Source: Rhodobium gokarnense (GTDB taxonomy: Bacteria; Pseudomonadota; Alphaproteobacteria; Rhizobiales; Rhodobiaceae). From it: 64,000 nt of DNA. Positions 1-64,000 of the stretch are shown here, in pieces. A program made the position numbers and the translations under genes. The notes beneath the pieces are model-generated. The model was not told where the DNA came from and did not search any database. It saw only the letters and a list, made by a program, of their open reading frames with translations. Position 1 is the stretch's first letter. Every line of letters begins with the position of its first letter. The stretch spans positions 310,001-374,000 of the forward strand of contig NZ_JAOQNS010000004.1 of NCBI RefSeq assembly GCF_025961475.1. The letters run 5' to 3'.

Positions 1-248
1 ATCCGGGCGACGCCATGGATAAGAACCTCTATGACCTGCCGCCGGAGGAGCTGAAGGACATCCCGACCGTCTGCGGCAGCCTGCGCGAAGCCATCGAGTG
101 CCTCGATGCCGACCGCGAGTTCCTGAAGGCCGGCGGCGTCTTCGACGACGACCAGATCGATGCCTATGTCGAGCTGAAGATGGAAGAGGTCCTCGCCTAC
201 GAGATGACCCCGCATCCGATCGAGTTCGACCTCTACTACTCGGTCTAA
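1..248 (+). CDS. glnA: Glutamine synthetase type I, C-terminal end (partial)
   Basis: The frame is open from the window edge to the TAA at 246-248, so only about the last 82 residues are visible. They include NLYDLPPEE, the loop whose tyrosine (codon 30-32) is the AMP-accepting residue of type I enzymes, and the ending [13 protein letters not shown] typical of the family. The enzyme makes glutamine from glutamate, ammonia and ATP in the cytoplasm. The preserved tyrosine suggests control by adenylylation. The ATG at 15 is internal, not a start. A strong terminator follows at 300-333, so nnr is a separate transcription unit. Confidence 0.95.
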
Positions 249-299
249 GCACCGCATTTCCGGCGCCAGCAACGACTGGCGCCGTCAGAGGGGAAAGCC

Positions 300-333
300 G
301 GGCCGGAGCGCAAGCGCTCCGGCCCATTTTTTT
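300..333 (+). terminator. Rho-independent terminator after glnA
   Basis: An 11-bp perfect stem (300-310 pairing with 315-325, arms GGGCCGGAGCG and CGCTCCGGCCC) with a 4-nt loop is followed by ATTTTTTTGT. It lies about 50 bases after the glnA stop and ends that transcript. Confidence 0.9.
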
Positions 334-432
334 GTCTTTTTGTCCTGTCCATCGGACCGGTAGCCGCCTTGACAGGCCGGCGATGCCTCCGACAATGGCC
401 GCGTTTCGTTTGGACCTTTGAAGGGCTCTGTT

Positions 433-1938
433 GTGATCGAGCTGTTGACGCCGGAGGAAATGGGGCGGGCCGACGCGGCGACGATCGCCGCGGGAACGCC
501 GGGCATCACGCTGATGGAGGCGGCGGGAAAGGCGATCGCCGAGACCGTCCGCGACCGCTTCGCCGATGCCCGCCGCGTCCTCGTCCTTGCCGGCCCCGGC
601 AACAATGGCGGCGACGGCTATGTGGTGGCGCGTCTTCTGGCCGGGCGCGGCTGCGCCGTCGCGCTCTGCCAGTTCGGCGATCCGGCAAAGCTGAAGGGCG
701 ATGCCAGGCTTGCCGCCGAGGCGTGGGGTGGCGACATCGGCGCGGCCACGCCGGCGTGCGTTCCCGGCCACGACCTCATCATCGATGCGCTGTTCGGCGC
801 CGGGCTCGCCCGGCCGGTGACGGGGGCGGCCGCCGATCTCATCGAGGCCGTCAACGCCGACCCGGCTTCCGTCCTGGCCGTCGACCTGCCGAGCGGCGTT
901 TCCGGCGAGACGGGACTGGCCCAAGGCGCTGCGATCCGGGCCGATGCCACCGTCACCTTCTTCCGTAGGAAGCCCGGGCATCTGCTCTATCCGGGGCGCG
1001 GCCTTTGCGGGCCCGTCGACGTCCATGACATCGGCATTCCCTCCGGCGTCCTTGGCGATATCGCTCCGAAAACCTTTGCCAACGAGCCGGCCCTGTGGCG
1101 CGACCACTGGCACCCGCCGGTCGTCGAGGGCCACAAATACGCCCGCGGCCATGCCGTCGTCGTCTCCGGGCCGGCATCGGCGACGGGCGCCGCGCGCCTT
1201 GCCGCCATGGCGGCGCTGCGGGCCGGGGCGGGGCTCGTCTCGCTCGCCTCGCCGCCGGGCGCCGTCCTCGTCAACGCGGCCCATCTGACGGCGGTCATGG
1301 TGAAGTCCTGCCGCGGCGCGGAGGGGCTGTCGGAGCTGCTGTCGGACACGCGCCTCAACGCGGTCGCCATCGGTCCGGGCGTCGGGATCGGACCCGAAAC
1401 CTGCGACCTCGTCGCTGCCTGCCTCGACGGTGACCGGTCCGTCGTCCTCGATGCCGATGCGCTGACGGCATACCAGAATGAGCCACAAGGACTGTTCGGT
1501 GCCATTGCGGCACACTCCGGGGCGGGCGTGGTGATGACCCCGCATGAAGGGGAGTTTTCCCGGCTGTTCCCCGATCTCGGCGTTGCCAATCCGGAGACGG
1601 CCGTTGTCTCGAAACCGGACAGGGCGCGCCAAGCGGCCGCGCGGAGCGGCGCCGTCGTCGTCCTGAAAGGACCCGATACGGTCATTGCCGCGCCGGACGG
1701 ACGGGCTGCGATCAATGCCAGCGCCCCGCCCTGGCTGGCGACGGCGGGGGCAGGGGATGTGCTCACCGGCATCGTTGCGGGCCTCCTCGCCCAGAAGATG
1801 CCGGCCTTCGAGGCGGCCGCCATGGCGGTCTGGATGCACGGAAAAGCCGCCGCTTGCTTCGGGCCCGGCATGATCGCCGAGGACCTCGCTCCGGCGCTCC
1901 CGGCGGTGTTCGCCGACCTCCTCGAGCCGGGCGATTAA
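433..1938 (+). CDS. nnr: Bifunctional NAD(P)H-hydrate epimerase / ADP-dependent NAD(P)H-hydrate dehydratase
   Basis: This repairs damaged NADH and NADPH hydrates: the N-terminal YjeF_N half (about residues 1-210) epimerises them and the C-terminal ribokinase-like half (about 225-495) dehydrates them using ADP. Visible motifs are AGPGNNGGDGYVVARLL in the first half and ATAGAGDVLTGIVAGLL, with the catalytic GAGD, in the second. The length of about 501 residues fits the fused form. The GTG at 433 is preferred over an in-frame TTG at 418 because AAGGG at 421-425 gives a ribosome site 7 bases before it and the protein then begins MIELLTPEEM. The position next to glnA is common in Hyphomicrobiales. 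Confidence 0.93.
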   Translation: MIELLTPEEMGRADAATIAAGTPGITLMEAAGKAIAETVRDRFADARRVLVLAGPGNNGGDGYVVARLLAGRGCAVALCQFGDPAKLKGDARLAAEAWGGDIGAATPACVPGHDLIIDALFGAGLARPVTGAAADLIEAVNADPASVLAVDLPSGVSGETGLAQGAAIRADATVTFFRRKPGHLLYPGRGLCGPVDVHDIGIPSGVLGDIAPKTFANEPALWRDHWHPPVVEGHKYARGHAVVVSGPASATGAARLAAMAALRAGAGLVSLASPPGAVLVNAAHLTAVMVKSCRGAEGLSELLSDTRLNAVAIGPGVGIGPETCDLVAACLDGDRSVVLDADALTAYQNEPQGLFGAIAAHSGAGVVMTPHEGEFSRLFPDLGVANPETAVVSKPDRARQAAARSGAVVVLKGPDTVIAAPDGRAAINASAPPWLATAGAGDVLTGIVAGLLAQKMPAFEAAAMAVWMHGKAAACFGPGMIAEDLAPALPAVFADLLEPGD

Positions 1939-2090
1939 ACGGCTACCGCGCCTTTCGAGAATTCCGTCAACGCTTCGTTTGGCCTTTCCCCAACGCGCCT
2001 GTCGTGGGCGACGCACATGGCGCACGCATTGCAGCTTTGCCGGCATCAGCAACGAAGTGTTCCGTTTTCGAACGGGAGGCACGAGGACCC

Positions 2091-2234
2091 ATGAAAATCT
2101 TTGCAGCGATCGCCGTCGCCATCGGCGCGGTGCTGTTTTATCAAGCCGGCTTCGACGTCGACCGGCTGCCGATGACCCTTGTCTGGTTCGCGGTTGCGAC
2201 CACAGGTGTCATCTGGGCGTTGGCCAAAATCTGA
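2091..2234 (+). CDS. Small single- or two-span membrane protein, unknown function
   Basis: A 47-residue protein begins at the ATG at 2091 behind a purine-rich ribosome site (GAGGA at 2083-2087). It contains two hydrophobic stretches, about residues 3-20 and 29-44, separated by a short polar linker with FDVDRLP, which suggests a hairpin in the inner membrane. No family was recognised. It stands alone between nnr and the tRNA gene. The reading is supported by start, ribosome site and composition, but no function can be given. Confidence 0.6.
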   Translation: MKIFAAIAVAIGAVLFYQAGFDVDRLPMTLVWFAVATTGVIWALAKI

Positions 2235-2422
2235 GGCGCCGTTTTTTATTGATCTCACGCGCGTTCGCTTCGCCCGCCGCTGCGATGGGGCGGCCTGGCC
2301 GGCCGGCTCCCGTTCGGGCTTGCGAACGCCTTGCGTTCGAAACGGCGCCCCATGAGCCCCGCTGCCGCGCCCCGCGCGGCGGCCCTGCGGCCCTTTTGTG
2401 ATGGAAAAGCGCCGTTTTTCCT
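2235..2422. other. Intergenic stretch without a recognisable gene
   Basis: The DNA between the small membrane protein and the tRNA-Leu promoter is very GC-rich. A short hairpin (CGAACGC, loop CTT, GCGTTCG, near 2326-2342) is visible. The open frames here are overlapping shadows with no ribosome site. Confidence 0.5.
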
Positions 2423-2450
2423 TTGATGGCCGAACATCGGGTGATATAGA
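2423..2450 (+). promoter_or_regulatory. Candidate promoter of tRNA-Leu
   Basis: TTGATG (2423-2428) and TATAGA (2445-2450) lie 16 bases apart and about 38 bases before the mature tRNA. Both hexamers match the sigma-70 consensus at 4 of 6 positions. Confidence 0.45.
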
Positions 2451-2487
2451 GGCGGCGCCTCGGCTTCGGTCGGTTCGGGCGCCCGTT

Positions 2488-2572
2488 GCGGGCGTGGTGG
2501 AATTGGTAGACACGCCAGGTTTAGGTCCTGGTGGCGCAAGCCGTGGGGGTTCAAATCCCTCCGCCCGCACCA
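2488..2572 (+). tRNA. tRNA-Leu, anticodon UAG
   Basis: The 85-nt sequence folds as a class II tRNA. The acceptor arms are GCGGGCG (2488-2494) and CGCCCGC (2562-2568), followed by an encoded ACCA. The anticodon stem CCAGG/CCTGG encloses TTTAGGT, giving TAG at 2522-2524. A variable arm and the T-loop GTTCAAAT are present. It decodes CUA, and possibly other CUN leucine codons by wobble. Confidence 0.97.
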
Positions 2573-2686
2573 AGCTTTCCGCCGGTACCCCCAAAGCTGC
2601 TCCCGAGCGAACCCCACGGCCCCTGAGGGCCGGTCGGGCGGTTCGGCGAACATTCAGACGCGCGATACGTAAGGACAGAGCACGTA

Positions 2687-4033
2687 ATGCAGATCAACGA
2701 GACCCTGAACGAGGGGCTGAAGCGGGAGCTTTCCGTCGTCGTTCCCGCCGACGAGCTGGACAGCCGTCTTGTCAAATACCTGGAGGACGTGAAGGACCGC
2801 GTCCGGCTGCCGGGCTTCCGCCCGGGCAAGGTTCCGCTCGCCCATCTGAAGCGCGTCTACGGCACCGAGGCCATGAAGGAGATCGTCAACGAGACGATCA
2901 CCGAAACCATCCGCTCCTCGATCGACGGCAAGGACGAGAAGCCGGCCTTCCAGCCGGATGTCGACGTGGAGAACGAGACCCTTGAAGGGGTTCTCAATGG
3001 CGACGGCGACCTGACCTTCAAGATCAAGTACGAGGTCCTGCCGGAATTCGAGCTCGGCGACTTCAAGTCGATCAGCATCGAGCGCCCGGTGGCCGAGGTC
3101 ACCGACGAGGAGGTCGAGGCGCGGGTCCGCCAGATTGCCGAAGGCAACCAGAGCTACGCGCCGCGCGAAGAGGGCGCTGCCGCCGAGGACGGCGACCGGG
3201 TGACCCTTTCCTATGTCGGCAAGCTCGACGGCGAGGCCTTTGAGGGCGGCAGCGACGAGAACGGGCAGATCGTGCTCGGCTCCGGCCGCTTCATCCCGGG
3301 CTTTGAGGAGCAGATCGTCGGCGTCAAGGTCGGCGACGAGAAGACCATCAAGGTGACCTTCCCGGAGGACTATCCGGCCGAGCATCTGGCCGGCAAGGAG
3401 ACCGAGTTCGACATCGTCATCAAGGAAGTGGCGGCGCCGGAAGAGGTCGTGCTGGACGATGCCTTCGCCTCGCGCTTCGGCATCGAATCGATGGACAAGC
3501 TCAACGAGACCGTCAAGCAGCAGATCGAGAACGAGTTCGCCGGCGAAAGCCGCCAGAAGGTCAAGCGCCAGCTCCTCGACAAGCTCGACGAGCTGCACAA
3601 GTTCGAGCTGCCGCCGACCCTGCTGCAGAGCGAGTTCGAGCAGATCTGGGGCCAGCTCACCAACAACATGGAGCAGGCCAAGCACAGCTTCGAGGACGAG
3701 GACACCACCGAGGAGAAGGCGCGCGAGGAGTATATGACCATCGCGGAGCGCCGGGTCCGCCTCGGTCTCGTCCTGTCGGAGATCGGCGAGCGCAACGAGA
3801 TCAAGGTCACCGAAGAGGAAATGCAGCGGGCCCTCTATGAGAAGGTCAGCCAGTTCCCGGGCCAGGAAAAGCAGGTGGTGGAGTACTACCAGCAGAACCC
3901 GACGGCGATGGCGAGCCTGCGCGCACCGATCTATGAGGACAAGGTCATCGACTATCTGCTGGAGCTCGCCGAGGTGGAGGAAAAGACCGTCACCAAGGAC
4001 GAGCTCTTTGCCGAGGACGACACCAAGAAGTGA
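2687..4033 (+). CDS. tig: Trigger factor, ribosome-associated chaperone
   Basis: This cytoplasmic chaperone binds near the ribosome exit tunnel and shields nascent chains. The ribosome-docking loop GFRPGKVP is at residues 43-50. A central FKBP-like peptidyl-prolyl isomerase domain (about 150-245, with GSGRFIPGFEEQIVG) is followed by the long helical C-terminal arms. The 448-residue length is typical. The ATG at 2687 has an AAGGA site upstream. As in many bacteria it precedes clpP and clpX, here separated from clpP by a possible terminator. Confidence 0.98.
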   Translation: MQINETLNEGLKRELSVVVPADELDSRLVKYLEDVKDRVRLPGFRPGKVPLAHLKRVYGTEAMKEIVNETITETIRSSIDGKDEKPAFQPDVDVENETLEGVLNGDGDLTFKIKYEVLPEFELGDFKSISIERPVAEVTDEEVEARVRQIAEGNQSYAPREEGAAAEDGDRVTLSYVGKLDGEAFEGGSDENGQIVLGSGRFIPGFEEQIVGVKVGDEKTIKVTFPEDYPAEHLAGKETEFDIVIKEVAAPEEVVLDDAFASRFGIESMDKLNETVKQQIENEFAGESRQKVKRQLLDKLDELHKFELPPTLLQSEFEQIWGQLTNNMEQAKHSFEDEDTTEEKAREEYMTIAERRVRLGLVLSEIGERNEIKVTEEEMQRALYEKVSQFPGQEKQVVEYYQQNPTAMASLRAPIYEDKVIDYLLELAEVEEKTVTKDELFAEDDTKK

Positions 4034-4044
4034 CCGCCATTGGG

Positions 4045-4081
4045 AGGGCGCCCCGAACGGCTTTTGCCCGGGCGCCCTTTC
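4045..4081 (+). terminator. Possible terminator after tig
   Basis: AGGGCGCC at 4045-4052 pairs with GGCGCCCT at 4071-4078 across an 18-nt loop and is followed by TTT. It lies directly behind the tig stop. The long loop and short T run make it a moderate call. Confidence 0.5.
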
Positions 4082-4254
4082 CGGCTCTTCCGGTGCCGCG
4101 CGGCCGGGCCGCTAACCACGGCGGTCGAATGACGCTTTTTTATCGGGCGGCGTTTGACTAAATAGGACCAGACACCGATCCGAATCGGGGCCGCCCCCCG
4201 ATCGCACCGCGCAAGGCGGGGACCGCCCCGCCGCGACGACGACAAGGACTGTTT

Positions 4255-4896
4255 ATGGCCGACCGCGATCCCGTCGATTACACCGTCAATTCCCTGGTCC
4301 CCATGGTGGTCGAGCAGACCAACCGCGGCGAGCGGGCCTACGACATTTTTTCCCGGCTCCTGAAGGAGCGCATCATTTTCATCACCGGGCCGATCGAGGA
4401 CACGGTGGCGACGCTGGTCTGCGCCCAGCTTTTGTTCCTGGAATCGGAAAACCCGAAGAAGGAAATCGCGCTCTATATCAATTCGCCCGGCGGCATCGTC
4501 TCGTCCGGCCTTGCCATCTACGACACCATGCAGTTCATCCGCCCGGCGGTCTCGACCCTGTGCTTCGGCCAGGCCGCCTCGATGGGCTCGCTGCTGCTGG
4601 CGGCCGGCGAGAAGGACATGCGCTTTGCGCTGCCGAACGCGCGCATCATGGTGCACCAGCCGTCCGGCGGCTTCCGCGGCCAGGCCAGCGATATCATGTT
4701 GCACGCCCAGGAGATCCTGGCGCTGAAGAAGCGCCTCAACGAGATCTACGGCAAGCACACCGGCCAGGAGCTCGACAAGATCGAGGCGGCGCTGGAGCGC
4801 GACAATTTCATGACGGCGGAGAAGGCGCAGGAGTTCGGCATCGTCGACCAGGTGATTTCCGACCGCGACATGATCTCCGGCGGCGCGGAAAGCTGA
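4255..4896 (+). CDS. clpP: ATP-dependent Clp protease proteolytic subunit
   Basis: This is the serine peptidase core that forms double heptamer rings and degrades substrates unfolded by ClpX or ClpA. The catalytic triad is visible as Ser109 in GQAASMGS, His134 in IMVHQPSGG and Asp183 in ERDNF. The length of 213 residues is usual for Hyphomicrobiales. The frame opens at the ATG at 4255 behind ACAAGGAC. The downstream neighbour is its partner clpX after a 308-base gap, so the two probably have separate promoters. Confidence 0.98.
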
Positions 4897-5204
4897 CGGC
4901 CGAGCCGGGTCGCAAGGGGGCGCCTGGTACGTCCGGGAGAGTTGCCGCGAAGTGTGCCCTTGCGGGCGCACCTTACGGAAAATCTCGGATGTTGTGCCGC
5001 AGCCCTCTATTCTTTAGCGTAAGGGCCATTAAGTTTCTCTTGAGTGTTGGCCGTCTAACATGATGTCATCGCATCATGCGTTTGACGACGGCGGACGTTC
5101 GAAGACGTGTGGGATGGCACGACAGGAGCAGGATCGCCTCCCGGTCCGGCTTTCCATTCCGACAAGGAAGGCGCGTTGCCTTCCCGCGACGTGAGGATGA
5201 TTGA
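4897..5204. other. clpP-clpX intergenic region with hairpins
   Basis: This 308-base gap holds no convincing gene. Visible elements are a hairpin CATGATG/CATCATG (5059-5065 with 5072-5078), a second hairpin GGAAGGC/GCCTTCC (5166-5172 with 5178-5184) in the clpX leader about 20 bases before the start codon, and TTAA-N7-TTGA (5029-5043), one mismatch from the CtrA box TTAA-N7-TTAA. The leader hairpin could affect clpX translation. Confidence 0.45.
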
Positions 5205-6467
<1,263 letters not shown>

Positions 6468-6480
6468 CTTTCGGGGATAG

Positions 6481-6535
6481 GTCAAGGCATCGCCGTTCAC
6501 GTGCCTTGACACCCATAGGGCCGAGCGCCACCTAA
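6481..6535 (+). promoter_or_regulatory. Inverted repeat and candidate heat-shock-type promoter upstream of lon
   Basis: GTCAAGGCA (6481-6489) and TGCCTTGAC (6502-6510) form a perfect 9-bp inverted repeat with a 12-base loop. The right arm supplies CTTGACA, a -35-like element. ACCTAAT follows near 6529-6535. Lon is a classic RpoH target, so an RpoH-type promoter is plausible, but the -10 match is weak. Confidence 0.35.
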
Positions 6536-6693
6536 TACGGACAAGCGGCAGTGCCGGAGACGCCGGATGCGCCCGTTTTGGGGTGTTCGGCGCCTGCCGA
6601 TTTCCTCCCGACACCGCTTCCATTGCCGCAGGTGCGCGGACCGTTGGCACGCCTCGTGCAACGTTCGGCACCGTTCAGGAAAAGGATGACCCG

Positions 6694-9120
6694 ATGTCCG
6701 CCATTGATTCGAGCTCTCCGGAAAAGAAGCAAGACGAAAACGTGTTCCCGGTTCTGCCGCTGCGCGACATCGTCGTCTTCCCGCACATGATCGTCCCGCT
6801 CTTCGTCGGCCGCGAGAAATCCATCCGCGCCCTTGAGGAAGTGATGCAGGGCGACACCCAGATTCTGCTTGCGACCCAGAAGAACAGCTCCGACGACGAC
6901 CCCTCGACCGACCAGATCTACGAGGTCGGCACGCTAGCCACCGTGCTGCAGCTCCTGAAGCTGCCGGACGGCACCGTGAAGGTGCTGGTGGAAGGCGGCG
7001 ACCGGGCCGAGATCGTCGAATTCAGCGACCGCGACGACCTGTTCGAGGCGCGCATCGAGGTGCTGCCGGAGGACGAGGGCGACGAGGTCGAGGCCGAAGC
7101 GCTTGCCCGTTCCGTGGTCAACGAGTTCGAAAATTACGTCAAATTGAACAAAAAGGTGTCACCGGAGGTGCTCGGCGCCATCGGGCAGATCGACGACTAT
7201 TCCAAGCTCGCCGACACCATCGCCTCGCACCTGGCGATCAAGATCCCGGAGAAGCAGGAAATCCTGTCGATCGTCTCCGTCGGCGGCCGGCTGGAGCGCA
7301 TCCTCGGCCTGATGGAGAGTGAGATCTCCGTGCTGCAGGTCGAAAAGCGCATCCGCAGCCGGGTCAAGCGCCAGATGGAGAAGACCCAGCGCGAGTACTA
7401 TCTCAACGAGCAGATGAAGGCGATCCAGAAGGAGCTCGGCGACTCGGAGGACGGGCGCGACGAGATCCAGGAACTGGAAGACAAGATCGCCAAGACCAAG
7501 CTCAGCAAGGAAGCCAAGGAAAAGGCCCTCGGCGAGATCAAGAAGCTGCGCCAGATGAGCCCGATGTCGGCCGAGGCGACGGTGGTGCGCAACTACCTCG
7601 ACTGGCTGCTCGGCATTCCGTGGTCCAGGAGCTCCAAGGTCAAGAACGATCTCGGCTATGCCGAAGAGGTGCTCGACGCCGACCACTATGGCCTGGAAAA
7701 GGTCAAGGAGCGGATCATCGAATATCTCGCCGTGCAGAGCCGGGCCAACAAGCTGAAGGGGCCGATCCTCTGCCTCGTCGGGCCTCCGGGCGTCGGCAAG
7801 ACCTCGCTCGGCAAGTCGATCGCGCGGGCCACGGGCCGCGAATTCGTGCGCATGTCGCTGGGCGGCGTGCGCGACGAGGCGGAAATCCGCGGCCACCGGC
7901 GGACCTATATCGGCTCGATGCCCGGCAAGGTCATCCAGTCGATGAAGAAGGCCAAGAAATCCAACCCGCTGTTCCTTCTCGACGAGATCGACAAGATGGG
8001 CATGGATTTCCGCGGCGATCCGTCGTCGGCGCTGCTTGAGGTGCTCGATCCGGAGCAGAACTCCTCGTTCATGGACCACTATCTGGAGGTCGAGTACGAC
8101 CTCTCCAACGTGATGTTCGTGACGACGGCCAACACCCTCAACATCCCGGCGCCGCTGATGGACCGCATGGAGATCATCCGCATCGCCGGCTACACCGAGG
8201 ACGAGAAGGTCGAGATCGCCAAGCGCCACCTGATGCCGAAGACGCAGAAAGACCACGGCCTTGACGATGGCGAGTTCGCCATCACGGAGCCGGCGCTCCG
8301 GATGCTGATCCGGCGCTACACCCGCGAGGCGGGCGTCAGGAACCTTGAGCGCGAGATCGCGACCCTGTCGCGGAAAGCCATCAAGGAGCTGCTGACGTCT
8401 AGGAAGAAGAGCATCAAGGTCACGCCGAAGAAGCTCGAGGAGTATCTCGGCGCGCCGCGCTATCGCTACGGCGAAGCGGAGGACGAGGACCGGGTCGGCG
8501 TCGTCACCGGCCTTGCCTGGACCGAAGTCGGCGGCGAGCTGCTGACGATCGAAGGCGTCGACATGCCCGGCAAGGGCAAGATGACCGTGACCGGCAATCT
8601 GCGCGACGTGATGAAGGAATCGATCTCGGCGGCGGCGTCCTACGTCCGTTCGCGGTCGGTCGATTTCGGCATCAAGCCGAGCCTCTTCGACCGGCGGGAC
8701 ATCCACGTCCACGTGCCGGAAGGCGCCACCCCGAAGGACGGTCCGTCGGCGGGCGTTGCCATGGTCACCGCGATCGTCTCGGTGATGACCGGGGTTCCGG
8801 TCAAGAAGAGCGTCGCCATGACCGGCGAGATCACGCTGCGCGGACGGGTGCTGCCGATCGGCGGGCTGAAGGAGAAGCTCCTTGCGGCGCTGCGCGGCGG
8901 CATCAAGACGGTGCTGATCCCGGAAGAGAACGCCAAGGACCTGACCGAGATTCCGGACAACGTGAAGAACGCGCTGGATATCATCCCGGTCGGTCGCATG
9001 GACGAGGTGCTGGCCAATGCCCTTGCGGGCGAGCTGGAACCGATCGAATGGGACGCGGCGGACGAGGAGCAGAAACCCGCCGTTTCCGACGACGACAGCG
9101 CCGCTTTAACGGCGCATTAA
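6694..9120 (+). CDS. lon: ATP-dependent protease La (Lon)
   Basis: This homohexameric cytoplasmic AAA+ protease removes damaged and regulatory proteins. The N-terminal LAN substrate domain begins [16 protein letters not shown] coiled region is followed by Walker [10 protein letters not shown] (Lys369) and the C-terminal serine-lysine protease domain with Ser685 in [11 protein letters not shown]. The ATG at 6694 is chosen because AGGAAAAGG lies just before it. A frame extending to 6583 has no ribosome site and adds residues unlike Lon. The length is 808 residues, as expected. Confidence 0.97.
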
Positions 9121-9145
9121 GCGACAAAGCTGCAACACAAACGTC

Positions 9146-9173
9146 CCCCCGGCCGTCTGGCCGGGGGTTTTTT
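9146..9173 (+). terminator. Strong rho-independent terminator after lon
   Basis: CCCCCGGCC (9146-9154), loop GTCT, GGCCGGGGG (9159-9167), then TTTTTT. It begins 26 bases after the lon stop and separates lon from hupB. Confidence 0.95.
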
Positions 9174-9303
9174 ATTGAAAATGGTGAAAAACCGCGGATT
9201 TCTGCGAGAAACAGCCTTGCTTTCGGCGGCTTTTCCCCAGAAGTATGAACCTTGGCGGGCAAGCGGCGAATCAGGCAGCCCGCAAGACACGAAAGGATTT
9301 CTG

Positions 9304-9579
9304 ATGAACAAGAATGAACTCATCGCCGACGTCGCCGAGCGCACGGGGCTGACGAAGGCCGCTGCCGGCGAAGCCGTCGACGCGACCTTCGCTGCGGTGA
9401 CCGATGCCCTGAAGAAGGGCGACGAGGTCCGCATCATCGGTTTCGGCAACTTCTCGGTCACCCAGCGTGCCGCCACCGAGGGACGCAACCCGCGCACCGG
9501 CGAGACCATCAAGATCCCGGCATCCAAGACGCCGAAGTTCAAGGCCGGCAAGGGCCTCAAGGATTCCGTCAACGGCTGA
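9304..9579 (+). CDS. hupB: DNA-binding protein HU
   Basis: This 91-residue nucleoid protein of the HU/IHF family bends DNA as a dimer. MNKNELIADVAERTGL opens the helical dimerisation body, and the beta-arm signature GRNPRTGETIKI with the ending KFKAGKGLKDSVN is clear. The ATG at 9304 follows GAAAGGA. The listed upstream extension to 9175 overlaps the lon terminator zone and is rejected. The order lon-hupB is conserved in Hyphomicrobiales. A terminator follows at 9644-9679. Confidence 0.97.
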   Translation: MNKNELIADVAERTGLTKAAAGEAVDATFAAVTDALKKGDEVRIIGFGNFSVTQRAATEGRNPRTGETIKIPASKTPKFKAGKGLKDSVNG

Positions 9580-9643
9580 CCCCATTGGCGCCCGATCCGC
9601 GCGGCCTCATCGGCCGCGGCGGAGCCGGGTCCTTGCTACCTGC

Positions 9644-9679
9644 GAAAACGGGTCGTTCCGATCGGGGCGGCCCGTTTTC
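9644..9679 (+). terminator. Bidirectional-type terminator after hupB
   Basis: GAAAACGGG (9644-9652) pairs perfectly with CCCGTTTTC (9671-9679) across an 18-base loop. The A-run before and T-run within the right arm are typical of terminators that work in both directions. Confidence 0.7.
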
Positions 9680-9768
9680 ATTTGGGCACTTCTCCCTGTT
9701 GCGCTGTCCCGCCGGCCCCGGCACAGTGGCGGCCGATTGCAGGTATCGCGTTTTGAGGAGGCGCCCCG

Positions 9769-10974
9769 GTGACCGCGCTCGCAGAAATTCCCTACGGCCT
9801 TTACTGGTCGACTCCGTTCGCCAAGTGGCAGGGGGCGTTCGCGTCCCTCAACAGCGTCGAATTCGCCGCCCATGTGGCGCGGCAGGAATTGGCGAAGCGC
9901 GCGGTCGACCCAGGCGTCTTCGACCATGCGGTGCTGGGCATCAGCGTGCCGCAGCACCATTCCTTCTATGGCGCGCCCTGGTTCATGGGGCTGATCGGGG
10001 CCGGCCATGTGGGCGGGCCGACGGTGATGCAGGCCTGCGCCACCGGCGCGCGGGCGTTGCTGTCCGGCACCCAGGAGATCGGTTCCGGCATGGCCGGCGT
10101 CAGCCTCATCGCCACCTGCGACCGCACTTCCAACGGCCCGCACCTCTACTATCCGAATCCGCGCGGGCCCGGTGGCACGGGGGCGTCGGAAGACTGGGTC
10201 ATGGACAATTTCGGCTGCGATCCGCTCGGCGGCCACGCCATGGTGACGACTGCGGAGAACGTTGCGAAAAAGCACGGGATTTCAACGGAGGAGCAGCATG
10301 AGGTCGTGCTCCGTCGCCACGCGCAGTACCAGATGGCGACCGCGGACGACCGGGCCTTCCAGCGCCGCTACATGACGCTGCCCTTCGAGGTGCCGACACC
10401 GAACTTCAGGAAGATCGCCACGACCATCGACGGCGACGAGGGGATCACGGCAACGACGGCGGAGGGGCTCTCGCGCCTGAAGCCCGTGGTTCCCGGCGGC
10501 ACGGTCACCTTCGGCGGCCAGACCCATCCGGCGGACGGATCCGTTGCCATGGTTGTCGCAACCCCTGATAAGGCGCGCGAGCTGTCGCGCGATGCTGCGA
10601 TCCGGATTTCGCTTTGCGGTTTCGGCCAGGCGCGCACGGAACTCGCCCACATGCCCGAGGCGACGATCCCGGCAGCTCGGCGGGCGCTCGACCAGGCCGG
10701 GCTCGAGATCTCGCAGATGGTGGCGATCAAGTCGCACAACCCGTTTGCGGTCAACGACATCGTCTTTGCCCGCGAGACCGGGTGCGACCTTTCCGCCATG
10801 AACAATTACGGCTCGTCGCTGATCTGGGGCCATCCCCAGGCGCCGACGGGGCTGCGCTCCATCATCGAGCTGATCGAGGAACTGGTGATCCGGGGCGGCG
10901 GCTACGGGCTCTTTGAGGGCTGTGCGGCGGGTGATACGGCGATGGCCGTCGTCCTCAAGGTGGAGAGCCGCTGA
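9769..10974 (+). CDS. Thiolase-family protein (acetyl-CoA acetyltransferase-like)
   Basis: The 401-residue protein has the thiolase fold. The N-terminal nucleophile region is QACATGARAL, the His-containing loop reads SHNPFAVND where classical thiolases have NEAFA, a GHPQAPTG motif replaces GHPIGATG, and the C-terminal Cys lies in EGCAAGDTAMA. These changes place it in a divergent branch, so the acyl substrate is unknown. GTG at 9769 follows GAGGAG. It precedes an AMP-forming CoA ligase by 171 bases, suggesting CoA-dependent side-chain degradation of an aromatic or branched acid. Thiolytic activity is inferred, not shown. Confidence 0.85.
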   Translation: MTALAEIPYGLYWSTPFAKWQGAFASLNSVEFAAHVARQELAKRAVDPGVFDHAVLGISVPQHHSFYGAPWFMGLIGAGHVGGPTVMQACATGARALLSGTQEIGSGMAGVSLIATCDRTSNGPHLYYPNPRGPGGTGASEDWVMDNFGCDPLGGHAMVTTAENVAKKHGISTEEQHEVVLRRHAQYQMATADDRAFQRRYMTLPFEVPTPNFRKIATTIDGDEGITATTAEGLSRLKPVVPGGTVTFGGQTHPADGSVAMVVATPDKARELSRDAAIRISLCGFGQARTELAHMPEATIPAARRALDQAGLEISQMVAIKSHNPFAVNDIVFARETGCDLSAMNNYGSSLIWGHPQAPTGLRSIIELIEELVIRGGGYGLFEGCAAGDTAMAVVLKVESR

Positions 10975-11145
10975 GTTGCCCGTCGCAAACGGCCTTTCCG
11001 GCTCTTTTCGGCAGACGACGAGTCGTGCACCGGCGATTGTATCCAGCCCCTTCACAGGGCCGGTTCGGCTTGCCATAGTTGCCCGCAACGCCGACCGGGA
11101 TAGCCGCCGAAGGGTGCGCCGATCGGGCATTTGAGGGGACCAAGA

Positions 11146-12975
11146 ATGGCAATCGTTGAGCGGGGGAGCCTGGAGTTTGCGCCCGCGCGGGTCGAGCGCA
11201 CCGAGCTTGCCGACGGCGGCTTCGTGCTCGCCTCGCCGATGCCGCTCGCGTCCTATCCCGACCACATCTGCGCCTGCCTGCACCATTGGGCCGACAGGGT
11301 CCCGGACCGCACCTTCCTTGCCGAACGGGACGGCGAGGGCGCCTGGCGGCGGGTGAGCTATGCCGAGGCGCTGCAGAGCGTCCGGGCGATCGCGGCCGCG
11401 CTCCTTGGCCGCGGCATCACCGCCGACAATCCGGTGATGCTGCTCTCCGACAATTCCATCGAAAACGGCCTCCTGCAGCTCGGATCGATCTATGCCGGCA
11501 TTCCGGCGACGCCGGTCTCTCCGGCCTATTCGCTGATGTCGGAGGACCACGAAAAGCTCAAATATATCTATGACCTGGTCGGGCCGAAGCTGATCTTTGC
11601 CGCCGACGGCGCGCGCTTCGAAAAGGCGCTGTCGAGCCTCGATCTGACCGGCGTGGAACTCGTCATCGCCGCCAACGAGGCGCGGCCGGCAACGCACTTC
11701 TCGGAGCTCCTGGAGGCCGTGCCGGGCGCTGCCGTCGATGCGGCCTACCGGTCCGCCGGACCGGACACGCCGACCAAAATCCTCTTCACGTCGGGATCGA
11801 CCGGGCAGCCCAAGGGCGTCATCAATACGCACCGGATGATGGTCTCCAACCAGCAGATGATGCTGCAGGTCTGGCCGTTCCTGGAGCGCCGGCCGCCGGT
11901 CATCCTCGACTGGCTGCCGTGGCACCACACCTTCGGCGGCAACCACAACTTCAACATGATGCTCTACAATGGCGGCACGCTGTTCATCGACCACGGCAAG
12001 CCGGTGCCGGGGCTGATCGACCGCACCATCGCCAATCTCAGCGACGTCGCCCCAACCCTCTATTTCAACGTGCCGCGCGGCTTCGACATGGTGCTGCCGT
12101 ACCTGGAGGAAGACGAGCGGCTGCGCGACTATTTCTTCTCCGAGCTCGATCTCATCTTCTATGCCGCGGCCGCCCTGCCGCAGAACCTGTGGGAGCGGCT
12201 GGAACAGCTCTCCGTCGCCGCGCGTGGCTCGAAAATCCCGATGACCTCGTCCTGGGGCGCGACAGAGACGGCGCCGGCCGTCACCAACGCCCATTTCCCG
12301 ATCGAGCGGGCCGGGGTGATCGGTCTGCCGCTGCCGGGCGTCGACCTCAAATTCACGCCGAACGGCGACAAGCTGGAAATGCGCGTGCGCGGGCCGCTGG
12401 TGACGCCGGGCTACTATTTGCGCGACGACCTGACGAAGGCGGCCTTCGACGATGACGGCTTTTATCGGATCGGCGATGCCGGCCGGCTGGCCGACCCGGA
12501 CAATCCGGCGGCGGGCGTCGTCTTCGACGGGCGGGTGGCGGAGGACTTCAAGCTGATGTCCGGGTCGTGGGTCAGCGTCGGCAACATCCGCGTCGCGGCG
12601 ATTGCCGCCGGCGCGCCGGTGATCCAGGACTGCGTCGTCACCGGCCACGACCGGGACGAGGTCGGCATCCTCGTTTTTCCCAATGTCGCCGGCTGCGCCA
12701 AGCTTTCAGGCCGCGATGCGGGCGCCCCGCTTGAGGAACTGGTCGTCGCGGAGGCGGTCCGCGACAAGCTGCGCCGTGGCATCGGTGGCTACAACCAGCA
12801 CCACGCCGGCTCCAGCTTCCGGATCGCCCGGGCGCTTATCATGACAACGCCGCCATCGATCGACCGGAACGAGATCACCGACAAGGGCTACATCAACCAG
12901 CGCGCCGCCATCGACAACCGCGCCGACCTCGTCGATGTGCTCTATTCGGACGATCCGCGGGTGATCCGGTTTTGA
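11146..12975 (+). CDS. AMP-forming acyl-CoA synthetase, feruloyl-CoA synthase-like
   Basis: This ANL-superfamily ligase activates a carboxylic acid to its CoA ester through an acyl-adenylate. The P-loop FTSGSTGQPKG (about residues 215-225), an SWGATETAP motif and the C-terminal DGRVAEDFKLMSG are visible. The opening (RTELADGGFVLASPMPLASY) and the length of 609 residues resemble feruloyl-CoA synthases. ATG at 11146 sits behind GAGGGGA. No enoyl-CoA hydratase/aldolase for the usual ferulate route lies nearby, so the substrate could be another aromatic acid. Confidence 0.85.
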   Translation: MAIVERGSLEFAPARVERTELADGGFVLASPMPLASYPDHICACLHHWADRVPDRTFLAERDGEGAWRRVSYAEALQSVRAIAAALLGRGITADNPVMLLSDNSIENGLLQLGSIYAGIPATPVSPAYSLMSEDHEKLKYIYDLVGPKLIFAADGARFEKALSSLDLTGVELVIAANEARPATHFSELLEAVPGAAVDAAYRSAGPDTPTKILFTSGSTGQPKGVINTHRMMVSNQQMMLQVWPFLERRPPVILDWLPWHHTFGGNHNFNMMLYNGGTLFIDHGKPVPGLIDRTIANLSDVAPTLYFNVPRGFDMVLPYLEEDERLRDYFFSELDLIFYAAAALPQNLWERLEQLSVAARGSKIPMTSSWGATETAPAVTNAHFPIERAGVIGLPLPGVDLKFTPNGDKLEMRVRGPLVTPGYYLRDDLTKAAFDDDGFYRIGDAGRLADPDNPAAGVVFDGRVAEDFKLMSGSWVSVGNIRVAAIAAGAPVIQDCVVTGHDRDEVGILVFPNVAGCAKLSGRDAGAPLEELVVAEAVRDKLRRGIGGYNQHHAGSSFRIARALIMTTPPSIDRNEITDKGYINQRAAIDNRADLVDVLYSDDPRVIRF

Positions 12976-13055
12976 GGGGGCCCGGCCCGATCGTGCCGTT
13001 CGCAGGCTGGGCTGCGTGTCCCGTTTTTCTAAAGGATTGATCTGAAAGGCCGAAC

Positions 13056-13137
13056 TGGATTGCTTCGCTGCGCTCGCAATGACGAGCGTGGGAGATTCGT
13101 CATTGCGAGGAGGCCGACAGGCCGACGCGGCAATCCA
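13056..13137. repeat. Nested palindromic intergenic repeat
   Basis: The outer arms TGGATTGC (13056-13063) and GCAATCCA (13130-13137) enclose the inner arms CTCGCAATGACGA (13073-13085) and TCGTCATTGCGAG (13097-13109). This fits the dispersed 'gattgc...cgcaatgacg' palindromic repeats known from intergenic regions of many alphaproteobacteria. It lies between two convergent genes. Only one copy was noticed in the window. Confidence 0.7.
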
Positions 13138-13188
13138 TAGGGCGGTTCGGCCGAGGATTGCGTGCAGAGACCCGGAAAGCCCGGCGCC

Positions 13189-13836
13189 TCACGAAATCTC
13201 CGCAATCAACTCTTCGGTCGTCACCTGGCGGCAATAGCCTTTGATGGCGCGGAGCGAGAAGTCATGGCGCTCCTCAGTATAGGTCGCGCAGGCGTCGGTC
13301 ACTTCCGTGACCAGATAGCCGAGGTCGCAGGCGTCGCGGATCGCGCTTTCCACGCACTGGTCGGTGACGAGGCCCGCGATGACGAGTTGCTTCACGCCGA
13401 GATTGCGCAGGATGTAGTCGATGTGGGTGGAGACGAAGACGGAGGACGAGCTCTTCGGCAGCCAGATCTCGTCGTCGGTCGGCGCCAGTTCGTCGATCAC
13501 CTTGCCGTCCCAAGAACCCTTCGGCACGTTGAAGCCCGAGATTTTGTAGTCGAGGCTGCGGTCGCGGCCGTCCTTGGTCAGGCTCTCGATGGTGGTGTAG
13601 AGGACTTCGATGCCGGCCTTTCGGAACGCCGCCTGGAGCTTTTGCATGTTGGGGATTGCGAGCGTCTTCAGGCGCTCGAAGTAATAGGCGTATTTGGTCG
13701 CGATCTCCTCGTCGGGGATGTCCTTGAACTCAGCGCCCTCGCGTTTCACGGCGAAGTTCTGGACGTCGATGAAGAGCAATGCGGATTGTGCGGGAACGAG
13801 CGGGACCTCGCGGGTCAGGCCTTCGGCAGCGGTCAT
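13189..13836 (-). CDS. Isochorismatase-family cysteine hydrolase
   Basis: The 215-residue cytoplasmic hydrolase has the family's catalytic set: Asp in FIDVQN, Lys in LPKSSSS and Cys in VTDQCVES. Relatives hydrolyse N-carbamoyl, ureido or amide bonds (ureidoacrylate, biuret, N-carbamoylsarcosine) or isochorismate. It is the last gene of the minus-strand liv operon and overlaps the amidohydrolase gene by 4 bases (ATGA), so the two are probably translationally coupled. The context suggests release of ammonia from a transported nitrogen compound. The exact substrate cannot be read from the sequence. Confidence 0.88.
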   Translation of the reverse strand: MTAAEGLTREVPLVPAQSALLFIDVQNFAVKREGAEFKDIPDEEIATKYAYYFERLKTLAIPNMQKLQAAFRKAGIEVLYTTIESLTKDGRDRSLDYKISGFNVPKGSWDGKVIDELAPTDDEIWLPKSSSSVFVSTHIDYILRNLGVKQLVIAGLVTDQCVESAIRDACDLGYLVTEVTDACATYTEERHDFSLRAIKGYCRQVTTEELIAEIS

Positions 13837-14651
13837 AGCAGTCCTTCCTGATTGGCAAGCACGTGGTCGATGACGACGGCAAGGATCCCGGTCCAGGTCT
13901 CGCGGCCTGCCGGTGTGGCGAGTTCGTCGTTGCGGACTTCCAGGAGCACATGCGGGATGCCGCGCTTCTCGCCATGGACGGGGATCGTGAAGTCGCTGTC
14001 GTCCTCGACCGTGTAGGGCTCGTTGAAGGTCGACAGATACGACGAGGCGTGGACCTCAAGGCCGGCCATCAGGTGGCGCGCCAGCCGGTCGTCGCGATTG
14101 TAGAGGAGGCCGACATGCCAGGGGCGCGGCTCGGGCCTGGCGGCAAGCTCGGCGGTGAAGGAGTGGACGGCGACGAGGAGGGCCGGCTGTCCGGCCGTCT
14201 GCCGCGCGTCGAGAAGCCCCGCGACCGTGCCGTGGAACGGCGTGTGAATATCCTCCACGCGCTGGCGGTGGGCGAGGGGCGAGATACCCCGGTTGGCCGG
14301 GATCGCGGTGCCGTCGCTAATCTCCGGCACGCATTGCGGACTTTCCGGCGGGCGGTTGCAGTCGACGACGAGGCGGCTGTAGGGCTGCAGGACGAGCGGG
14401 GCGTCGAGCCGGGCCGAGAGCCGCCGCGCGAGGTCCTCTGCGCCGATGTCGTAGGCGATGTGCCGGTCCATCTCGTGGCCTGGGACACCAAGATCGCCGA
14501 GGGCGCGCGGGATGCGGCGCCCGGCATGCTCGCAGGTGAGAAACACCGGCGATGATCCGGCCCGGTTGGCGACCTCGAAGGGCTTCGGCTCGTCAGGGCC
14601 GAGAAGGGGCGCGGTGGCGACCGCGCCGGCGTTCCGCGAAGCTTCTGCCAT
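13833..14651 (-). CDS. N-formylglutamate amidohydrolase-family protein
   Basis: The 272-residue protein shows the FGase pattern FLTCEHAGRRIP, YSRLVVDCNRPP, VAVHSF and LLEVRNDEL, with the His and Glu residues expected for zinc-dependent amide hydrolysis. In histidine breakdown this family (HutG) releases formate from N-formylglutamate, but no hut gene is present. With the neighbouring glutamine-synthetase-like ligase across the regulator, cleavage of a gamma-glutamyl or N-acyl intermediate is an alternative. It follows livH closely (3-base gap) and overlaps the cysteine hydrolase by 4 bases. Confidence 0.85.
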   Translation of the reverse strand: MAEASRNAGAVATAPLLGPDEPKPFEVANRAGSSPVFLTCEHAGRRIPRALGDLGVPGHEMDRHIAYDIGAEDLARRLSARLDAPLVLQPYSRLVVDCNRPPESPQCVPEISDGTAIPANRGISPLAHRQRVEDIHTPFHGTVAGLLDARQTAGQPALLVAVHSFTAELAARPEPRPWHVGLLYNRDDRLARHLMAGLEVHASSYLSTFNEPYTVEDDSDFTIPVHGEKRGIPHVLLEVRNDELATPAGRETWTGILAVVIDHVLANQEGLL

Positions 14652-14654
14652 GGG

Positions 14655-15548
14655 TCAGACCTTTTCCGTGCCGAAATTGGCAGAGGGAATGAGGCCGTTC
14701 GGTCGCCACAGCAGCACCAGCACGACGACGGCAAGGCCGATCGGCTCCTTGAACTCCTGCAGGCTCTCCGGCAGGAAGGCCGTGGAATAGATCTCGATGA
14801 AGCCGAGGAGGAAACCGCCGGCGACGGCACCGGTCAGCGAGCCGAGACCGCCGAGGATGGAGGCGATGAACGCCTTCAGCACCGGCACGAACCCCATCAG
14901 CGGGTCGACCGAGGCGCGCTGGGAGACCCAGAGCACCGAGGCGACGCCGGCAAGCAGGCCGGAAAGGGCGAAGGCGCCGGCGATGACCGCATTGGCCCTG
15001 ACGCCCATCAGCCGGGCGACGGGGAAATCCTCGGCCGCGGCGCGCATGGCGATGCCGACGGAGGTCCGCTTCAGGAACCAGTTGAGGAAGATCAGCATGA
15101 CGATGGTCGCGCCGATCGCGGCCAGCTTGTTGACGCCGATGAGGAAGTCGCCGAAGGCAACGCTCTGGGCAAGCCCTTCCGGCAGCGCCACCGGCTTGGA
15201 GCGCGTGGCGATGAGGTTCTGGAACAGGATCTGCAGGATCGTGGCGACGGCAAAGCTGGTGACCAGCATGGTCGCGCCGGAGGCGTTGCGCACCGGCCGG
15301 AACGCGATGCGCTCCATCAGGACGGCGGCGAGGATCGCGGCAAGGATCGCCAGCGGCACGGAGATGACGAAGGGCACGCCCGCGATGCCGCAATACATCA
15401 GCGTGTAGCCGGAAATGGTCATCAGCTCGCCGTGGGCGAAGTTGATCATCCCCATGACGGAAAAGACGATGGCAAGGCCGAGGGCGAGAAGCGCGTATGT
15501 GCCGCCGAGCGCCACCGCGTTGACCGTCTGCTGCAGGAACAGTTCCAT
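14655..15548 (-). CDS. livH: Branched-chain amino acid-type ABC transporter permease (LivH family)
   Basis: This 297-residue inner-membrane permease has about eight hydrophobic helices. The opening ALGGTYALLALGLAIVFSV and the loop MINFAHGELM are diagnostic of LivH. It should pair with the fused LivM-LivG protein and LivF. It lies 4 bases after livF in the same operon and is followed by two hydrolases, so the importer probably brings in their substrate. Confidence 0.93.
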   Translation of the reverse strand: MELFLQQTVNAVALGGTYALLALGLAIVFSVMGMINFAHGELMTISGYTLMYCGIAGVPFVISVPLAILAAILAAVLMERIAFRPVRNASGATMLVTSFAVATILQILFQNLIATRSKPVALPEGLAQSVAFGDFLIGVNKLAAIGATIVMLIFLNWFLKRTSVGIAMRAAAEDFPVARLMGVRANAVIAGAFALSGLLAGVASVLWVSQRASVDPLMGFVPVLKAFIASILGGLGSLTGAVAGGFLLGFIEIYSTAFLPESLQEFKEPIGLAVVVLVLLWRPNGLIPSANFGTEKV

Positions 15549-15552
15549 GGGG

Positions 15553-16266
15553 TCAGTGGGCTCCCAGATAGGCTTCTTCGACGATGTTGGAGGACTTCAG
15601 CTCCTCCGCCGTGCCGGAGGCGACGATGGCGCCGCCGGCGACCAGGTAGCCCCGGTCAATGATGTCGAGCGACATGGCGACGTTCTGTTCCACGAGGAGG
15701 ATGGTGATGCCTTGGGCCCGCAGCTTGGCGATCAGCTCGAAGATGGATTCCACGATCTGCGGGGCAAGGCCGAGCGACGGCTCGTCGAGGAGCAGGAGCT
15801 TCGGATCGATCATCAGCGCGCGGGCGATCGCCAGCATCTGCTGCTGGCCGCCGGAAAGCGTGCCGGCGAACTGGTGCTCGCGTTCCTTCAGGATCGGGAA
15901 CAGCTGAAAGACCTGGTCGTAGCTGTCGGATAGCGTCGAGGTGTCGGCGCGGCCGTAGGAGCCGAGCCTGAGATTTTCCGCCACCGTCAGGCCGGAAAAG
16001 ACGCGCCGGCCTTCCGGGCAGAGCGTGATGCCGCGGCGCACCAGCATTTCCGTCGGCAGCTTGGTGACGTCGTTGCCGCGAAAGGAAATCGATCCTTCCG
16101 CTGCCGGCACCAGGCTGACGATGGCGTTCAGCGTCGACGACTTGCCGGCGCCGTTGGCGCCGAGGAGGGCGACGAGTTCGCCTTCCTCGACGTTGAGCGA
16201 TACGCCCCTGACCGCTTCGACGGGGCCGTAGCGGACTTTCAGATCGGAGACGGTCAGGAGCGGCAT
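15553..16266 (-). CDS. livF: ABC transporter ATP-binding protein (LivF family)
   Basis: This 237-residue ATPase has Walker A GANGAGKSS (Lys42), signature LSGGQQQML (about residue 135) and Walker B LLLLDEPSLGL. The ATG at 16266 is chosen over the longer frame to 16323 because the protein then begins MPLLTVSDLKVRYG and a GGAAAG ribosome site lies upstream. It is the second ATPase of the complex; the first is fused to the permease at 17502-19319. The operon order is livMG, substrate-binding protein, livF, livH. Confidence 0.95.
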   Translation of the reverse strand: MPLLTVSDLKVRYGPVEAVRGVSLNVEEGELVALLGANGAGKSSTLNAIVSLVPAAEGSISFRGNDVTKLPTEMLVRRGITLCPEGRRVFSGLTVAENLRLGSYGRADTSTLSDSYDQVFQLFPILKEREHQFAGTLSGGQQQMLAIARALMIDPKLLLLDEPSLGLAPQIVESIFELIAKLRAQGITILLVEQNVAMSLDIIDRGYLVAGGAIVASGTAEELKSSNIVEEAYLGAH

Positions 16267-16288
16267 GCCGGGAACTTTCCGTTGTCGC

Positions 16289-17458
16289 TTACTGCATCCG
16301 GGGGGCGGGGATGAGGTCCGCATCCGGCGAGGGCTGGCCGACGAGTTCGCGCTCGCCGCCCTTGACGCGCACGAGGGAGACTTCCCGCACGGGCATGCCC
16401 ATGGTGCCCTTGTAGGTGATCAGGCTGGTCGCGCCCTGGACGTTCTCAAGATTGGCGATGGCATCGCGGAGCGCGACGGAATCCGTGGTGCCGGCTTCCT
16501 TGACGGCGGCGGCGATCACCTGGACGAGGTCGTAGCCGATGGCGTTGAAGACGGTCTCGGACTTCTTGCCCATCTTCTCCTCGTAGAGCTTGTTGAACTT
16601 CTCCAGCGGGCTGCCCGCGGTCGGGTGGCCGGCGGTGGAGAAGACGACGCCCTCGGCCGCTTCGCCGAGCGAGAAGGTGGTGGGCGAGTCGATGCCGTCG
16701 GAGCCGATCACCTGGGAGGTGACGCCGGCGGCGCGGAGCTGCTTGATGAAGGCCGGGAAGTTCGGCTCATAGGCCGACGTCATGATGACGTCCGGCTGGG
16801 GATCGAGCGCCTTGATCTTGGTGACCTCGGCGGAGAAATCCTGTTGGTCGAGCTTGTAGGTGGCCTTGCCGAGGATCTTTCCGCCGAGCGCCTCGAAGAC
16901 GTCGCCGAAATAGAGCGGCAGCGTGGTGTACTGGGTGTCCGGCGAATAGAGCAGGTAGGCGGAGCGGTGGCCCTGGTCGAAGGCCCATTTGGCCGAGACG
17001 GTCGCCTGGACGTTGTCGCCGGGGAAGTTGGCGAACATGTAGTCGCCGCCCATCACCGGCAGGGTCGGCGAGGAGGCGCAGGTGGAAAAGGCCGGGATCT
17101 GGGCGGCGCCGGAAATCGAGGCGGCGGCGAAGGCCGGATCGGCGTCGCAGGGCAGCACCAGCACGTCGACGCCGGCATCGACCAGTTCCTGGGTGGCGAT
17201 CGAGGTCTGGGCGGCGTCGGACCGCACATCCTTGTCGATGGTCTCGATCTTGATCTTGCCGTCGATGCCGCCGGCCTCGTTGATCTCGTCGACGGCGATC
17301 TTGAAGCCCTCGATGACCGGGCCGTCGAACGGGGCGAGGCTGCCGGTCTGGGCGGTGGCGACGCCGATGGTCAGCGTGTCATCGGCAGCCGAAGCGGCAC
17401 CGAACGCGGGCAGCGCCAGCGCCGTGCCGAGGATGAGCGGTGTCAGAAACTTCTTCAT
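16289..17458 (-). CDS. Periplasmic substrate-binding protein of the Liv-type ABC transporter
   Basis: The 389-residue protein opens with a Sec signal peptide (MKKFLTPLILGTALALPAFG, cut near AASA-AD), followed by the Leu/Ile/Val-binding fold with IGVATAQTGSLAPFDG and INEAGGIDGKIKIE. It captures the substrate in the periplasm and delivers it to the permease. It sits between the fused permease-ATPase and livF. The family also binds amides, aromatic acids and urea, and the ligand here is not predictable. Confidence 0.93.
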   Translation of the reverse strand: MKKFLTPLILGTALALPAFGAASAADDTLTIGVATAQTGSLAPFDGPVIEGFKIAVDEINEAGGIDGKIKIETIDKDVRSDAAQTSIATQELVDAGVDVLVLPCDADPAFAAASISGAAQIPAFSTCASSPTLPVMGGDYMFANFPGDNVQATVSAKWAFDQGHRSAYLLYSPDTQYTTLPLYFGDVFEALGGKILGKATYKLDQQDFSAEVTKIKALDPQPDVIMTSAYEPNFPAFIKQLRAAGVTSQVIGSDGIDSPTTFSLGEAAEGVVFSTAGHPTAGSPLEKFNKLYEEKMGKKSETVFNAIGYDLVQVIAAAVKEAGTTDSVALRDAIANLENVQGATSLITYKGTMGMPVREVSLVRVKGGERELVGQPSPDADLIPAPRMQ

Positions 17459-17501
17459 GTCGGTTCCCTTCTTTTGGGCGGAGGTGGTGTCTCTTTTCCG
17501 G

Positions 17502-19319
17502 TCAGGCCGCGATGTCGTCCTGGCGTTTGCGGCCCAGATAGGCAGTGATCACATCGGGGTTCTTCTGCACGTCGCCGGGAGCGCCCTCGGCGATGAGCTT
17601 GCCCTCGTTGAGGACGACGACGCGGTCGCACAGCCGCACGATCAGCGGCAGGTCGTGGTCGACGACGAGAAGGCCGAGGCCGAGCGTGTCGCGGAGCTTG
17701 CGCAGGGTCTCCATCAGCGCATCGGTCTCTTCGCGGTTCATGCCGGCGGCCGGCTCGTCGAGGAACAGGAAGTCGGGCTCCAGGGCGAGGGCGCGGGCGA
17801 TCTCCACCCGGCGCTGGTCGCCATAGGACAGCGTGTTGGCCTTGAATTCGGCCTTGTCGGCGATGCCCATCCAGTCGAGCGCCGCGGCGCTTGCGGCTTC
17901 GGCCTCGGCAACGCTGCGCTTCGGCCAGGCGTTGAGGGCGGCGGCGAGCACGTTCTGGCGCACGCTCAGGGTCCGGAACAGGCGGATATTCTGGAAGGTG
18001 CGGGCGATGCCGAGGCCGGCGATCCTGTGCGCCGGCATTTCGGTGATGACGGTTTCGCCCTTTTTCACAACGCCTTCGGTCGCCGGCAGGACGCCGGAGA
18101 TGAGGTTGAGGAGCGTGGTCTTGCCGGAACCGTTGGGGCCGATCAGGCCGACGATCTCGCCGGGGGCGAGCGACAGGGACACCTTGTCCACGGCGATAAG
18201 GCCGGCAAAGCGTTTGGTGACAGTCTCGGCGGTCAGCGTCGCGTCGTTTGTCGTTGCCGCCAGTTTTGGCGCGTCGTCGCCTTCCGGCACCTTTCGTCGG
18301 AACAGCCACGGCAGCAGCCGTTCGTCCCATTCGTCGAGGCCGGCAAGGCCGTCGGAGCGGCGGAACATGACGAGGAGGATGATGAGGCCGATGCCGATCT
18401 GGGTGGTGCCGAAGACCTCCGGGAGCTGGTAGCCGAAGAGGTCGATGCCGCCTTCCAGGCGCCGCAGGATCTCAGAGACCAGCGTGATGGAGACGGCGCC
18501 GACGACGGCACCGGTCATCGTCGTCATGCCGCCGACGATGAGCATGGCAAGGAGCGCGAAGGTGTCGTGGAAATAGAATTTCTTCGGCGAGAAGGCGCCG
18601 AGGAAGTGCCCCAGCGCGACGCCGGCGAGCGCAACGAGGCCGGCGCTCAGCACCCAGGCGAGCATCCGCTCGTGCTTGACGCCGATGCCGTTGGCCTTGG
18701 CCGCGATCAGGTCCTCGCGGGCGGCCCTCAGCTTCAGGCCGGGCACGGAATCCCGGAACAGGCGGACGATGACAAGGGCGACGGCGCAGACGGCGGCGGC
18801 GACCCAGATATCGGTCTCGCGCGGCACGCCGAAGAAGGACTGGCTGCCCCTCGTGATGTCGCGCGCGCCGATGATGACGCCGTGGACGATGATGAGGAGC
18901 GCAAGGGTCGCGATGGTTGCCGCCGCGCCTTCGAGCCGGGCGATGACCAGGCCGGCGACATAAGCGACGAGCATGGAGAAGGCGACGGCGACGAGGAGGG
19001 CCAGCACGAAATCGAGGTGGATGGCGGCGAGGACCGGCGGCAGGTTCGGCAGCGTCATGTTCTTCATCGCCACCGGCAGCGACAGGATCGCCGAGGTGTA
19101 GGCCGCAATGCCCATGAAAGACAGGTGGCCGAAGCTGAGAATGCCGGAATTGCCGCAGTAGAGCCCCATGCCGGCAACAGCGGCCAGGTTGATGAAGAAG
19201 ACGATCAGGGTGCGCTCGACGCCGCCGCCGACATTGGCGCCGACCATTGCGGCCGCGATCACCAGGAGGACCGGCACGAAGACGGCGATCGCCAGAAAGC
19301 GCCAGGGGAGTACCGTCAT
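17502..19319 (-). CDS. Fused ABC permease-ATPase (LivM-LivG)
   Basis: Residues 1-325 form a LivM permease (NSGILSFGHLSFMG, and REDLIAAKANGI in the coupling loop). A linker leads to a complete LivG ATPase at about 360-600: Walker A GPNGSGKT (Lys400), signature LSYGDQRR (497-504) and Walker B FLFLDEP. Most Liv systems encode these as two genes. No frameshift or internal stop marks the join, so the 605-residue fusion looks genuine. It is the first gene of the minus-strand operon and begins 212 bases from the divergent RpiR regulator. Confidence 0.94.
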   Translation of the reverse strand: MTVLPWRFLAIAVFVPVLLVIAAAMVGANVGGGVERTLIVFFINLAAVAGMGLYCGNSGILSFGHLSFMGIAAYTSAILSLPVAMKNMTLPNLPPVLAAIHLDFVLALLVAVAFSMLVAYVAGLVIARLEGAAATIATLALLIIVHGVIIGARDITRGSQSFFGVPRETDIWVAAAVCAVALVIVRLFRDSVPGLKLRAAREDLIAAKANGIGVKHERMLAWVLSAGLVALAGVALGHFLGAFSPKKFYFHDTFALLAMLIVGGMTTMTGAVVGAVSITLVSEILRRLEGGIDLFGYQLPEVFGTTQIGIGLIILLVMFRRSDGLAGLDEWDERLLPWLFRRKVPEGDDAPKLAATTNDATLTAETVTKRFAGLIAVDKVSLSLAPGEIVGLIGPNGSGKTTLLNLISGVLPATEGVVKKGETVITEMPAHRIAGLGIARTFQNIRLFRTLSVRQNVLAAALNAWPKRSVAEAEAASAAALDWMGIADKAEFKANTLSYGDQRRVEIARALALEPDFLFLDEPAAGMNREETDALMETLRKLRDTLGLGLLVVDHDLPLIVRLCDRVVVLNEGKLIAEGAPGDVQKNPDVITAYLGRKRQDDIAA

Positions 19320-19400
19320 GCCACCATCTCGTTGGCCATCATCTCTTGGGCTCGCCGTTTCGCCTGGGAGGGGGCGTCAGACCGCCGGAATTACCGTCAC

Positions 19401-19430
19401 ATTTCAGCAAAAGGAAAATTTCAAAGTCAA
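19401..19430 (-). promoter_or_regulatory. Candidate promoter of the liv-hydrolase operon
   Basis: On the minus strand TTGACT (19430-19425) and TGAAAT (19406-19401) are 18 bases apart. The spacer contains the motif CAAAAGGAAAATTT (plus strand 19408-19421), which recurs inverted in the opposing promoter. Confidence 0.45.
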
Positions 19431-19466
19431 TAGTTTAGTGCGCATTGACAAAAAATTTTCATTTTC
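19408..19466. promoter_or_regulatory. Inverted pair of candidate RpiR operators
   Basis: CAAAAGGAAAATTT (plus strand, 19408-19421) and GAAAATGAAAATTT (minus strand, 19466-19453) agree at 12 of 14 positions. Each lies between the -35 and -10 of one of the two divergent promoters, so one bound repressor could silence both operons. Confidence 0.5.
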
Positions 19467-19472
19467 AATAAT
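19445..19472 (+). promoter_or_regulatory. Promoter of the rpiR-ligase-aminotransferase operon
   Basis: A perfect TTGACA (19445-19450) and AATAAT (19467-19472, 5 of 6 matches) are separated by 16 bases in a distinctly AT-rich patch, about 60 bases before the regulator's start codon. Confidence 0.7.
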
Positions 19473-19531
19473 GCAGTGCGACGGTGCGAAACGCTTAAAA
19501 ACACGATGAAAAACGGCATCGGGGAGGGTAG

Positions 19532-20416
19532 ATGTTGGTGAGTGTGCGCGGCAGGATCGAGGAAATGGTCCCCGAATTGACCTCCAGCGAGCGGAAGGTG
19601 GCGACCGTCATTCTGGCGGATTATCCGTTCGCCGGGCTGCAGACCATCCAGGAACTCGCCGACCGCGCAAAGGTCTCCGCGCCGTCGATCACGCGCTTCG
19701 TCGCCAAGCTCGGCTACCATGGCTACCAGGCGTTCCAGCGCGGGCTGATCGCGGAGCTGAAGGAGAGCCATCGCTCGCCGGTCGATCTGAAACCGGAGGA
19801 AAACCCGGCGACGCCGGACCGGTTCCTCGCCGACTATGCCGATCGCCTGGCGACCCTCATCAAGGAGATGGCGGCGGCGATCCCGCAGCAGCAGTTCGAC
19901 GCCGTCTGCGACCTCATCGCCGATCCCTCGCGCAACATCTTCCTCATCGGCGGGCGTATCTCCGACACCATCGCCCGGATGCTCTCCATGCATCTCAGGC
20001 AGATCCGCGGGCGCATCCACCATCTGCCGCTCGACCCGGAGATCTGGCCGGACTACGTCCTGCGTATCCGCCGCCAGGACGTCTTTATCCTTTTCGACTT
20101 CCGCCGCTACCAGCCAAGCCTGACCGAGCTTGCCCGGCTCGTCTCGGAGCGCCGCCAGGCGCAGGTCGTTGTCGTCACCGACAAGTGGCTGGCGCCCGCC
20201 TCCCGCCATGCCGGCCACGTCCTCGTCGTGCCGACCGAAACCGGAACGGCCTGGGACGGCCAGGCCGCCGCCGTGACCCTGATCGAGGCGATGATCGTCT
20301 CGATTTCGGAGCGCGACTGGGAGGCGACCCGCAAACGCATCGAACAATGGGACGACGCCCGCATCACGCTCGGGCGGTCCGGACCGGACATGGACATTGA
20401 GGAGATTGATCCGTGA
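19532..20416 (+). CDS. RpiR-family transcriptional regulator (HTH + SIS)
   Basis: The 294-residue protein has an N-terminal HTH_6 domain (residues 1-77, with LADRAKVSAPSITRFVAKLG as recognition region) and a C-terminal SIS domain (about 125-260) that usually senses a phosphorylated or sugar-like ligand. It is first in a plus-strand operon, overlaps the ligase gene by 4 bases and faces the liv operon, so it probably controls both. The AT-rich inverted motif pair in the shared promoter region is its likely target. Confidence 0.9.
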   Translation: MLVSVRGRIEEMVPELTSSERKVATVILADYPFAGLQTIQELADRAKVSAPSITRFVAKLGYHGYQAFQRGLIAELKESHRSPVDLKPEENPATPDRFLADYADRLATLIKEMAAAIPQQQFDAVCDLIADPSRNIFLIGGRISDTIARMLSMHLRQIRGRIHHLPLDPEIWPDYVLRIRRQDVFILFDFRRYQPSLTELARLVSERRQAQVVVVTDKWLAPASRHAGHVLVVPTETGTAWDGQAAAVTLIEAMIVSISERDWEATRKRIEQWDDARITLGRSGPDMDIEEIDP

Positions 20417-21726
20417 AGCAGGAATCCCTGGTTTTTCTGTGCACCAGCGACATCGCCGGCAAGGTGCGCGGCAAGGCGTTTCCCGAAAGCGATTTCGAAA
20501 AGCGCCTGAAGCGCGGCATCGGCTGGACGCCGACCAATGTGCAGATCACCTGCTTCGATGCGATCGCCGACAGCCCCTATGGCGCGCTCGGTGACCTCGT
20601 CATGATCCCCGATCCCGACACCATGGTGGTCGCCGACTATATGGACGAGCGCCCGCCCGAGCGTTTCGTCCTCGGCGATATCCATGAGACGACGGGCGAG
20701 GCATGGGAGTGCTGCACCCGCTCGATCCTGAAGGGCGCGCTGGAGCGTTTGGAGCGGGTCGCCGGCGTCACGCTGGTCTCGGCCTTCGAGCACGAGTTTC
20801 ACTTCAAGGGCGGTAACTGTCCGCTCGGCTCGGCCTACAGCGCCTCCGGCTTTCGCGCCGAGCGGGATTTCGCAGAGGCACTGACCGCCGTCATGCGCAC
20901 CGCCCATCTCGGCCCGGACACCATTATGAAGGAGTACGGCGTCGACCAGTATGAGGTGACCATGAAGCCGGCGGCCGGCATTGCCGGGGCCGACCATGCC
21001 GTGATCCTGCGCGAACTGGTGCGGATCACCGCCGGCCGCGTCGGCCGCGAGGCGAGCTTTACGCCTCTGCGCAGCCCCGCCGGCGTCGGCAACGGCGTCC
21101 ACATCCATATGAGCATGCGCCACGCCGACGGCACGCCGGCCACCTACGATCCGGACGGCCCGCACGGGCTCTCCAAGGTCGCCGGCCAGTTCGTCGCCGG
21201 CGTGCTCGCCTATCTCGACCGCATCGTCGCCGTTACCGCGCCGAGCGTCATCTCCTATACGCGGCTGACGCCGCATCGCTGGAGCGCTGCCTTCAACAAT
21301 CTCGGCTACCGCGACCGGGAGGCCTCGGTACGCATCTGTCCCGTCTCCGGCATGAGCGATATCGCCACGGCAGAGCAGTTCAATTTCGAGTTCCGGGCCG
21401 GCGATGCTGCGGCGAGCCCCTATCTGGCACTGGCCGCCATCGTCCATGCCGGAACGCAGGGCATCGAGGAGGGGCTGACCCCGCCGGCGGCCACGGAAGA
21501 GGACCTGTCGCTTCTTTCCATGGAAGAGCTTAACAAGCGTGGTTTCATACGGTTGCCGCAATCTCTTGAAGAAGCACTTGAACGATTTTCGGGCGATGAA
21601 ACGGTCACCGGATGGTTCCCGGGCCGGTTCGCCGAAGTCTACGCCAAGCACAAGAAGGGCGAGATCGACTTCCTCAAGGGCCGCAAGGAGGACGACGTCT
21701 GTGCGGCGTACGAGGAGGTCTACTAG
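20413..21726 (+). CDS. Glutamine synthetase-family ligase (possible gamma-glutamyl-amine ligase)
   Basis: The 437-residue protein has the GS catalytic fold. SAFEHEFHF carries the metal-binding glutamates, GNGVHIHMSM the metal-binding histidine region, and ICPVSGM and FEFRAGDAAASPYL active-site strands. It lacks the NLYDLPPEE adenylylation loop of type I enzymes, so it is not a housekeeping GS. Relatives include PuuA and other enzymes that join glutamate to amines, or formylglutamate-type ligases. Coupling with an aminotransferase and, across the promoter, with an FGase-like hydrolase fits catabolism through a glutamylated or formylated intermediate. The substrate is unknown. Confidence 0.87.
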   Translation: MKQESLVFLCTSDIAGKVRGKAFPESDFEKRLKRGIGWTPTNVQITCFDAIADSPYGALGDLVMIPDPDTMVVADYMDERPPERFVLGDIHETTGEAWECCTRSILKGALERLERVAGVTLVSAFEHEFHFKGGNCPLGSAYSASGFRAERDFAEALTAVMRTAHLGPDTIMKEYGVDQYEVTMKPAAGIAGADHAVILRELVRITAGRVGREASFTPLRSPAGVGNGVHIHMSMRHADGTPATYDPDGPHGLSKVAGQFVAGVLAYLDRIVAVTAPSVISYTRLTPHRWSAAFNNLGYRDREASVRICPVSGMSDIATAEQFNFEFRAGDAAASPYLALAAIVHAGTQGIEEGLTPPAATEEDLSLLSMEELNKRGFIRLPQSLEEALERFSGDETVTGWFPGRFAEVYAKHKKGEIDFLKGRKEDDVCAAYEEVY

Positions 21727-21728
21727 GA

Positions 21729-23048
21729 ATGGCCTTCCCGCTCTACGAAAAAGACCAGAAAACGCTCTCCAAGCTGCAGAACCTTCGCTTCTTCCCGCTC
21801 GCCGTCACCGGCGGCAACGGCTCCTATGTGATCGCCGAGGACGGCCGCAAGCTGCTCGACCTTTCCGCCTCCTGGGGCGCGGCGAGCCTGGGGCATGGCC
21901 ATCCGGCCTTTGTGGCGGCAATCACCGCGGCGGCGGCCAACCCCGCCGGCGCCAGCATCCTGTCGGCGGCGAGCGCGCCGGCGATCCGGCTCGGCGAGCG
22001 GCTGCTTGCGCTGACGCCGGGCACCGGCGAGCGCCGGGTCTGGCTCGGCCATTCCGGGTCCGACGCCAACGAGACCGTGGCGCGCGCCGTCGTTGCCGCC
22101 ACCGGCCGCAAGCGGCTGATCGCCTTCACCGGCGCCTATCACGGCGGCACGGCAGGCTCCATGGCGGTTTCGGGTCACTCGGCGCAGGAAGGCTCCGACA
22201 AGGCGGAGGGCCTCAGCCTCGTTCCCTATCCCGATCCGTACCGACCGTTCGCCGACGATCCGACGGGGGCGGCGCTGCTCGACCAGATCGAGGAACTGCT
22301 GGCCGGTCCCTGTCCCGGCGAGGAGACGGCGGCGTTCTTCATCGAGCCGATCCAGTCGGACGGCGGGTTGATCGTGCCGCCGCCCGGCTTCTTCAAGCGG
22401 CTGGCGGAAATCTGCGCGCGCTACGGCATCCTGACCGTCAGCGACGAGGTCAAGGTCGGCATGGGCCGGACCGGGCGGCTACACTGCTACATGCATGAGG
22501 ACTTCACGCCTGACATCGTCGTCTGCGGCAAGGGGCTGGGCGGCGGCGTGCCGATTTCCGCGGTGATCGGGCCTGCAAGCATCCTCGACTTTGCCGTCTG
22601 CTTTTCCATGCAGACGCTGCACGGCAACGCCATTTCCTGCGGCGCGTCCCATGCGGTGCTCGACACCATCGAGACCGAAAAGCTGATCGACAATGCCGCC
22701 ACGGTCGGCGGACATCTGCTCAACTCTCTGGAATCCTTGAAAGAAAAACACGCCGAGATCGGCGAGGTTCGAGGGCGGGGGCTCGCCATCGGCGTCGAAC
22801 TCGTCACCGACCGGGAGACCAAGGAACCGGCGAAAAAGCTCGCCGCCAAGGTCGTCTACCGGGCCTTCGAGCTCGGACTCGTCGTCTACTATGTGGGCAT
22901 GAACTCCAACGTCTTGGAGCTGACGCCGCCGTTGACGCTGTCGGCGGCGGAGGCCGACGAGGCCGTGGCGATCATCTCCGACGCGATTTCCGATGCGGCG
23001 GCCGGGCGGGTCGACGACGCCAAGCTGAAGGGTTTTGAGGGCTGGTAG
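21729..23048 (+). CDS. Class III pyridoxal-phosphate aminotransferase
   Basis: This 439-residue PLP enzyme has LSASWGAASLGHGHP, SGSDANETVARAV, TGAYHGGTAGS, SDEVKVGMGRTG and the PLP lysine in VCGKGLGGG. It resembles GABA/ornithine-type aminotransferases, which move an omega-amino group to a keto acid. The ATG at 21729 begins 2 bases after the ligase stop and has AGGA overlapping the junction. The longer frame from 21612 runs inside the ligase gene and is rejected. It is the last gene of the RpiR operon. Confidence 0.92.
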   Translation: MAFPLYEKDQKTLSKLQNLRFFPLAVTGGNGSYVIAEDGRKLLDLSASWGAASLGHGHPAFVAAITAAAANPAGASILSAASAPAIRLGERLLALTPGTGERRVWLGHSGSDANETVARAVVAATGRKRLIAFTGAYHGGTAGSMAVSGHSAQEGSDKAEGLSLVPYPDPYRPFADDPTGAALLDQIEELLAGPCPGEETAAFFIEPIQSDGGLIVPPPGFFKRLAEICARYGILTVSDEVKVGMGRTGRLHCYMHEDFTPDIVVCGKGLGGGVPISAVIGPASILDFAVCFSMQTLHGNAISCGASHAVLDTIETEKLIDNAATVGGHLLNSLESLKEKHAEIGEVRGRGLAIGVELVTDRETKEPAKKLAAKVVYRAFELGLVVYYVGMNSNVLELTPPLTLSAAEADEAVAIISDAISDAAAGRVDDAKLKGFEGW

Positions 23049-23075
23049 GCCCGCCGCTCCCGACAGGTCCGTTTC

Positions 23076-23990
23076 TCAGTGCGGGAAAGGCTCGGCCATC
23101 TTCTCTTCGCGGAACCGACCGGGCGCGAGCCCGGTGCGCCGCTTGAACAGCCTTGAAAAATAGGCCGGATCCTGGAAACCGAGTTCGTAGGCGATCATGG
23201 AGGCCGTTGCCGAGGTGTAGATCAGGTGCCTCTGGGCCTCCAGCACCAGGCGGTCCTGGATCAGCTCGCTCGGCCCTTTGCCGGCGAACGACCTGCACAT
23301 CCGGTTGAGCCGGGCCTGGCTGACGCCGAGGGAAGAGGCGTAGCCGGCGACGGACCAGTGGTGCTTGTAGTTGTCCTCCAGAAGGTGGCGGAAGCGGGTG
23401 AAGAGCTCGCGCCGCTCCTCCACCGGCTGGCGCAGGGGCTGCTGGCGGTCGTGCTCGCGCCGGATTGCCATCAGGACGATGCGCACCATCCATTCGAACA
23501 TGGAGCCGCGGCCGAGTTGCGGCCACTGGAACTCGCGCAGCATCTCGTCGAGGGTGGTCGCGATCAGCCTTGCGCCGTCCGCGTTGTCGGCAAAGGAGAG
23601 GATCGTCGGCTCGCCGAACAGCGGCTCGAAGAGCTTGCGGCTGCGCCGGTAACGGGCGTCGATCAGCAATAGTTCCGACATGGTCAGCACCCAGCCGACC
23701 GTTTCCGGCTCGAAGGAAAAGCCGTGGACGACGCCGGCGGGGACGCAGACGACGGCGGGTGCATCGGCCCTCATGGTGCGGTCGTCGATCCAGACCGAGG
23801 CCGATCCGGTCGTCAGATAGACGATCTGGAACATCCGCCGGTGGGTGTGCGGCGTGATCTGCCATTCATAGAGCCGCGAGCGGGTGCGGATATCCTCGAT
23901 ATGGATGAACTGGGGGTCGTCGTCCGGCTGCTCGTCGCCGAAAAGCACATAGTGGGAAATCGTCTGAAGCGCCGGATCGTGTCGGGCCAT
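23076..23990 (-). CDS. AraC-family transcriptional regulator
   Basis: The 304-residue regulator has an N-terminal cupin ligand-binding domain (TPHTHRRMFQIVYL, followed by VCVPAGVVHGF) and a C-terminal double HTH of about 100 residues (SLGVSQARLNRMCR, then IAYELGFQDPAYFSRLFKRRTG). This layout is that of PobR-like regulators that sense aromatic acids. It is divergent from the P450-ferredoxin genes with 137 AT-rich bases between, and probably activates them. GTGCAA and TTGCAC half-sites flank that region. Confidence 0.92.
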   Translation of the reverse strand: MARHDPALQTISHYVLFGDEQPDDDPQFIHIEDIRTRSRLYEWQITPHTHRRMFQIVYLTTGSASVWIDDRTMRADAPAVVCVPAGVVHGFSFEPETVGWVLTMSELLLIDARYRRSRKLFEPLFGEPTILSFADNADGARLIATTLDEMLREFQWPQLGRGSMFEWMVRIVLMAIRREHDRQQPLRQPVEERRELFTRFRHLLEDNYKHHWSVAGYASSLGVSQARLNRMCRSFAGKGPSELIQDRLVLEAQRHLIYTSATASMIAYELGFQDPAYFSRLFKRRTGLAPGRFREEKMAEPFPH

Positions 23991-24127
23991 GGCGGATCGC
24001 TTTCTTCTGAAACGTGCAAAAAGTACAAGACATATTCCATTTCGTCCATTCCACGGCGGCTCCTCCGTCCATACAGTTCAAGGTGGAACAAGAACAAATT
24101 GCACAATGATCCCGGGAGGAAACACGC

Positions 24128-25291
24128 GTGTTCCGCTTCGATCCCTATTCTCCGGCAAACGATGCCGACCCGTTCGACGCCTACAAGACGCTGCGCGACG
24201 AGTATCCGGCGTTCTGGTGCGAGGAGGCCGGCATGTGGGTCTATTCGCGCTATGACGACATCGTCTCGGCGCTGAACGACTGGCAGACCTATTCCTCGGC
24301 CAAGGGCAATCTCGTCGACGAGTTGCCGAACCGGGCCGGCGCCACGCTCGGCACCACCGATCCGCCGCGCCACGACCGGCTGCGCGCCCTGATCCAGAAG
24401 GCGATGACCAAGCGCGCCCTCGACGTCATTGTCGAGCCGACGCGGGGAATGTGCAAGAAGCACCTCGATGCCCTCGACGGCCGCAAGAGCTTCGACTTCG
24501 TTGCGGAATACTCCTCCAAGGTGACGGTCGACCTCCTGTTCGACCTCTTTGCGATGCCGGAATCCGGCCGCCAGACCGTGCGCGACAACGCCGTCCTGAT
24601 GGTGCAGACCGATCCGGTCACCCGCCAGAAGGGGCCGGAGCACATCGCCGCCTATGAGTGGATGGCGAACTACGCCAACGAGCTGATCGCGGAACGCAAG
24701 AAGGCGCCGGGGGAAGATCTCCTTTCCAACTTCATCACCTCGGAAATCGACGGCGAGAGCCTTGCCGATCGGGAAATCCAGATGACGGTGACGACGCTGA
24801 TCATGGCCGGTGTGGAGTCGCTCTCCGGCTTCCTCAGCATGATGGCCTACAATCTGGCGGAACAGCACGATGCGCGCCGGGCGCTCGTCGCCGACCCGTC
24901 GCTGATCCCCGACGCCATCGAAGAGTCGCTGCGCTTCAACACGTCGGCCCAGCGCTTCCGCCGCTGTCTGACGCGGGACGTGGAGAACCACGGCCAGCTC
25001 ATGAAAGAGGGCGACTTCATCATGCTGGTCTACGGCTCGGGCAACCGCGACGCGCGGCGCTTTCAGAACCCCGACGTCTTCGACATCGCGCGCAAGCCCC
25101 GCGGCCATCTCGGCTTCGGCGGCGGGGTGCATGCCTGCCTCGGCGGGGCCTTGGCGCGGCTGGCGACGAAGATCGCGTTCGAGGAGTTCCTCGGCCGCTA
25201 TCCGGAGTTCGAGCGCGTCGGCGAGACCACGAAATGGGTGCCGTCTTCCAACTTCCGCAGCCCGATGAAGCTGGAACTCACCGCCGCCTGA
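24128..25291 (+). CDS. Cytochrome P450 monooxygenase
   Basis: The 387-residue soluble class I P450 has the heme loop GFGGGVHACLGG (thiolate Cys337), the ExxR pair in EESLR (Glu266/Arg269) and the I-helix AGVES (residues 227-231) with Glu230 and Ser231 in the acid-alcohol positions usually held by Asp and Thr. GTG at 24128 follows GGGAGGA. It is coupled to a 2Fe-2S ferredoxin and a divergent AraC regulator, the layout seen for CYP199-type enzymes that O-demethylate methoxybenzoates. Demethylation feeding the protocatechuate route is inference. Confidence 0.92.
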   Translation: MFRFDPYSPANDADPFDAYKTLRDEYPAFWCEEAGMWVYSRYDDIVSALNDWQTYSSAKGNLVDELPNRAGATLGTTDPPRHDRLRALIQKAMTKRALDVIVEPTRGMCKKHLDALDGRKSFDFVAEYSSKVTVDLLFDLFAMPESGRQTVRDNAVLMVQTDPVTRQKGPEHIAAYEWMANYANELIAERKKAPGEDLLSNFITSEIDGESLADREIQMTVTTLIMAGVESLSGFLSMMAYNLAEQHDARRALVADPSLIPDAIEESLRFNTSAQRFRRCLTRDVENHGQLMKEGDFIMLVYGSGNRDARRFQNPDVFDIARKPRGHLGFGGGVHACLGGALARLATKIAFEEFLGRYPEFERVGETTKWVPSSNFRSPMKLELTAA

Positions 25292-25369
25292 GGCCGCGAC
25301 GACGGATCAAGGCGCCGGGCGACGGACTTTGTCGCCCGGACCGGTCCGCGCATTTCGGAGACCGATTTG

Positions 25370-25693
25370 ATGCCGAAGGTAACCTATATTGAACATGACG
25401 GCCGCCGGTTCGAGGTCGACCTGCCGGAGGGCTGGAGCCTGATGCAGGGGGCGCTCCTCAACGGTGTCACCGGCATTGAGGGCGAATGCGGCGGCTCCTG
25501 CGGCTGCGCCACCTGCCATCTCTATGTGGACGAGGCCTTCGTCGACCGCCTGCCGGAGATCGCCGAGGCGGAAGACGAGATGCTCGACTGCACCGTGGCC
25601 GAGCGCGAGGCAAACTCCCGCCTCGGCTGCCAGATCAAGATGACGGCGGATCTCGACGGCCTCGTCGTCCGCCTGCCGGAGGAGCAGAGCTGA
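25370..25693 (+). CDS. 2Fe-2S ferredoxin, P450 redox partner
   Basis: The 107-residue protein has the cluster pattern Cys40-x5-Cys46-x2-Cys49 (in GECGGSCGCATCH) and Cys87 in LGCQIK, which matches putidaredoxin/adrenodoxin-type ferredoxins. It should carry single electrons to the P450 encoded 78 bases upstream. ATG at 25370 has CGGAG before it; the TTG at 25367 is less likely. No ferredoxin reductase gene lies nearby, so the reductase must be encoded elsewhere. Confidence 0.94.
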   Translation: MPKVTYIEHDGRRFEVDLPEGWSLMQGALLNGVTGIEGECGGSCGCATCHLYVDEAFVDRLPEIAEAEDEMLDCTVAEREANSRLGCQIKMTADLDGLVVRLPEEQS

Positions 25694-25741
25694 CGGACCG
25701 GCCGCCGGCCGCGATCACGCGTCTTCCGGCGCAGGGGTCTC

Positions 25742-27151
25742 TCAGCGGTCCCCACTGCCGCCGCGACGCGCAAGCACCACCGCGAGAACCATAAGGCCGG
25801 CTGCGACGAGGAATGTCAGCCGCATGCCGGCCGCGACGGCAGCTCCCGAGGCCGTGGCGACCGGAGCCGCCGCCCCGAAGGCGAAGACGGCGCCCATGAC
25901 CGAGGCGCCGGTGATGAAGCCGAGATTGCGCGACAGCGAGAGCATGCCGGAGACGACGCCGCGCCGGTCGTCGGCAACGCCGGTCATGACCGCGGTGTTG
26001 TTGGCGGCGAGGAAGAGCTGGTAACCGGGGGTGAGGACGGCAAGCGCGGCGACGTAGCCGGCAACGCCCGCGATCCCCGGCAACAGGGCCAGTAACAGGG
26101 CGCCGATTGCCATCTCCACAAGCCCGAAGACGGCCACCCGCGGTGCGCCGAAGCGATCGACGATGCGCCCGGCCGGAATGCCGGTCAGCGCCGAGACCAC
26201 CGGGCCGACCGACATGACGAGGCCGACCATGGCCTCGCCGAGCCCAAGGCTGCGGGAGAGGTAGAACGGCCCGACCAGGAACGTTGCCATCATCACCGAC
26301 GCGACCAGCAGATTGGTTACAAGGCCAGAGCGAAGGAAGCGGTCGGCAAAGGCGTTCAGGTCGATCAGCGGTGCGGCCGCGCGGGCCTCGATGTGCAGGA
26401 ACAGGAGGATACCGGCGATCGCCGCAACGACGAGGACGGCGGTCCCGGCGCCTGTGGTCTCCCCGGCGGTTGTTGCCAGGGCGTAGGCGCCGAGCGCCAG
26501 CGTCAGAACGAGGGTGCCGGCGATGTCGAAGGCCCGCAGCTCCGGCCGTCCCGCCTGCCGGTCGCCGGGCAGATGCCGCAAGGCGAGGGCGGCCGCCGTG
26601 ATCCCCATCACCACCATGACGAGGAAGATGGACCGCCATCCGGCGCCGGCGATGAGGGCGCCGCCGAGGGAGGGGCCAAGCGCGGTGCCGACCGCCGACA
26701 TCGTCCCGAGCAGACCCATGGCGCTGCCGGTGCGATGGCTCGGCACTGCGGCGCGGACCATCGCCACCGTCAGCGCCAGGACGGCCGCCCCGCCGAGGCC
26801 CTGGATGCCGCGCGCGATCACGAGCACAAGAAGGTCGGGCGCGGCTGCGCAGACGACCGACGCCGCCGTGAAGACGAGGATGCCCACAACGAGCACCCGC
26901 CGCGGGCCGACGATATCGGCGAGCCGGCCGGCACCGACGCTGAACACGGTGACCGCCAGGAGATAGGCGAGGACCACCCATTGCACGGTGCCGAAGGGGG
27001 CCGCGAAGGCATGGGCGATGGTCGGCAGGGCGACATTGGCGCTGCTGATGCTGAGCGACGACATCAGCATGGCAAGCGCCAGACTGGCGAGCGCCCATCG
27101 CGTCGCGCCGGGGCTCGTGGTTGCGGCGGGATCGGCCGTTCGGATGTTCAA
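25742..27151 (-). CDS. MFS transporter, DHA2-like multidrug efflux family
   Basis: This inner-membrane protein of about 469 residues has 12-14 hydrophobic helices. The loop GRLADIVGPRRV between helices 2 and 3 and the helix-5 motif GPSLGGAL are typical of drug:H+ antiporters. TTG at 27151 is preferred over the open frame to 27238 because a strong GGAGG lies 6 bases before it and the protein then begins close to the first helix. It is divergent from a LysR regulator that probably controls it. The substrate is unknown. Confidence 0.88.
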   Translation of the reverse strand: MNIRTADPAATTSPGATRWALASLALAMLMSSLSISSANVALPTIAHAFAAPFGTVQWVVLAYLLAVTVFSVGAGRLADIVGPRRVLVVGILVFTAASVVCAAAPDLLVLVIARGIQGLGGAAVLALTVAMVRAAVPSHRTGSAMGLLGTMSAVGTALGPSLGGALIAGAGWRSIFLVMVVMGITAAALALRHLPGDRQAGRPELRAFDIAGTLVLTLALGAYALATTAGETTGAGTAVLVVAAIAGILLFLHIEARAAAPLIDLNAFADRFLRSGLVTNLLVASVMMATFLVGPFYLSRSLGLGEAMVGLVMSVGPVVSALTGIPAGRIVDRFGAPRVAVFGLVEMAIGALLLALLPGIAGVAGYVAALAVLTPGYQLFLAANNTAVMTGVADDRRGVVSGMLSLSRNLGFITGASVMGAVFAFGAAAPVATASGAAVAAGMRLTFLVAAGLMVLAVVLARRGGSGDR

Positions 27152-27290
27152 GATGCGCCTCCATTCTCTCGCGCGTCGGGTTTTCCCGAAAGCTAGGGAG
27201 GAGGCATCGATTGCGGAAGACACATCATTTGCATTCAATCAGTGCATCGAGCGCCATGTTATTTGCGGGAGGTCGTGGTAATCTCGCGCC

Positions 27291-28238
27291 ATGGACCATC
27301 CCGATCTCAATCTGCTCGTCACGCTCGATGCCCTGCTCGCCGAGGGCAGCGTCGCCGGCGCGGCACGGCGGCTGCGGCTCAGCCCGTCGGCCATGAGCCG
27401 CGCGCTCGCCCGGCTTCGCGCGACGACCGGAGACCCGCTGCTGGTGCGGGCGGGGCGCGGCCTTGTGCCGACGCCCCGGGCGCTGGAGCTGCGCGAGGAG
27501 GTCGGGCCGCTGGTCGAGGCGGCGCTGGCCGCGCTCAGGCCGGCCGAAACGCTCGATCCGGCGCGGCTGGAGCGCACCTTCAGCATTCGCAGCCGGGAGG
27601 GGTTCACCGAGACCTTCGGGCCGGCACTCATCGCCCGCATCGCCCTTGAGGCCCCTGGCGTGCGCCTGTGGTTCCTGCCGAAGCCGGACAAGGACAGCGC
27701 AGCCTTGCGCGAGGGCACGATCGATCTGGAGATCGGCGTCGTCGGCGCCGACATGGGCCCGGAACTGCGCGCGAAGGCGCTCCTTCGCGACCGTTTCGTC
27801 GGCGTCGTCAGAAGCGGCCATCCGCTCGCTTCGGGCGTCGTGACGCCGGAGCGCTTCGCTGCCGCCGGGCATATCCTCGTCGCCCGTCAACGGCGCAAGA
27901 CGGCCACCATAGACACCGATCTGGAGGCCCTCGGCCTTGCCCGCGAGGTTGCCGTCATCGTCGGCAGCTTTGCCACCGCCATCACCCTGGCGCGGGAAAC
28001 CGACCTCGTCGCCTGCGTGCCGGAGCGCCATACCGAGACGCTCCGCACCGGGACGGCATGCTTTCCGTTGCCGGTCGGATCGGAGGAATTCACGGTATCG
28101 ATGCTCTGGCATCCGCGGCTCGATGGCGATCCGGCCCATCGCTGGCTTCGCGACCTCGTGCATGCCGTCTGCACCGGCGCTCCTTCGACGCCCGACCTCG
28201 ACGGACCCGTCGCGCGGCGGGCGGAAGGGCAGGGCTGA
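27291..28238 (+). CDS. LysR-family transcriptional regulator
   Basis: The 315-residue regulator has an N-terminal winged HTH (DLNLLVTLDALLAEGSVAGA, then LRLSPSAMSRALARLR) and a C-terminal periplasmic-binding-protein-like effector domain. ATG at 27291 opens MDHPDLNLL, close to the usual LysR start. It lies 139 bases from the divergent MFS gene. The intergenic region holds TGCA-N9-TGCA (near 27233-27249), a possible LysR-type site. Confidence 0.9.
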   Translation: MDHPDLNLLVTLDALLAEGSVAGAARRLRLSPSAMSRALARLRATTGDPLLVRAGRGLVPTPRALELREEVGPLVEAALAALRPAETLDPARLERTFSIRSREGFTETFGPALIARIALEAPGVRLWFLPKPDKDSAALREGTIDLEIGVVGADMGPELRAKALLRDRFVGVVRSGHPLASGVVTPERFAAAGHILVARQRRKTATIDTDLEALGLAREVAVIVGSFATAITLARETDLVACVPERHTETLRTGTACFPLPVGSEEFTVSMLWHPRLDGDPAHRWLRDLVHAVCTGAPSTPDLDGPVARRAEGQG

Positions 28239-28329
28239 TGTTCGAGGTAGTGTGTTGAGACCCCTTTGGGGCGGTGTCGGCAGGATTTGGTATTATTACA
28301 ATTCCACTTGTGAAAAGCTTCCCGCGCAC

Positions 28330-28540
28330 CTAGGCTTCCATGGCTTGGTCGTGGCGGTCGAAATTTCCGGCCCATATGTTCCGGGATGACTCCCAGTTCT
28401 CGAGGATGACCATCCACATTCCGCCTTCCACATCTGCCTGCCACGCCCGTTCATCTGAGCGCGTTCCCAGCAAGACGCGCTCCCAATAAAAATCAGCTCG
28501 TTTCTCCGGCCCGTCCGGCGAAATGCGGATGCTTTTTCAC
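28330..28540 (-). pseudogene. Small protein gene with a +1 frameshift at its start
   Basis: On the minus strand a GTG at 28540-28538 is preceded by a strong AAGGAGG site, but the frame breaks at the following run of five A residues. If that run had four, an open frame of about 69 codons would result, reading SIRISPDGPEKRADFYWERV near the start and ending NFDRHDQAMEA before TAG at 28332-28330. The composition is clearly protein-like and soluble. No family was recognised. Either the gene was inactivated by a one-base insertion in the homopolymer, or the base is a sequencing error. Confidence 0.6.
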
Positions 28541-28606
28541 GTGCGCCTGCCTCCTTCCCGTCCGCGAGCGTTCGGCCGGAGGGGCGCTGTAGGGGGGTAA
28601 AATTCC

Positions 28607-29125
28607 ATGTTCAAGAAATGCGTCGTGCTACTCGGCTTTCTTGCGGGCTCACTTGCCGCCACGACGGCGAGCGCCCAGGTCGGCCACCTTTTCTACAAGT
28701 CCTTTGGCCCCTTTAAGGTCAACAGGGACTTCCTGGGAGACAGCTTTGCCGGATGCAGCGCAACGATCCGCTCAAAGTCCGGTCAACTGCGCTTTCAACT
28801 GCAGACGTCGGGCAGCAAGAGCTTCCATTTCAAGAGCCCGAAGCGAATGGGGAACACGTCTTTTGCCAAGGTCGCTCGCTTCCCGGTCACCGTGATCCTC
28901 GATGGCAAGCAGCGCCTGGTGTTTCGCCAGCACTCCGTGCCGATGATGTTCAATGACGAGAAGCTGACGAGGGTCCCGTTCGACAAGGAGACCTCGGCTT
29001 TTCTGAACACCAAGAGGGCGATACGGATCAAGCAGGGCAAGCGGACGATGACCTGGAAATTTCCCAATGGCGCCATGAAGAATGCGCTGCTTGGCGTCTG
29101 GGACTGCGTTCAGAAAAACAATTAG
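28607..29125 (+). CDS. Secreted protein of unknown function
   Basis: The 172-residue protein begins with a clear Sec signal peptide (MFKKCVVLLGFLAGSLAATT, cut after ASA near residue 23). The mature part is rich in Lys, Phe and Ser and contains two cysteines, one early (FAGCSATIRS) and one near the end (VWDCVQKNN), which could form a disulfide. ATG at 28607 follows AGGGGGG. No family was recognised. Its codon use looks less GC-biased than its neighbours. Confidence 0.75.
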   Translation: MFKKCVVLLGFLAGSLAATTASAQVGHLFYKSFGPFKVNRDFLGDSFAGCSATIRSKSGQLRFQLQTSGSKSFHFKSPKRMGNTSFAKVARFPVTVILDGKQRLVFRQHSVPMMFNDEKLTRVPFDKETSAFLNTKRAIRIKQGKRTMTWKFPNGAMKNALLGVWDCVQKNN

Positions 29126-29193
29126 CGGCGCCAGGTTGCGGACAAGGCCTCGCCTTGGCGGGGTGAGGAGAGCTCAGGGGTGGGGCCGGGCGC

Positions 29194-29625
29194 TCAGACC
29201 TCGTAGCCGGCCCGCTTCAGGGTTTCGGTGACGACCTCGATGTCGTCGCCCTCCAGCCCGCCGGCGATGCCGATGGCGCCGATGCAGGCGCCGTCGTAGA
29301 GCACCGGCGCGCCGCCGCCGATCATCGCGACCTTCGGGTGCTGGGAGAGGCCGGCGGCGAGGTGCGGGTTGTCGTTGAGCCGGCCCTTCCAGCCAGCTGT
29401 CGGCTTTTTGAAGCTGACGGCGGTATAGGCCTTCTTCTCGGAAAACTCCCGGGCCGGGAAGGGCGCACCGATCATGCGCTGGTAGACGAGCACGTGGCCG
29501 GCCGCATCGACGACGGTGACGTGGATCTTGAGGCTCTTTTCCAGGGCGACGTCGAGGGCCGTGTCGGCCAGTGTCTGGGCGGCCTCAAGCGTCAGGCTCT
29601 CGACCATGTGGCTGCGATCGGACAT
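29194..29625 (-). CDS. GlcG/HbpS-family (DUF336) protein
   Basis: This 143-residue protein shows the family pattern LTLEAAQTLADTALDVA, VVDAAGHVLVYQRM and the glycine-rich IGGGAPVLYDGACIGAIGIAGG. Members bind heme or cobalamin-related ligands or act as small accessory proteins in catabolic operons, and the biochemical role is poorly known. ATG at 29625 follows GGGGGA; a TTG at 29640 is less likely. It lies downstream of ligB on the same strand and is probably the last gene of that operon. Confidence 0.85.
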   Translation of the reverse strand: MSDRSHMVESLTLEAAQTLADTALDVALEKSLKIHVTVVDAAGHVLVYQRMIGAPFPAREFSEKKAYTAVSFKKPTAGWKGRLNDNPHLAAGLSQHPKVAMIGGGAPVLYDGACIGAIGIAGGLEGDDIEVVTETLKRAGYEV

Positions 29626-29718
29626 CGCGGTTTCCCCCAAAAGAATTCTCTCAAAACGAGAACGCCGGGCGTGTCCGTTGTGGACTGCCCGGCGGAGTGG
29701 TGCGTGGAAAGGGTCCGC

Positions 29719-30561
29719 TCAGGCGGCGTTTTCCAGGCAAAGAAGGCCGGACGCCGTGTTGGAGATCGGGATGTGGTAGTTGCTGTGCCGGGTCGTGACC
29801 TTCCCGGTCAGCGCGCCGCGCATGGCGAGCCACAGGATGAACTCGGCCCCTTGCGCGCCGGCCTCCAGGACCAGGTCGCGGATCGACATGTCGAGGAAGT
29901 GCTCGGGATCGTCGACGATCTTTTCCATGCACATCTGGTCGAAGGCCTTGTTGATGAAGCCGGCCCGCTGGCCGTCGAGCTGGTGCGACAGTCCGCCGGT
30001 GCCGAGGATCACGACCTTCAGATCCTCCGGATAGGACTCGATCGCCTTGCCGAGCGACTTGCCGAGATTGTAGCAGCGGCGCGGCGAGGGCAGGGGGTGC
30101 TGCACGGTGTTGATGACCAGCGGCACCGTCTTGATGCCTATATCGGCATAGTTCGGCCAGAACAGCTGCATCGGCACGGCAAAACCATGGTCGACCAGCA
30201 TTTCCTGGCAGGTCACCAGGTCGAAATCGTCATGGACGAGGTTGTCGATCAGGTGCCAGGAGAAGGCCGGGTCGCCCTTGAAGGGAGCTATGGTCGGGAT
30301 GCCCCAGCCCTCGTCGGCATTTTTGTATTCGGGTGCCGCGCCGATGGCGAAGGTCGGCTGCTTGTCGAGGAAGAAGTTGAGGCCGTGGTCGTTGTAGATG
30401 ACGACGGCGACGTCCGGCTTGACCTCGTCGAGCCAGTCGCGCACCGGCGGATAGCCGTCGAAGAACGGCTTCCAGTACGGGTCTTCGAACATCTTGCGGG
30501 CAATGGCGTTGCCGATTGCCGGAATGTGTGAGGTGGTCAGTCCACCGACGATACGTGCCAT
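29719..30561 (-). CDS. ligB: Protocatechuate 4,5-dioxygenase-type extradiol dioxygenase, beta subunit (copy 1)
   Basis: The 280-residue catalytic subunit belongs to the class III (LigB) extradiol dioxygenases. Fe(II) ligands match His12 in TTSHIPAIG, His59 in IYNDHGLNF and the glutamate in GAEFILWL. The catalytic His is in GTGGLSHQL. It opens a catechol-carboxylate ring between C4 and C5. The sequence differs markedly from copy 2 (37229-38068), so the substrate could be protocatechuate, gallate or 3-O-methylgallate. ATG at 30561 is 5 bases from the ligA stop. The longer frame to 31008 is out-of-frame ligA DNA. Confidence 0.92.
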   Translation of the reverse strand: MARIVGGLTTSHIPAIGNAIARKMFEDPYWKPFFDGYPPVRDWLDEVKPDVAVVIYNDHGLNFFLDKQPTFAIGAAPEYKNADEGWGIPTIAPFKGDPAFSWHLIDNLVHDDFDLVTCQEMLVDHGFAVPMQLFWPNYADIGIKTVPLVINTVQHPLPSPRRCYNLGKSLGKAIESYPEDLKVVILGTGGLSHQLDGQRAGFINKAFDQMCMEKIVDDPEHFLDMSIRDLVLEAGAQGAEFILWLAMRGALTGKVTTRHSNYHIPISNTASGLLCLENAA

Positions 30562-30566
30562 GGTCG

Positions 30567-30914
30567 CTACTCCCCTGCGCGCCGCAGTTTTTCCTTGAAT
30601 TCCTCGACCGACATGCCGGTCTGCTGGGCCCCGACGTCCTGGACGTTGAGGCCGTAGATGCCGGCGAATTTGGCGAGGTAATAGATGTTGCCGCCGGCGG
30701 CGATGAGGTCGAGCACGACCTTGTCGCGGACCGCCTGCTTCTGCTGGTCGTTGAGGCCGTACTTGTCCATGTAGGCCTCCTCGTCGGCGAGGAATTCCTC
30801 GCGGTTTTCCTTGTTGTTGAACGAGTAGCACATCTTGTTGAGGGCATAGCCCTTCATCGCCTGGGTCCCGTCGAACATGACGGTGCCCGGGATCGGCTCC
30901 TTGTGGTGCGGCAT
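30567..30914 (-). CDS. ligA: Protocatechuate 4,5-dioxygenase-type alpha subunit (copy 1)
   Basis: The 115-residue small subunit caps the active site of LigB. It shows the family pattern IPGTVMFDGTQAMKGYALNK, CYSFNNKENREEFLADEEAY and GGNIYYLAKFAGIYGL. Together with ligB it forms the alpha2-beta2 dioxygenase. It lies directly upstream of ligB and 26 bases after ligI in the minus-strand operon. Confidence 0.93.
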   Translation of the reverse strand: MPHHKEPIPGTVMFDGTQAMKGYALNKMCYSFNNKENREEFLADEEAYMDKYGLNDQQKQAVRDKVVLDLIAAGGNIYYLAKFAGIYGLNVQDVGAQQTGMSVEEFKEKLRRAGE

Positions 30915-30940
30915 GGCGGTTCCTCTCCGTTAAGTCCTTG

Positions 30941-31807
30941 TCAGCTCCAGTAAAGGCGCAGGGGGTTGTCGACGAGCAGCGCCTGTTGTTGGTCTTTTTC
31001 CGGCGCAATCTTCGGGATGACGTCGACGAGCTTGCCGTCGTCCGGCATGTGGCTCTTCATGTTCGGGTGCGGCCAGTCGGTGCCCCAGAGCACCCGGTCG
31101 GTGAAGCGCCCGACCAGGAGCCTTGAGAACGGCACGACATCGCTGTAGTCGGGCGGCCCCTCGACGCTGAGCCGCTCCGGGCAGCTCACCTTGGTCCAAA
31201 CCTTTTCTTCGTCGGCCATCAGGTCGACGAAGCGCTGGAAGTCGGGGTGGTCGACGCCCTTTGCGACATCCGGGCGGCCCATATGGTCGACGACGATGGT
31301 GGTCGGGATTTCTTTCAGGAACGGGATCAGCTCTTCCAGATCCTCGGCCTCGAAATAGACCACCACGTGCCAGCCGAGCTCGGCGACGCGGGAAGCGATC
31401 CCCAAGAACACCTCTTTGGGCGTGGCATCGACGAGGCGCTTGACGAAATTGAAGCGCACGCCGCGGACGCCGGCCGCATTCATCTCTTCAAGGTCCGCAT
31501 CGCTGACGTCCGGGCCGACCGAGGCGACGCCGCGGGCAAGGTCGCCGGCGGTCTTCAAGGCATCGACAAGGGCGCGGTTGTCCTTGCCGTGGCAGGTCGC
31601 CTGGACGATGACGTTGCGCGAAAAGCCGAGGTGGTCGCGCAGCGCAAAAAGCTGCTCCTTGGAGGCATCGCACGGCGTGTATTTGCGCTCGGGTGCGAAG
31701 GGGAATTTGTCCGCCGGTCCGAAGACGTGGCAATGGGCATCGACCGCGCCGACCGGCGGCGTGAAGGCCGGCTTCGACGGGTTCGGGTGAAAGGGCATGT
31801 AGCTCAT
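30941..31807 (-). CDS. ligI: 2-Pyrone-4,6-dicarboxylate lactonase
   Basis: This 288-residue amidohydrolase-superfamily enzyme hydrolyses 2-pyrone-4,6-dicarboxylate to 4-oxalomesaconate. The motifs VDAHCHVFGP, ATCHGKDNRAL, VVDHMGRPD and LWGTDWPHPN match LigI, including the aspartate that activates water. ATG at 31807 has GGAG 6 bases upstream. It precedes ligA and ligB in the operon. Its substrate is made by LigC, which is encoded in the opposing operon at 38184. Confidence 0.93.
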   Translation of the reverse strand: MSYMPFHPNPSKPAFTPPVGAVDAHCHVFGPADKFPFAPERKYTPCDASKEQLFALRDHLGFSRNVIVQATCHGKDNRALVDALKTAGDLARGVASVGPDVSDADLEEMNAAGVRGVRFNFVKRLVDATPKEVFLGIASRVAELGWHVVVYFEAEDLEELIPFLKEIPTTIVVDHMGRPDVAKGVDHPDFQRFVDLMADEEKVWTKVSCPERLSVEGPPDYSDVVPFSRLLVGRFTDRVLWGTDWPHPNMKSHMPDDGKLVDVIPKIAPEKDQQQALLVDNPLRLYWS

Positions 31808-31824
31808 CAAAAACTCCGTTGCGC

Positions 31825-32883
31825 TCAGGGCGCAAAGACAATTCCGTCGAACAGCTTGCGCGCGGTGCGCAGGATCGCCGCATCGAGGACGGCGCCGTCG
31901 CCGTCGACCTCCACCACCACGGACATGGCGCCGATGGGGTGTTCGATCTCAAGCGTCTTGCGCGTGCCCTCCGGGATCTCGGCGATCTCGGCCGCGGGGC
32001 TGCCCGGCAGCATGCAGGCGGTGGCGACGCTGACGGCGCCGAGGACGCCGATGGACGCGTGGCAGCGGTGGGGGATGAAGGTGCGGGTCGATAGCACCCC
32101 GCCCTTGGTCGCCTTGGAGACCATCGTCATCTTCGGCACGGATTTTTCCGTCACGTCGCCGAGGTTCATCAGATGCCCGGCAGCAAGGCGGATTTTTTCC
32201 AGCCGCGCCTTCAGGGCCTCGTCCTCGTCGAGCTTCGCGCGGCTTTCCGTTCCCGTTATCCCGAGGTCCGAGGCGCGCATGACGACGACGGGCATGCCGT
32301 TGTCGATCATGGTGACCTCGACGCCCTCCACGACATCGACCGCATTGCCGGTCGGCAGCAGTGCGCCGCAGGTGGAGCCGGCCGTGTCCCGGAAGCTGAC
32401 CGGAACGGGGGCCGCCGTTCCCGGCACGCCGTCGATGCAGGCATCGCCCCGGTAGGTGACGGTGCCGCCGGGCGTCTGGACCCTTGCGACGGCGATCTGG
32501 CCGGTGTTCTCCATATAGATGGTCACCGGCGTCTCGCCGTCCTTGGCGGCGACGAGGCCGCGCTCGATGGCGAAGGGGGCGATGCCGGCAAGGATGTTGC
32601 CGCAGTTCTGGGTGTCGGTGACGATGGCCTGGTCGACGAAGACCTGCAGGAACAGATAGTCGACGTCGACGCCGTCGCGCTCCGATTTTTTCACCACGCC
32701 GACCTTGGAGGTGAGCGGGTCGGCGCCGCCCATGCCGTCGATCTGGCGCGGGTCGGGCGATCCCATGACGCCGAGCAGGAACGCATCGCGGGCGGCAAGG
32801 TCGGCGGGTAGTTCGTTGGCTAAGAAATAGCCGCCCTTGGAGGTGCCGCCCCGCATCCACATGCAGCGAATGCCATCAGACAT
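31825..32883 (-). CDS. galD: 4-Oxalomesaconate tautomerase (PrpF/GalD family)
   Basis: The 352-residue PrpF-fold isomerase converts the keto and enol forms of 4-oxalomesaconate. The opening [20 protein letters not shown], the NCGNILAG motif and [14 protein letters not shown] are characteristic. In Pseudomonas this step is GalD; in sphingomonads the related enzyme is LigU. It overlaps ligK by 8 bases and precedes ligI, so the operon is tightly packed. Confidence 0.92.
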
Positions 32884-33550
32884 ATTTGAGGCCCTTTTCC
32901 GCGAGCCGTTCGCGCATGCCGTAGATGTCGAGGCCGAGTTCGCCGGCCGTTAAGCGCTTGCGCTTGTCCTCTTCCTTGGCCTCGCGGTCCTGGGCCTTCT
33001 TCAGGACCTCCTCGGCCTCGGCAAGGGCAACGACGCAGACGCCGTCGTCATCGGCGACGATGATGTCGCCGGGATTGACCAGCGCACCGGCGCAGACGAC
33101 GGGGATATTGACCGAGCCGACGGTTTCCTTGACCGTGCCTTGCGCATGGACCGCCTTCGACCAGACGGGAAAGCCCATCTCGGTGAGGTCGCGCACGTCG
33201 CGGACGCCGGCATCGATGACGAGACCGAGGCCGCCGCGGGCGCGCATGGAGGTGGCGAGAAGATCGCCGAAATAGCCGTCCTCGCAGGGGGACGTGGGGG
33301 CAAGGACGAGGATATCGCCGTCCTTGACCTGCTCGATCGCCACATGGACCATCCAGTTGTCGCCGGGAGGCGCGGAGATGGTGACGGCCGAGGCGCCGAG
33401 GCGGGCGCCGGAATAGATCGGCGTCATGTAGGGGGCAAGCAGCCCCTTTCGCCCCTGCGCCTCATGGACGGTGGCGACACCGCATTTGCCGAGCGCCTCG
33501 ACGATCTCGCGGGGCGCGCGGGCGACGTTCCGAACGACAACGCCTCCCAT
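32876..33550 (-). CDS. ligK: 4-Carboxy-4-hydroxy-2-oxoadipate aldolase / oxaloacetate decarboxylase
   Basis: This 224-residue metal-dependent class II aldolase of the RraA-like fold splits CHA into pyruvate and oxaloacetate and often decarboxylates oxaloacetate. Visible are [37 protein letters not shown] and [14 protein letters not shown], the family's substrate and Mg-binding segments. ATG at 33550 shares one base with the stop of galB (TGATG), implying coupled translation. It is also called GalC. Confidence 0.93.
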
Positions 33551-34284
33551 CACAGTTCATCCACGGTGCGGGGATAGATCGACTGGAAGCCCTCGGCATA
33601 TTTCGCCGCCCGGCCGCCGGCCTGGCCGCCGGAATTGCGGCGGAAGTGGTTGCCGCGGTTTTCCGCCACGTTGGTGTAGTAGGTCCACAAATGCTCCTGG
33701 CCCTGCATGCATTCGATGGCCGCACGCTTCTTGTCCCAGACCGGGGTGATGTCGAGGAAGACGTCGGGCTTCCAGCCCATCTGCTCGGTCTGGTGCGGCT
33801 CGAACAGGTAGAGCTGCGGGGCGCCCAGCACCTTCTCGCCCGGATTATGGCCCCAGGCCTGGGCGATCATCCGGCACTCCATGGCGACGTTGGTCGCGTA
33901 CATGTGGTCGGTGTTATAGGGATCGTAGAGCGAGTGGCTCATCATGAAGGCCGGCTGGACCTTGCGGATCAGGTCGACGAGCTGGAACTTCTGGTCGCGG
34001 TCCAGGGCCAGCGGATAGTCGCCGGCATCGAGGAACTGGATGTCATGGGCGCCGAGGGCGGCGGCGGCGGCTTCGGCCTCGCCCTTGCGGGCGGCCTTCA
34101 CCTTTTCCAGCGTCATGCCGTCCTGCTTCCACAGCTTTGCCGACTCGCCGCGCTCGCCGAAGGAGAGGCAGGCGATGGTGACCTCGTAGCCTTTTTCCTG
34201 GTGGAGCGCGATCGCGCCGCCGCAGCGCCAGACGAAGTCGGCGGCATGGGCACTGATTACGAGGGCGGTTTTTGTGTCGGTCAT
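33550..34284 (-). CDS. galB: 4-Oxalomesaconate hydratase (GalB, PIG-L fold)
   Basis: This 244-residue PIG-L/LmbE-family protein adds water to 4-oxalomesaconate to give CHA. The metal site reads [14 protein letters not shown], the GalB form of the family's PHPDD motif. LSFGERGES and [14 protein letters not shown] continue the family pattern. ATG at 34284 has AGAGG upstream; the frame to 34332 is less likely. It is the first gene of the minus-strand operon, 201 bases from the divergent LysR gene. Confidence 0.92.
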
Positions 34285-34485
34285 CGACGCCTCTTCATGT
34301 TTTGCGGGGCAGGGCCGGGATCGTTCCTGCATTTATCCCTGGGGGTGCGTGTGGCCGGGGATTAGTGCGATCGCTATCATCCGCAATCGGGGCGGAAAAG
34401 CTATTTGATTGTTTTTCATCCGCTATAAGAAACTGCTATATACGAGTGAATACGGAGCTGGCAGTTTTTAGGCACTCAAGAAAAA

Positions 34486-35715
34486 ATGAATATGAGGGTT
34501 CCCAATTTCCGGCACCTGCGCGCGTTTCGCGAGGTTGCCGCCACCAGAAGCGTCAGCGGCGCGGCGGGACGGGTGCACCTCTCCCAGCCGGCGATCACCC
34601 AGGCGATCGCCAAGCTCGAGGAACAGCTCGGCACGGCCCTCTTCGAGCGGCGCAGCGATGGCATGATCCCGACCGAGACGGGGCTGATGTTCCTGGAGCG
34701 CTCGGAGCGGGCGCTCGGTTTCATTCGTAGCGGCGCACGCGAGGCCGTCAGAATCGGCGCAAAGAAGGGCGGCCGCGGCTTTGCCAATTTCGACCAGTTG
34801 CTGACGACGGCGCAGCTTCGCGCGCTCGTCGCGGTGTCGCGGGCCGGTAATTTCAGCCTCGCCGCGCGCAATGTGGGGATATCCCAGCCGACGCTGCACC
34901 GGGCGGCGCGGGACCTGGAGCGGCTCTCGGGTCTAGCGCTGTTCTCCAAGACCAGCCAGGGCATCGAGCTGACGCCGGCGGCCGTCGCGCTCTCCCAGGC
35001 GGTCAAGCTCGCCTTCGCCGAGCTGGAGCAGGGGTTTTCGGAAATCGAGGAAACGCTCGGCATCGATGCGGCGACGATCGTCGTCGGCGCCCTGCCGCTG
35101 CCGCGCGCCTATGTGCTGCCAGCGGCGATCAACCTTCTGACGCGCGAGCGGCCGGAGGTGCGGGTAAGTGTCGTCGACGGGCCCTATAACGACCTCTTCC
35201 ACGATCTCCGCCACGGCGAGATCGACCTCCTCGTCGGGGCCTTGCGCGATCCCGTGCCGATCGACGACGTCTCCCAGGAAACGCTCTTTTCCGACCCGCT
35301 GCTGGTGGTCGCCCGCACCGACCATCCGCTGGCGGGCAAGGCGCGGATTACGCTCGACGATCTCGCCGCCTATCCCTGGGCCGTGCCGCGGGAAAACACG
35401 CCGACCAGGGCCTATTTCGACCGGCTGTTCTCCGGCCGGCCGATGCCGGCATCGATCGTGGAGTCGAGCTCCATGGTGCTGATCCGCGAGCTCCTTTTGA
35501 AGAGCGACCGGCTGACGCTGACCTCGGCGCACCAGATCCGCCACGAGCGCAACATGGGGCTTCTGGCGCCGCTCGATGTCGACCTGCCGGAGGGCATGTG
35601 GCGGCCGATCGGCATCACGCTCCGCCGCGGCTGGCGGCCGACCGTCACCCAGAACCGGTTCCTCGACTGCCTGCGCGAGGCTGGTCGTCTCAGCGCCGGA
35701 GGGGAGGCCGCGTGA
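34486..35715 (+). CDS. LysR-type regulator with two DNA-binding domains
   Basis: The 409-residue regulator is about 100 residues longer than usual. Residues 7-66 form a complete LysR winged HTH (RVHLSQPAITQAIAKLEEQL). Residues 107-166 form a second one (NVGISQPTLHRAARDLERLS). From about 195 the usual effector-binding domain follows. It lies between the two protocatechuate operons and probably controls both in response to a pathway intermediate. ATG at 34486 or 34492 could start it; the ribosome site is weak. A 19-bp palindrome lies just downstream at 35770. Confidence 0.92.
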   Translation: MNMRVPNFRHLRAFREVAATRSVSGAAGRVHLSQPAITQAIAKLEEQLGTALFERRSDGMIPTETGLMFLERSERALGFIRSGAREAVRIGAKKGGRGFANFDQLLTTAQLRALVAVSRAGNFSLAARNVGISQPTLHRAARDLERLSGLALFSKTSQGIELTPAAVALSQAVKLAFAELEQGFSEIEETLGIDAATIVVGALPLPRAYVLPAAINLLTRERPEVRVSVVDGPYNDLFHDLRHGEIDLLVGALRDPVPIDDVSQETLFSDPLLVVARTDHPLAGKARITLDDLAAYPWAVPRENTPTRAYFDRLFSGRPMPASIVESSSMVLIRELLLKSDRLTLTSAHQIRHERNMGLLAPLDVDLPEGMWRPIGITLRRGWRPTVTQNRFLDCLREAGRLSAGGEAA

Positions 35716-35769
35716 GGGTTGCCAAAGCCCGCAAGGGGCTGCAAAAAGATACGGCAGATAACATTTTCT

Positions 35770-35788
35770 CTATTCAAAATTTGAATAG
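35770..35788. promoter_or_regulatory. 19-bp palindrome upstream of the second ligAB operon
   Basis: CTATTCAAA-A-TTTGAATAG is a perfect 9-bp inverted repeat around one base. It lies in an AT-rich patch between the LysR stop and the downstream operon and contains the T-N11-A spacing of LysR-type boxes. It is a likely operator. Confidence 0.6.
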
Positions 35789-35908
35789 CGATGAAGCCTA
35801 ATCAATTTCGGTCTTGAAAGTTTGAATGCTAAAAGACTGACAGGAACGTCCCGGAAAGTTCCAGAAGGTTCCTCGGGGAGATCACGTTCCACAACCAGAG
35901 AGAAAACG

Positions 35909-36843
35909 GTGCGACAGGCTCCGACGACAGATCATCCAGCGGCGTTCATCGGGTTCGGCGAAGCCGGCGAGGCCATCGCCTCGGGCTGGCTCGCGGAGGA
36001 GGGCGTCGATGCGGGCGCCGTCCGCGCCTATGACATCAAGACCGACAGCGATGATGCGGCCATCGCCGAAGGCAAGCGCGCCGACTATGCCCGCGTCGGC
36101 ATCATCGGATGCGACAGCGCGGCCGACGCGCTCTCGGGTGCGGCGCTCGTCTTTTCCACCGTCACCGCCGACCAGGCGCGGATCGTGGCGGAGGGCGCTG
36201 CGGCGAATATCGCGAAGGGCGCGCTCTATTTCGACTGCAATTCCTGCTCGCCGGGCGCCAAGAGGAAGGCGGCCGAGGCGATCGAGGCGGCCGGCGGCCG
36301 CTATGTGGACACGGCGGTGGTGGCACCGGTCTATCCCAAGCGCCACAAGGCGCCGATGCTGATCAGCGGCCCGCACGCCGAGGCGGGCCTTGAGGCGCTT
36401 TCGAGCCTTGGCATGTCCGCGACCATCGTCGAAGGCGCCGTCGGGGCGGCCTCGTCGATCAAGATGATCCGCTCGGTCATGATGAAGGGGCTGGAGGCGC
36501 TGTTCCTGGAATGCGTGCTTTCCGGCCGGCGTGCAGGCGTCGACGAGGTGGTTCTGGCCTCGCTCGATGACACCTTCCCCGATTTCGGGTTCGCGCGCCG
36601 CGCCGCCTACATGCTGGAGCGGTCGGCGACGCACGGGCTTCGCCGGGCAGCGGAAATGCGCGAAGTGGCGGTGACCGTCGACGAATTGGGGCTGACCGGA
36701 CGGATGGCCCGGGCGACCGTCGACTGGCAACAGCAGATCGGCGATCTCAAGATCAAGGCCGACTTCGGGACCGACGGGGAGGGGGACTACCAGGCGCTCG
36801 CCGATGCGCTGATCGCCAAGCTGATATCCAGGGAGGACGCGGC

Positions 36844-36847
<4 letters not shown>
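35909..36847 (+). CDS. NAD(P)-dependent beta-hydroxyacid dehydrogenase-like protein
   Basis: The 312-residue protein has an N-terminal Rossmann fold (AAFIGFGEAGEAIASGWL) and a helical C-terminal domain with a DUF1932-like region (IKMIRSVMMKGLEALFLE). The family includes 3-hydroxyisobutyrate and 6-phosphogluconate dehydrogenases. Its role beside ligAB is not established; oxidation of a ring-cleavage side product is one guess. GTG at 35909 with GAGAG upstream is preferred over a TTG at 35822, which would add a low-complexity leader. It overlaps the following ligA by 4 bases. Confidence 0.85.
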
Positions 36848-38068
<1,221 letters not shown>

Positions 38069-38183
38069 CCTTGCAGCGTGCGCGACCGAACGGGGCCGCG
38101 CCGCAAACCGACCGAATGGGGCATGTGGCGCGACGATCGTCGACCGCGGCATGCCCTCCAGAAATTCAATTGGAGCTCTATCG

Positions 38184-39131
38184 ATGAAAATCTGTGTTGC
38201 TGGCGCCGCCGGAGCCTTCGGGCGAAAGCATCTCGATGCGCTCGCCAAGATCGACGAGGTCGAGGTGACCTCCGTCGTCGGCGGCGGACCGGACGACATC
38301 GACGCCTTTGCGGCCGAGCGCGGTATCCCGCACGCCACCAAGGACCTCGCCGAGAGCCTTGCCCGCGACGACGTGGAGGCGGTGATCCTTGCCACCCCGA
38401 CCCAGATCCATGCCGCCCAGGCGATCCAGTGCATGAAGGCCGGCAAGCATGTGCTGGTCGAGATCCCGATGGCCGACAATCTGGCGGATTCCCGGGAAGT
38501 CGTGAAGGTCCAGCAGGAGACGGGCAAGACCGCCATGGCCGGCCATGTTCGGCGCTTCAACCCGAGCCACCAGTGGATCCACAACAAGATCAAGGCCGGC
38601 GAGATCAAGGTGCTGCAGATGGACGTGCAGACCTATTTCTTCCGCCGCTCCAACCTCAATGCGCTCGGCGAGCCGCGCACCTGGACCGACCATCTCCTGT
38701 GGCACCACGCCTGCCACACGGTCGACCTCTTCCAGTACCAGACCGGCGAGGCGGCGTCGGAGGCGATGGGCGTGCAAGGGCCCGTGCATCCGGAGCTGGG
38801 CATCACCATGGACATGGGCATCGTCATGAAGGTGCCGTCGGGGGCGCTCTGCACCCTGTCGCTTTCCTTCAACAATGACGGCCCGCTCGGCACCTATTTC
38901 CGCTATATCTGCGACAACGGAACCTACATCGCCCGCTACGACGACCTCTTCGACGGCAAGGAAGAACAGATCGATCTTTCCGGCGTCGCCGTCTCCAACA
39001 ACGGCATCGAGCTGATCGACCGGGAGTTCGTCTCGGCCATCGGGGAAGGCCGTGAGCCGAACGGATCGGTTGCGCAGTGCCTGCCGGCGATGGAAACTCT
39101 CGACAAGATCGAGAAGTCATTTCAGTCCTAG
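38184..39131 (+). CDS. ligC: 4-Carboxy-2-hydroxymuconate-6-semialdehyde dehydrogenase
   Basis: This 315-residue Gfo/Idh/MocA-family oxidoreductase oxidises the cyclic hemiacetal of the ring-cleavage product to 2-pyrone-4,6-dicarboxylate with NAD(P). The N-terminal Rossmann motif reads VAGAAGAFGRKHLDAL; LVEIPMADNL, GHVRRFNPSHQW and LWHHACHTVDLF follow the LigC pattern. ATG at 38184 has GGAG upstream. It follows ligB after 115 bases and supplies the substrate of LigI in the opposite operon. Confidence 0.93.
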   Translation: MKICVAGAAGAFGRKHLDALAKIDEVEVTSVVGGGPDDIDAFAAERGIPHATKDLAESLARDDVEAVILATPTQIHAAQAIQCMKAGKHVLVEIPMADNLADSREVVKVQQETGKTAMAGHVRRFNPSHQWIHNKIKAGEIKVLQMDVQTYFFRRSNLNALGEPRTWTDHLLWHHACHTVDLFQYQTGEAASEAMGVQGPVHPELGITMDMGIVMKVPSGALCTLSLSFNNDGPLGTYFRYICDNGTYIARYDDLFDGKEEQIDLSGVAVSNNGIELIDREFVSAIGEGREPNGSVAQCLPAMETLDKIEKSFQS

Positions 39132-39182
39132 ATGGGCCAGTCCTAAGCCAGCCAGTCCTTGGCGATATCAGCGGAGACAGTC

Positions 39183-40187
39183 TTGCAGCAGCGCAAACTC
39201 GGCCCCTTCGACAGTTCCGCGGTCGCCGTCGGCTGCATGAACCTGTCCCACGCCTACGGCACGCCGCCGGGCGAGGAGGCCGGGTCGGAGCTGCTCCTGA
39301 AGGCGCTCGACCGCGGCTACACCCTGTTCGACACGGCCGCGCTCTACGGCTTCGGCGCGAACGAGAAGCTGGTCGGCAGGACGCTGTCGGCGCGGCGCGA
39401 CGAGTTCCTGCTCGCCAGTAAGTGCGGCATGGACAGGAACGACGAGGGCAAGCGTGAGATCAACGGCCGGCCGGAGGTCATGCGCCGCACGGTGGAGAAC
39501 TCGCTGAGGAATCTCAACACCGACGTCCTCGACCTGTGCTACCTGCACCGCTGGGACAAGAGGGTGCCGATCGAGGAGAGCATCGGCGCGCTTGCCGATA
39601 TGGTCCAGGAAGGCAAGCTCCGCACGATCGGCCTGTCGGAGGTCTCGGCCGCCACCGTCAAGAAGGCGCACGCCGTCCACCCCGTGACGGCGGTGCAGTC
39701 GGAATATTCGCTGTGGACGCGCAACCCGGAGATTGGCGTCATCGAGGCCTGCGCGGAGATCGGCGCGGCCTTCGTCGCCTTCTCGCCGCTCGCCCGCAAG
39801 TTTCTCACCGGCACGCTGCGGGACGTCGCCGTCCTGGAGGACAAGGACCTGCGCAAGGGCATGCCGCGGTTCCAGCCGGACACCTATGCCAAAAACCTTG
39901 CGCTCCTCGACGGCTTTGCCGAAATCGCCAGGGACACCGGCTGTTCCATGGCCGAGCTGGCGCTTGCCTGGGTGCTCGCCAAGGCCGACCACATCATCGC
40001 GCTGCCCGGCACCACCAGTCTCGACCACCTGGCGGAAAATGCGGGCGCGGCGGAGATCGCGCTGACGCCGGAGACGATTGCCCGCTGCGAGGCGCTGATC
40101 AACGAGAAGACGGTGCACGGCCCGCGCTATCCGGCCGGCACGCAACAGGAAATCGATACGGAGGAGTTCGCGGAAAGCGAACTCTGA
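39183..40187 (+). CDS. Aldo/keto reductase
   Basis: The 334-residue NADPH-dependent reductase shows the AKR tetrad: Asp in LFDTAALYG with the catalytic Tyr, Lys in LLASKCG and His in CYLHRWD. FSPLARKFLTG and IALPGTTSLDHL mark the cofactor end. It probably reduces an aldehyde or ketone intermediate, but the target is unknown. TTG at 39183 behind CGGAG is preferred over a TTG at 39159. It lies between ligC and a TRAP transporter in the same direction. Confidence 0.88.
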   Translation: MQQRKLGPFDSSAVAVGCMNLSHAYGTPPGEEAGSELLLKALDRGYTLFDTAALYGFGANEKLVGRTLSARRDEFLLASKCGMDRNDEGKREINGRPEVMRRTVENSLRNLNTDVLDLCYLHRWDKRVPIEESIGALADMVQEGKLRTIGLSEVSAATVKKAHAVHPVTAVQSEYSLWTRNPEIGVIEACAEIGAAFVAFSPLARKFLTGTLRDVAVLEDKDLRKGMPRFQPDTYAKNLALLDGFAEIARDTGCSMAELALAWVLAKADHIIALPGTTSLDHLAENAGAAEIALTPETIARCEALINEKTVHGPRYPAGTQQEIDTEEFAESEL

Positions 40188-40265
40188 CGACCGCAACCAC
40201 CGGACGGACGCGCCAAGAAAAAAACCGTCCGGATGACACCTAAGGAAACCCAAAGGGAGAGCACA

Positions 40266-41288
40266 ATGAAAAAGATTCTGATGACTGCCGCAGCGGCGAC
40301 GGCCGTTGCGCTCGCCAGCTTCGTGCCGGCCAGTGCCGCCGACGTCACCATCCGCCTCGGCCATCTGTGGCCGTCCGTCGCCGGCATCCACAAGGACCTC
40401 CTGGTGAAGTGGGGCGAGAAGGTCGAGGCCGATTCCGAGGGCCGCATCTCGGTCGAGATCTATCCGTCCTCGACGCTGGCGAAGCCGCCGGCACAGTATG
40501 ATGCGGTGACCACCGGCATCATGGACGCCACCATGACCATCCAGGGCTATTCGGCGAACCGCTTCCCGCTGACCCAGATCGTGGAACTGCCGGGCCTTGC
40601 CAAGAACGGCCGGCACGGCTCCTGCATCCTGCAGGGCCTTTATGACGAGGGCCTGCTCGCCGACGAGTACACCGATACCCATCCGCTGTTCCTGATGACG
40701 CACGGACCGGGCCTGATCCATACCGCGGAAAAGACCGTCAAGGTGCCGGGCGATCTGGCCGGCCTGCGCATCCGCCGGCCCACCACCGTCGTCGCCAAGC
40801 TCCTGGAAGACTTCGGCGCCCAGCCGGTCGGCATGCCGGCCCCGGCGTCCTACCAGTCGATGCAGCGCGGCGTCATCGACGGCGTGGCGCTGCCCTGGGA
40901 GGGCGCGCTGGCGTTCCGCCTCAACGAGCTCGCCGAGCACCACACCGAGGTCGGCGGCCTCTATACCCTTTCCTTCGTCGTCACCATGAACAAGCGCGTC
41001 TATGACGGCCTGCCGGACGATCTGAAGAAGGTCATCGACGACAACAGCGGCAAGGAATGGTCCGGCAAGGGCGGCGACGTCTTCGATGCGCTCGACGTCA
41101 AGGGCCGCAAGCAGGCCGAGGAGGCCGGCCACGAGATCATCGAGGTCGAGGGCGGCATCGAGAACCCGGACTGGAAGCCGGCGCTGACCGGCGCCACCGA
41201 AGCCTATATCAAGGAGCTTCAGGACAAGGGCCTGCCCGGCCAGAAGGTCTATGACCGGGCCCTGGAACTGGCCCAGAGCTGCCTGTAG
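40266..41288 (+). CDS. TRAP transporter substrate-binding protein (DctP family), system 1
   Basis: The 340-residue protein begins with a Sec signal peptide (MKKILMTAAAATAVALASF, cut after ASA). The DctP fold follows, with IRLGHLWPSVAGIHKD and LRIRRPTTVVAKLLEDFG carrying the conserved arginine that binds the ligand carboxylate. It captures an organic acid in the periplasm for the DctQM permease encoded next. The location in the ligAB operon suggests an aromatic acid or a pathway product. Confidence 0.94.
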   Translation: MKKILMTAAAATAVALASFVPASAADVTIRLGHLWPSVAGIHKDLLVKWGEKVEADSEGRISVEIYPSSTLAKPPAQYDAVTTGIMDATMTIQGYSANRFPLTQIVELPGLAKNGRHGSCILQGLYDEGLLADEYTDTHPLFLMTHGPGLIHTAEKTVKVPGDLAGLRIRRPTTVVAKLLEDFGAQPVGMPAPASYQSMQRGVIDGVALPWEGALAFRLNELAEHHTEVGGLYTLSFVVTMNKRVYDGLPDDLKKVIDDNSGKEWSGKGGDVFDALDVKGRKQAEEAGHEIIEVEGGIENPDWKPALTGATEAYIKELQDKGLPGQKVYDRALELAQSCL

Positions 41289-41316
41289 GCCGCCGGACGA
41301 GGGGAGTTAAGCGATC

Positions 41317-41826
41317 GTGCGCCTCGCAATGAACGTCGTCCGCCGCATCGCGCACGCCATGCACATGGTGGCCGGCGTTCTCCTCATCGTCATGGCCGTG
41401 ACGGTGCTGATCGAGGTCGTCACCCGCGCCCTGTTCGGGGCGACGGACGGCGCCCTCGATCTGACCATCCGCGGCGGCGTGGAGATCGTCAGCTACAGCC
41501 TCCTGTTCATGGTGCTGTTCGCGCTGCCCTATTCGGTCAGCCGCGGCCAGGTCATCGTCGACCTTTTCACCGAGAACATGAGCGAGCGGCTGAAGATGCT
41601 GCTCGCCGGCATCTATACGCTCGGCTTCAGCTTCCTGGGGTTCGCCATGGCCACCCGCTTCTACGAGAGCGTCGGGCGGGTCGCCATGACCGGCGAGACC
41701 ACCCAGGACCTGCTGATCCCGCTCACCTACATCTACGCGATCAGCGCGTTCGCCACCTTCATGCTCGGCCTGCGCGGCCTGTTCGTTGCGATCGATGAAA
41801 TCGGCAAGGGGCTGAAGACCTCATGA
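41317..41826 (+). CDS. TRAP transporter small permease (DctQ), system 1
   Basis: This 169-residue protein has four hydrophobic helices with the DctQ pattern (TVLIEVVTRALFG, YSVSRGQVIVDLF). It links the binding protein to DctM in the inner membrane. GTG at 41317 follows GGGGAG. It overlaps the DctM gene by 4 bases. Confidence 0.92.
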   Translation: MRLAMNVVRRIAHAMHMVAGVLLIVMAVTVLIEVVTRALFGATDGALDLTIRGGVEIVSYSLLFMVLFALPYSVSRGQVIVDLFTENMSERLKMLLAGIYTLGFSFLGFAMATRFYESVGRVAMTGETTQDLLIPLTYIYAISAFATFMLGLRGLFVAIDEIGKGLKTS

Positions 41827-43109
41827 GTGCGTCGGTGATTGGGTATATCTGTATCGCCGGCATGCTGGCGCTGATCGCGGTCCGTTGTCCGGTCTCGCTG
41901 GCCATGGCGGCCACCGGCTTTATCGGCTTCGGCCTCATCGTGGCGTTCCCGCCGGCCTTTTCGATCCTCGATACCGGGCCGTTCGAGACGCTGACCAATT
42001 TCGATTTCAGCCCGATCCCGATGTTCATCCTGATGGGTGTGTTCGCCTCCAAGGCGAAGATGTCGGCGGAGCTGTTCTCCGGGGCGCGGACGCTGTTCGG
42101 CGGCTGGCGGGGCGGAATGGCGCTTGCCGCGGTCACCTCATGCGGCGTCTTTTCCGCGATTTCCGGCTCGTCGCTGGCGACCGCCGCCAGCATGGCCCGG
42201 GTCGCCCTGCCGGAGATGCGAAAGCGCGGCTACGCATCGTCGCTGGCGACGGGAACGCTCGCCGCCGGCGGCACGCTCGGCATCATGATCCCGCCGTCGA
42301 TCGCGCTCTTGCTCTATGCGCTGATCACCGAGCAGTCGGTCGGCCAGATGTTCATCGCCGGCATCATGCCGGGCATCCTCGGGCTTATCCTCTACTGTGT
42401 GGCGATCGCCATCCTCGTCGCCCTCAGGCCGAACCTTGCAACGCCCGGCGATCCGACGACGCTGAAGGAAAAGATCGTCGGCCTGAAGGGCCTTGCCCCG
42501 TTCGGCGGCATCTTCGCCTTCATCATCGGCGGCATCTATGGCGGCTTTTTCACGCCGACCGAGGCCGCCGCCGTCGGCGCCGCCGGCACCTTCTTCATCG
42601 CCCTTTTCCGCGGCATGACGCTGGCCCAGTTCCGCGAGGCGATCGAGGAGACGCTGTTCCTCTCGGCCATGATCTTCTTCATGATCATCGGCGCGGAGAT
42701 CTTCGGCACCTTCCTGACGGTGTCGCGCATCTCCTTCACGCTGGTCGAGTTCGTCGGCGGGCTCGGCCTGCCGCCCTACGCCATCCTCCTGGCGGTGCTG
42801 CTGCTCTACATGCTGCTCGGCTGCGTCATGGACAGCATCGCCATGCTGCTCCTGACCGTGCCGGTGGTGTACCCGATCGTCATTGCGGCGGGCTTCGATC
42901 CGATCTGGTTCGGCGTCATCTCGGTCATCACCGTGGAACTCGGCCTGATCACGCCGCCGGTCGGCATGAATGTCTTCGTCATCAAGACCGTTGCGCCTGA
43001 GGTCCCGATCCGGGAGATCTTCAAGGGCGTCTTCCCGTTCGTCCTTTCCGACATGGTCCGGCTCGGTCTTCTCATCCTCTTCCCTTGGCTTGCGCTCGGA
43101 TTGCTCTAG
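41823..43109 (+). CDS. TRAP transporter large permease (DctM), system 1
   Basis: The 428-residue protein is the 12-helix sodium-coupled channel subunit. AAVTSCGVFSAISGSSLATA, LGIMIPPSIALLLYA, GFFTPTEAAAVGA and LGLITPPVGMNVFV are family hallmarks. It works with the DctP and DctQ proteins just upstream. A bacteriohemerythrin gene follows 11 bases later. Confidence 0.95.
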   Translation: MSASVIGYICIAGMLALIAVRCPVSLAMAATGFIGFGLIVAFPPAFSILDTGPFETLTNFDFSPIPMFILMGVFASKAKMSAELFSGARTLFGGWRGGMALAAVTSCGVFSAISGSSLATAASMARVALPEMRKRGYASSLATGTLAAGGTLGIMIPPSIALLLYALITEQSVGQMFIAGIMPGILGLILYCVAIAILVALRPNLATPGDPTTLKEKIVGLKGLAPFGGIFAFIIGGIYGGFFTPTEAAAVGAAGTFFIALFRGMTLAQFREAIEETLFLSAMIFFMIIGAEIFGTFLTVSRISFTLVEFVGGLGLPPYAILLAVLLLYMLLGCVMDSIAMLLLTVPVVYPIVIAAGFDPIWFGVISVITVELGLITPPVGMNVFVIKTVAPEVPIREIFKGVFPFVLSDMVRLGLLILFPWLALGLL

Positions 43110-43120
43110 GATTTCATCAT

Positions 43121-43534
43121 ATGATCGAATCCAAATGGTCACAGGAATACAGCGTCGGCGACGAGGCCATCGACGACGATCACAAGGGCCTGTTCGAGCT
43201 CATCGACATGCTGCAGCATGCCGATCGCAGCGAAATCGACATGGCCGAGATCATCGCCGAGCTGGAGGATTACGCCGAGGAGCACTTCGCGCGCGAGGAG
43301 ATCTACATGCGCGAGGAGGGCTTCCCCGACCTCAAGCACCATATCGAGGAGCACAAGGCGTTCGTCGAATGGCTTGAGACCATCAAGAAGACCTACCGGC
43401 GGGCCGCGGAAAGCCCGTTCCAGGTCGGCGAGGTGGTCAACGACTTTCTGGTGGAATGGCTGCGCAACCACATCATGACCGAGGACATGAAGTACCGCGA
43501 CTATATCCTCGCCAAGAAGAAAGAGCCGGCCTGA
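43121..43534 (+). CDS. Bacteriohemerythrin
   Basis: The 137-residue four-helix bundle has the diiron ligands in the expected order: His in DDDHKGLFEL, His and Glu in HFAREE, two His in HHIEEHKAF, and the final His and Asp in NHIMTEDMKY. Such proteins bind O2 reversibly and store, deliver or sense it. It lies 11 bases after the TRAP permease in the operon that encodes an O2-consuming, Fe(II)-dependent dioxygenase, so O2 supply or protection is a reasonable guess. ATG at 43121 gives the canonical N-terminus. Confidence 0.92.
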   Translation: MIESKWSQEYSVGDEAIDDDHKGLFELIDMLQHADRSEIDMAEIIAELEDYAEEHFAREEIYMREEGFPDLKHHIEEHKAFVEWLETIKKTYRRAAESPFQVGEVVNDFLVEWLRNHIMTEDMKYRDYILAKKKEPA

Positions 43535-43640
43535 CGCCTCGCGCCGGGCCCCGGCGTTCATTCCATCCCGATATGTGACGGCCGATGCGGCGACGGGGAG
43601 GGTGGTTGCCGCCGCTCGGCCTCTCGATGAACTGCCGCTG

Positions 43641-44366
43641 TTACAGGTGATTGAGCGGGTAGCGGCGCGGCCGGAGCCCACCCTGGAACCAGGTCACGAA
43701 ACTCTCGATCGAGAACACCGGCAGGCCGGTGGTGACCCTGATGTCGTCGGCATAGGGCATCATGTTGGTGCATTCCAGGACGATGGCGCCGAGGTCGGGA
43801 TTTCCCGCCTGCAGGTCGCGGGCGGCCTCCACATTGTCGCGGCGGGCGGCCTCCACATCCATTTCCATTTCGTCGGACAGGACGACGCGGCTGAACTCCC
43901 GGCCGCGTTCGGTCGAGCCGATCGGCGTGTCGAGCGGCACGTTGGCCTTGGTCAGGTGCTCCTCGGTCAGCGTCGAGCCGGAAATCGTCAGGATGCCGGC
44001 GCGCCGGCCCTTCGGCAGGAGCTGGTTGACGAGGTTGACCTGCATCAGGGACGAGGTGGCAACGGGCACCTCCACGGCATCGGCCAGCTCCTGCTGGAAC
44101 AGCGACAGGAAGCCGCAATTGGTGGTGATGCCGTCGACGCCGTCGGCAACCAGATCGCGGGCCGCCCGGATGAAGGCATCGAGCAGGCCCTCGGCCCGCT
44201 TGCGCACCACCCGGTCCGGCGAGGCTTCGCGCACCACCCGGTAGAGCACCGGGAAAGGCCAGGTCTCGGCATTGCCCATGTCCCCGGGGATGCGCGGAAA
44301 CTTGGCATCCAGCATCAGAATGCCGACGGAAGCGCCATAGATCGATTTGCCACCCGTTACCCTCAT
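43641..44366 (-). CDS. Aspartate/glutamate racemase-family protein
   Basis: The 241-residue protein has the two cysteines of the superfamily, in GITTNCGFLSLFQ and VLECTNMMPYA, which usually act as paired acid-base catalysts in racemases or decarboxylases. ATG at 44366 has AAGGAG 5 bases upstream; the longer frame to 44444 is unlikely. It is divergent from a ThDP enzyme with 109 bases between, and near a D-amino-acid-dehydrogenase-like flavoprotein. Racemisation of an amino or hydroxy acid is possible but the substrate is unknown. Confidence 0.87.
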   Translation of the reverse strand: MRVTGGKSIYGASVGILMLDAKFPRIPGDMGNAETWPFPVLYRVVREASPDRVVRKRAEGLLDAFIRAARDLVADGVDGITTNCGFLSLFQQELADAVEVPVATSSLMQVNLVNQLLPKGRRAGILTISGSTLTEEHLTKANVPLDTPIGSTERGREFSRVVLSDEMEMDVEAARRDNVEAARDLQAGNPDLGAIVLECTNMMPYADDIRVTTGLPVFSIESFVTWFQGGLRPRRYPLNHL

Positions 44367-44475
44367 GGGAACTCCTTTCAGTTGCTTGACCCCATGGCCA
44401 AGGCCGTGCCTACTCTTAATGGTCCGGGACAACGATACCACCAAAAGGTCAGGGCATAAGGAGTTCCAGCGTCAC

Positions 44476-46176
44476 ATGGGCCAGGCCTTTTCCAACCAGT
44501 TGACCGGGGCGGAGGCGATGGTCCTCATGCTCCAGCGCCACGGCGTCAAGCACATGTTCGGGCTTTGCGGCGACACCACGCTGCCGTTCTACGATGCGCT
44601 CTCCCGGCTCGACCACGGCATCACCCATTTCCTGACCCGCGACGAACGGCACGCGGCCTATATGGCCGACGGCTATGCGCGCGTGACCGGACGGCCCGGC
44701 GTCTGCGAGGGCCCGTCGGGGGGCGGGGCGACCTACATCCTTCCCGGTGTCGTCGAAGCCAACGAGAGCTCGATCCCGATCCTTGCCATCACCACGGACG
44801 TCTCGACGACGTCGCGCGGCCGCTATGCGCTGACCGAGCTTGACCAGACGGCGCTGTTCCGGCCGCTGACCAAATGGAACGCCTCGCTGGACGATGCCGG
44901 CCGGCTGCCGGCGATGGTCCGGGCCGCGTTCCGGGCGATGACCACCGGGCGGCCGGGGACGGCGCATCTGGCGTTTCCGTTCGACACCCAGAAGGCGCCG
45001 GTCGACGGCGAAGAGATCTGGGTCGACGACCGGCACAGGACGTTTCCGGCGGAACCCGCCGCGCCCGATCCGGCGGCTATCCGGGAGGCGGCGAAGCTTC
45101 TCGCCAATGCGCGCTCCGCCGTCCTCGTCTGCGGCGGCGGCCCTGTGATTTCGGGTGCTGCGGCCGAACTGAAGGCGCTTGCCGACCGGCTCGACCTGCC
45201 GGTCGCGACCTCGGTATCCGGCCAGGGGGCGATCGCGGAGACCGATCCCCAGGCGCTCGGCGTCGTCGGCTCCAATGGCGGGGTCGCGGCCACCCGCGCC
45301 GTCGTCGATGCCGCCGACCTCGTCGTCTTCATCGGCTGCCGAACGGGTTCGGTGACGACGGAGCGCTGGCGCTCGCCGCCGCCGGGCCGCCCGGTCATCC
45401 ATATCGACAGCGATCCGATGGTGATTGGCGCCAATTATCCGACGGAGGTCGCCATAGCGGCCGACGCGCGGCTCGCGCTTGCAGCCCTCAACGCCGAACT
45501 GGAGGCAATGGGCGCGGCCGAGTCCCAGGACGGGCGCGCGCGGGCAGAGGCCGCCTGGCGGGCGAAGCTCGCCGAGTTCGCGCCGCTGGCGGCGAGCGCC
45601 GAGACGCCGATCCGCCCGGAGCGGGTCATCCAGGCGCTTTCCGACCTCCTCGATGACGACGCCATCATCGTTGCCGATCCGGGAACGCCGTGCCCCTATT
45701 TCTCCGCCCACTATCGCTGGCGCAAGGCCGGGCGCCACTTCATCACCAATCGCGGCCATGGCGGGCTGGGCTACGCCCTCGGGGCCGCCATGGGCGCCCA
45801 TGTGGGGCGGCCGGACGTCAGGACCGTGGCGGTGATGGGCGACGGCTCCTTCGGCTTCTGCGTCGGCGAGTTCGAGACGATCACGCGGCACCGGATGCCG
45901 ATCACCTCGATCGTCTTTTCCAACTCCGTCTTCGGCTGGATCAAGGCCGGCCAGAATTCCGGCTTCGGCCAGCGCTTCTACAATGTGGACTTCTCGCGCA
46001 CCGACCATGCCGCCGTGGCGGCCGCCTACGGCATCAAGTCGTGGCGGGTGGAGGATCCGGAAGACCTTTCGGGCGTGCTGAGAGAAGCGCTTGCCCATGA
46101 TGGGCCGACGCTGGTCGACGTGATTTCCCAGCCGTTGCACGAGGCGGCGGCGCCGGTCTCGGAATGGGTGGCCTGA
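44476..46176 (+). CDS. Thiamine-diphosphate-dependent enzyme, acetolactate synthase-like
   Basis: The 566-residue protein has the three ThDP-enzyme domains: N-terminal Pyr domain with the glutamate in RDERHAAYMADGYARVTG, middle domain, and C-terminal PP domain with GDGSFGFCVGEFETI closing as GDG...N for Mg-ThDP. It resembles acetolactate synthase, benzoylformate decarboxylase and sulfoacetaldehyde acetyltransferase. Which keto acid it uses cannot be read. ATG at 44476 is the first plausible start after AAGGAG at 44458. It stands divergent from the racemase-family gene. Confidence 0.88.
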   Translation: MGQAFSNQLTGAEAMVLMLQRHGVKHMFGLCGDTTLPFYDALSRLDHGITHFLTRDERHAAYMADGYARVTGRPGVCEGPSGGGATYILPGVVEANESSIPILAITTDVSTTSRGRYALTELDQTALFRPLTKWNASLDDAGRLPAMVRAAFRAMTTGRPGTAHLAFPFDTQKAPVDGEEIWVDDRHRTFPAEPAAPDPAAIREAAKLLANARSAVLVCGGGPVISGAAAELKALADRLDLPVATSVSGQGAIAETDPQALGVVGSNGGVAATRAVVDAADLVVFIGCRTGSVTTERWRSPPPGRPVIHIDSDPMVIGANYPTEVAIAADARLALAALNAELEAMGAAESQDGRARAEAAWRAKLAEFAPLAASAETPIRPERVIQALSDLLDDDAIIVADPGTPCPYFSAHYRWRKAGRHFITNRGHGGLGYALGAAMGAHVGRPDVRTVAVMGDGSFGFCVGEFETITRHRMPITSIVFSNSVFGWIKAGQNSGFGQRFYNVDFSRTDHAAVAAAYGIKSWRVEDPEDLSGVLREALAHDGPTLVDVISQPLHEAAAPVSEWVA

Positions 46177-46193
46177 GCCGGTGCGACAGTATT

Positions 46194-46212
46194 CATCGAT
46201 AATTTATCGATG
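46194..46212. promoter_or_regulatory. 19-bp palindrome upstream of the flavoprotein-TRAP operon
   Basis: CATCGATAA-T-TTATCGATG is a perfect 9-bp inverted repeat around one base, 69 bases before the flavoprotein start. It is a likely operator for a regulator not identified in the window. Confidence 0.6.
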
Positions 46213-46280
46213 TTTTCTTGTTAAAAGACCCGTCGGTGATACGATGACCGCAATAGGCGCAAAAGCGCCAGGGGAACAAC

Positions 46281-47552
46281 ATGGCTGAGGGTGCAACAGA
46301 CCGGGAGGCCGGCCGCAAGACAATTGCGGTCGTCGGTGCGGGGATTGTCGGCGTGGCGAGCGCGCTGTGGCTGCAGCGCGACGGCCACGACGTGGTGCTG
46401 ATCGACCGGGGAGAGCCGGGCGACGGTACGAGCTACGGCAATGGCGGCATCCTTGCCTCCTGCGCCGTCGTGCCGGTGACCGTGCCGGGGCTGTTCCTGA
46501 AGGCCCCGAAGATGCTGTTCAGCCCGAACGAGCCGCTGTTCCTGAAATGGTCGTACCTGCCGAAGCTGATGCCCTGGCTGCTGCGCTATATCAGCCACGC
46601 CAACGCCAGGGACACCAAGCGCATCGCCGAGGCGCTTTGCCCGATCATCGGCGACAGCCTTGCCGACCACCAGGCGCTGGCCGCCGGCACGCCGGCGGAA
46701 AAATGGCTGGTGCCGAGCGACTATCTCTATCTCTACCGCAACCGCGCTCATTTCCAGGAAGACGCCTTCGGCTGGTCGGTGCGCAAATTCCATCGCTTCG
46801 AATGGGATGAGCTGGAGGGGCCTGAATTCCAGGCCTATGACCCGGTGTTCGCAAAGGAAATCGGGTTTGCCGCGGTGCTGAAGAACCACGGGCGGATCGC
46901 CGATCCGGGGCGCTATGTGAAGGACCTTGCTGCCCATTTCGTCGCAAACGGCGGCAGACGGATCACCGCCGAGGTCTCCGATTTCGTTCGGGAAAACGGC
47001 AAGGTAACGGGCGTGCGCGCGGCCGGTGAGACGATCCCGTGCGAGGCCGCGGTTCTGGCGACGGGCGTCTGGTCGAAGGGGCTGACGGCAAAGCTCGGCC
47101 TTACCGTGCCGCTGGAAAGCGAGCGCGGCTATCACATCGAGCTCTTCGAGCCGAGCGTCATGCCGAAATCGCCGTCGATGATCGCGTCGGGCAAGTTCGT
47201 CGCAACGCCGATGGAGGGCCGGCTCCGGCTGGCCGGCATCGTGGAGTTCGGCGGCCTTGAGGCATCGCCCTCGCGCGCGCCGTTCGATCTTTTGATGCGC
47301 AACATCAAGGCGGCGATCCCCGGCATCACCTGGAAAAAGACCGAGGAATGGATGGGCCACCGGCCGGCACCGTCGGACTCCATCCCGCTGATCGGCCCGG
47401 TGCCGGGCGCCAAGAACGTCTATCTCGGCTACGGCCACCACCATGTGGGCCTCACCGGCGGGCCGAAGACCGGCCGACTGCTTTCCCAGATGATTTCCGG
47501 CAAGACGCCGAATATCGACCTTGCACCCTATGCACCTTCGCGATTTCAATAG
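46281..47552 (+). CDS. FAD-dependent oxidoreductase, D-amino acid dehydrogenase-like
   Basis: The 423-residue DAO-family flavoprotein has the dinucleotide-binding motif VVGAGIVGVASALWL, then TSYGNGGILA and, near the end, YLGYGHHHVGLTGGP. DadA-like enzymes oxidise D-amino acids to keto acids and pass electrons to quinones. The neighbouring racemase-family and ThDP enzymes could act before and after such a step, but this is inference. GGGGAACAAC precedes the ATG. It is the first gene of an operon continuing into the second TRAP system. Confidence 0.9.
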   Translation: MAEGATDREAGRKTIAVVGAGIVGVASALWLQRDGHDVVLIDRGEPGDGTSYGNGGILASCAVVPVTVPGLFLKAPKMLFSPNEPLFLKWSYLPKLMPWLLRYISHANARDTKRIAEALCPIIGDSLADHQALAAGTPAEKWLVPSDYLYLYRNRAHFQEDAFGWSVRKFHRFEWDELEGPEFQAYDPVFAKEIGFAAVLKNHGRIADPGRYVKDLAAHFVANGGRRITAEVSDFVRENGKVTGVRAAGETIPCEAAVLATGVWSKGLTAKLGLTVPLESERGYHIELFEPSVMPKSPSMIASGKFVATPMEGRLRLAGIVEFGGLEASPSRAPFDLLMRNIKAAIPGITWKKTEEWMGHRPAPSDSIPLIGPVPGAKNVYLGYGHHHVGLTGGPKTGRLLSQMISGKTPNIDLAPYAPSRFQ

Positions 47553-47595
47553 GATCAGGCGGACCAGTATGCCGTCCAATAGAGGGAGAACACCG

Positions 47596-48570
47596 ATGAA
47601 ACGACTTGCAACGCTTCTTGCGACGACTGCACTCGTCGCGGTCGGCGCCACGTCCGCCCTGGCGGAGAAGTGGGATATGCCGCTCGCCTATGCCGCGACC
47701 AACTTCCATTCCGAAAACGCCGCCGAATTCGCCGCCTGCGTGACCAAGGGCACCGACGGCGCCATCGAGGTCGTCACCCATCCGTCCGGCTCGCTGTTCA
47801 AGGGCAACGAGATCAAGCGCGCCGTGCAGACCGGCCAGGCGCCGATCGGCGAACGGCTCCTTTCCGCCCACCAGAACGAGAACCCGATCTTCGGCGTCGA
47901 TTCCATCCCGTTCCTGGCGACCTCGTTCGATGCCCATGAAAAGCTCTGGAAGGCGGCGCAGGACACCGTCACCAAGGCGCTCGAAGAGCAGAACCTCGTC
48001 TATCTCTATTCCGTGCCGTGGCCGCCCCAGGGGCTTTACGTCAACAAGCCGGTGGACTCCGTCGCCGACCTCAAGGGCATCAAGTTCCGCTCCTATTCCA
48101 CCGCGACGGCCCGCATGGCCGAGCTGACCGGCATGCTGCCGGTGCAGGTGGAAGCGGCCGAGCTCAGCCAGGCGCTCGCCACCGGCGTTGCCGAGGCCTT
48201 CATCTCGTCGGGCGCCACCGGCTACGACCGCAAGGTCTGGGAGCACCTGTCGCATTTCTACGAGGTCGACGCCTGGCTGCCGCGCAACGCCATCTTCGTC
48301 AACAAGGATAGCTGGGACGGGCTCGACGAGGCGACGCAGACCGTGTTCCGCGATTGCGCCGCCACCGCCAAGGCCAACGGCCTGCAGCGCTCCAAGGACT
48401 ACACCCAGTTCACCCTCAACGGCCTGAAGGAAGGCGGCATGACCGTCGGCCCGGCGAGCGACACGCTGGTCAAGGAGCTGAAGGAGATCGGCGAGACCAT
48501 GACCAACGAATGGCTGGAAAGCGCCGGCGAGGAAGGCAAGGCCGTCATCGACGCCTACAAGGCCATGTAA
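47596..48570 (+). CDS. TRAP transporter substrate-binding protein (DctP family), system 2
   Basis: The 324-residue protein begins with a signal peptide (MKRLATLLATTALVAVGATS, cut after ALA). The DctP fold continues with YAATNFHSENAAEFA and LKGIKFRSYSTATARMAEL, which holds the conserved ligand-binding arginine. ATG at 47596 follows GGGAGAACACC; the frame to 47521 overlaps the flavoprotein. A stable hairpin after its stop may raise its expression over the permease genes. Confidence 0.93.
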   Translation: MKRLATLLATTALVAVGATSALAEKWDMPLAYAATNFHSENAAEFAACVTKGTDGAIEVVTHPSGSLFKGNEIKRAVQTGQAPIGERLLSAHQNENPIFGVDSIPFLATSFDAHEKLWKAAQDTVTKALEEQNLVYLYSVPWPPQGLYVNKPVDSVADLKGIKFRSYSTATARMAELTGMLPVQVEAAELSQALATGVAEAFISSGATGYDRKVWEHLSHFYEVDAWLPRNAIFVNKDSWDGLDEATQTVFRDCAATAKANGLQRSKDYTQFTLNGLKEGGMTVGPASDTLVKELKEIGETMTNEWLESAGEEGKAVIDAYKAM

Positions 48571-48584
48571 CCGCGCTTGCTTTG

Positions 48585-48613
48585 GGGACCGGCGCCGCGC
48601 CGCCGGTCCCTTT
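48585..48613 (+). terminator. Hairpin between dctP and dctQ (system 2), partial terminator
   Basis: GGGACCGGCG (48585-48594) pairs perfectly with CGCCGGTCCC (48601-48610) around a 6-base loop, followed by only TTT. Such an intercistronic stem can stop part of the transcripts or protect the upstream message, giving more binding protein than permease. Confidence 0.65.
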
Positions 48614-48651
48614 GCGCGCGGACACCGGATCTCGAACCAGACGGGGGCTTC

Positions 48652-49185
48652 ATGGCGGCGATCGGCCGGACGCTGAGGCGCGTTCTCGACCTTCTCTATC
48701 TCGGCGGCGGCGTCATCGCGGCGCTCTTCATGATCGCCATCCTCGTCATCATCGTCCTGCAGATGCTGGCGCGCTGGACCGGCCACGTCTTTCCCGGCGC
48801 CACCGACTATGCCGGCTACTGCATGGCCGGGGCGTCGTTCTTCGCCTTCGCCTACGCGCTCAACCACGGCGCCCATATCCGCGTCTCGATCCTCCTCAAC
48901 GCGCTCGGCAAGCGTCGGCGCTGGCTGGAGATCTGGTGCTTTGCCATCGGGGCCGCGGCGGCGACCTATTTCGCCTGGTATGCCGTGCGCGGCACCTACT
49001 GGTCGCACAAGCTGAACGACATCAGCCAGGGGCTCGACGCGACGCCGGTCTGGATCCCGCAGCTCTCCATGGCGGCCGGAACGGTGCTCCTCGCCGTCGC
49101 CTTCTGGGATCACCTGATCCGCCTCCTCATCACCGGCCAGCACGGCATTACCGCCGACACGGTCGACCAGAGCCACGGCGAATAG
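48652..49185 (+). CDS. TRAP transporter small permease (DctQ), system 2
   Basis: This 177-residue, four-helix inner-membrane protein shows the DctQ features ILVIIVLQMLARWTG and LNHGAHIRVSILLNAL. ATG at 48652 follows ACGGGGGCTTC; the frame to 48577 would start inside the intercistronic hairpin. It lies 10 bases before the DctM gene. Confidence 0.92.
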   Translation: MAAIGRTLRRVLDLLYLGGGVIAALFMIAILVIIVLQMLARWTGHVFPGATDYAGYCMAGASFFAFAYALNHGAHIRVSILLNALGKRRRWLEIWCFAIGAAAATYFAWYAVRGTYWSHKLNDISQGLDATPVWIPQLSMAAGTVLLAVAFWDHLIRLLITGQHGITADTVDQSHGE

Positions 49186-49195
49186 GGGCGAACCC

Positions 49196-50509
49196 ATGGA
49201 ACAGCTTGCGCCGATCGCGATCTTCCTTTTCGTTCTTTTCCTCTTGCTCGGCACCGGGGTCTGGGTCGGGCTGGCGCTCCTCGGCGTCGCCTTCGTCGGC
49301 ATGGAGCTTTTCACCAGCCGCGGGCCCGGCGATGCCATGATCACCACGATCTGGACGTCGTCCTCGTCCTGGACGCTGACGGCGCTGCCGCTGTTCATCT
49401 GGATGGGCGAGATCCTCTACCGAACACGATTGTCCGAGGATATGTTCCGCGGCCTGTCGCCCTGGATGGCGCGGCTGCCGGGCGGGCTCATCCACACCAA
49501 CATCGTCGGCTGCACCGTGTTTGCCGCCGTCTCCGGATCGTCGGCGGCGACGCTGACGACCGTCGGCAAGATGTCGATCCCGGAGCTGCGCCAGCGCAAC
49601 TATCCCGAACACATGATCATCGGTACGCTCGCCGGCGCCGCCACGCTCGGCCTGATGATCCCGCCGTCGCTGACGCTTATCGTCTATGGCGTCTCGATCA
49701 ACGAATCCGTCACCAAGCTGTTCATGGCCGGCGTCCTTCCCGGCATCGTGCTGGCCGCCATGTTCATGACCTATGTGGCGGTCTACTCGAAAGTGGCGCG
49801 CAACTTCGACCCGACGCCCGACCCGGAGATGAGCCTCTGGGAGAAGCTGAAGAACTCGCGCTTCCTGATCCCGGTCATCTGCCTCATCCTGCTCGTCATC
49901 GGCTCCATGTATCTGGGCTTTGCGACGGCGACCGAAGCGGCCGCCTTCGGCGTCATCGGCTCGCTGGTACTCGCCGCCGGCCAGCGCTCGCTGACCTTTT
50001 CCACCTTCATCGAGAGCCTGATGGGCGCGACCCGGACCTCGGCGATGATCGCGCTCATCCTCGCCGGTGCCGCCTTCCTGTCGCTCTCCATGGGCTTCAC
50101 CGGCCTGCCGAGGAGCCTTGCCACCTTCATCGGTTCCATGGAGCTGACGCGGTTCGAGCTCCTGATGGCGCTCCTCGTCTTCTACATCGTGCTCGGCTGC
50201 TTCCTCGACGGCATCTCCTCGGTCGTTCTCACCATGGCCGTCATCGAGCCGATGATCCGGGCGGCCGGCATCGACGTCATCTGGTTCGGCATCTTCATCG
50301 TCGTCGTCGTGGAGATGGCGCAGATCACGCCGCCGATCGGCTTCAACCTCTTCGTCCTGCAGGGCATGACCGACCACGAGATGAACGTCATTGCCCGCGC
50401 CGCCTTTCCGATGTTCCTGATCATGGTGGTGATGGTCTTCGTGCTGATCGCGTTCCCCGACCTCGCCACCTGGCTGCCGGACAACATGCGCACGCGGCCG
50501 GGCGGCTAG
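49196..50509 (+). CDS. TRAP transporter large permease (DctM), system 2
   Basis: The 437-residue, about 12-helix protein has the DctM hallmarks NIVGCTVFAAVSGSSAATLT, LGLMIPPSLTLIVYG, ATATEAAAFGV and ITPPIGFNLFVLQG. It imports the acid bound by the system 2 DctP, coupled to sodium. The operon context (flavoprotein upstream) suggests an amino or keto acid. GGGGCG precedes the ATG. Confidence 0.95.
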   Translation: MEQLAPIAIFLFVLFLLLGTGVWVGLALLGVAFVGMELFTSRGPGDAMITTIWTSSSSWTLTALPLFIWMGEILYRTRLSEDMFRGLSPWMARLPGGLIHTNIVGCTVFAAVSGSSAATLTTVGKMSIPELRQRNYPEHMIIGTLAGAATLGLMIPPSLTLIVYGVSINESVTKLFMAGVLPGIVLAAMFMTYVAVYSKVARNFDPTPDPEMSLWEKLKNSRFLIPVICLILLVIGSMYLGFATATEAAAFGVIGSLVLAAGQRSLTFSTFIESLMGATRTSAMIALILAGAAFLSLSMGFTGLPRSLATFIGSMELTRFELLMALLVFYIVLGCFLDGISSVVLTMAVIEPMIRAAGIDVIWFGIFIVVVVEMAQITPPIGFNLFVLQGMTDHEMNVIARAAFPMFLIMVVMVFVLIAFPDLATWLPDNMRTRPGG

Positions 50510-50528
50510 CACGATGGGGGCAGGGCAC

Positions 50529-50564
50529 ATGAACGGGGCTGCCCGCCGGCGCGGCCGGCCATGA
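50529..50564 (+). CDS. Possible 11-codon leader ORF coupled to the BASS carrier
   Basis: ATG at 50529, preceded by GGGGGCAGGGCAC, opens MNGAARRRGRP and stops at TGA 50562-50564, which overlaps the carrier's ATG at 50561 as ATGA. The carrier itself lacks a ribosome site, so this mini-ORF may load ribosomes for it. Confidence 0.35.
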   Translation: MNGAARRRGRP

Positions 50565-51505
50565 TCGCGCGTCTCTTGCGCCTCCTTGCGGCGAACGGAC
50601 GGATGGTGCTCGTCGCCGGGCTCGTCTGCGGCGTCGGCCTGCCGGACCTTGCCGCGGCGATGAAGCCGTACCTGCCGGAGATCGTTGCCGCGCTCCTCTT
50701 CATCGCCGCGTTCCGGATCGGCCCGCGCGAGGCGGCGGGAAAGCTGCGCGACCTCGGTTCCGGCGCCGGCATCGTCGGGCTCTACCAGCTTCTCCTGCCG
50801 CTCGGCCTTGCCCTCGGTTTTCTGTTCCTTGGGGTTTCCGCGCCGCTTGCCGCCGGCCTCGTTTTGATGGCTGCAGCACCGTCGATTTCCGGCAGCCCGA
50901 ACCTGACGCTGCTTGCCGGCAGCGATCCGGCGCCGGCCCTCAGGCTCCTGCTGATGGGAACGGCGGCCGTGCCGCTGACGGTCGTTCCCGTCTTCTGGGT
51001 GACGCCGGCGCTCGGCGATGCGGGCGTCGTCGCGGCTGCGGCCTTGAGGCTCCTCGTCCTCATCCTCGGGGCGGGTGCGGCGGCCTTTGCGCTACGCCGG
51101 CTGATCCTGAAAAATCCGACGCCGGAGGCGCTGCAGGTCGTCGACGGCGTCTCCGCCCTGGCGCTCGCCATTGCCGTCGTCGGCCTGATGGCCGCGGTCG
51201 GCCCGGCGCTCCGCGAGGAGCCCTTGCGGCTTGCCGCCACGCTCGCTTTCGCCTTTGCCGCCAATTTCGGGCTTCAGATCGCCGCCTTCGTGATCCTCGG
51301 CGCGCTCGGCGTTAAGCGCGAGCGGGTGGCGTTTTCCATCGTCGCCGGCAACCGCAACATCGCGCTCTTTCTGACCGCGCTTCCGGCGGCGATCACCGAC
51401 CCGCTGCTCCTCTTCATCGGCTGCTACCAGATCCCCATGTACCTGACGCCGCTGATTCTCGGCCGGCTCTACGCCGGGGCGAACGCCGACGGCCCCCGGG
51501 CATGA
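50561..51505 (+). CDS. BASS-family (bile acid:sodium symporter-like) transporter
   Basis: The 314-residue membrane protein has about nine or ten hydrophobic helices. APSISGSPNLTLLAGSD and FSIVAGNRNIALFLTALP are the two discontinuous helix regions of the family that bind sodium and substrate. Relatives carry bile acids, pantothenate, pyruvate or aromatic acids. It follows the TRAP system in the same direction. The substrate is unknown. Confidence 0.82.
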   Translation: MIARLLRLLAANGRMVLVAGLVCGVGLPDLAAAMKPYLPEIVAALLFIAAFRIGPREAAGKLRDLGSGAGIVGLYQLLLPLGLALGFLFLGVSAPLAAGLVLMAAAPSISGSPNLTLLAGSDPAPALRLLLMGTAAVPLTVVPVFWVTPALGDAGVVAAAALRLLVLILGAGAAAFALRRLILKNPTPEALQVVDGVSALALAIAVVGLMAAVGPALREEPLRLAATLAFAFAANFGLQIAAFVILGALGVKRERVAFSIVAGNRNIALFLTALPAAITDPLLLFIGCYQIPMYLTPLILGRLYAGANADGPRA

Positions 51506-51509
51506 AAAC

Positions 51510-51533
51510 GGGCCGGCGCTGTCCCGCCGGCCC
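51510..51533 (-). terminator. Terminator of the small secreted-protein gene
   Basis: GGGCCGGCG (51510-51518) pairs with CGCCGGCCC (51525-51533) around a 6-base loop. On the minus strand it is followed by GTTTTC. It lies 25 bases after that gene's stop and also at the end of the convergent carrier gene. Confidence 0.7.
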
Positions 51534-51558
51534 GCAGATGCAGCACAACGTGGCGCCG

Positions 51559-51816
51559 TTAGTGGGTCTTGGCGAAACGCATGCCGCGCTTCACCTCGTC
51601 GATCGCCATGTCGGTCAACTGGATCGCCTTGACCCGGTGGCCGCCCTTGTTGCGGCTGGCCTTTTCCAGCTCCCTGCGGGCCTCGAGCAGGTGCTGGATG
51701 GCGCGCTCCATGAAGACCTGCCGGTTGTTGCCGGCAAAGGACGGGGCGGACTGCAGGGCAATGGCGCCTCCGAGGAGGGCGGCAAGGGCAAGGACGCGAG
51801 CGGTCGAAAAATTCAT
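51559..51816 (-). CDS. Small secreted helical protein, unknown function
   Basis: The 85-residue protein has a signal peptide (about residues 1-28, cut after SFA) and a mature part of about 57 residues that is largely helical and basic (HLLEARRELEKASRNKGGHR, VKRGMRFAKTH). No family was recognised; small periplasmic proteins of this pattern are common in Hyphomicrobiales. A terminator follows directly. It stands alone between the carrier and the Nudix gene. Confidence 0.75.
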   Translation of the reverse strand: MNFSTARVLALAALLGGAIALQSAPSFAGNNRQVFMERAIQHLLEARRELEKASRNKGGHRVKAIQLTDMAIDEVKRGMRFAKTH

Positions 51817-51909
51817 CGTGCGATTCTCCGTGAGATCGTTGCAAGGCGCACAGTCTGACGGCCAATCTGGTTGCGATTGTATTGACGACGCGGGCTGGCC
51901 GTGAAGTAC

Positions 51910-52359
51910 CTAACGGCCGCCGAGCACGGCCGCCTGCCGCGCGACCTCGGCGACGTCGAGGCTGAGGGCGAGGCCGGCGTCCTCCAGCTCGTCGAGGCGG
52001 AACCAGCGCGCCTCCAGCGCGTCGTCGCCGGCGACCGGCGTTCCCGCAACGAAATCGCACAGGACGGCGATCAGCACGTAGTGGCGGCGCAGCCGTCCGT
52101 CGCCGTCCTTGTCGAAGGCGTCGACCGCGGTGAAGACATCCCTGGTGCGGCCCTCGATCCCGGTCTCTTCGAAAAGCTCGCGGACGGCGGCCCGCTCGAT
52201 CGGCTCTCCGGCCTCGATCTTGCCGCCGGGAAAGCCCCAGCGGCCGGCGTCGGGCGGGTTGGCGCGGCGGACCAGGAGGATGCGGTCCTGGTGCCAGACG
52301 GCGGCAATCGTCGCCGGGATCGGGTAGGGGTGAGCGGTCGTGTCTGTGGTGTCGGGCAT
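51910..52359 (-). CDS. Nudix hydrolase
   Basis: The 149-residue protein carries a full Nudix box, [20 protein letters not shown] then ETGIE, within GRWGFPGG. The family cleaves nucleoside diphosphates linked to another group, such as ADP-ribose or damaged nucleotides. Substrate choice cannot be told. It ends shortly before the small secreted protein's start and lies 30 bases after the LysR gene on the same strand. Confidence 0.9.
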
Positions 52360-52389
52360 GCGCGTGTTTTCAGGCCTTTTGCGACGTGG

Positions 52390-53256
52390 TCAGGAAGGAA
52401 CGACCCGCGCCAGCGTCTCGGTCTTCAGCAGCGCGCAGAGGTCGGCGGCGGCCCCGGGCGCGTTGTCGGAGCGGAGCATCTTCAGGTCGATGGCGGGGAG
52501 TGGCGGCAGGCCGGCATCGTCGCCGAGGCAGACGATGTCGGCGGGCACGCCGTGGCCGGTGCGCACGGCGATGCCGAGGCCGGAGCGCAGCGCGCCCCAG
52601 ATGCCGGGCAGGCTCGGCGTCGTCACCGCGGCGCGCCAGCGCCTTTCCGCCCGGTCGAGGGCGGCGAGTGCCGCCTGGCGGAACAGGCACGGATGGTCGA
52701 AGAGGACGAGGGGGACCGGGTCGTCCGTCGGGGCGCAGCTCTTATGGGCGAGCCAGCGCATGGGCATTGTCCCGAGACGCGTCCCGTCGCCAGCGGTCCC
52801 CTCGGGGAAGAAGACGATGGCACCGTCGAGGCGGCCGGCGCGGACCTCGTCCGGCAACAGATGGTTCGGGCCGGCGCGGACGTCCACATGGACCTGCGGG
52901 TGCTGCTCGGAGAACGTCGCCAGCGTCGCCGGCATGACGTCGTCGAAGAAATCCTGCGGCAGGCCGAGGCGCACCGTCGTCGGCAGGGTCGCCGCGCCGA
53001 GCGCCCGGGCCGCCTCGTCGTTGAGGGCGACGATCCGCCGTGCATAGGCGGCGAGCGCCTCTCCGGCCTCGGTCGGCACCAGGCCGCGTCCCTTGCGCTC
53101 GAACAGCCGTGTGCCGGCCTGCTGCTCCAGCTTCTTCAACTGCATGCTGACGGCCGATTGGGAGCGGCCGAGGCGCACCGCGGCCCGGGCGAAGCTGCCG
53201 AGTTCCAGGCCAGCCACCATGGTGCGCAGGGCGTCGATGTCGAAGGTGGAATTCAC
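52390..53256 (-). CDS. LysR-family transcriptional regulator
   Basis: The 288-residue regulator has the usual winged HTH (FDIDALRTMVAGLELGSFAR, LGRSQSAVSMQLKKLEQQ) and an effector domain. GTG at 53256 gives the common short N-terminus; an in-frame TTG at 53283 is an alternative and neither has a clear ribosome site. It is divergent from an MFS gene, its probable target. TTCGAA within GCTATTCGAAAG (near 53291-53302) is a possible binding half. Confidence 0.88.
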   Translation of the reverse strand: MNSTFDIDALRTMVAGLELGSFARAAVRLGRSQSAVSMQLKKLEQQAGTRLFERKGRGLVPTEAGEALAAYARRIVALNDEAARALGAATLPTTVRLGLPQDFFDDVMPATLATFSEQHPQVHVDVRAGPNHLLPDEVRAGRLDGAIVFFPEGTAGDGTRLGTMPMRWLAHKSCAPTDDPVPLVLFDHPCLFRQAALAALDRAERRWRAAVTTPSLPGIWGALRSGLGIAVRTGHGVPADIVCLGDDAGLPPLPAIDLKMLRSDNAPGAAADLCALLKTETLARVVPS

Positions 53257-53391
53257 TTCAGGAAACCGAATATGTGACTTCAATCATTTTCGCTATTCGA
53301 AAGTCTAGGATGTTGCTAGCCTTGCGGTCAATACCGCGGAGCGGCGTTCCCGTGCGCCACAACGGGCAGGACGAAAGGCGACGGACGAAAC

Positions 53392-54651
53392 ATGGCGACG
53401 ACTTCGGAGACAACGGCCGACAGCAATCGGGATGCACTGATCATCGTCATTGCGGGCGGTATCGTGCTGGCGCTCGCCTTTGGCGTCAGGTCCGTTTTCG
53501 GCGGCATCGTCGAACCCTTGTCGGCCGATCTCTTCGGCGGCCGGATCGACGTCTTTTCCCTGTCGATCGCGATCCAGAACCTCGTCTGGGGGCTCGCCCA
53601 GCCGGCCTTCGGCATGGTCGCCGACCGCTTCGGCGACCGGCGGGCACTGTGGCTCGGCTTTGCCTGCTATGTGGCCGGGATGCTGATCTGCGTCGTCGGG
53701 ACGAGCCCGCTCGCCCAGCACATGGGCGCGGGCGTCCTCGTCGGCATGGGGATTTCGGGCACGGCCTTCGGCACCGTCCTTGCCGTCGTCGGCCGGGCGG
53801 CGCCGGAGGAAAAGCGCGCGAGTTATCTCGGCATTGCGTCGGCCATCGGCTCGGCCGGGCAGGTCGCGCTGCCGCTCCTGGTTGCCTGGCTGATCGAATT
53901 CCTCGACTGGCGGATGACGCTCGTTTTCATCACGGCGATGCTGGCGCCGATGGCGCTGTGCATTCCGCTGCTGAAGGTCCGCACGGGCGCAGCGGCTGCG
54001 GCGACGCCCGATGCGGAGGCGATGACCCGCACGGTCCGCCAGGCCTTCGGGCATTCAAGCTATCTGCTGCTCGCCGCCGGCTTCTTCGTCTGCGGCTTCC
54101 ATCTCGCCTTCATCACCGCGCATCTGCCGAACTATGTGCAGAATTTCTGCATGTCGACGGCGTCGGCCGCGGAGCTTCGGGCGCTCGGGCTCAGGGCGCT
54201 GGCGCTCGCGGGCCTTGCCAACATCTTCGGCACGCTGTTCGCCTCGCGGCTCGGGACGCGGTTCCCGAAGCCCTATGTGCTGGCCGCGATCTATGCGCTG
54301 CGGGCCGTCGTCATCCTCGTCTTCATCACGCTGCCGGTGACGCCGGCCTCGGTGATGGTCTTTGCGCTCGTCATGGGGGTGTTGTGGCTTTCCACCGTGC
54401 CGCTGACCAGCGCGCTGGTGCTGACCATGTTCGGGCCGCGGGCGATGGGAACGCTGTTCGGCTTCGTGTTCCTGTCCCACCAGCTCGGCAGCTTCGTCGG
54501 GGTCTGGCTCGGCGGTGTGTTCTTTGAACGCACCGGCAGCTACGACCAGGTCTGGTACCTGGCGATCGCCCTCGGCGTGCTCTCCGCGATCGCGCATCTG
54601 GTCGTGCAGGAGCGCGCGGCGCCGCGGCCGGGGCTGGCTTTCGGCGGGTGA
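53392..54651 (+). CDS. MFS transporter (about 12 helices)
   Basis: The 419-residue protein has 12 hydrophobic helices and the MFS loop GMVADRFGDRRALWLG between helices 2 and 3. The sequence pattern resembles monocarboxylate/oxalate-type MFS carriers (SVFGGIVEPLSADLFGGRID opening). It lies 135 bases from the divergent LysR gene. Substrate unknown; an organic acid is likely. Confidence 0.87.
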   Translation: MATTSETTADSNRDALIIVIAGGIVLALAFGVRSVFGGIVEPLSADLFGGRIDVFSLSIAIQNLVWGLAQPAFGMVADRFGDRRALWLGFACYVAGMLICVVGTSPLAQHMGAGVLVGMGISGTAFGTVLAVVGRAAPEEKRASYLGIASAIGSAGQVALPLLVAWLIEFLDWRMTLVFITAMLAPMALCIPLLKVRTGAAAAATPDAEAMTRTVRQAFGHSSYLLLAAGFFVCGFHLAFITAHLPNYVQNFCMSTASAAELRALGLRALALAGLANIFGTLFASRLGTRFPKPYVLAAIYALRAVVILVFITLPVTPASVMVFALVMGVLWLSTVPLTSALVLTMFGPRAMGTLFGFVFLSHQLGSFVGVWLGGVFFERTGSYDQVWYLAIALGVLSAIAHLVVQERAAPRPGLAFGG

Positions 54652-54661
54652 GGGATCCCGC

Positions 54662-54982
54662 TCAGGCCTGTTGACCCTTCAGGCCGTCGAGGAAGTCGGC
54701 GTTGGGGCAGATATCGCAATAGGCCGGCTTTTCCTCCGTCTCCATGCGCTCCAGGCAGGTGTCGTAGTGCTGGCAGTTCATGCACTGGCGGGCGCAGGCG
54801 ACGAGTTCGTCCTCCAGGCCGTGATCGACGACACGCTTCATCTCAAGGCCGTGCCGGTCCATCATTTCGCCGAGCACCACCTCGCGCCGGGTCTTCATCC
54901 GTTTCCTCAGCCGGTCGACGACGAGATATCCGGCTGTCGCCAGCACCAGGATCGTGACCAGGGCCCAACCAAACGACTCCAT
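54662..54982 (-). CDS. Small Cys-rich membrane-anchored protein, DUF6455-like
   Basis: The 106-residue protein has one N-terminal membrane helix (residues 5-22) and a soluble part with six cysteines: Cys63, 67, 70 and 76 (in ACARQCMNCQHYDTC) and Cys89 and 92 (in YCDICPN). The spacing suggests metal or Fe-S binding. The pattern fits the DUF6455 domain, whose role is unknown. An FNR/FixK-type box and a -10 element precede it, so expression under low oxygen is likely. Confidence 0.8.
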   Translation of the reverse strand: MESFGWALVTILVLATAGYLVVDRLRKRMKTRREVVLGEMMDRHGLEMKRVVDHGLEDELVACARQCMNCQHYDTCLERMETEEKPAYCDICPNADFLDGLKGQQA

Positions 54983-55003
54983 TCTCTACCTTCCATCTAT
55001 TTA

Positions 55004-55021
55004 TTAGATTTCTAAGTTATA
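55004..55021 (-). promoter_or_regulatory. -10 element plus SlyA-like palindrome before the DUF6455 gene
   Basis: On the minus strand TATAAC (55021-55016) is directly followed by TTAGAAATCTAA (55015-55004), identical to one of the two operators at the pht promoter (61070-61081). It would cover the transcription start, as expected for a repressor site. Confidence 0.5.
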
Positions 55022-55043
55022 GGTGCGGCGCCCCGTTGCGGCG

Positions 55044-55057
55044 TTGATCCAGGTCAA
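55044..55057 (-). promoter_or_regulatory. FNR/FixK-type binding site
   Basis: TTGATCCAGGTCAA matches TTGAT-N4-ATCAA at 9 of 10 defined positions. Its centre lies about 41 bases upstream of the start site predicted from the TATAAC -10, the class II activation position. Confidence 0.6.
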
Positions 55058-55089
55058 TCGGCACTACCGGCGTCGCCGATGGCCGCGGC

Positions 55090-57018
55090 CTATTTGGCCG
55101 CGACCGCCTTGTCGTCACCCGCGGCGGCGACGCGCCGCGAATGCATGTAGACGATGCTGAGGATCGTGCCGACGGAGGCGATGCCGAGGAGGGAGACCGC
55201 TGCAACCGGCGCAACGGCGGCAATACCCGACGCAACGAGCGCGATGCGCAACAACCACGCCATGCCGGCCCCGCCCGGAAAGCAGACCCACTCCAGGGAG
55301 ACCGCGATGGCCGAGGCCGCGCAGACCCCGCCGAGGCTCGCCAGCACCACCGAGGCCGGGTCGGCGAGACCGAGGATCGCCGGGTTCCACAGGAACACGA
55401 AGGGCAGCAGGAAGCCGACGGCGGCAAGCCGGACGGCATCGACGGCGATGATGATCGGGTCCTCCTGGGCGATCGCGGCCGCCGCCAGCGCGGCAACGGC
55501 GATCGGCGGCGTCAGCGCCGACAGGATCGCGAAATAGAGCAGGAACATGTGGCTCTGGAAGTCGGGATAGCCGATCTTGGCGAGCGCCGGGCCGACGAGG
55601 ACGGCGGCGAGGATGTAAGCCGACGGCGTCGGCATGCCGAGGCCGAGGATGATGGTGACGACCGCGGCGATGACCAGCGTCAGCACGTCGACGCCGGAGG
55701 TGACCATCAGGATGACGTTCGCCGCCTTCATGCCGAGGCCGGTCATCGACAACCCGCCGATGACGAGGCCTGCGGCGGCGCAGGCGCCGGCGACCGGAAG
55801 AATGCGCAGCGTCGTTTCGCCGAGGCCCTCGATGATCTGCCAGGGCGTCATCCGCGTGCCGGAGGTCATGAAACTGGCGACGATGACGGCGAGCGTGCCG
55901 GCGCCCGCGGTGAAGACCGGCGAATAGCCGACCATCAGCACGCCGACGATGACGCCGATCGGGATCAGATAGGGCCAGCCCTGCCGCATCGTCTCGGCGA
56001 GCGGCGGCACGTCGTCCTCATAGGGGCGCAGATTGTGGCGCACGGAGCGGAAATGGACCTGCAGGAAGATGCCGAGATAGTAGAGGAGGGCGGGGATGAT
56101 CGCCGCATAGACGATCTCCCGGTAGGGCGTTCCGGTGTACTCCGCGAGGATAAACGCGGCCGAGCCCATGATCGGCGGCATGGCGCTGCCGCCCGTGGAG
56201 GCCGCGACCTCGACGGCGCCGGCAAAGCGCTTCTTGTAGCCGAGGCGTTCCATGATCGGGATGGTGATGGAGCCGGTGGCGACGACGTCGGAGGTCGGGC
56301 TGCCGGACATGGTGCCGTAAAGGCCGGAGGAGATGACGGCGACCTTGGCCGGCCCGCCCGGGCTCTTGCCGGTCAGCGAGGCGGCCAGGTTGAAGAAGAA
56401 ATTTCCGCCGCCCGCCTTCGACAGCAGCGTGCCGAAGAGGACGAACAGGAAGACATAGCTGGCGACGACCTGGATCGGGACGCCGAACAGCCCGTCGGTC
56501 GTGAAGATGAGGATGTCGAGCAGGTAGGAAAAGCTCGAAATGCCGTGCCCGAAGGGCGGCGGCAGCAGATATCCGAACTGGTTGTAGATCAGGAACAGGC
56601 CGACGACCATGGTGAGGCCCAGGCCCGTCGTGCGCCGCGTCGCCTCAAGGGTCAGGAAGAGGAGCGCCGAGCCGAAGAAGAACTGCGCCGTGGTGAAGGG
56701 CTGCAGCAGCGATATCCGGTCGGAAATCTCCTTGGCGTTGAGGAAGAAGAAGATCCCGGCGGCAAGGCTGAGCGCCGCCAGCGCCCAGTCGAGATAGGTC
56801 GGCCGGTTCGGCGCCCGCGGCGAGTGGCCGATGACGACGAACAGCAGCGTGTAGATGCTCGAGACGAACAGGATCCCCAGCACCAGCGGATCGGAAATGA
56901 CGAAGATGTTCGCGTAGATCACCCAGCATGCGAAGGCCGCAGCGACGAGGGTGAGCACGGTCAGCGGGGCACCCTTGAAGATGCGCCGCCGACCCGTTGC
57001 GAGGAACGAGACACTCAC
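55090..57018 (-). CDS. TAXI-type TRAP transporter, fused permease
   Basis: The 642-residue protein fuses the small (DctQ-like, four helices at the N-terminus) and large (DctM-like) permeases, as is usual for TAXI-TRAP systems. SSGLYGTMSGSPTSDVVATG, TGGSAMPPIMGSAAFILAEY and LGLGMPTPSAYILA are family hallmarks. It overlaps the binding-protein gene by 4 bases. Location beside the phthalate genes makes phthalate or a related acid a reasonable substrate, but ALDH lies between. Confidence 0.94.
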   Translation of the reverse strand: MSVSFLATGRRRIFKGAPLTVLTLVAAAFACWVIYANIFVISDPLVLGILFVSSIYTLLFVVIGHSPRAPNRPTYLDWALAALSLAAGIFFFLNAKEISDRISLLQPFTTAQFFFGSALLFLTLEATRRTTGLGLTMVVGLFLIYNQFGYLLPPPFGHGISSFSYLLDILIFTTDGLFGVPIQVVASYVFLFVLFGTLLSKAGGGNFFFNLAASLTGKSPGGPAKVAVISSGLYGTMSGSPTSDVVATGSITIPIMERLGYKKRFAGAVEVAASTGGSAMPPIMGSAAFILAEYTGTPYREIVYAAIIPALLYYLGIFLQVHFRSVRHNLRPYEDDVPPLAETMRQGWPYLIPIGVIVGVLMVGYSPVFTAGAGTLAVIVASFMTSGTRMTPWQIIEGLGETTLRILPVAGACAAAGLVIGGLSMTGLGMKAANVILMVTSGVDVLTLVIAAVVTIILGLGMPTPSAYILAAVLVGPALAKIGYPDFQSHMFLLYFAILSALTPPIAVAALAAAAIAQEDPIIIAVDAVRLAAVGFLLPFVFLWNPAILGLADPASVVLASLGGVCAASAIAVSLEWVCFPGGAGMAWLLRIALVASGIAAVAPVAAVSLLGIASVGTILSIVYMHSRRVAAAGDDKAVAAK

Positions 57019-57998
57019 TTAAGGAGGCCCGCTTCTTTGTAGGCGCGCTCCGCACCCGGATGGAATGGCAGGACCGTCTGGCTGACCATCAGCTCCGGGG
57101 TCAACTGGGCCATCGCCTTGTGGACGCCGCGGATCTCGTCGATGTGGTCGACGAACGCCTTGCTGAGGGCATAGGCGGTGTCGTCGGACATCTTGTCGGT
57201 GGCAACGACCATCGCGCCGAGGGCCATGGTGTCGACGTCCTCGGCCTGGTTGGAATAGCTCTTGGCCGGGATCGTGTAGGCCGAGGTGCCGAATTCCTTG
57301 TTGGTCGCTTCGATGACGCTTTCGGGAATCTTCAGCAGCACGACGTCGACATTCTCGTCGATGGCGCGGAACGAGGAATGGCCGATGAAGATGCCGTTGG
57401 TCGCCATGTCGATGCGGCCGTCCTTCATCAGTTCGCCCTGCTCGTTGGCGCCGGCGCGCACGAAGCTGCCGCCGTTCGCGTTCAGCGTCGCTTCGTCGAG
57501 GCCGGCCTTGGCCAGCATGAACAGGGCAACATTGCCGGTGATGTTGCCGGAGCGGTTGATGCCGATCGAGAGCGGGGCCTTCGACGAGGCGATGTCGTCG
57601 ATGCTGTCGATCCCGTACTGCTCGGCGACGCCCTTGGTCAGGAAGAAGTGCATCGGCGCCCAGTTATACATGTAGCCGATGGCCATCATGTTCTTGATCG
57701 GCGCCGGGAAGGGCGGCTGGCCGGTGAGCGCGAGCTTGACCTCGGCGTCGTGGACCATGCCGAGGTCGGTGCGGTTGGCACCTAAGAGGCCGATATTGGC
57801 AAAGCCGCCGCCGGTCGCCTGGTAGGTGATGACGGAATTGGGGTCGGAGGCCTTCACGGCCCGGTCCATGCCGGCGCCGAGCAGCGACCACAGGCCGCCG
57901 GGATTGCCGCCGGAAAGGGTCAGGTTGAGGGGCTCGGCGTTGGCCGCCCCCGCGACAAGCCCGGCGCAGAGCGCGATGGCGAGTGCTTTGAATCTCAT
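57015..57998 (-). CDS. TAXI-type TRAP substrate-binding protein
   Basis: The 327-residue periplasmic protein has a signal peptide (MRFKALAIALCAGLVAGAAN, cut after ANA) and the TAXI-family opening LTLSGGNPGGLWSLLGAGMD, followed by TYQATGGGFANIGLLGANRT. It binds the substrate for the fused permease. ATG at 57998 follows GGGAGACGTCTC; the frame to 58283 is antisense/out-of-frame ALDH DNA. A strong hairpin lies in its leader at 58037-58074. Confidence 0.94.
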   Translation of the reverse strand: MRFKALAIALCAGLVAGAANAEPLNLTLSGGNPGGLWSLLGAGMDRAVKASDPNSVITYQATGGGFANIGLLGANRTDLGMVHDAEVKLALTGQPPFPAPIKNMMAIGYMYNWAPMHFFLTKGVAEQYGIDSIDDIASSKAPLSIGINRSGNITGNVALFMLAKAGLDEATLNANGGSFVRAGANEQGELMKDGRIDMATNGIFIGHSSFRAIDENVDVVLLKIPESVIEATNKEFGTSAYTIPAKSYSNQAEDVDTMALGAMVVATDKMSDDTAYALSKAFVDHIDEIRGVHKAMAQLTPELMVSQTVLPFHPGAERAYKEAGLLK

Positions 57999-58036
57999 GA
58001 GACGTCTCCCTTCTGCTGGTTCTTGCATTTGTTTTT

Positions 58037-58074
58037 GCCCGCATTGCCGAACTTGGAGGTCCGGCAATGCGGGC
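58037..58074 (-). other. 13-bp perfect hairpin between ALDH and the TAXI operon
   Basis: GCCCGCATTGCCG (58037-58049) pairs with CGGCAATGCGGGC (58062-58074) around 12 bases. On the minus strand it starts 1 base after the ALDH stop and is followed by an A-rich, not T-rich, run, so it is not a standard terminator. It may protect the 5' end of the TAXI message. Confidence 0.55.
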
Positions 58075-58075
58075 C

Positions 58076-59557
58076 TCAGGCTGTTCCCGACGGCACGATC
58101 GTGACCGTTTTCTGTTCGGTGTAGGCGAGCAGCTCCTCCAGGCATTCTTCGCGCCCCTGGCCCGAGCTCTTCACGCCGCCGAACGGCACACCGAGATAGT
58201 GGTCGCTGGAATCGTTGACCCAGACGTAGCCCGCCTCGATGCGATCCGTCAGGCGCATTGCCGTGTCGAGGTCCCGTGTCCACACCGATGCGGTGAGACC
58301 GACGTCGAGACCGTTGACGATCTCGACCATCTCGGCCTCGTCCTGCCAGGAGAGGACGGACAGAACCGGACCGAAGACCTCTTCACGTGCAATTCTCATA
58401 TCCGCCGTCACGTCCGTGACGAGCGTCGGGCGGACGTAAAAGCCGTCCGCGGGCAGGCCCTCGGGCAGGCCGCCGGTCGCGATCGTCGCGCCTTCGGCGG
58501 CGGCCTGTTCGATGTAGCCGCAGACTTTTCGGTACTGGCCGCTTGTCGACAGGCTGCCCATCTGGGTTGCCTCGTCCGTCGGATCGCCTAGCCGGAGTGC
58601 CTCGAAGGCGCGGACGATGCCGTCGACGACGCGATCCTTGAGGCTCTCATGGACGAGGACACGGCTGGTCGAGCCGCAGGACTGGCCGGCGGTCCAGCCG
58701 AGGTTCATGCCCTTGACGGCGCCGGCAATCGCGGCGTCCACATCGGCATCGGGACAGATGATGAGGGCGTTCTTGCCGCCGAGTTCGAGCTGGACCCGCT
58801 TCAGCGTGTCGGCCGATCCCTTCAGGACCGCCTTGCCTGTCGGCACGCTGCCGATCAGGCTCGCCGCCGCGATGCCCGGATGGGCGCAGATCGCGGCTCC
58901 GAGATCGGCGCCGCCGGTGAGGACAGAGAGCAGCCCCTTGGGGAAAAGATCGCCGATGATCTCCGCCATCCGGAGGGCGGAGAGCGGCGTTTCCTCGGAC
59001 GGCTTGACGATGACGGCGTTGCCGGCGGCGAGCGGGGCCGCCAGCTTTGCGGCGGCGAACAGGAGCGGATGGTTGAAGGCGACGAGCCGCGCGACGACGC
59101 CGAGCGGCTCGCGCGTCACATAGGTGATGCGGCCGCCGCGCTGGGGGATGGTCTCGCCCTTGGCTTCCGTCGCGATGCCGGCGAAATAGTCGATGAGGGT
59201 CGCGCCCAGCGTGACGTCGAAGCGCATGCCGGCGATCGGATTGCCGCTGTCCAGCGCATCGATCAGCGCAAGCTCGTCGGCATGGGCGCGCAGGCGCTCG
59301 GCGGCCTTGCGCAGCGCCGCCGCACGGGCGCCGGGGCCCGCGTTGCGCCAGCCTTTCTGGGCTTTCTTGCCGGCCGCGACGGCGCGATCGAGATCGTCGC
59401 CATCGGCATCGGCGACGACGGCCAGCAGGCATCCGTCGCTGGGTGACAGGACCGTGCGGTCTGCACCGCCGCCTTTACGCCATTCGCCGCCGATATATTG
59501 CTCCACCGGAAAAATCGGCAGCACTCGGCCCGAAGACTCTCGAACGTCTTCCTCCAC
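58076..59557 (-). CDS. Aldehyde dehydrogenase
   Basis: The 493-residue NAD(P)-dependent enzyme has the catalytic Cys in GQSCGSTSRV, the general-base Glu in LELGGKN and the cofactor motif GSVPTGKAV. The EEVFGPVLSV segment is also present. It resembles betaine-aldehyde and semialdehyde dehydrogenases. GTG at 59557 follows GGGGAG. It lies between the TAXI genes and pht3 on the same strand, 142 bases from pht3, a gap with several short hairpins. Its aldehyde is unknown; it is not a known step of the phthalate route. Confidence 0.9.
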   Translation of the reverse strand: MEEDVRESSGRVLPIFPVEQYIGGEWRKGGGADRTVLSPSDGCLLAVVADADGDDLDRAVAAGKKAQKGWRNAGPGARAAALRKAAERLRAHADELALIDALDSGNPIAGMRFDVTLGATLIDYFAGIATEAKGETIPQRGGRITYVTREPLGVVARLVAFNHPLLFAAAKLAAPLAAGNAVIVKPSEETPLSALRMAEIIGDLFPKGLLSVLTGGADLGAAICAHPGIAAASLIGSVPTGKAVLKGSADTLKRVQLELGGKNALIICPDADVDAAIAGAVKGMNLGWTAGQSCGSTSRVLVHESLKDRVVDGIVRAFEALRLGDPTDEATQMGSLSTSGQYRKVCGYIEQAAAEGATIATGGLPEGLPADGFYVRPTLVTDVTADMRIAREEVFGPVLSVLSWQDEAEMVEIVNGLDVGLTASVWTRDLDTAMRLTDRIEAGYVWVNDSSDHYLGVPFGGVKSSGQGREECLEELLAYTEQKTVTIVPSGTA

Positions 59558-59699
59558 GGGAACTCCCCTTGCAACATTGGCCTTTTGGCCCTTGCGCCTT
59601 TGGCGGCGCTTTTCGTTGTTGTGCCGGCTTTTCGCCGGCAGCGACCGGACATTGCCGGCCGCTTACCTCAGTGCTGTGGCAACGGCCACAGGATAGCGC

Positions 59700-60983
59700 C
59701 TATTCGGCGGCGTTGGCGTTGCTTTCGTCGACCCCGAGCGTGCGCCAGTCGGTCTCCTTGGAGTAGACGCCCTCCTTGGAGGAGATCGTCACCTGGGGCA
59801 CGCGCGGCTCGGTCGTTCCGATCGCAGGCTCGCCGTCGCCGACGCGGCGGGCCGCATCGCTCATCAGGCGCCGGAACTCCACGATGGCAAGGTCCGAGGA
59901 CCCGAGGAGATCGGTGGAGCGGTCGACGCGGGCGCCCATCGACACCCACATGGCGATGTCCTGGTTCGGAATGCCCTGGATGCCGGTGAAGTCGCCGAGC
60001 TTCATGGCCTGGCGGTCCTGCAGGAAGTTGTTCTCCATGGTCCGCTTCGGCACCCAGCGCTCGTCGACGTCGACGCCCTTGCGGGCATAGGCGAATTTGC
60101 GCCACTGCTCGGTCGTCGGGCAGTTCACGCCGCCCCAGGCGATGAAGTGGAACTGGCTGGTCTCGTCGTTGATCGGCACGATTACCGTGGCGACGTTGTA
60201 GGAGCTGTTCGGTGGAATGAGCGAGATGAACGGCGCCACATATTCGGTGATCCGCAGATAGTTGTGGGTGGCGGCCTTCTTCATCGGCTTTCTGATCGCT
60301 GCGTAGTGGAAGCCGTAGGAGGTCTTTTCCGCCTGCATGCGCGGCGACTTGTCGGTCGACGGGCGGTACCAGGATTCATCGTCCGCGGCGGCGCCGGGGA
60401 CCCGGGCCGGGACCATGTCGGAGGAGTGCAGGGACGAGGAGTGGGCACTGTCGATCTGGCCCTCGGTGATCTGCGCCCAGTTGGCCGGGATGCGGATCTT
60501 CAGGATCGAGACGGTGGTCGCGTCGTCGGGCGAGAAGGGCGGGCGCTCGAACTCCGGCGCCTCTTTCTCGGTGTCGAGCCAGGCCCAGATGAAGCCGGCG
60601 CATTCCCTGACCGGATAGGACCGGTGCTTGACCGTGCCGTGCATCGGCGAGCCTTCCGGCTCGGAGGCCATGGACACGCAGTTGCCGTCGACGTCGAATT
60701 TCCAGCCGTGATAGAGGCAGCGCAGGCCGCATTCCTCGTTGCGGCCGAAGACGAGCGACGCCTTGCGGTGCGGGCAGAGCTCGTCGAGCAGACCGACGCG
60801 CCCGTCGGTATCGCGGAAGCAGACATAGCGCCGGCCGATGGCCTCGACCAGAATCGGCGTGCCGTCCGGCTCCTCGACCTCTTCGATGAGACACACCGGC
60901 ACCCAATGCTGGCGCATCAGCGTGCCCATCGGCGCGTCGCCCTCGACCTTGGTCAGGAAATCGTTCTCTTCCCTCGTCAACAT
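59700..60983 (-). CDS. pht3: Phthalate 4,5-dioxygenase-like Rieske oxygenase subunit
   Basis: The 427-residue oxygenase has the Rieske centre Cys70-x-His72...Cys89-x2-His92 (CPHRKASLVFG, CLYHGW) and the mononuclear iron site DSAHSSSLH with Asp178, His181 and His186. The opening EENDFLTKVEGDAPMGTLMR matches phthalate 4,5-dioxygenases and chlorobenzoate relatives. With its reductase it would insert O2 into phthalate to give the cis-4,5-dihydrodiol. The reductase, dehydrogenase and decarboxylase are all on the divergent strand just next to it, supporting the assignment. Confidence 0.88.
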   Translation of the reverse strand: MLTREENDFLTKVEGDAPMGTLMRQHWVPVCLIEEVEEPDGTPILVEAIGRRYVCFRDTDGRVGLLDELCPHRKASLVFGRNEECGLRCLYHGWKFDVDGNCVSMASEPEGSPMHGTVKHRSYPVRECAGFIWAWLDTEKEAPEFERPPFSPDDATTVSILKIRIPANWAQITEGQIDSAHSSSLHSSDMVPARVPGAAADDESWYRPSTDKSPRMQAEKTSYGFHYAAIRKPMKKAATHNYLRITEYVAPFISLIPPNSSYNVATVIVPINDETSQFHFIAWGGVNCPTTEQWRKFAYARKGVDVDERWVPKRTMENNFLQDRQAMKLGDFTGIQGIPNQDIAMWVSMGARVDRSTDLLGSSDLAIVEFRRLMSDAARRVGDGEPAIGTTEPRVPQVTISSKEGVYSKETDWRTLGVDESNANAAE

Positions 60984-61036
60984 GGCGTTCCTTCCTCCCT
61001 TGTGACCCTGGTTCGTTCTGCCGTCCGGGCCTTGTC

Positions 61037-61081
61037 TTGACAGTTATCTTAGATATCTAATATAGGAATTTAGAAATCTAA
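61037..61081 (+). promoter_or_regulatory. pht promoter with two SlyA/MarR-like operators
   Basis: TTGACA (61037-61042) and TATAGG (61061-61066) are 18 bases apart. TTAGATATCTAA (61049-61060) lies inside the spacer and TTAGAAATCTAA (61070-61081) just downstream of the -10, with starts 21 bases apart, two helical turns. The form TTAG-N4-CTAA is that of SlyA (TTAGCAAGCTAA), so a MarR-family repressor is likely. Confidence 0.6.
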
Positions 61082-61118
61082 TATCATAAGGTTTCGGCCA
61101 TTGACAAGGGGGATACGA

Positions 61119-62063
61119 TTGGAAACGTCCACACAGCGATTGGAAATGCGCATCAAGGCGCGCCGCAAGCTGACACCCGAAATCGAGGAGTTTACGCTGG
61201 TCCCGGAAGGGGACACGGCGCTGCCGTCGTTTACCCCCGGCGCCCATATCACGGTCGAGACTCCCGACGGCGCGATGCGGCGCTATTCCCTCATCAATGA
61301 TGGCCAGAATCCGCAGGAATACGTGATCGCGATCAAGCGCGAGGCGAACTCGCGCGGCGGCTCGTCCTCGATGCACGAAAAGGCTGTTGAGGGCACGACG
61401 CTGACCGTCGAGGCGCCGGAGAACGAGTTCGAACTCGTCGACGCTAAAAAATACCTTCTGATCGCCGGCGGCATCGGCATCACGCCGATCCTGGCGATGG
61501 CCCGGCACCTATGCGCAAACGGGAAACCGTTCGAGGTGATCTACTGCAGCCGGACAGCGGAAGACGCCGCCTATCTCGACGAGATATCAGCGTTCGAGCA
61601 TGCGACGACCCATCACGACCAGGGCGATCTGGAGCTCTTGTTCGATTTCTGGGACCGGCTGGAAAAACCCGCCAACGAGCATGTCTATTGCTGCGGTCCG
61701 GCCGCCCTGATGGAAGAGATCAAGGGGCTGACCGGCCACTGGCCGGACGGCCATGTGCATTTCGAGGATTTCAATCCGGTCGATGTGGTGCGCGCCGACG
61801 ACGTGCCGTTCAAGGTGACGCTGGCGCAGTCCGGAAAGACCGTCGAGGTCCCGGCCGACCGGTCGATCCTGGAAGCGCTGCGCGACGCGGGCCTCCATAC
61901 CGTCAGCTCCTGCGAGAGCGGCACCTGCGGCACCTGCAAATGCGGGCTTATCGACGGCGAGGTCGATCACCGCGACCACGTCCTGATGGACGAGGAAAAG
62001 TCCGACCACATCATGATCTGCGTGTCGCGGGCCAAGAGCGGGGACCTGACCATTGACCTGTGA
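61119..62063 (+). CDS. pht2: Phthalate dioxygenase reductase
   Basis: The 314-residue reductase has an N-terminal flavin-binding barrel (RRYSLIND, GGSSSMHEK), an NAD-binding domain (LLIAGGIGITPILAMA, HVYCCGPAALM) and a C-terminal plant-type 2Fe-2S domain (CESGTCGTCKCG, closing Cys in MICVSRA). This order is that of phthalate dioxygenase reductase. It passes electrons from NADH to the Rieske oxygenase. TTG at 61119 behind AAGGGGG is preferred to TTG at 61101. It overlaps pht4 by 11 bases. Confidence 0.9.
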   Translation: METSTQRLEMRIKARRKLTPEIEEFTLVPEGDTALPSFTPGAHITVETPDGAMRRYSLINDGQNPQEYVIAIKREANSRGGSSSMHEKAVEGTTLTVEAPENEFELVDAKKYLLIAGGIGITPILAMARHLCANGKPFEVIYCSRTAEDAAYLDEISAFEHATTHHDQGDLELLFDFWDRLEKPANEHVYCCGPAALMEEIKGLTGHWPDGHVHFEDFNPVDVVRADDVPFKVTLAQSGKTVEVPADRSILEALRDAGLHTVSSCESGTCGTCKCGLIDGEVDHRDHVLMDEEKSDHIMICVSRAKSGDLTIDL

Positions 62064-63219
62064 TCCCGTCCGCCTCGGGGTCGCCGGCCTGGGGCGCGGG
62101 TTCATGCTGACCCTGCCGAGCATCCTGGCGGACAAGCATGTCAGGCTCGTCGCCGCAGCAGCCCCGCGTGCGGAATCCCGCGAGGCGTTCGTCGCCGAGT
62201 TCGGCGGCCGCGCCTACGCCACCATTGAAGAATTGGCTGCGGATCCCGACGTGGAAGCGGTCTATATCGCGACGCCGCACCAGATGCACCGCGAGCATGC
62301 GGAGATTCTGGCTGCCGGCGGCAAGCACCTGCTCGTGGAAAAGCCGCTCGCGATTTCCCTGGACGACGCCACGGCGATCGTCGATGCCGCCGCGCGGGCC
62401 GGGGTTCGGCTCGTCACCGGTCCGAGCCACAGTTTCGATCAGCCCGTTCTTGCCGCAAGGCGGCTCATCGACGAGGGCCGGTTCGGCCGCGTGCGGATGA
62501 TCCATGCCCTAAACTACACCGATTTCCTCTGCAGGCCGCGCCGGCCGGAGGAGCTGTCGACGGAGCTCGGCGGCGGCGTCGTCTTCAGCCAGGCGGTGCA
62601 CCAGGTCGACGTCGTCCGTGTGCTGATGGGCGGGGAGGCGCTCACCGTCTCGGCGATGACCGGGGCCTGGGACCCGGCGCGCCCGACCGAGGGCGCCTAT
62701 GCCGCGCTGATCCGGTTCGATGGCGGACGCTTCGCCAATCTCGTCTATTCCGGCTACGCCCATTTCGACAGCGATACCTGGCAGGACGACATCGGCGAAC
62801 TCGGCGCGGTCAAGGACCCGGCGAAATACGGCGCCGCGCGCCGCGCCCTTGCCACCGTTTCCTCGCCCGAAGAGGAGGCCGCCCTCAAGTCCGGGCGCAC
62901 CTTCGGCGCCGTCGATGTGCCGCCGGCAGCGCCCCATGCGGAGCATTTCGGACCCGTCATCGTCAGTTGCGACCGGGCGGACCTCCGCCTCACGGCCAAG
63001 GGCATCGAGGTCTGGGGCGATACCGAACGCTCGTTCATCGCCGCGCCCGCCGACCCGTCGCCGCGCGCGGAGGTCCTGAAAGGGCTCTATGACGCGGTGC
63101 GCGGCAACAATCCACCCATCCAGTCCGGCGGATGGGGCAGGGCGAGCCTTGAGCTCTGCCACGCCATCCTGGAAAGCGCCACGACGGGCGGTCCCGTCCA
63201 GCTGCAACATCAATCCTGA
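62053..63219 (+). CDS. pht4: 4,5-Dihydroxy-4,5-dihydrophthalate dehydrogenase
   Basis: This 388-residue Gfo/Idh/MocA-family dehydrogenase would oxidise the cis-dihydrodiol to 4,5-dihydroxyphthalate. The Rossmann motif VAGLGRGFMLTLP, YIATPHQMHREHAE and LLVEKPLAISLDDA are clear. The identification rests on family plus position between pht2 and pht5. It starts at TTG 62053, 11 bases inside pht2, with GGGGA upstream; no better start is in frame. Confidence 0.87.
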   Translation: MTCDPVRLGVAGLGRGFMLTLPSILADKHVRLVAAAAPRAESREAFVAEFGGRAYATIEELAADPDVEAVYIATPHQMHREHAEILAAGGKHLLVEKPLAISLDDATAIVDAAARAGVRLVTGPSHSFDQPVLAARRLIDEGRFGRVRMIHALNYTDFLCRPRRPEELSTELGGGVVFSQAVHQVDVVRVLMGGEALTVSAMTGAWDPARPTEGAYAALIRFDGGRFANLVYSGYAHFDSDTWQDDIGELGAVKDPAKYGAARRALATVSSPEEEAALKSGRTFGAVDVPPAAPHAEHFGPVIVSCDRADLRLTAKGIEVWGDTERSFIAAPADPSPRAEVLKGLYDAVRGNNPPIQSGGWGRASLELCHAILESATTGGPVQLQHQS

Positions 63220-63244
63220 AAACAATAACTAAGGGAAACGCCAA

Positions 63245-64000
63245 ATGGGAAAGCTTCGACTATCGATCGCCATGGGGGACTACGACCGGACCCGGCCGAT
63301 CCATGACGGACGGGTGCAGATCGACGGCGTCGAGCCGGTGACCATGCTGCTGTCACCGGAGGAAATGTTCTTTCGCGCCTTCCGCCACGAGGCCTTCGAT
63401 ATCAGCGAGCTGTCGTTCTCGTCCTATTGCGTGAGGCATTCCAAGGGCGAGAGCCCCTATGTCGCCGTGCCCGTGTTCCTGTCCCGGGCGTTCCGGCACT
63501 CCTCGGTCTATATCCGCACCGACCGCGGCATCGACGCGCCGGCCGACCTGAAGGGCCGGCGGATCGGCATTGCCGAATGGCAACTGACCGCCAATGTCTG
63601 GGTCCGCGGCATCCTTGAGGACTATGGCGTCAAGCAATCAGACATCACCTGGGTGCGCGGCGGCATGCACACGGCAGGGCGGCCGGAAAAGATCCCCGTC
63701 AACGTGCCCGACGACGTGACGATCGAGGCGGCACCGGACGGCGCGACGCTCGACGGCATGCTGCGCGCGGGCGATATCGATGGCTTTATCGGCCCGCGCT
63801 CGCTGCGCTGCTTCGACGAGGGACATCCGAATGTCGGGCGCCTGTTCCATGACGGCTTCAAGGCGGCCTCGGAGCATTTCGAGCGCACAGGGGTCTTTCC
63901 GATCATGCACCTCCTCGGCATCAAGAAGGCGATCGCGGAGGAGAATCCGTGGTTGCCGGGCGCGCTCCTGAAGGCTTTTTCCCAGGCAAAGGCGATGGCC
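63245..64000 (+). CDS. pht5: 4,5-Dihydroxyphthalate decarboxylase (partial, 3' end beyond window)
   Basis: The frame stays open from ATG 63245 to the window edge, giving 252 residues of an expected total of about 330. AAGGGA precedes the start. LSIAMGDYDRTRPIHDGRV, MFFRAFRHEAFDISELSFSS, GRRIGIAEWQLTANVWVRGI and the GMHTAGRPEK loop match the periplasmic-binding-like fold of 4,5-dihydroxyphthalate decarboxylases. The enzyme releases CO2 to form protocatechuate, the substrate of LigAB. It closes the upper pathway encoded by pht3, pht2 and pht4. Confidence 0.9.
   Translation, partial: MGKLRLSIAMGDYDRTRPIHDGRVQIDGVEPVTMLLSPEEMFFRAFRHEAFDISELSFSSYCVRHSKGESPYVAVPVFLSRAFRHSSVYIRTDRGIDAPADLKGRRIGIAEWQLTANVWVRGILEDYGVKQSDITWVRGGMHTAGRPEKIPVNVPDDVTIEAAPDGATLDGMLRAGDIDGFIGPRSLRCFDEGHPNVGRLFHDGFKAASEHFERTGVFPIMHLLGIKKAIAEENPWLPGALLKAFSQAKAMA

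Follow-up and report, generated by a model that had tools for sequence, protein, structure and literature searches.

A candidate compound operator for an RpiR-family regulator within two divergent promoters of Rhodobium gokarnense

A 212-bp intergenic region in the window, by which we mean the whole stretch of 64,000 nucleotides analysed here from the 5.1-Mb genome of Rhodobium gokarnense, separates the start of a fused livM-livG gene on the minus strand (19319) from that of an rpiR-family regulatory gene on the plus strand (19532), and raises the question of whether a single regulator could govern both of the operons that diverge from it. Among named relatives, the nearest to emerge was Rhodobium orientis DSM 11290, with an RpiR 99% identical. 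Our answer, which we hold to be likely on the strength of sequence comparison, is that positions 19401-19472 form a compound operator from which the adjoining RpiR protein, probably as a tetramer, would repress both operons and itself by way of two sites. Comparison with related loci shows the palindrome of this predicted operator, its pairing, a near-constant spacing in most loci, and its presence in front of the operon for an N-formylglutamate-amidohydrolase-like enzyme (FGase) in two loci that have no divergent rpiR.

Divergent operons and their promoters

The genes on both sides of the intergenic region, its promoters and the predicted operators are collected in Table 1. The regulator belongs to the RpiR family by its domains, an N-terminal HTH_6 and a C-terminal SIS. 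The best NCBIfam match of the glutamine-synthetase-like ligase (GS) is gamma-glutamylputrescine synthetase, at 254.9 bits against a cut-off of 650, and that of the FGase-like protein reaches 22.6 bits against a curated cut-off of 278.75; both fall below their curated cut-offs, and the enzymes of the cluster suggest that the substrate would be a nitrogen compound. The isochorismatase-family hydrolase is one of the cluster's best-conserved proteins, being 74.9-80.9% identical in the 13 loci whose stretch covers it, and 67.8-79.7% identical in the alphaproteobacterial rows among the 40 of 64 plasmid records listed. A weak terminator-like hairpin with a T run lies on the minus strand between the rpiR promoter and rpiR (19504-19521).

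Table 1. Features of the divergent locus, in window coordinates
Feature	Position	Strand	Basis or remark
Isochorismatase-family cysteine hydrolase	13189..13836	-	PF00857
N-formylglutamate-amidohydrolase-like enzyme (FGase)	13833..14651	-	PF05013
LivH-type permease	14655..15548	-	PF02653
LivF-type ATPase	15553..16266	-	PF00005; ATG picked within ORF starting 16323
liv-type transporter periplasmic binding protein	16289..17458	-	PF13458
Fused LivM-LivG (permease + ATPase), first gene of divergent operon	17502..19319	-	PF02653 + PF00005
Putative liv promoter: TTGACT (19430-19425), ~17-18 nt, weak TGAAAT (19406-19401)	19401..19430	-	Sequence
Left predicted operator, CAAAAGGAAAATTTCA (minus strand: TGAAATTTTCCTTTTG), degenerate	19408..19423		Fills spacer of putative liv promoter
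GTCAA-N14-TTGAC core, two -35 boxes back to back, 14-bp spacer	19426..19449		Orthologue alignment
rpiR promoter: TTGACA (19445-19450), 16 nt, AATAAT (19467-19472)	19445..19472	+	Sequence and promoter scan
Right predicted operator, TGACAAAAAATTTTCA, palindrome TGA-N10-TCA	19446..19461		Overlaps rpiR promoter -35 box and spacer
RpiR-family regulator, HTH_6 + SIS	19532..20416	+	Pfam PF01418 53.3 bits, PF01380 77.2 bits, both above gathering
Glutamine-synthetase-like ligase (GS)	20413..21726	+	PF00120
Class-III aminotransferase	21729..23048	+	PF00202; ATG picked within ORF starting 21612

A sequence-only reading of this DNA had described a plus-strand promoter with a perfect TTGACA, and that promoter stands, agreeing with the consensus at 11 of 12 bases. 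The opposing liv promoter is a putative one; its -10 hexamer is poor (4/6 consensus), and a promoter scan of the window region listed no minus-strand promoter.

A palindrome recurring at 38-39 bp

Relatives of the locus were gathered by an order-level search, which gave rpiR matches in 31 of 397 genomes, with five loci from a scan of named genomes and 15 taken in from the 30 records of a plasmid search. At class level, a search at E 1e-65 matched one of 385 genomes, namely the genome of origin; this absence is weak evidence, because at most six candidates per genome were scored among the matches listed. One distant match (G086) was left out, near-identical loci were removed by deduplication, and two kinds of locus were dropped before counting: L035-L039, with a distant rpiR (39.1-43.7% identity), and L044, which had a spurious anchor and an rpiR (44.2% identical) near the distant group, and which was later used as an outside case. 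The orthologous set comprises 44 loci (L005-L034, L040-L043 and L045-L054, L006 and L007 being one record). Its recurring arrangement is an rpiR divergent from livM-livG or from FGase-isochorismatase, seen in Hyphomicrobiales, and in Sulfitobacter and Paracoccus as well, with GS directly downstream of rpiR in 26 of the 30 loci L005-L034. A related cassette, in which GS-like, rpiR, FGase-like, isochorismatase, class-III aminotransferase and APC permease genes occur together, lies on an enterobacterial plasmid (Pluralibacter, L067), and its isochorismatase is about 61% identical to that of the window; the 32 Klebsiella records among the 64 matches of the isochorismatase search are known as matches alone, the cassette having been read in the Pluralibacter record only.

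Back-to-back -35 boxes, [GA]TCAA-N9..15-TTGA[CT], are found in 41 of the 44 orthologous loci, the spacer from box to box being 14 bp in 33 of the 41 anchored loci, 15 bp in five, and 9, 10 and 11 bp in one each. With its TTTC tail, the GTCAA-N14-TTGAC pattern has one match in the Rhodobium genome, and the composite pattern, searched across 14 genomes, matches 12 times in 10 of them, nine at rpiR loci and three elsewhere. Conservation of the arms beyond the boxes was counted on 23 deduplicated relatives, Rhodobium left out. Going outward from its TTGAC, the left arm keeps TGA at positions 3-5 in 23, 22 and 21 of these and TC at positions 16-17 in 21 and 22, and the right arm keeps T9, T10, C11 and A12 in 22, 18, 19 and 19. 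Judged from this alignment, both arms hold one and the same 16-bp palindrome, TGA-N10-TCA (of the TGAAA-N6-TTTCA type). Unanchored de novo motif discovery in the 23 relatives returned TGAAAAAATTTTTTCA at width 16 with a log-likelihood ratio of 304.8, against 112.8 +/- 8.4 (maximum 126.4) in 30 shuffle sets. Widths of 12-22 were tried, of which 17-22 score somewhat higher (308.0-333.0); we settled on width 16 because it is there that the TGA/TCA ends come in and that the score climbs steeply, from the 238.1 of width 15. Of five rpiR-FGase loci that are more distant, three (L035, L037 and L039) show by eye a single palindrome of the same geometry, which reads TGGAA-N6-TTCCA in L037.

We defined a strict pair as two 16-mers, each with at least five of the six bases of TGA...TCA, whose starts lie 38 or 39 bp apart. 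It is important to note that this anchor-free rule was adopted after a noisy leave-one-out result, and hence chosen after the alignment had been seen: with few restarts, the top two sites fell 38/39 bp apart in only 8 of 24, four runs gave 42 and several were one base out of register, while the run with Rhodobium left out of training placed the two best sites of the window 38 bp apart. By the strict rule, 19 of 27 deduplicated intergenic regions hold a pair (shuffles: mean 0.29, maximum 2), as do 21 of 27 loci, the window being one of the 27, when 40 bp more are kept at the gene start (mean 0.35, maximum 3). The count goes from 21/27 to 15/21 and 8/13 as deduplication tightens from 80 to 65 and 55% identity, and stands at 21 of 28 with the late-added L077; the six of 27 without a strict pair are L005 (the window), L009, L010, L034, L027 and L031. 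In the set of 24 loci examined with both -35 boxes held fixed, where 20 pass at 38/39, other spacing windows give 1-2 of 24 (33/34 to 36/37 bp) and 0-6 of 24 (40/41 to 43/44 bp). The left arms of L008, L011 and L040 hold an overlapping second palindrome that fits a pair at 42 bp instead of 38. Two separate predicted operator pairs, at 38 or 39 bp, are found in each of L045 (Sinorhizobium fredii NXT3) and L049 (Ciceribacter thiooxidans), roughly 43-82 and 172-212 bp upstream of rpiR, with the FGase gene farther off.

Within the window, the right site scores 17.9 bits by a matrix trained without Rhodobium, the best in the 64 kb, and is the single match in 5.1 Mb to TGAHAANNNNWTTTCA, a pattern made after the relatives and the right site had been seen. 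The left site starts exactly 38 bp from it and scores 4.3 bits, rank 18 of 63,985 positions, and the two together are the window's best pair at 38 by sum and by minimum. With four of the six key bases, the left site leaves the window short of the strict rule (the 64 kb hold zero strict pairs, and 52 pairs at 4/6 laxity); the inner TGA of this arm is kept in 21-23 of 23 relatives, and the outer C17, present in 22 of 23, is lost here. Its score is reached in 310 of 5000 local shuffles, and is not significant alone given local composition, so that our ground for accepting the left site is that orthology calls for one at this place, and not its own strength. Compared with R. orientis, 2 of the 212 intergenic bases differ (19476 and 19481), both outside the predicted operators, and the flanking genes show 65/1287, 37/882 and 105/1311 differences (4-8%).

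Several loci help to separate the pair from its usual surroundings. L018, in which GS is the divergent gene, shows the two registers swapped over, at a spacing of 39. Phyllobacterium L044 has its rpiR on the same strand as FGase-isochorismatase and downstream of them, with a pair at 38 between GS and FGase; in genome G180 (L072), a pair precedes the FGase operon, behind a co-directional gene and on a contig other than those of the two rpiR genes of that genome, the FGase start there being uncertain, with the longest ORF beginning upstream of the pair. By eye, the -35-overlapping site of L018 and L044 reads towards GS as it does in the window, two cases being few. No strict pair was found in the divergent intergenic regions of L068/L071, L066 and L067, none of which has a close rpiR relative adjoining (41% identity only in the L068/L071 genome, none in the fetched stretch of L066, 37% in L067). 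The same holds for the whole of L069 (4.3 kb, with a GS-like gene of G180, 52% identity), for the whole stretches L070, L075 and L076, and for other intergenic regions in L040 (two stretches), L041 (two), L042, L043 (GS and aminotransferase) and L044 (before rpiR); a weaker pair at 38 (4/6 + 5/6) before the GS of Paracoccus L043 was not counted. L077, a further rpiR locus of G180 (second copy), also gave no strict pair, and its fetched stretch has no divergent cluster gene; at about 780-795 it carries one perfect site overlapping its -35 box and unpartnered at 38/39, as though a single promoter had retained a single site. Strict pairs occur outside these promoters too (L043 3185, L044 1570 and 4945, L066 14150), so a single pair is weak evidence. 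The one at L044 4945-4999, spaced at 39 bp, stands just upstream of a second, more distant rpiR (31% identity), and is either chance or the same architecture in a paralogue.

A predicted repressor and its alternatives

We hypothesize that two 16-bp palindromes, their starts 38 bp apart, are built into back-to-back sigma-70-type promoters, the left one filling the -35/-10 spacer of the putative liv-FGase-isochorismatase promoter and the right one overlapping the -35 box and upstream spacer of the rpiR-GS-aminotransferase promoter. The neighbouring RpiR protein would be the binder, and as a tetramer (a dimer of dimers) would hold both sites at once; both promoters would be hidden from RNA polymerase upon binding, rpiR would be autoregulated, and release would come from an inducer, probably derived from an imported nitrogen compound. 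In Rhodobium, part of the outer half is missing from the left site, whose occupation would depend on cooperative binding with the strong right one. The 38-39 bp from one start to the next do not make up an integral number of helical turns, which counts against the proposal. The sequence-only reading had already supposed one repressor for both operons, and this is borne out in part, in that each promoter appears to have a shared site, conserved in most of the orthologous intergenic regions examined and placed where it would block.

A profile of 20 relatives of the regulator finds 8ju9, 8k3b, 4ivn and 8v4v in the PDB, while a single-sequence PDB search with the window protein gave no match at E 0.001. 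The SIS phosphosugar loop S-x-S-G-x-S/T, represented by SQSGRS in 8ju9 and SSSGST in 4ivn, aligns to D-F-R-R-Y-Q, and D189, R191, R192 and Y193 of this D-x-R-R-Y loop are invariant in 20 of 20 aligned proteins. Phosphate contacts described for SpNanR are Ser135, Ser179, Leu180, Ser181 and Thr184 (PMC12713135). With the loop replaced, the effector is probably not a sugar phosphate, which leaves family membership by domains unaffected, and the arginines of D-x-R-R-Y suggest an acidic ligand. More tentatively, and as an idea that we would not yet favour, there may be an alphaproteobacterial RpiR subfamily in which D-x-R-R-Y takes the place of the phosphosugar loop, nitrogen compounds are sensed, and two promoters are gripped via operators 38-39 bp apart, the one towards GS in the -35-overlapping register and the other in the spacer register; the sensed compound would perhaps be an intermediate, gamma-glutamyl or carboxylate-bearing, that the arginines hold in place.

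Other explanations were weighed. The sequence-only reading had proposed two 14-mers on opposite strands, CAAAAGGAAAATTT (plus, 19408-19421) and GAAAATGAAAATTT (minus, 19453-19466), as an inverted motif lying within both -35/-10 spacers. The two are present and agree at 12 of 14 positions, and SAAAAKGAAAATTT, a pattern built from them, has exact matches in the 5.1-Mb genome at these two places only; that they are the operator in their own register is nevertheless barely credible. Their similarity alone is marginal, because dinucleotide shuffling of the 212-bp intergenic region yields inverted 14-mer pairs with at least 12 identities in 18 of 300 trials, and that of its AT-rich core (19401-19480) in 9 of 300. 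The left 14-mer is the conserved palindrome minus its last two bases, whereas the right one starts 7 bp off the site that is conserved on its side, and conservation is lacking at its distal TTTTC (19462-19466), with 0.01-0.32 bits at arm positions 13-17 in 23 relatives; the register was dropped when set against those relatives. Placement within the spacers holds provided that TTGACT, followed by a spacer of 17-18, forms the minus promoter, but the conserved right site overlaps the -35 box, and the label of inversion is meaningless for a site that is palindromic. In the comparison with orthologous intergenic regions, which the same reading had named as a way to refute it, the idea of a conserved motif survived and the exact motif and register failed. 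Another view is that only two divergent promoters are conserved, as TTGAC boxes and AT-rich spacers with no dedicated operator. No letters of the alignment vary less than TTGAC and GTCAA, and spacers rich in AT are commonplace, yet we give this little credence: with the boxes fixed and the arms shuffled 1000 times, pairs at 38/39 average 0.21 (maximum 3) against 20 of 24 observed, and the TGA and TC of the left arm are not promoter elements. Moreover, in L021 and L029, with box-to-box spacers of 11 and 10, the right site shifts its register from -4 to +1 and the pair is still at 38/39, and L043 has a strict pair despite failing the TTGAC anchor.

The palindromes could also be bound by another protein, such as a global nitrogen regulator, with RpiR acting elsewhere. 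The cluster does resemble one for nitrogen-compound use, the role of RpiR as binder is one that we infer, and a pair at 39 also stands before the second, more distant rpiR of L044; even so, we regard this as unlikely, since both the composite pattern and the refined palindrome occur once each in the Rhodobium genome, unlike the site of a global regulator, nine of the 12 composite matches are at rpiR loci, the palindrome has the geometry of the IolR site, and the three loci without a close rpiR relative adjoining carry no pair. Or RpiR might bind the pair and activate one or both operons, as reported for SpNanR, an activator in the published description, for which bridging by a tetramer is proposed (PMC12713135). 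We think this quite improbable: the sites here lie on a -35 box and a spacer, where binding should block polymerase, and the SpNanR site of nan operon-I is placed 55 bp from the -35 box in that account (PMC12713135). Repression of both operons by RpiR from the paired sites is the reading that we favour.

Relation to known RpiR operators

Paired RpiR operators are already known, and what is new here is the other spacing together with the altered SIS loop, which differs from that of solved relatives; a search of the open-licence literature found no description of this RpiR subfamily or operator. In E. coli, murR and murQ are divergent. A MurR tetramer has been proposed to bridge two adjacent sites that overlap -35/-10 elements, 17 bp apart and spanning 47 bp (PMC12713135). 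The present case is similar in having an RpiR-family regulator and two palindromes at a fixed distance (in 21 of 27 loci, the degenerate left copy of the window failing the strict rule) that overlap promoter elements, the promoter of the left site being putative. It differs in having one site per divergent promoter, and a gap of 22-23 bp and a span of 54-55 bp, for which reason we do not file it as a MurR operator. Caulobacter IolR recognizes GGAANATNCGTTCCA, which occurs twice in the iolC promoter, at 104 and at 45 bp upstream of the start (PMC2597717). It shares the RpiR family and a 16-bp geometry with flanking T/A, but its half-site is GGAA where ours is GAAA, and the iolC copies, at the positions given there, are not 38 bp apart (PMC2597717); TGACAAAAAATTTTCA and TGAAATTTTCCTTTTG of the window have the geometry of the IolR operator GGAA-N6-TTCC in other letters. 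Pseudomonas RccR, with two 15-bp sites 68 bp apart upstream of aceE, and HexR likewise belong to the RpiR family and bind pseudo-palindromes, but with half-sites TGTAGT and TTGT (PMC5489143). The S. pneumoniae NanR site, TCTGAAAGTACTTTTAGA, resembles ours in a half-site containing TGAAA, and NanR shows dimer-tetramer behaviour; it differs in its shorter inner spacing, in being described as an activator, and in lying far from the nan operon-I -35 box (PMC12713135).

Through the comparison, an RpiR subfamily gains a predicted operator and regulon open to direct testing. The predicted operator is attached to a putative nitrogen-use cassette, which occurs in Hyphomicrobiales and Rhodobacterales and, on an enterobacterial plasmid, alongside a more distant regulator. 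The near-constant spacing of 38-39 bp within the operator predicts that one RpiR tetramer would bridge the two sites.
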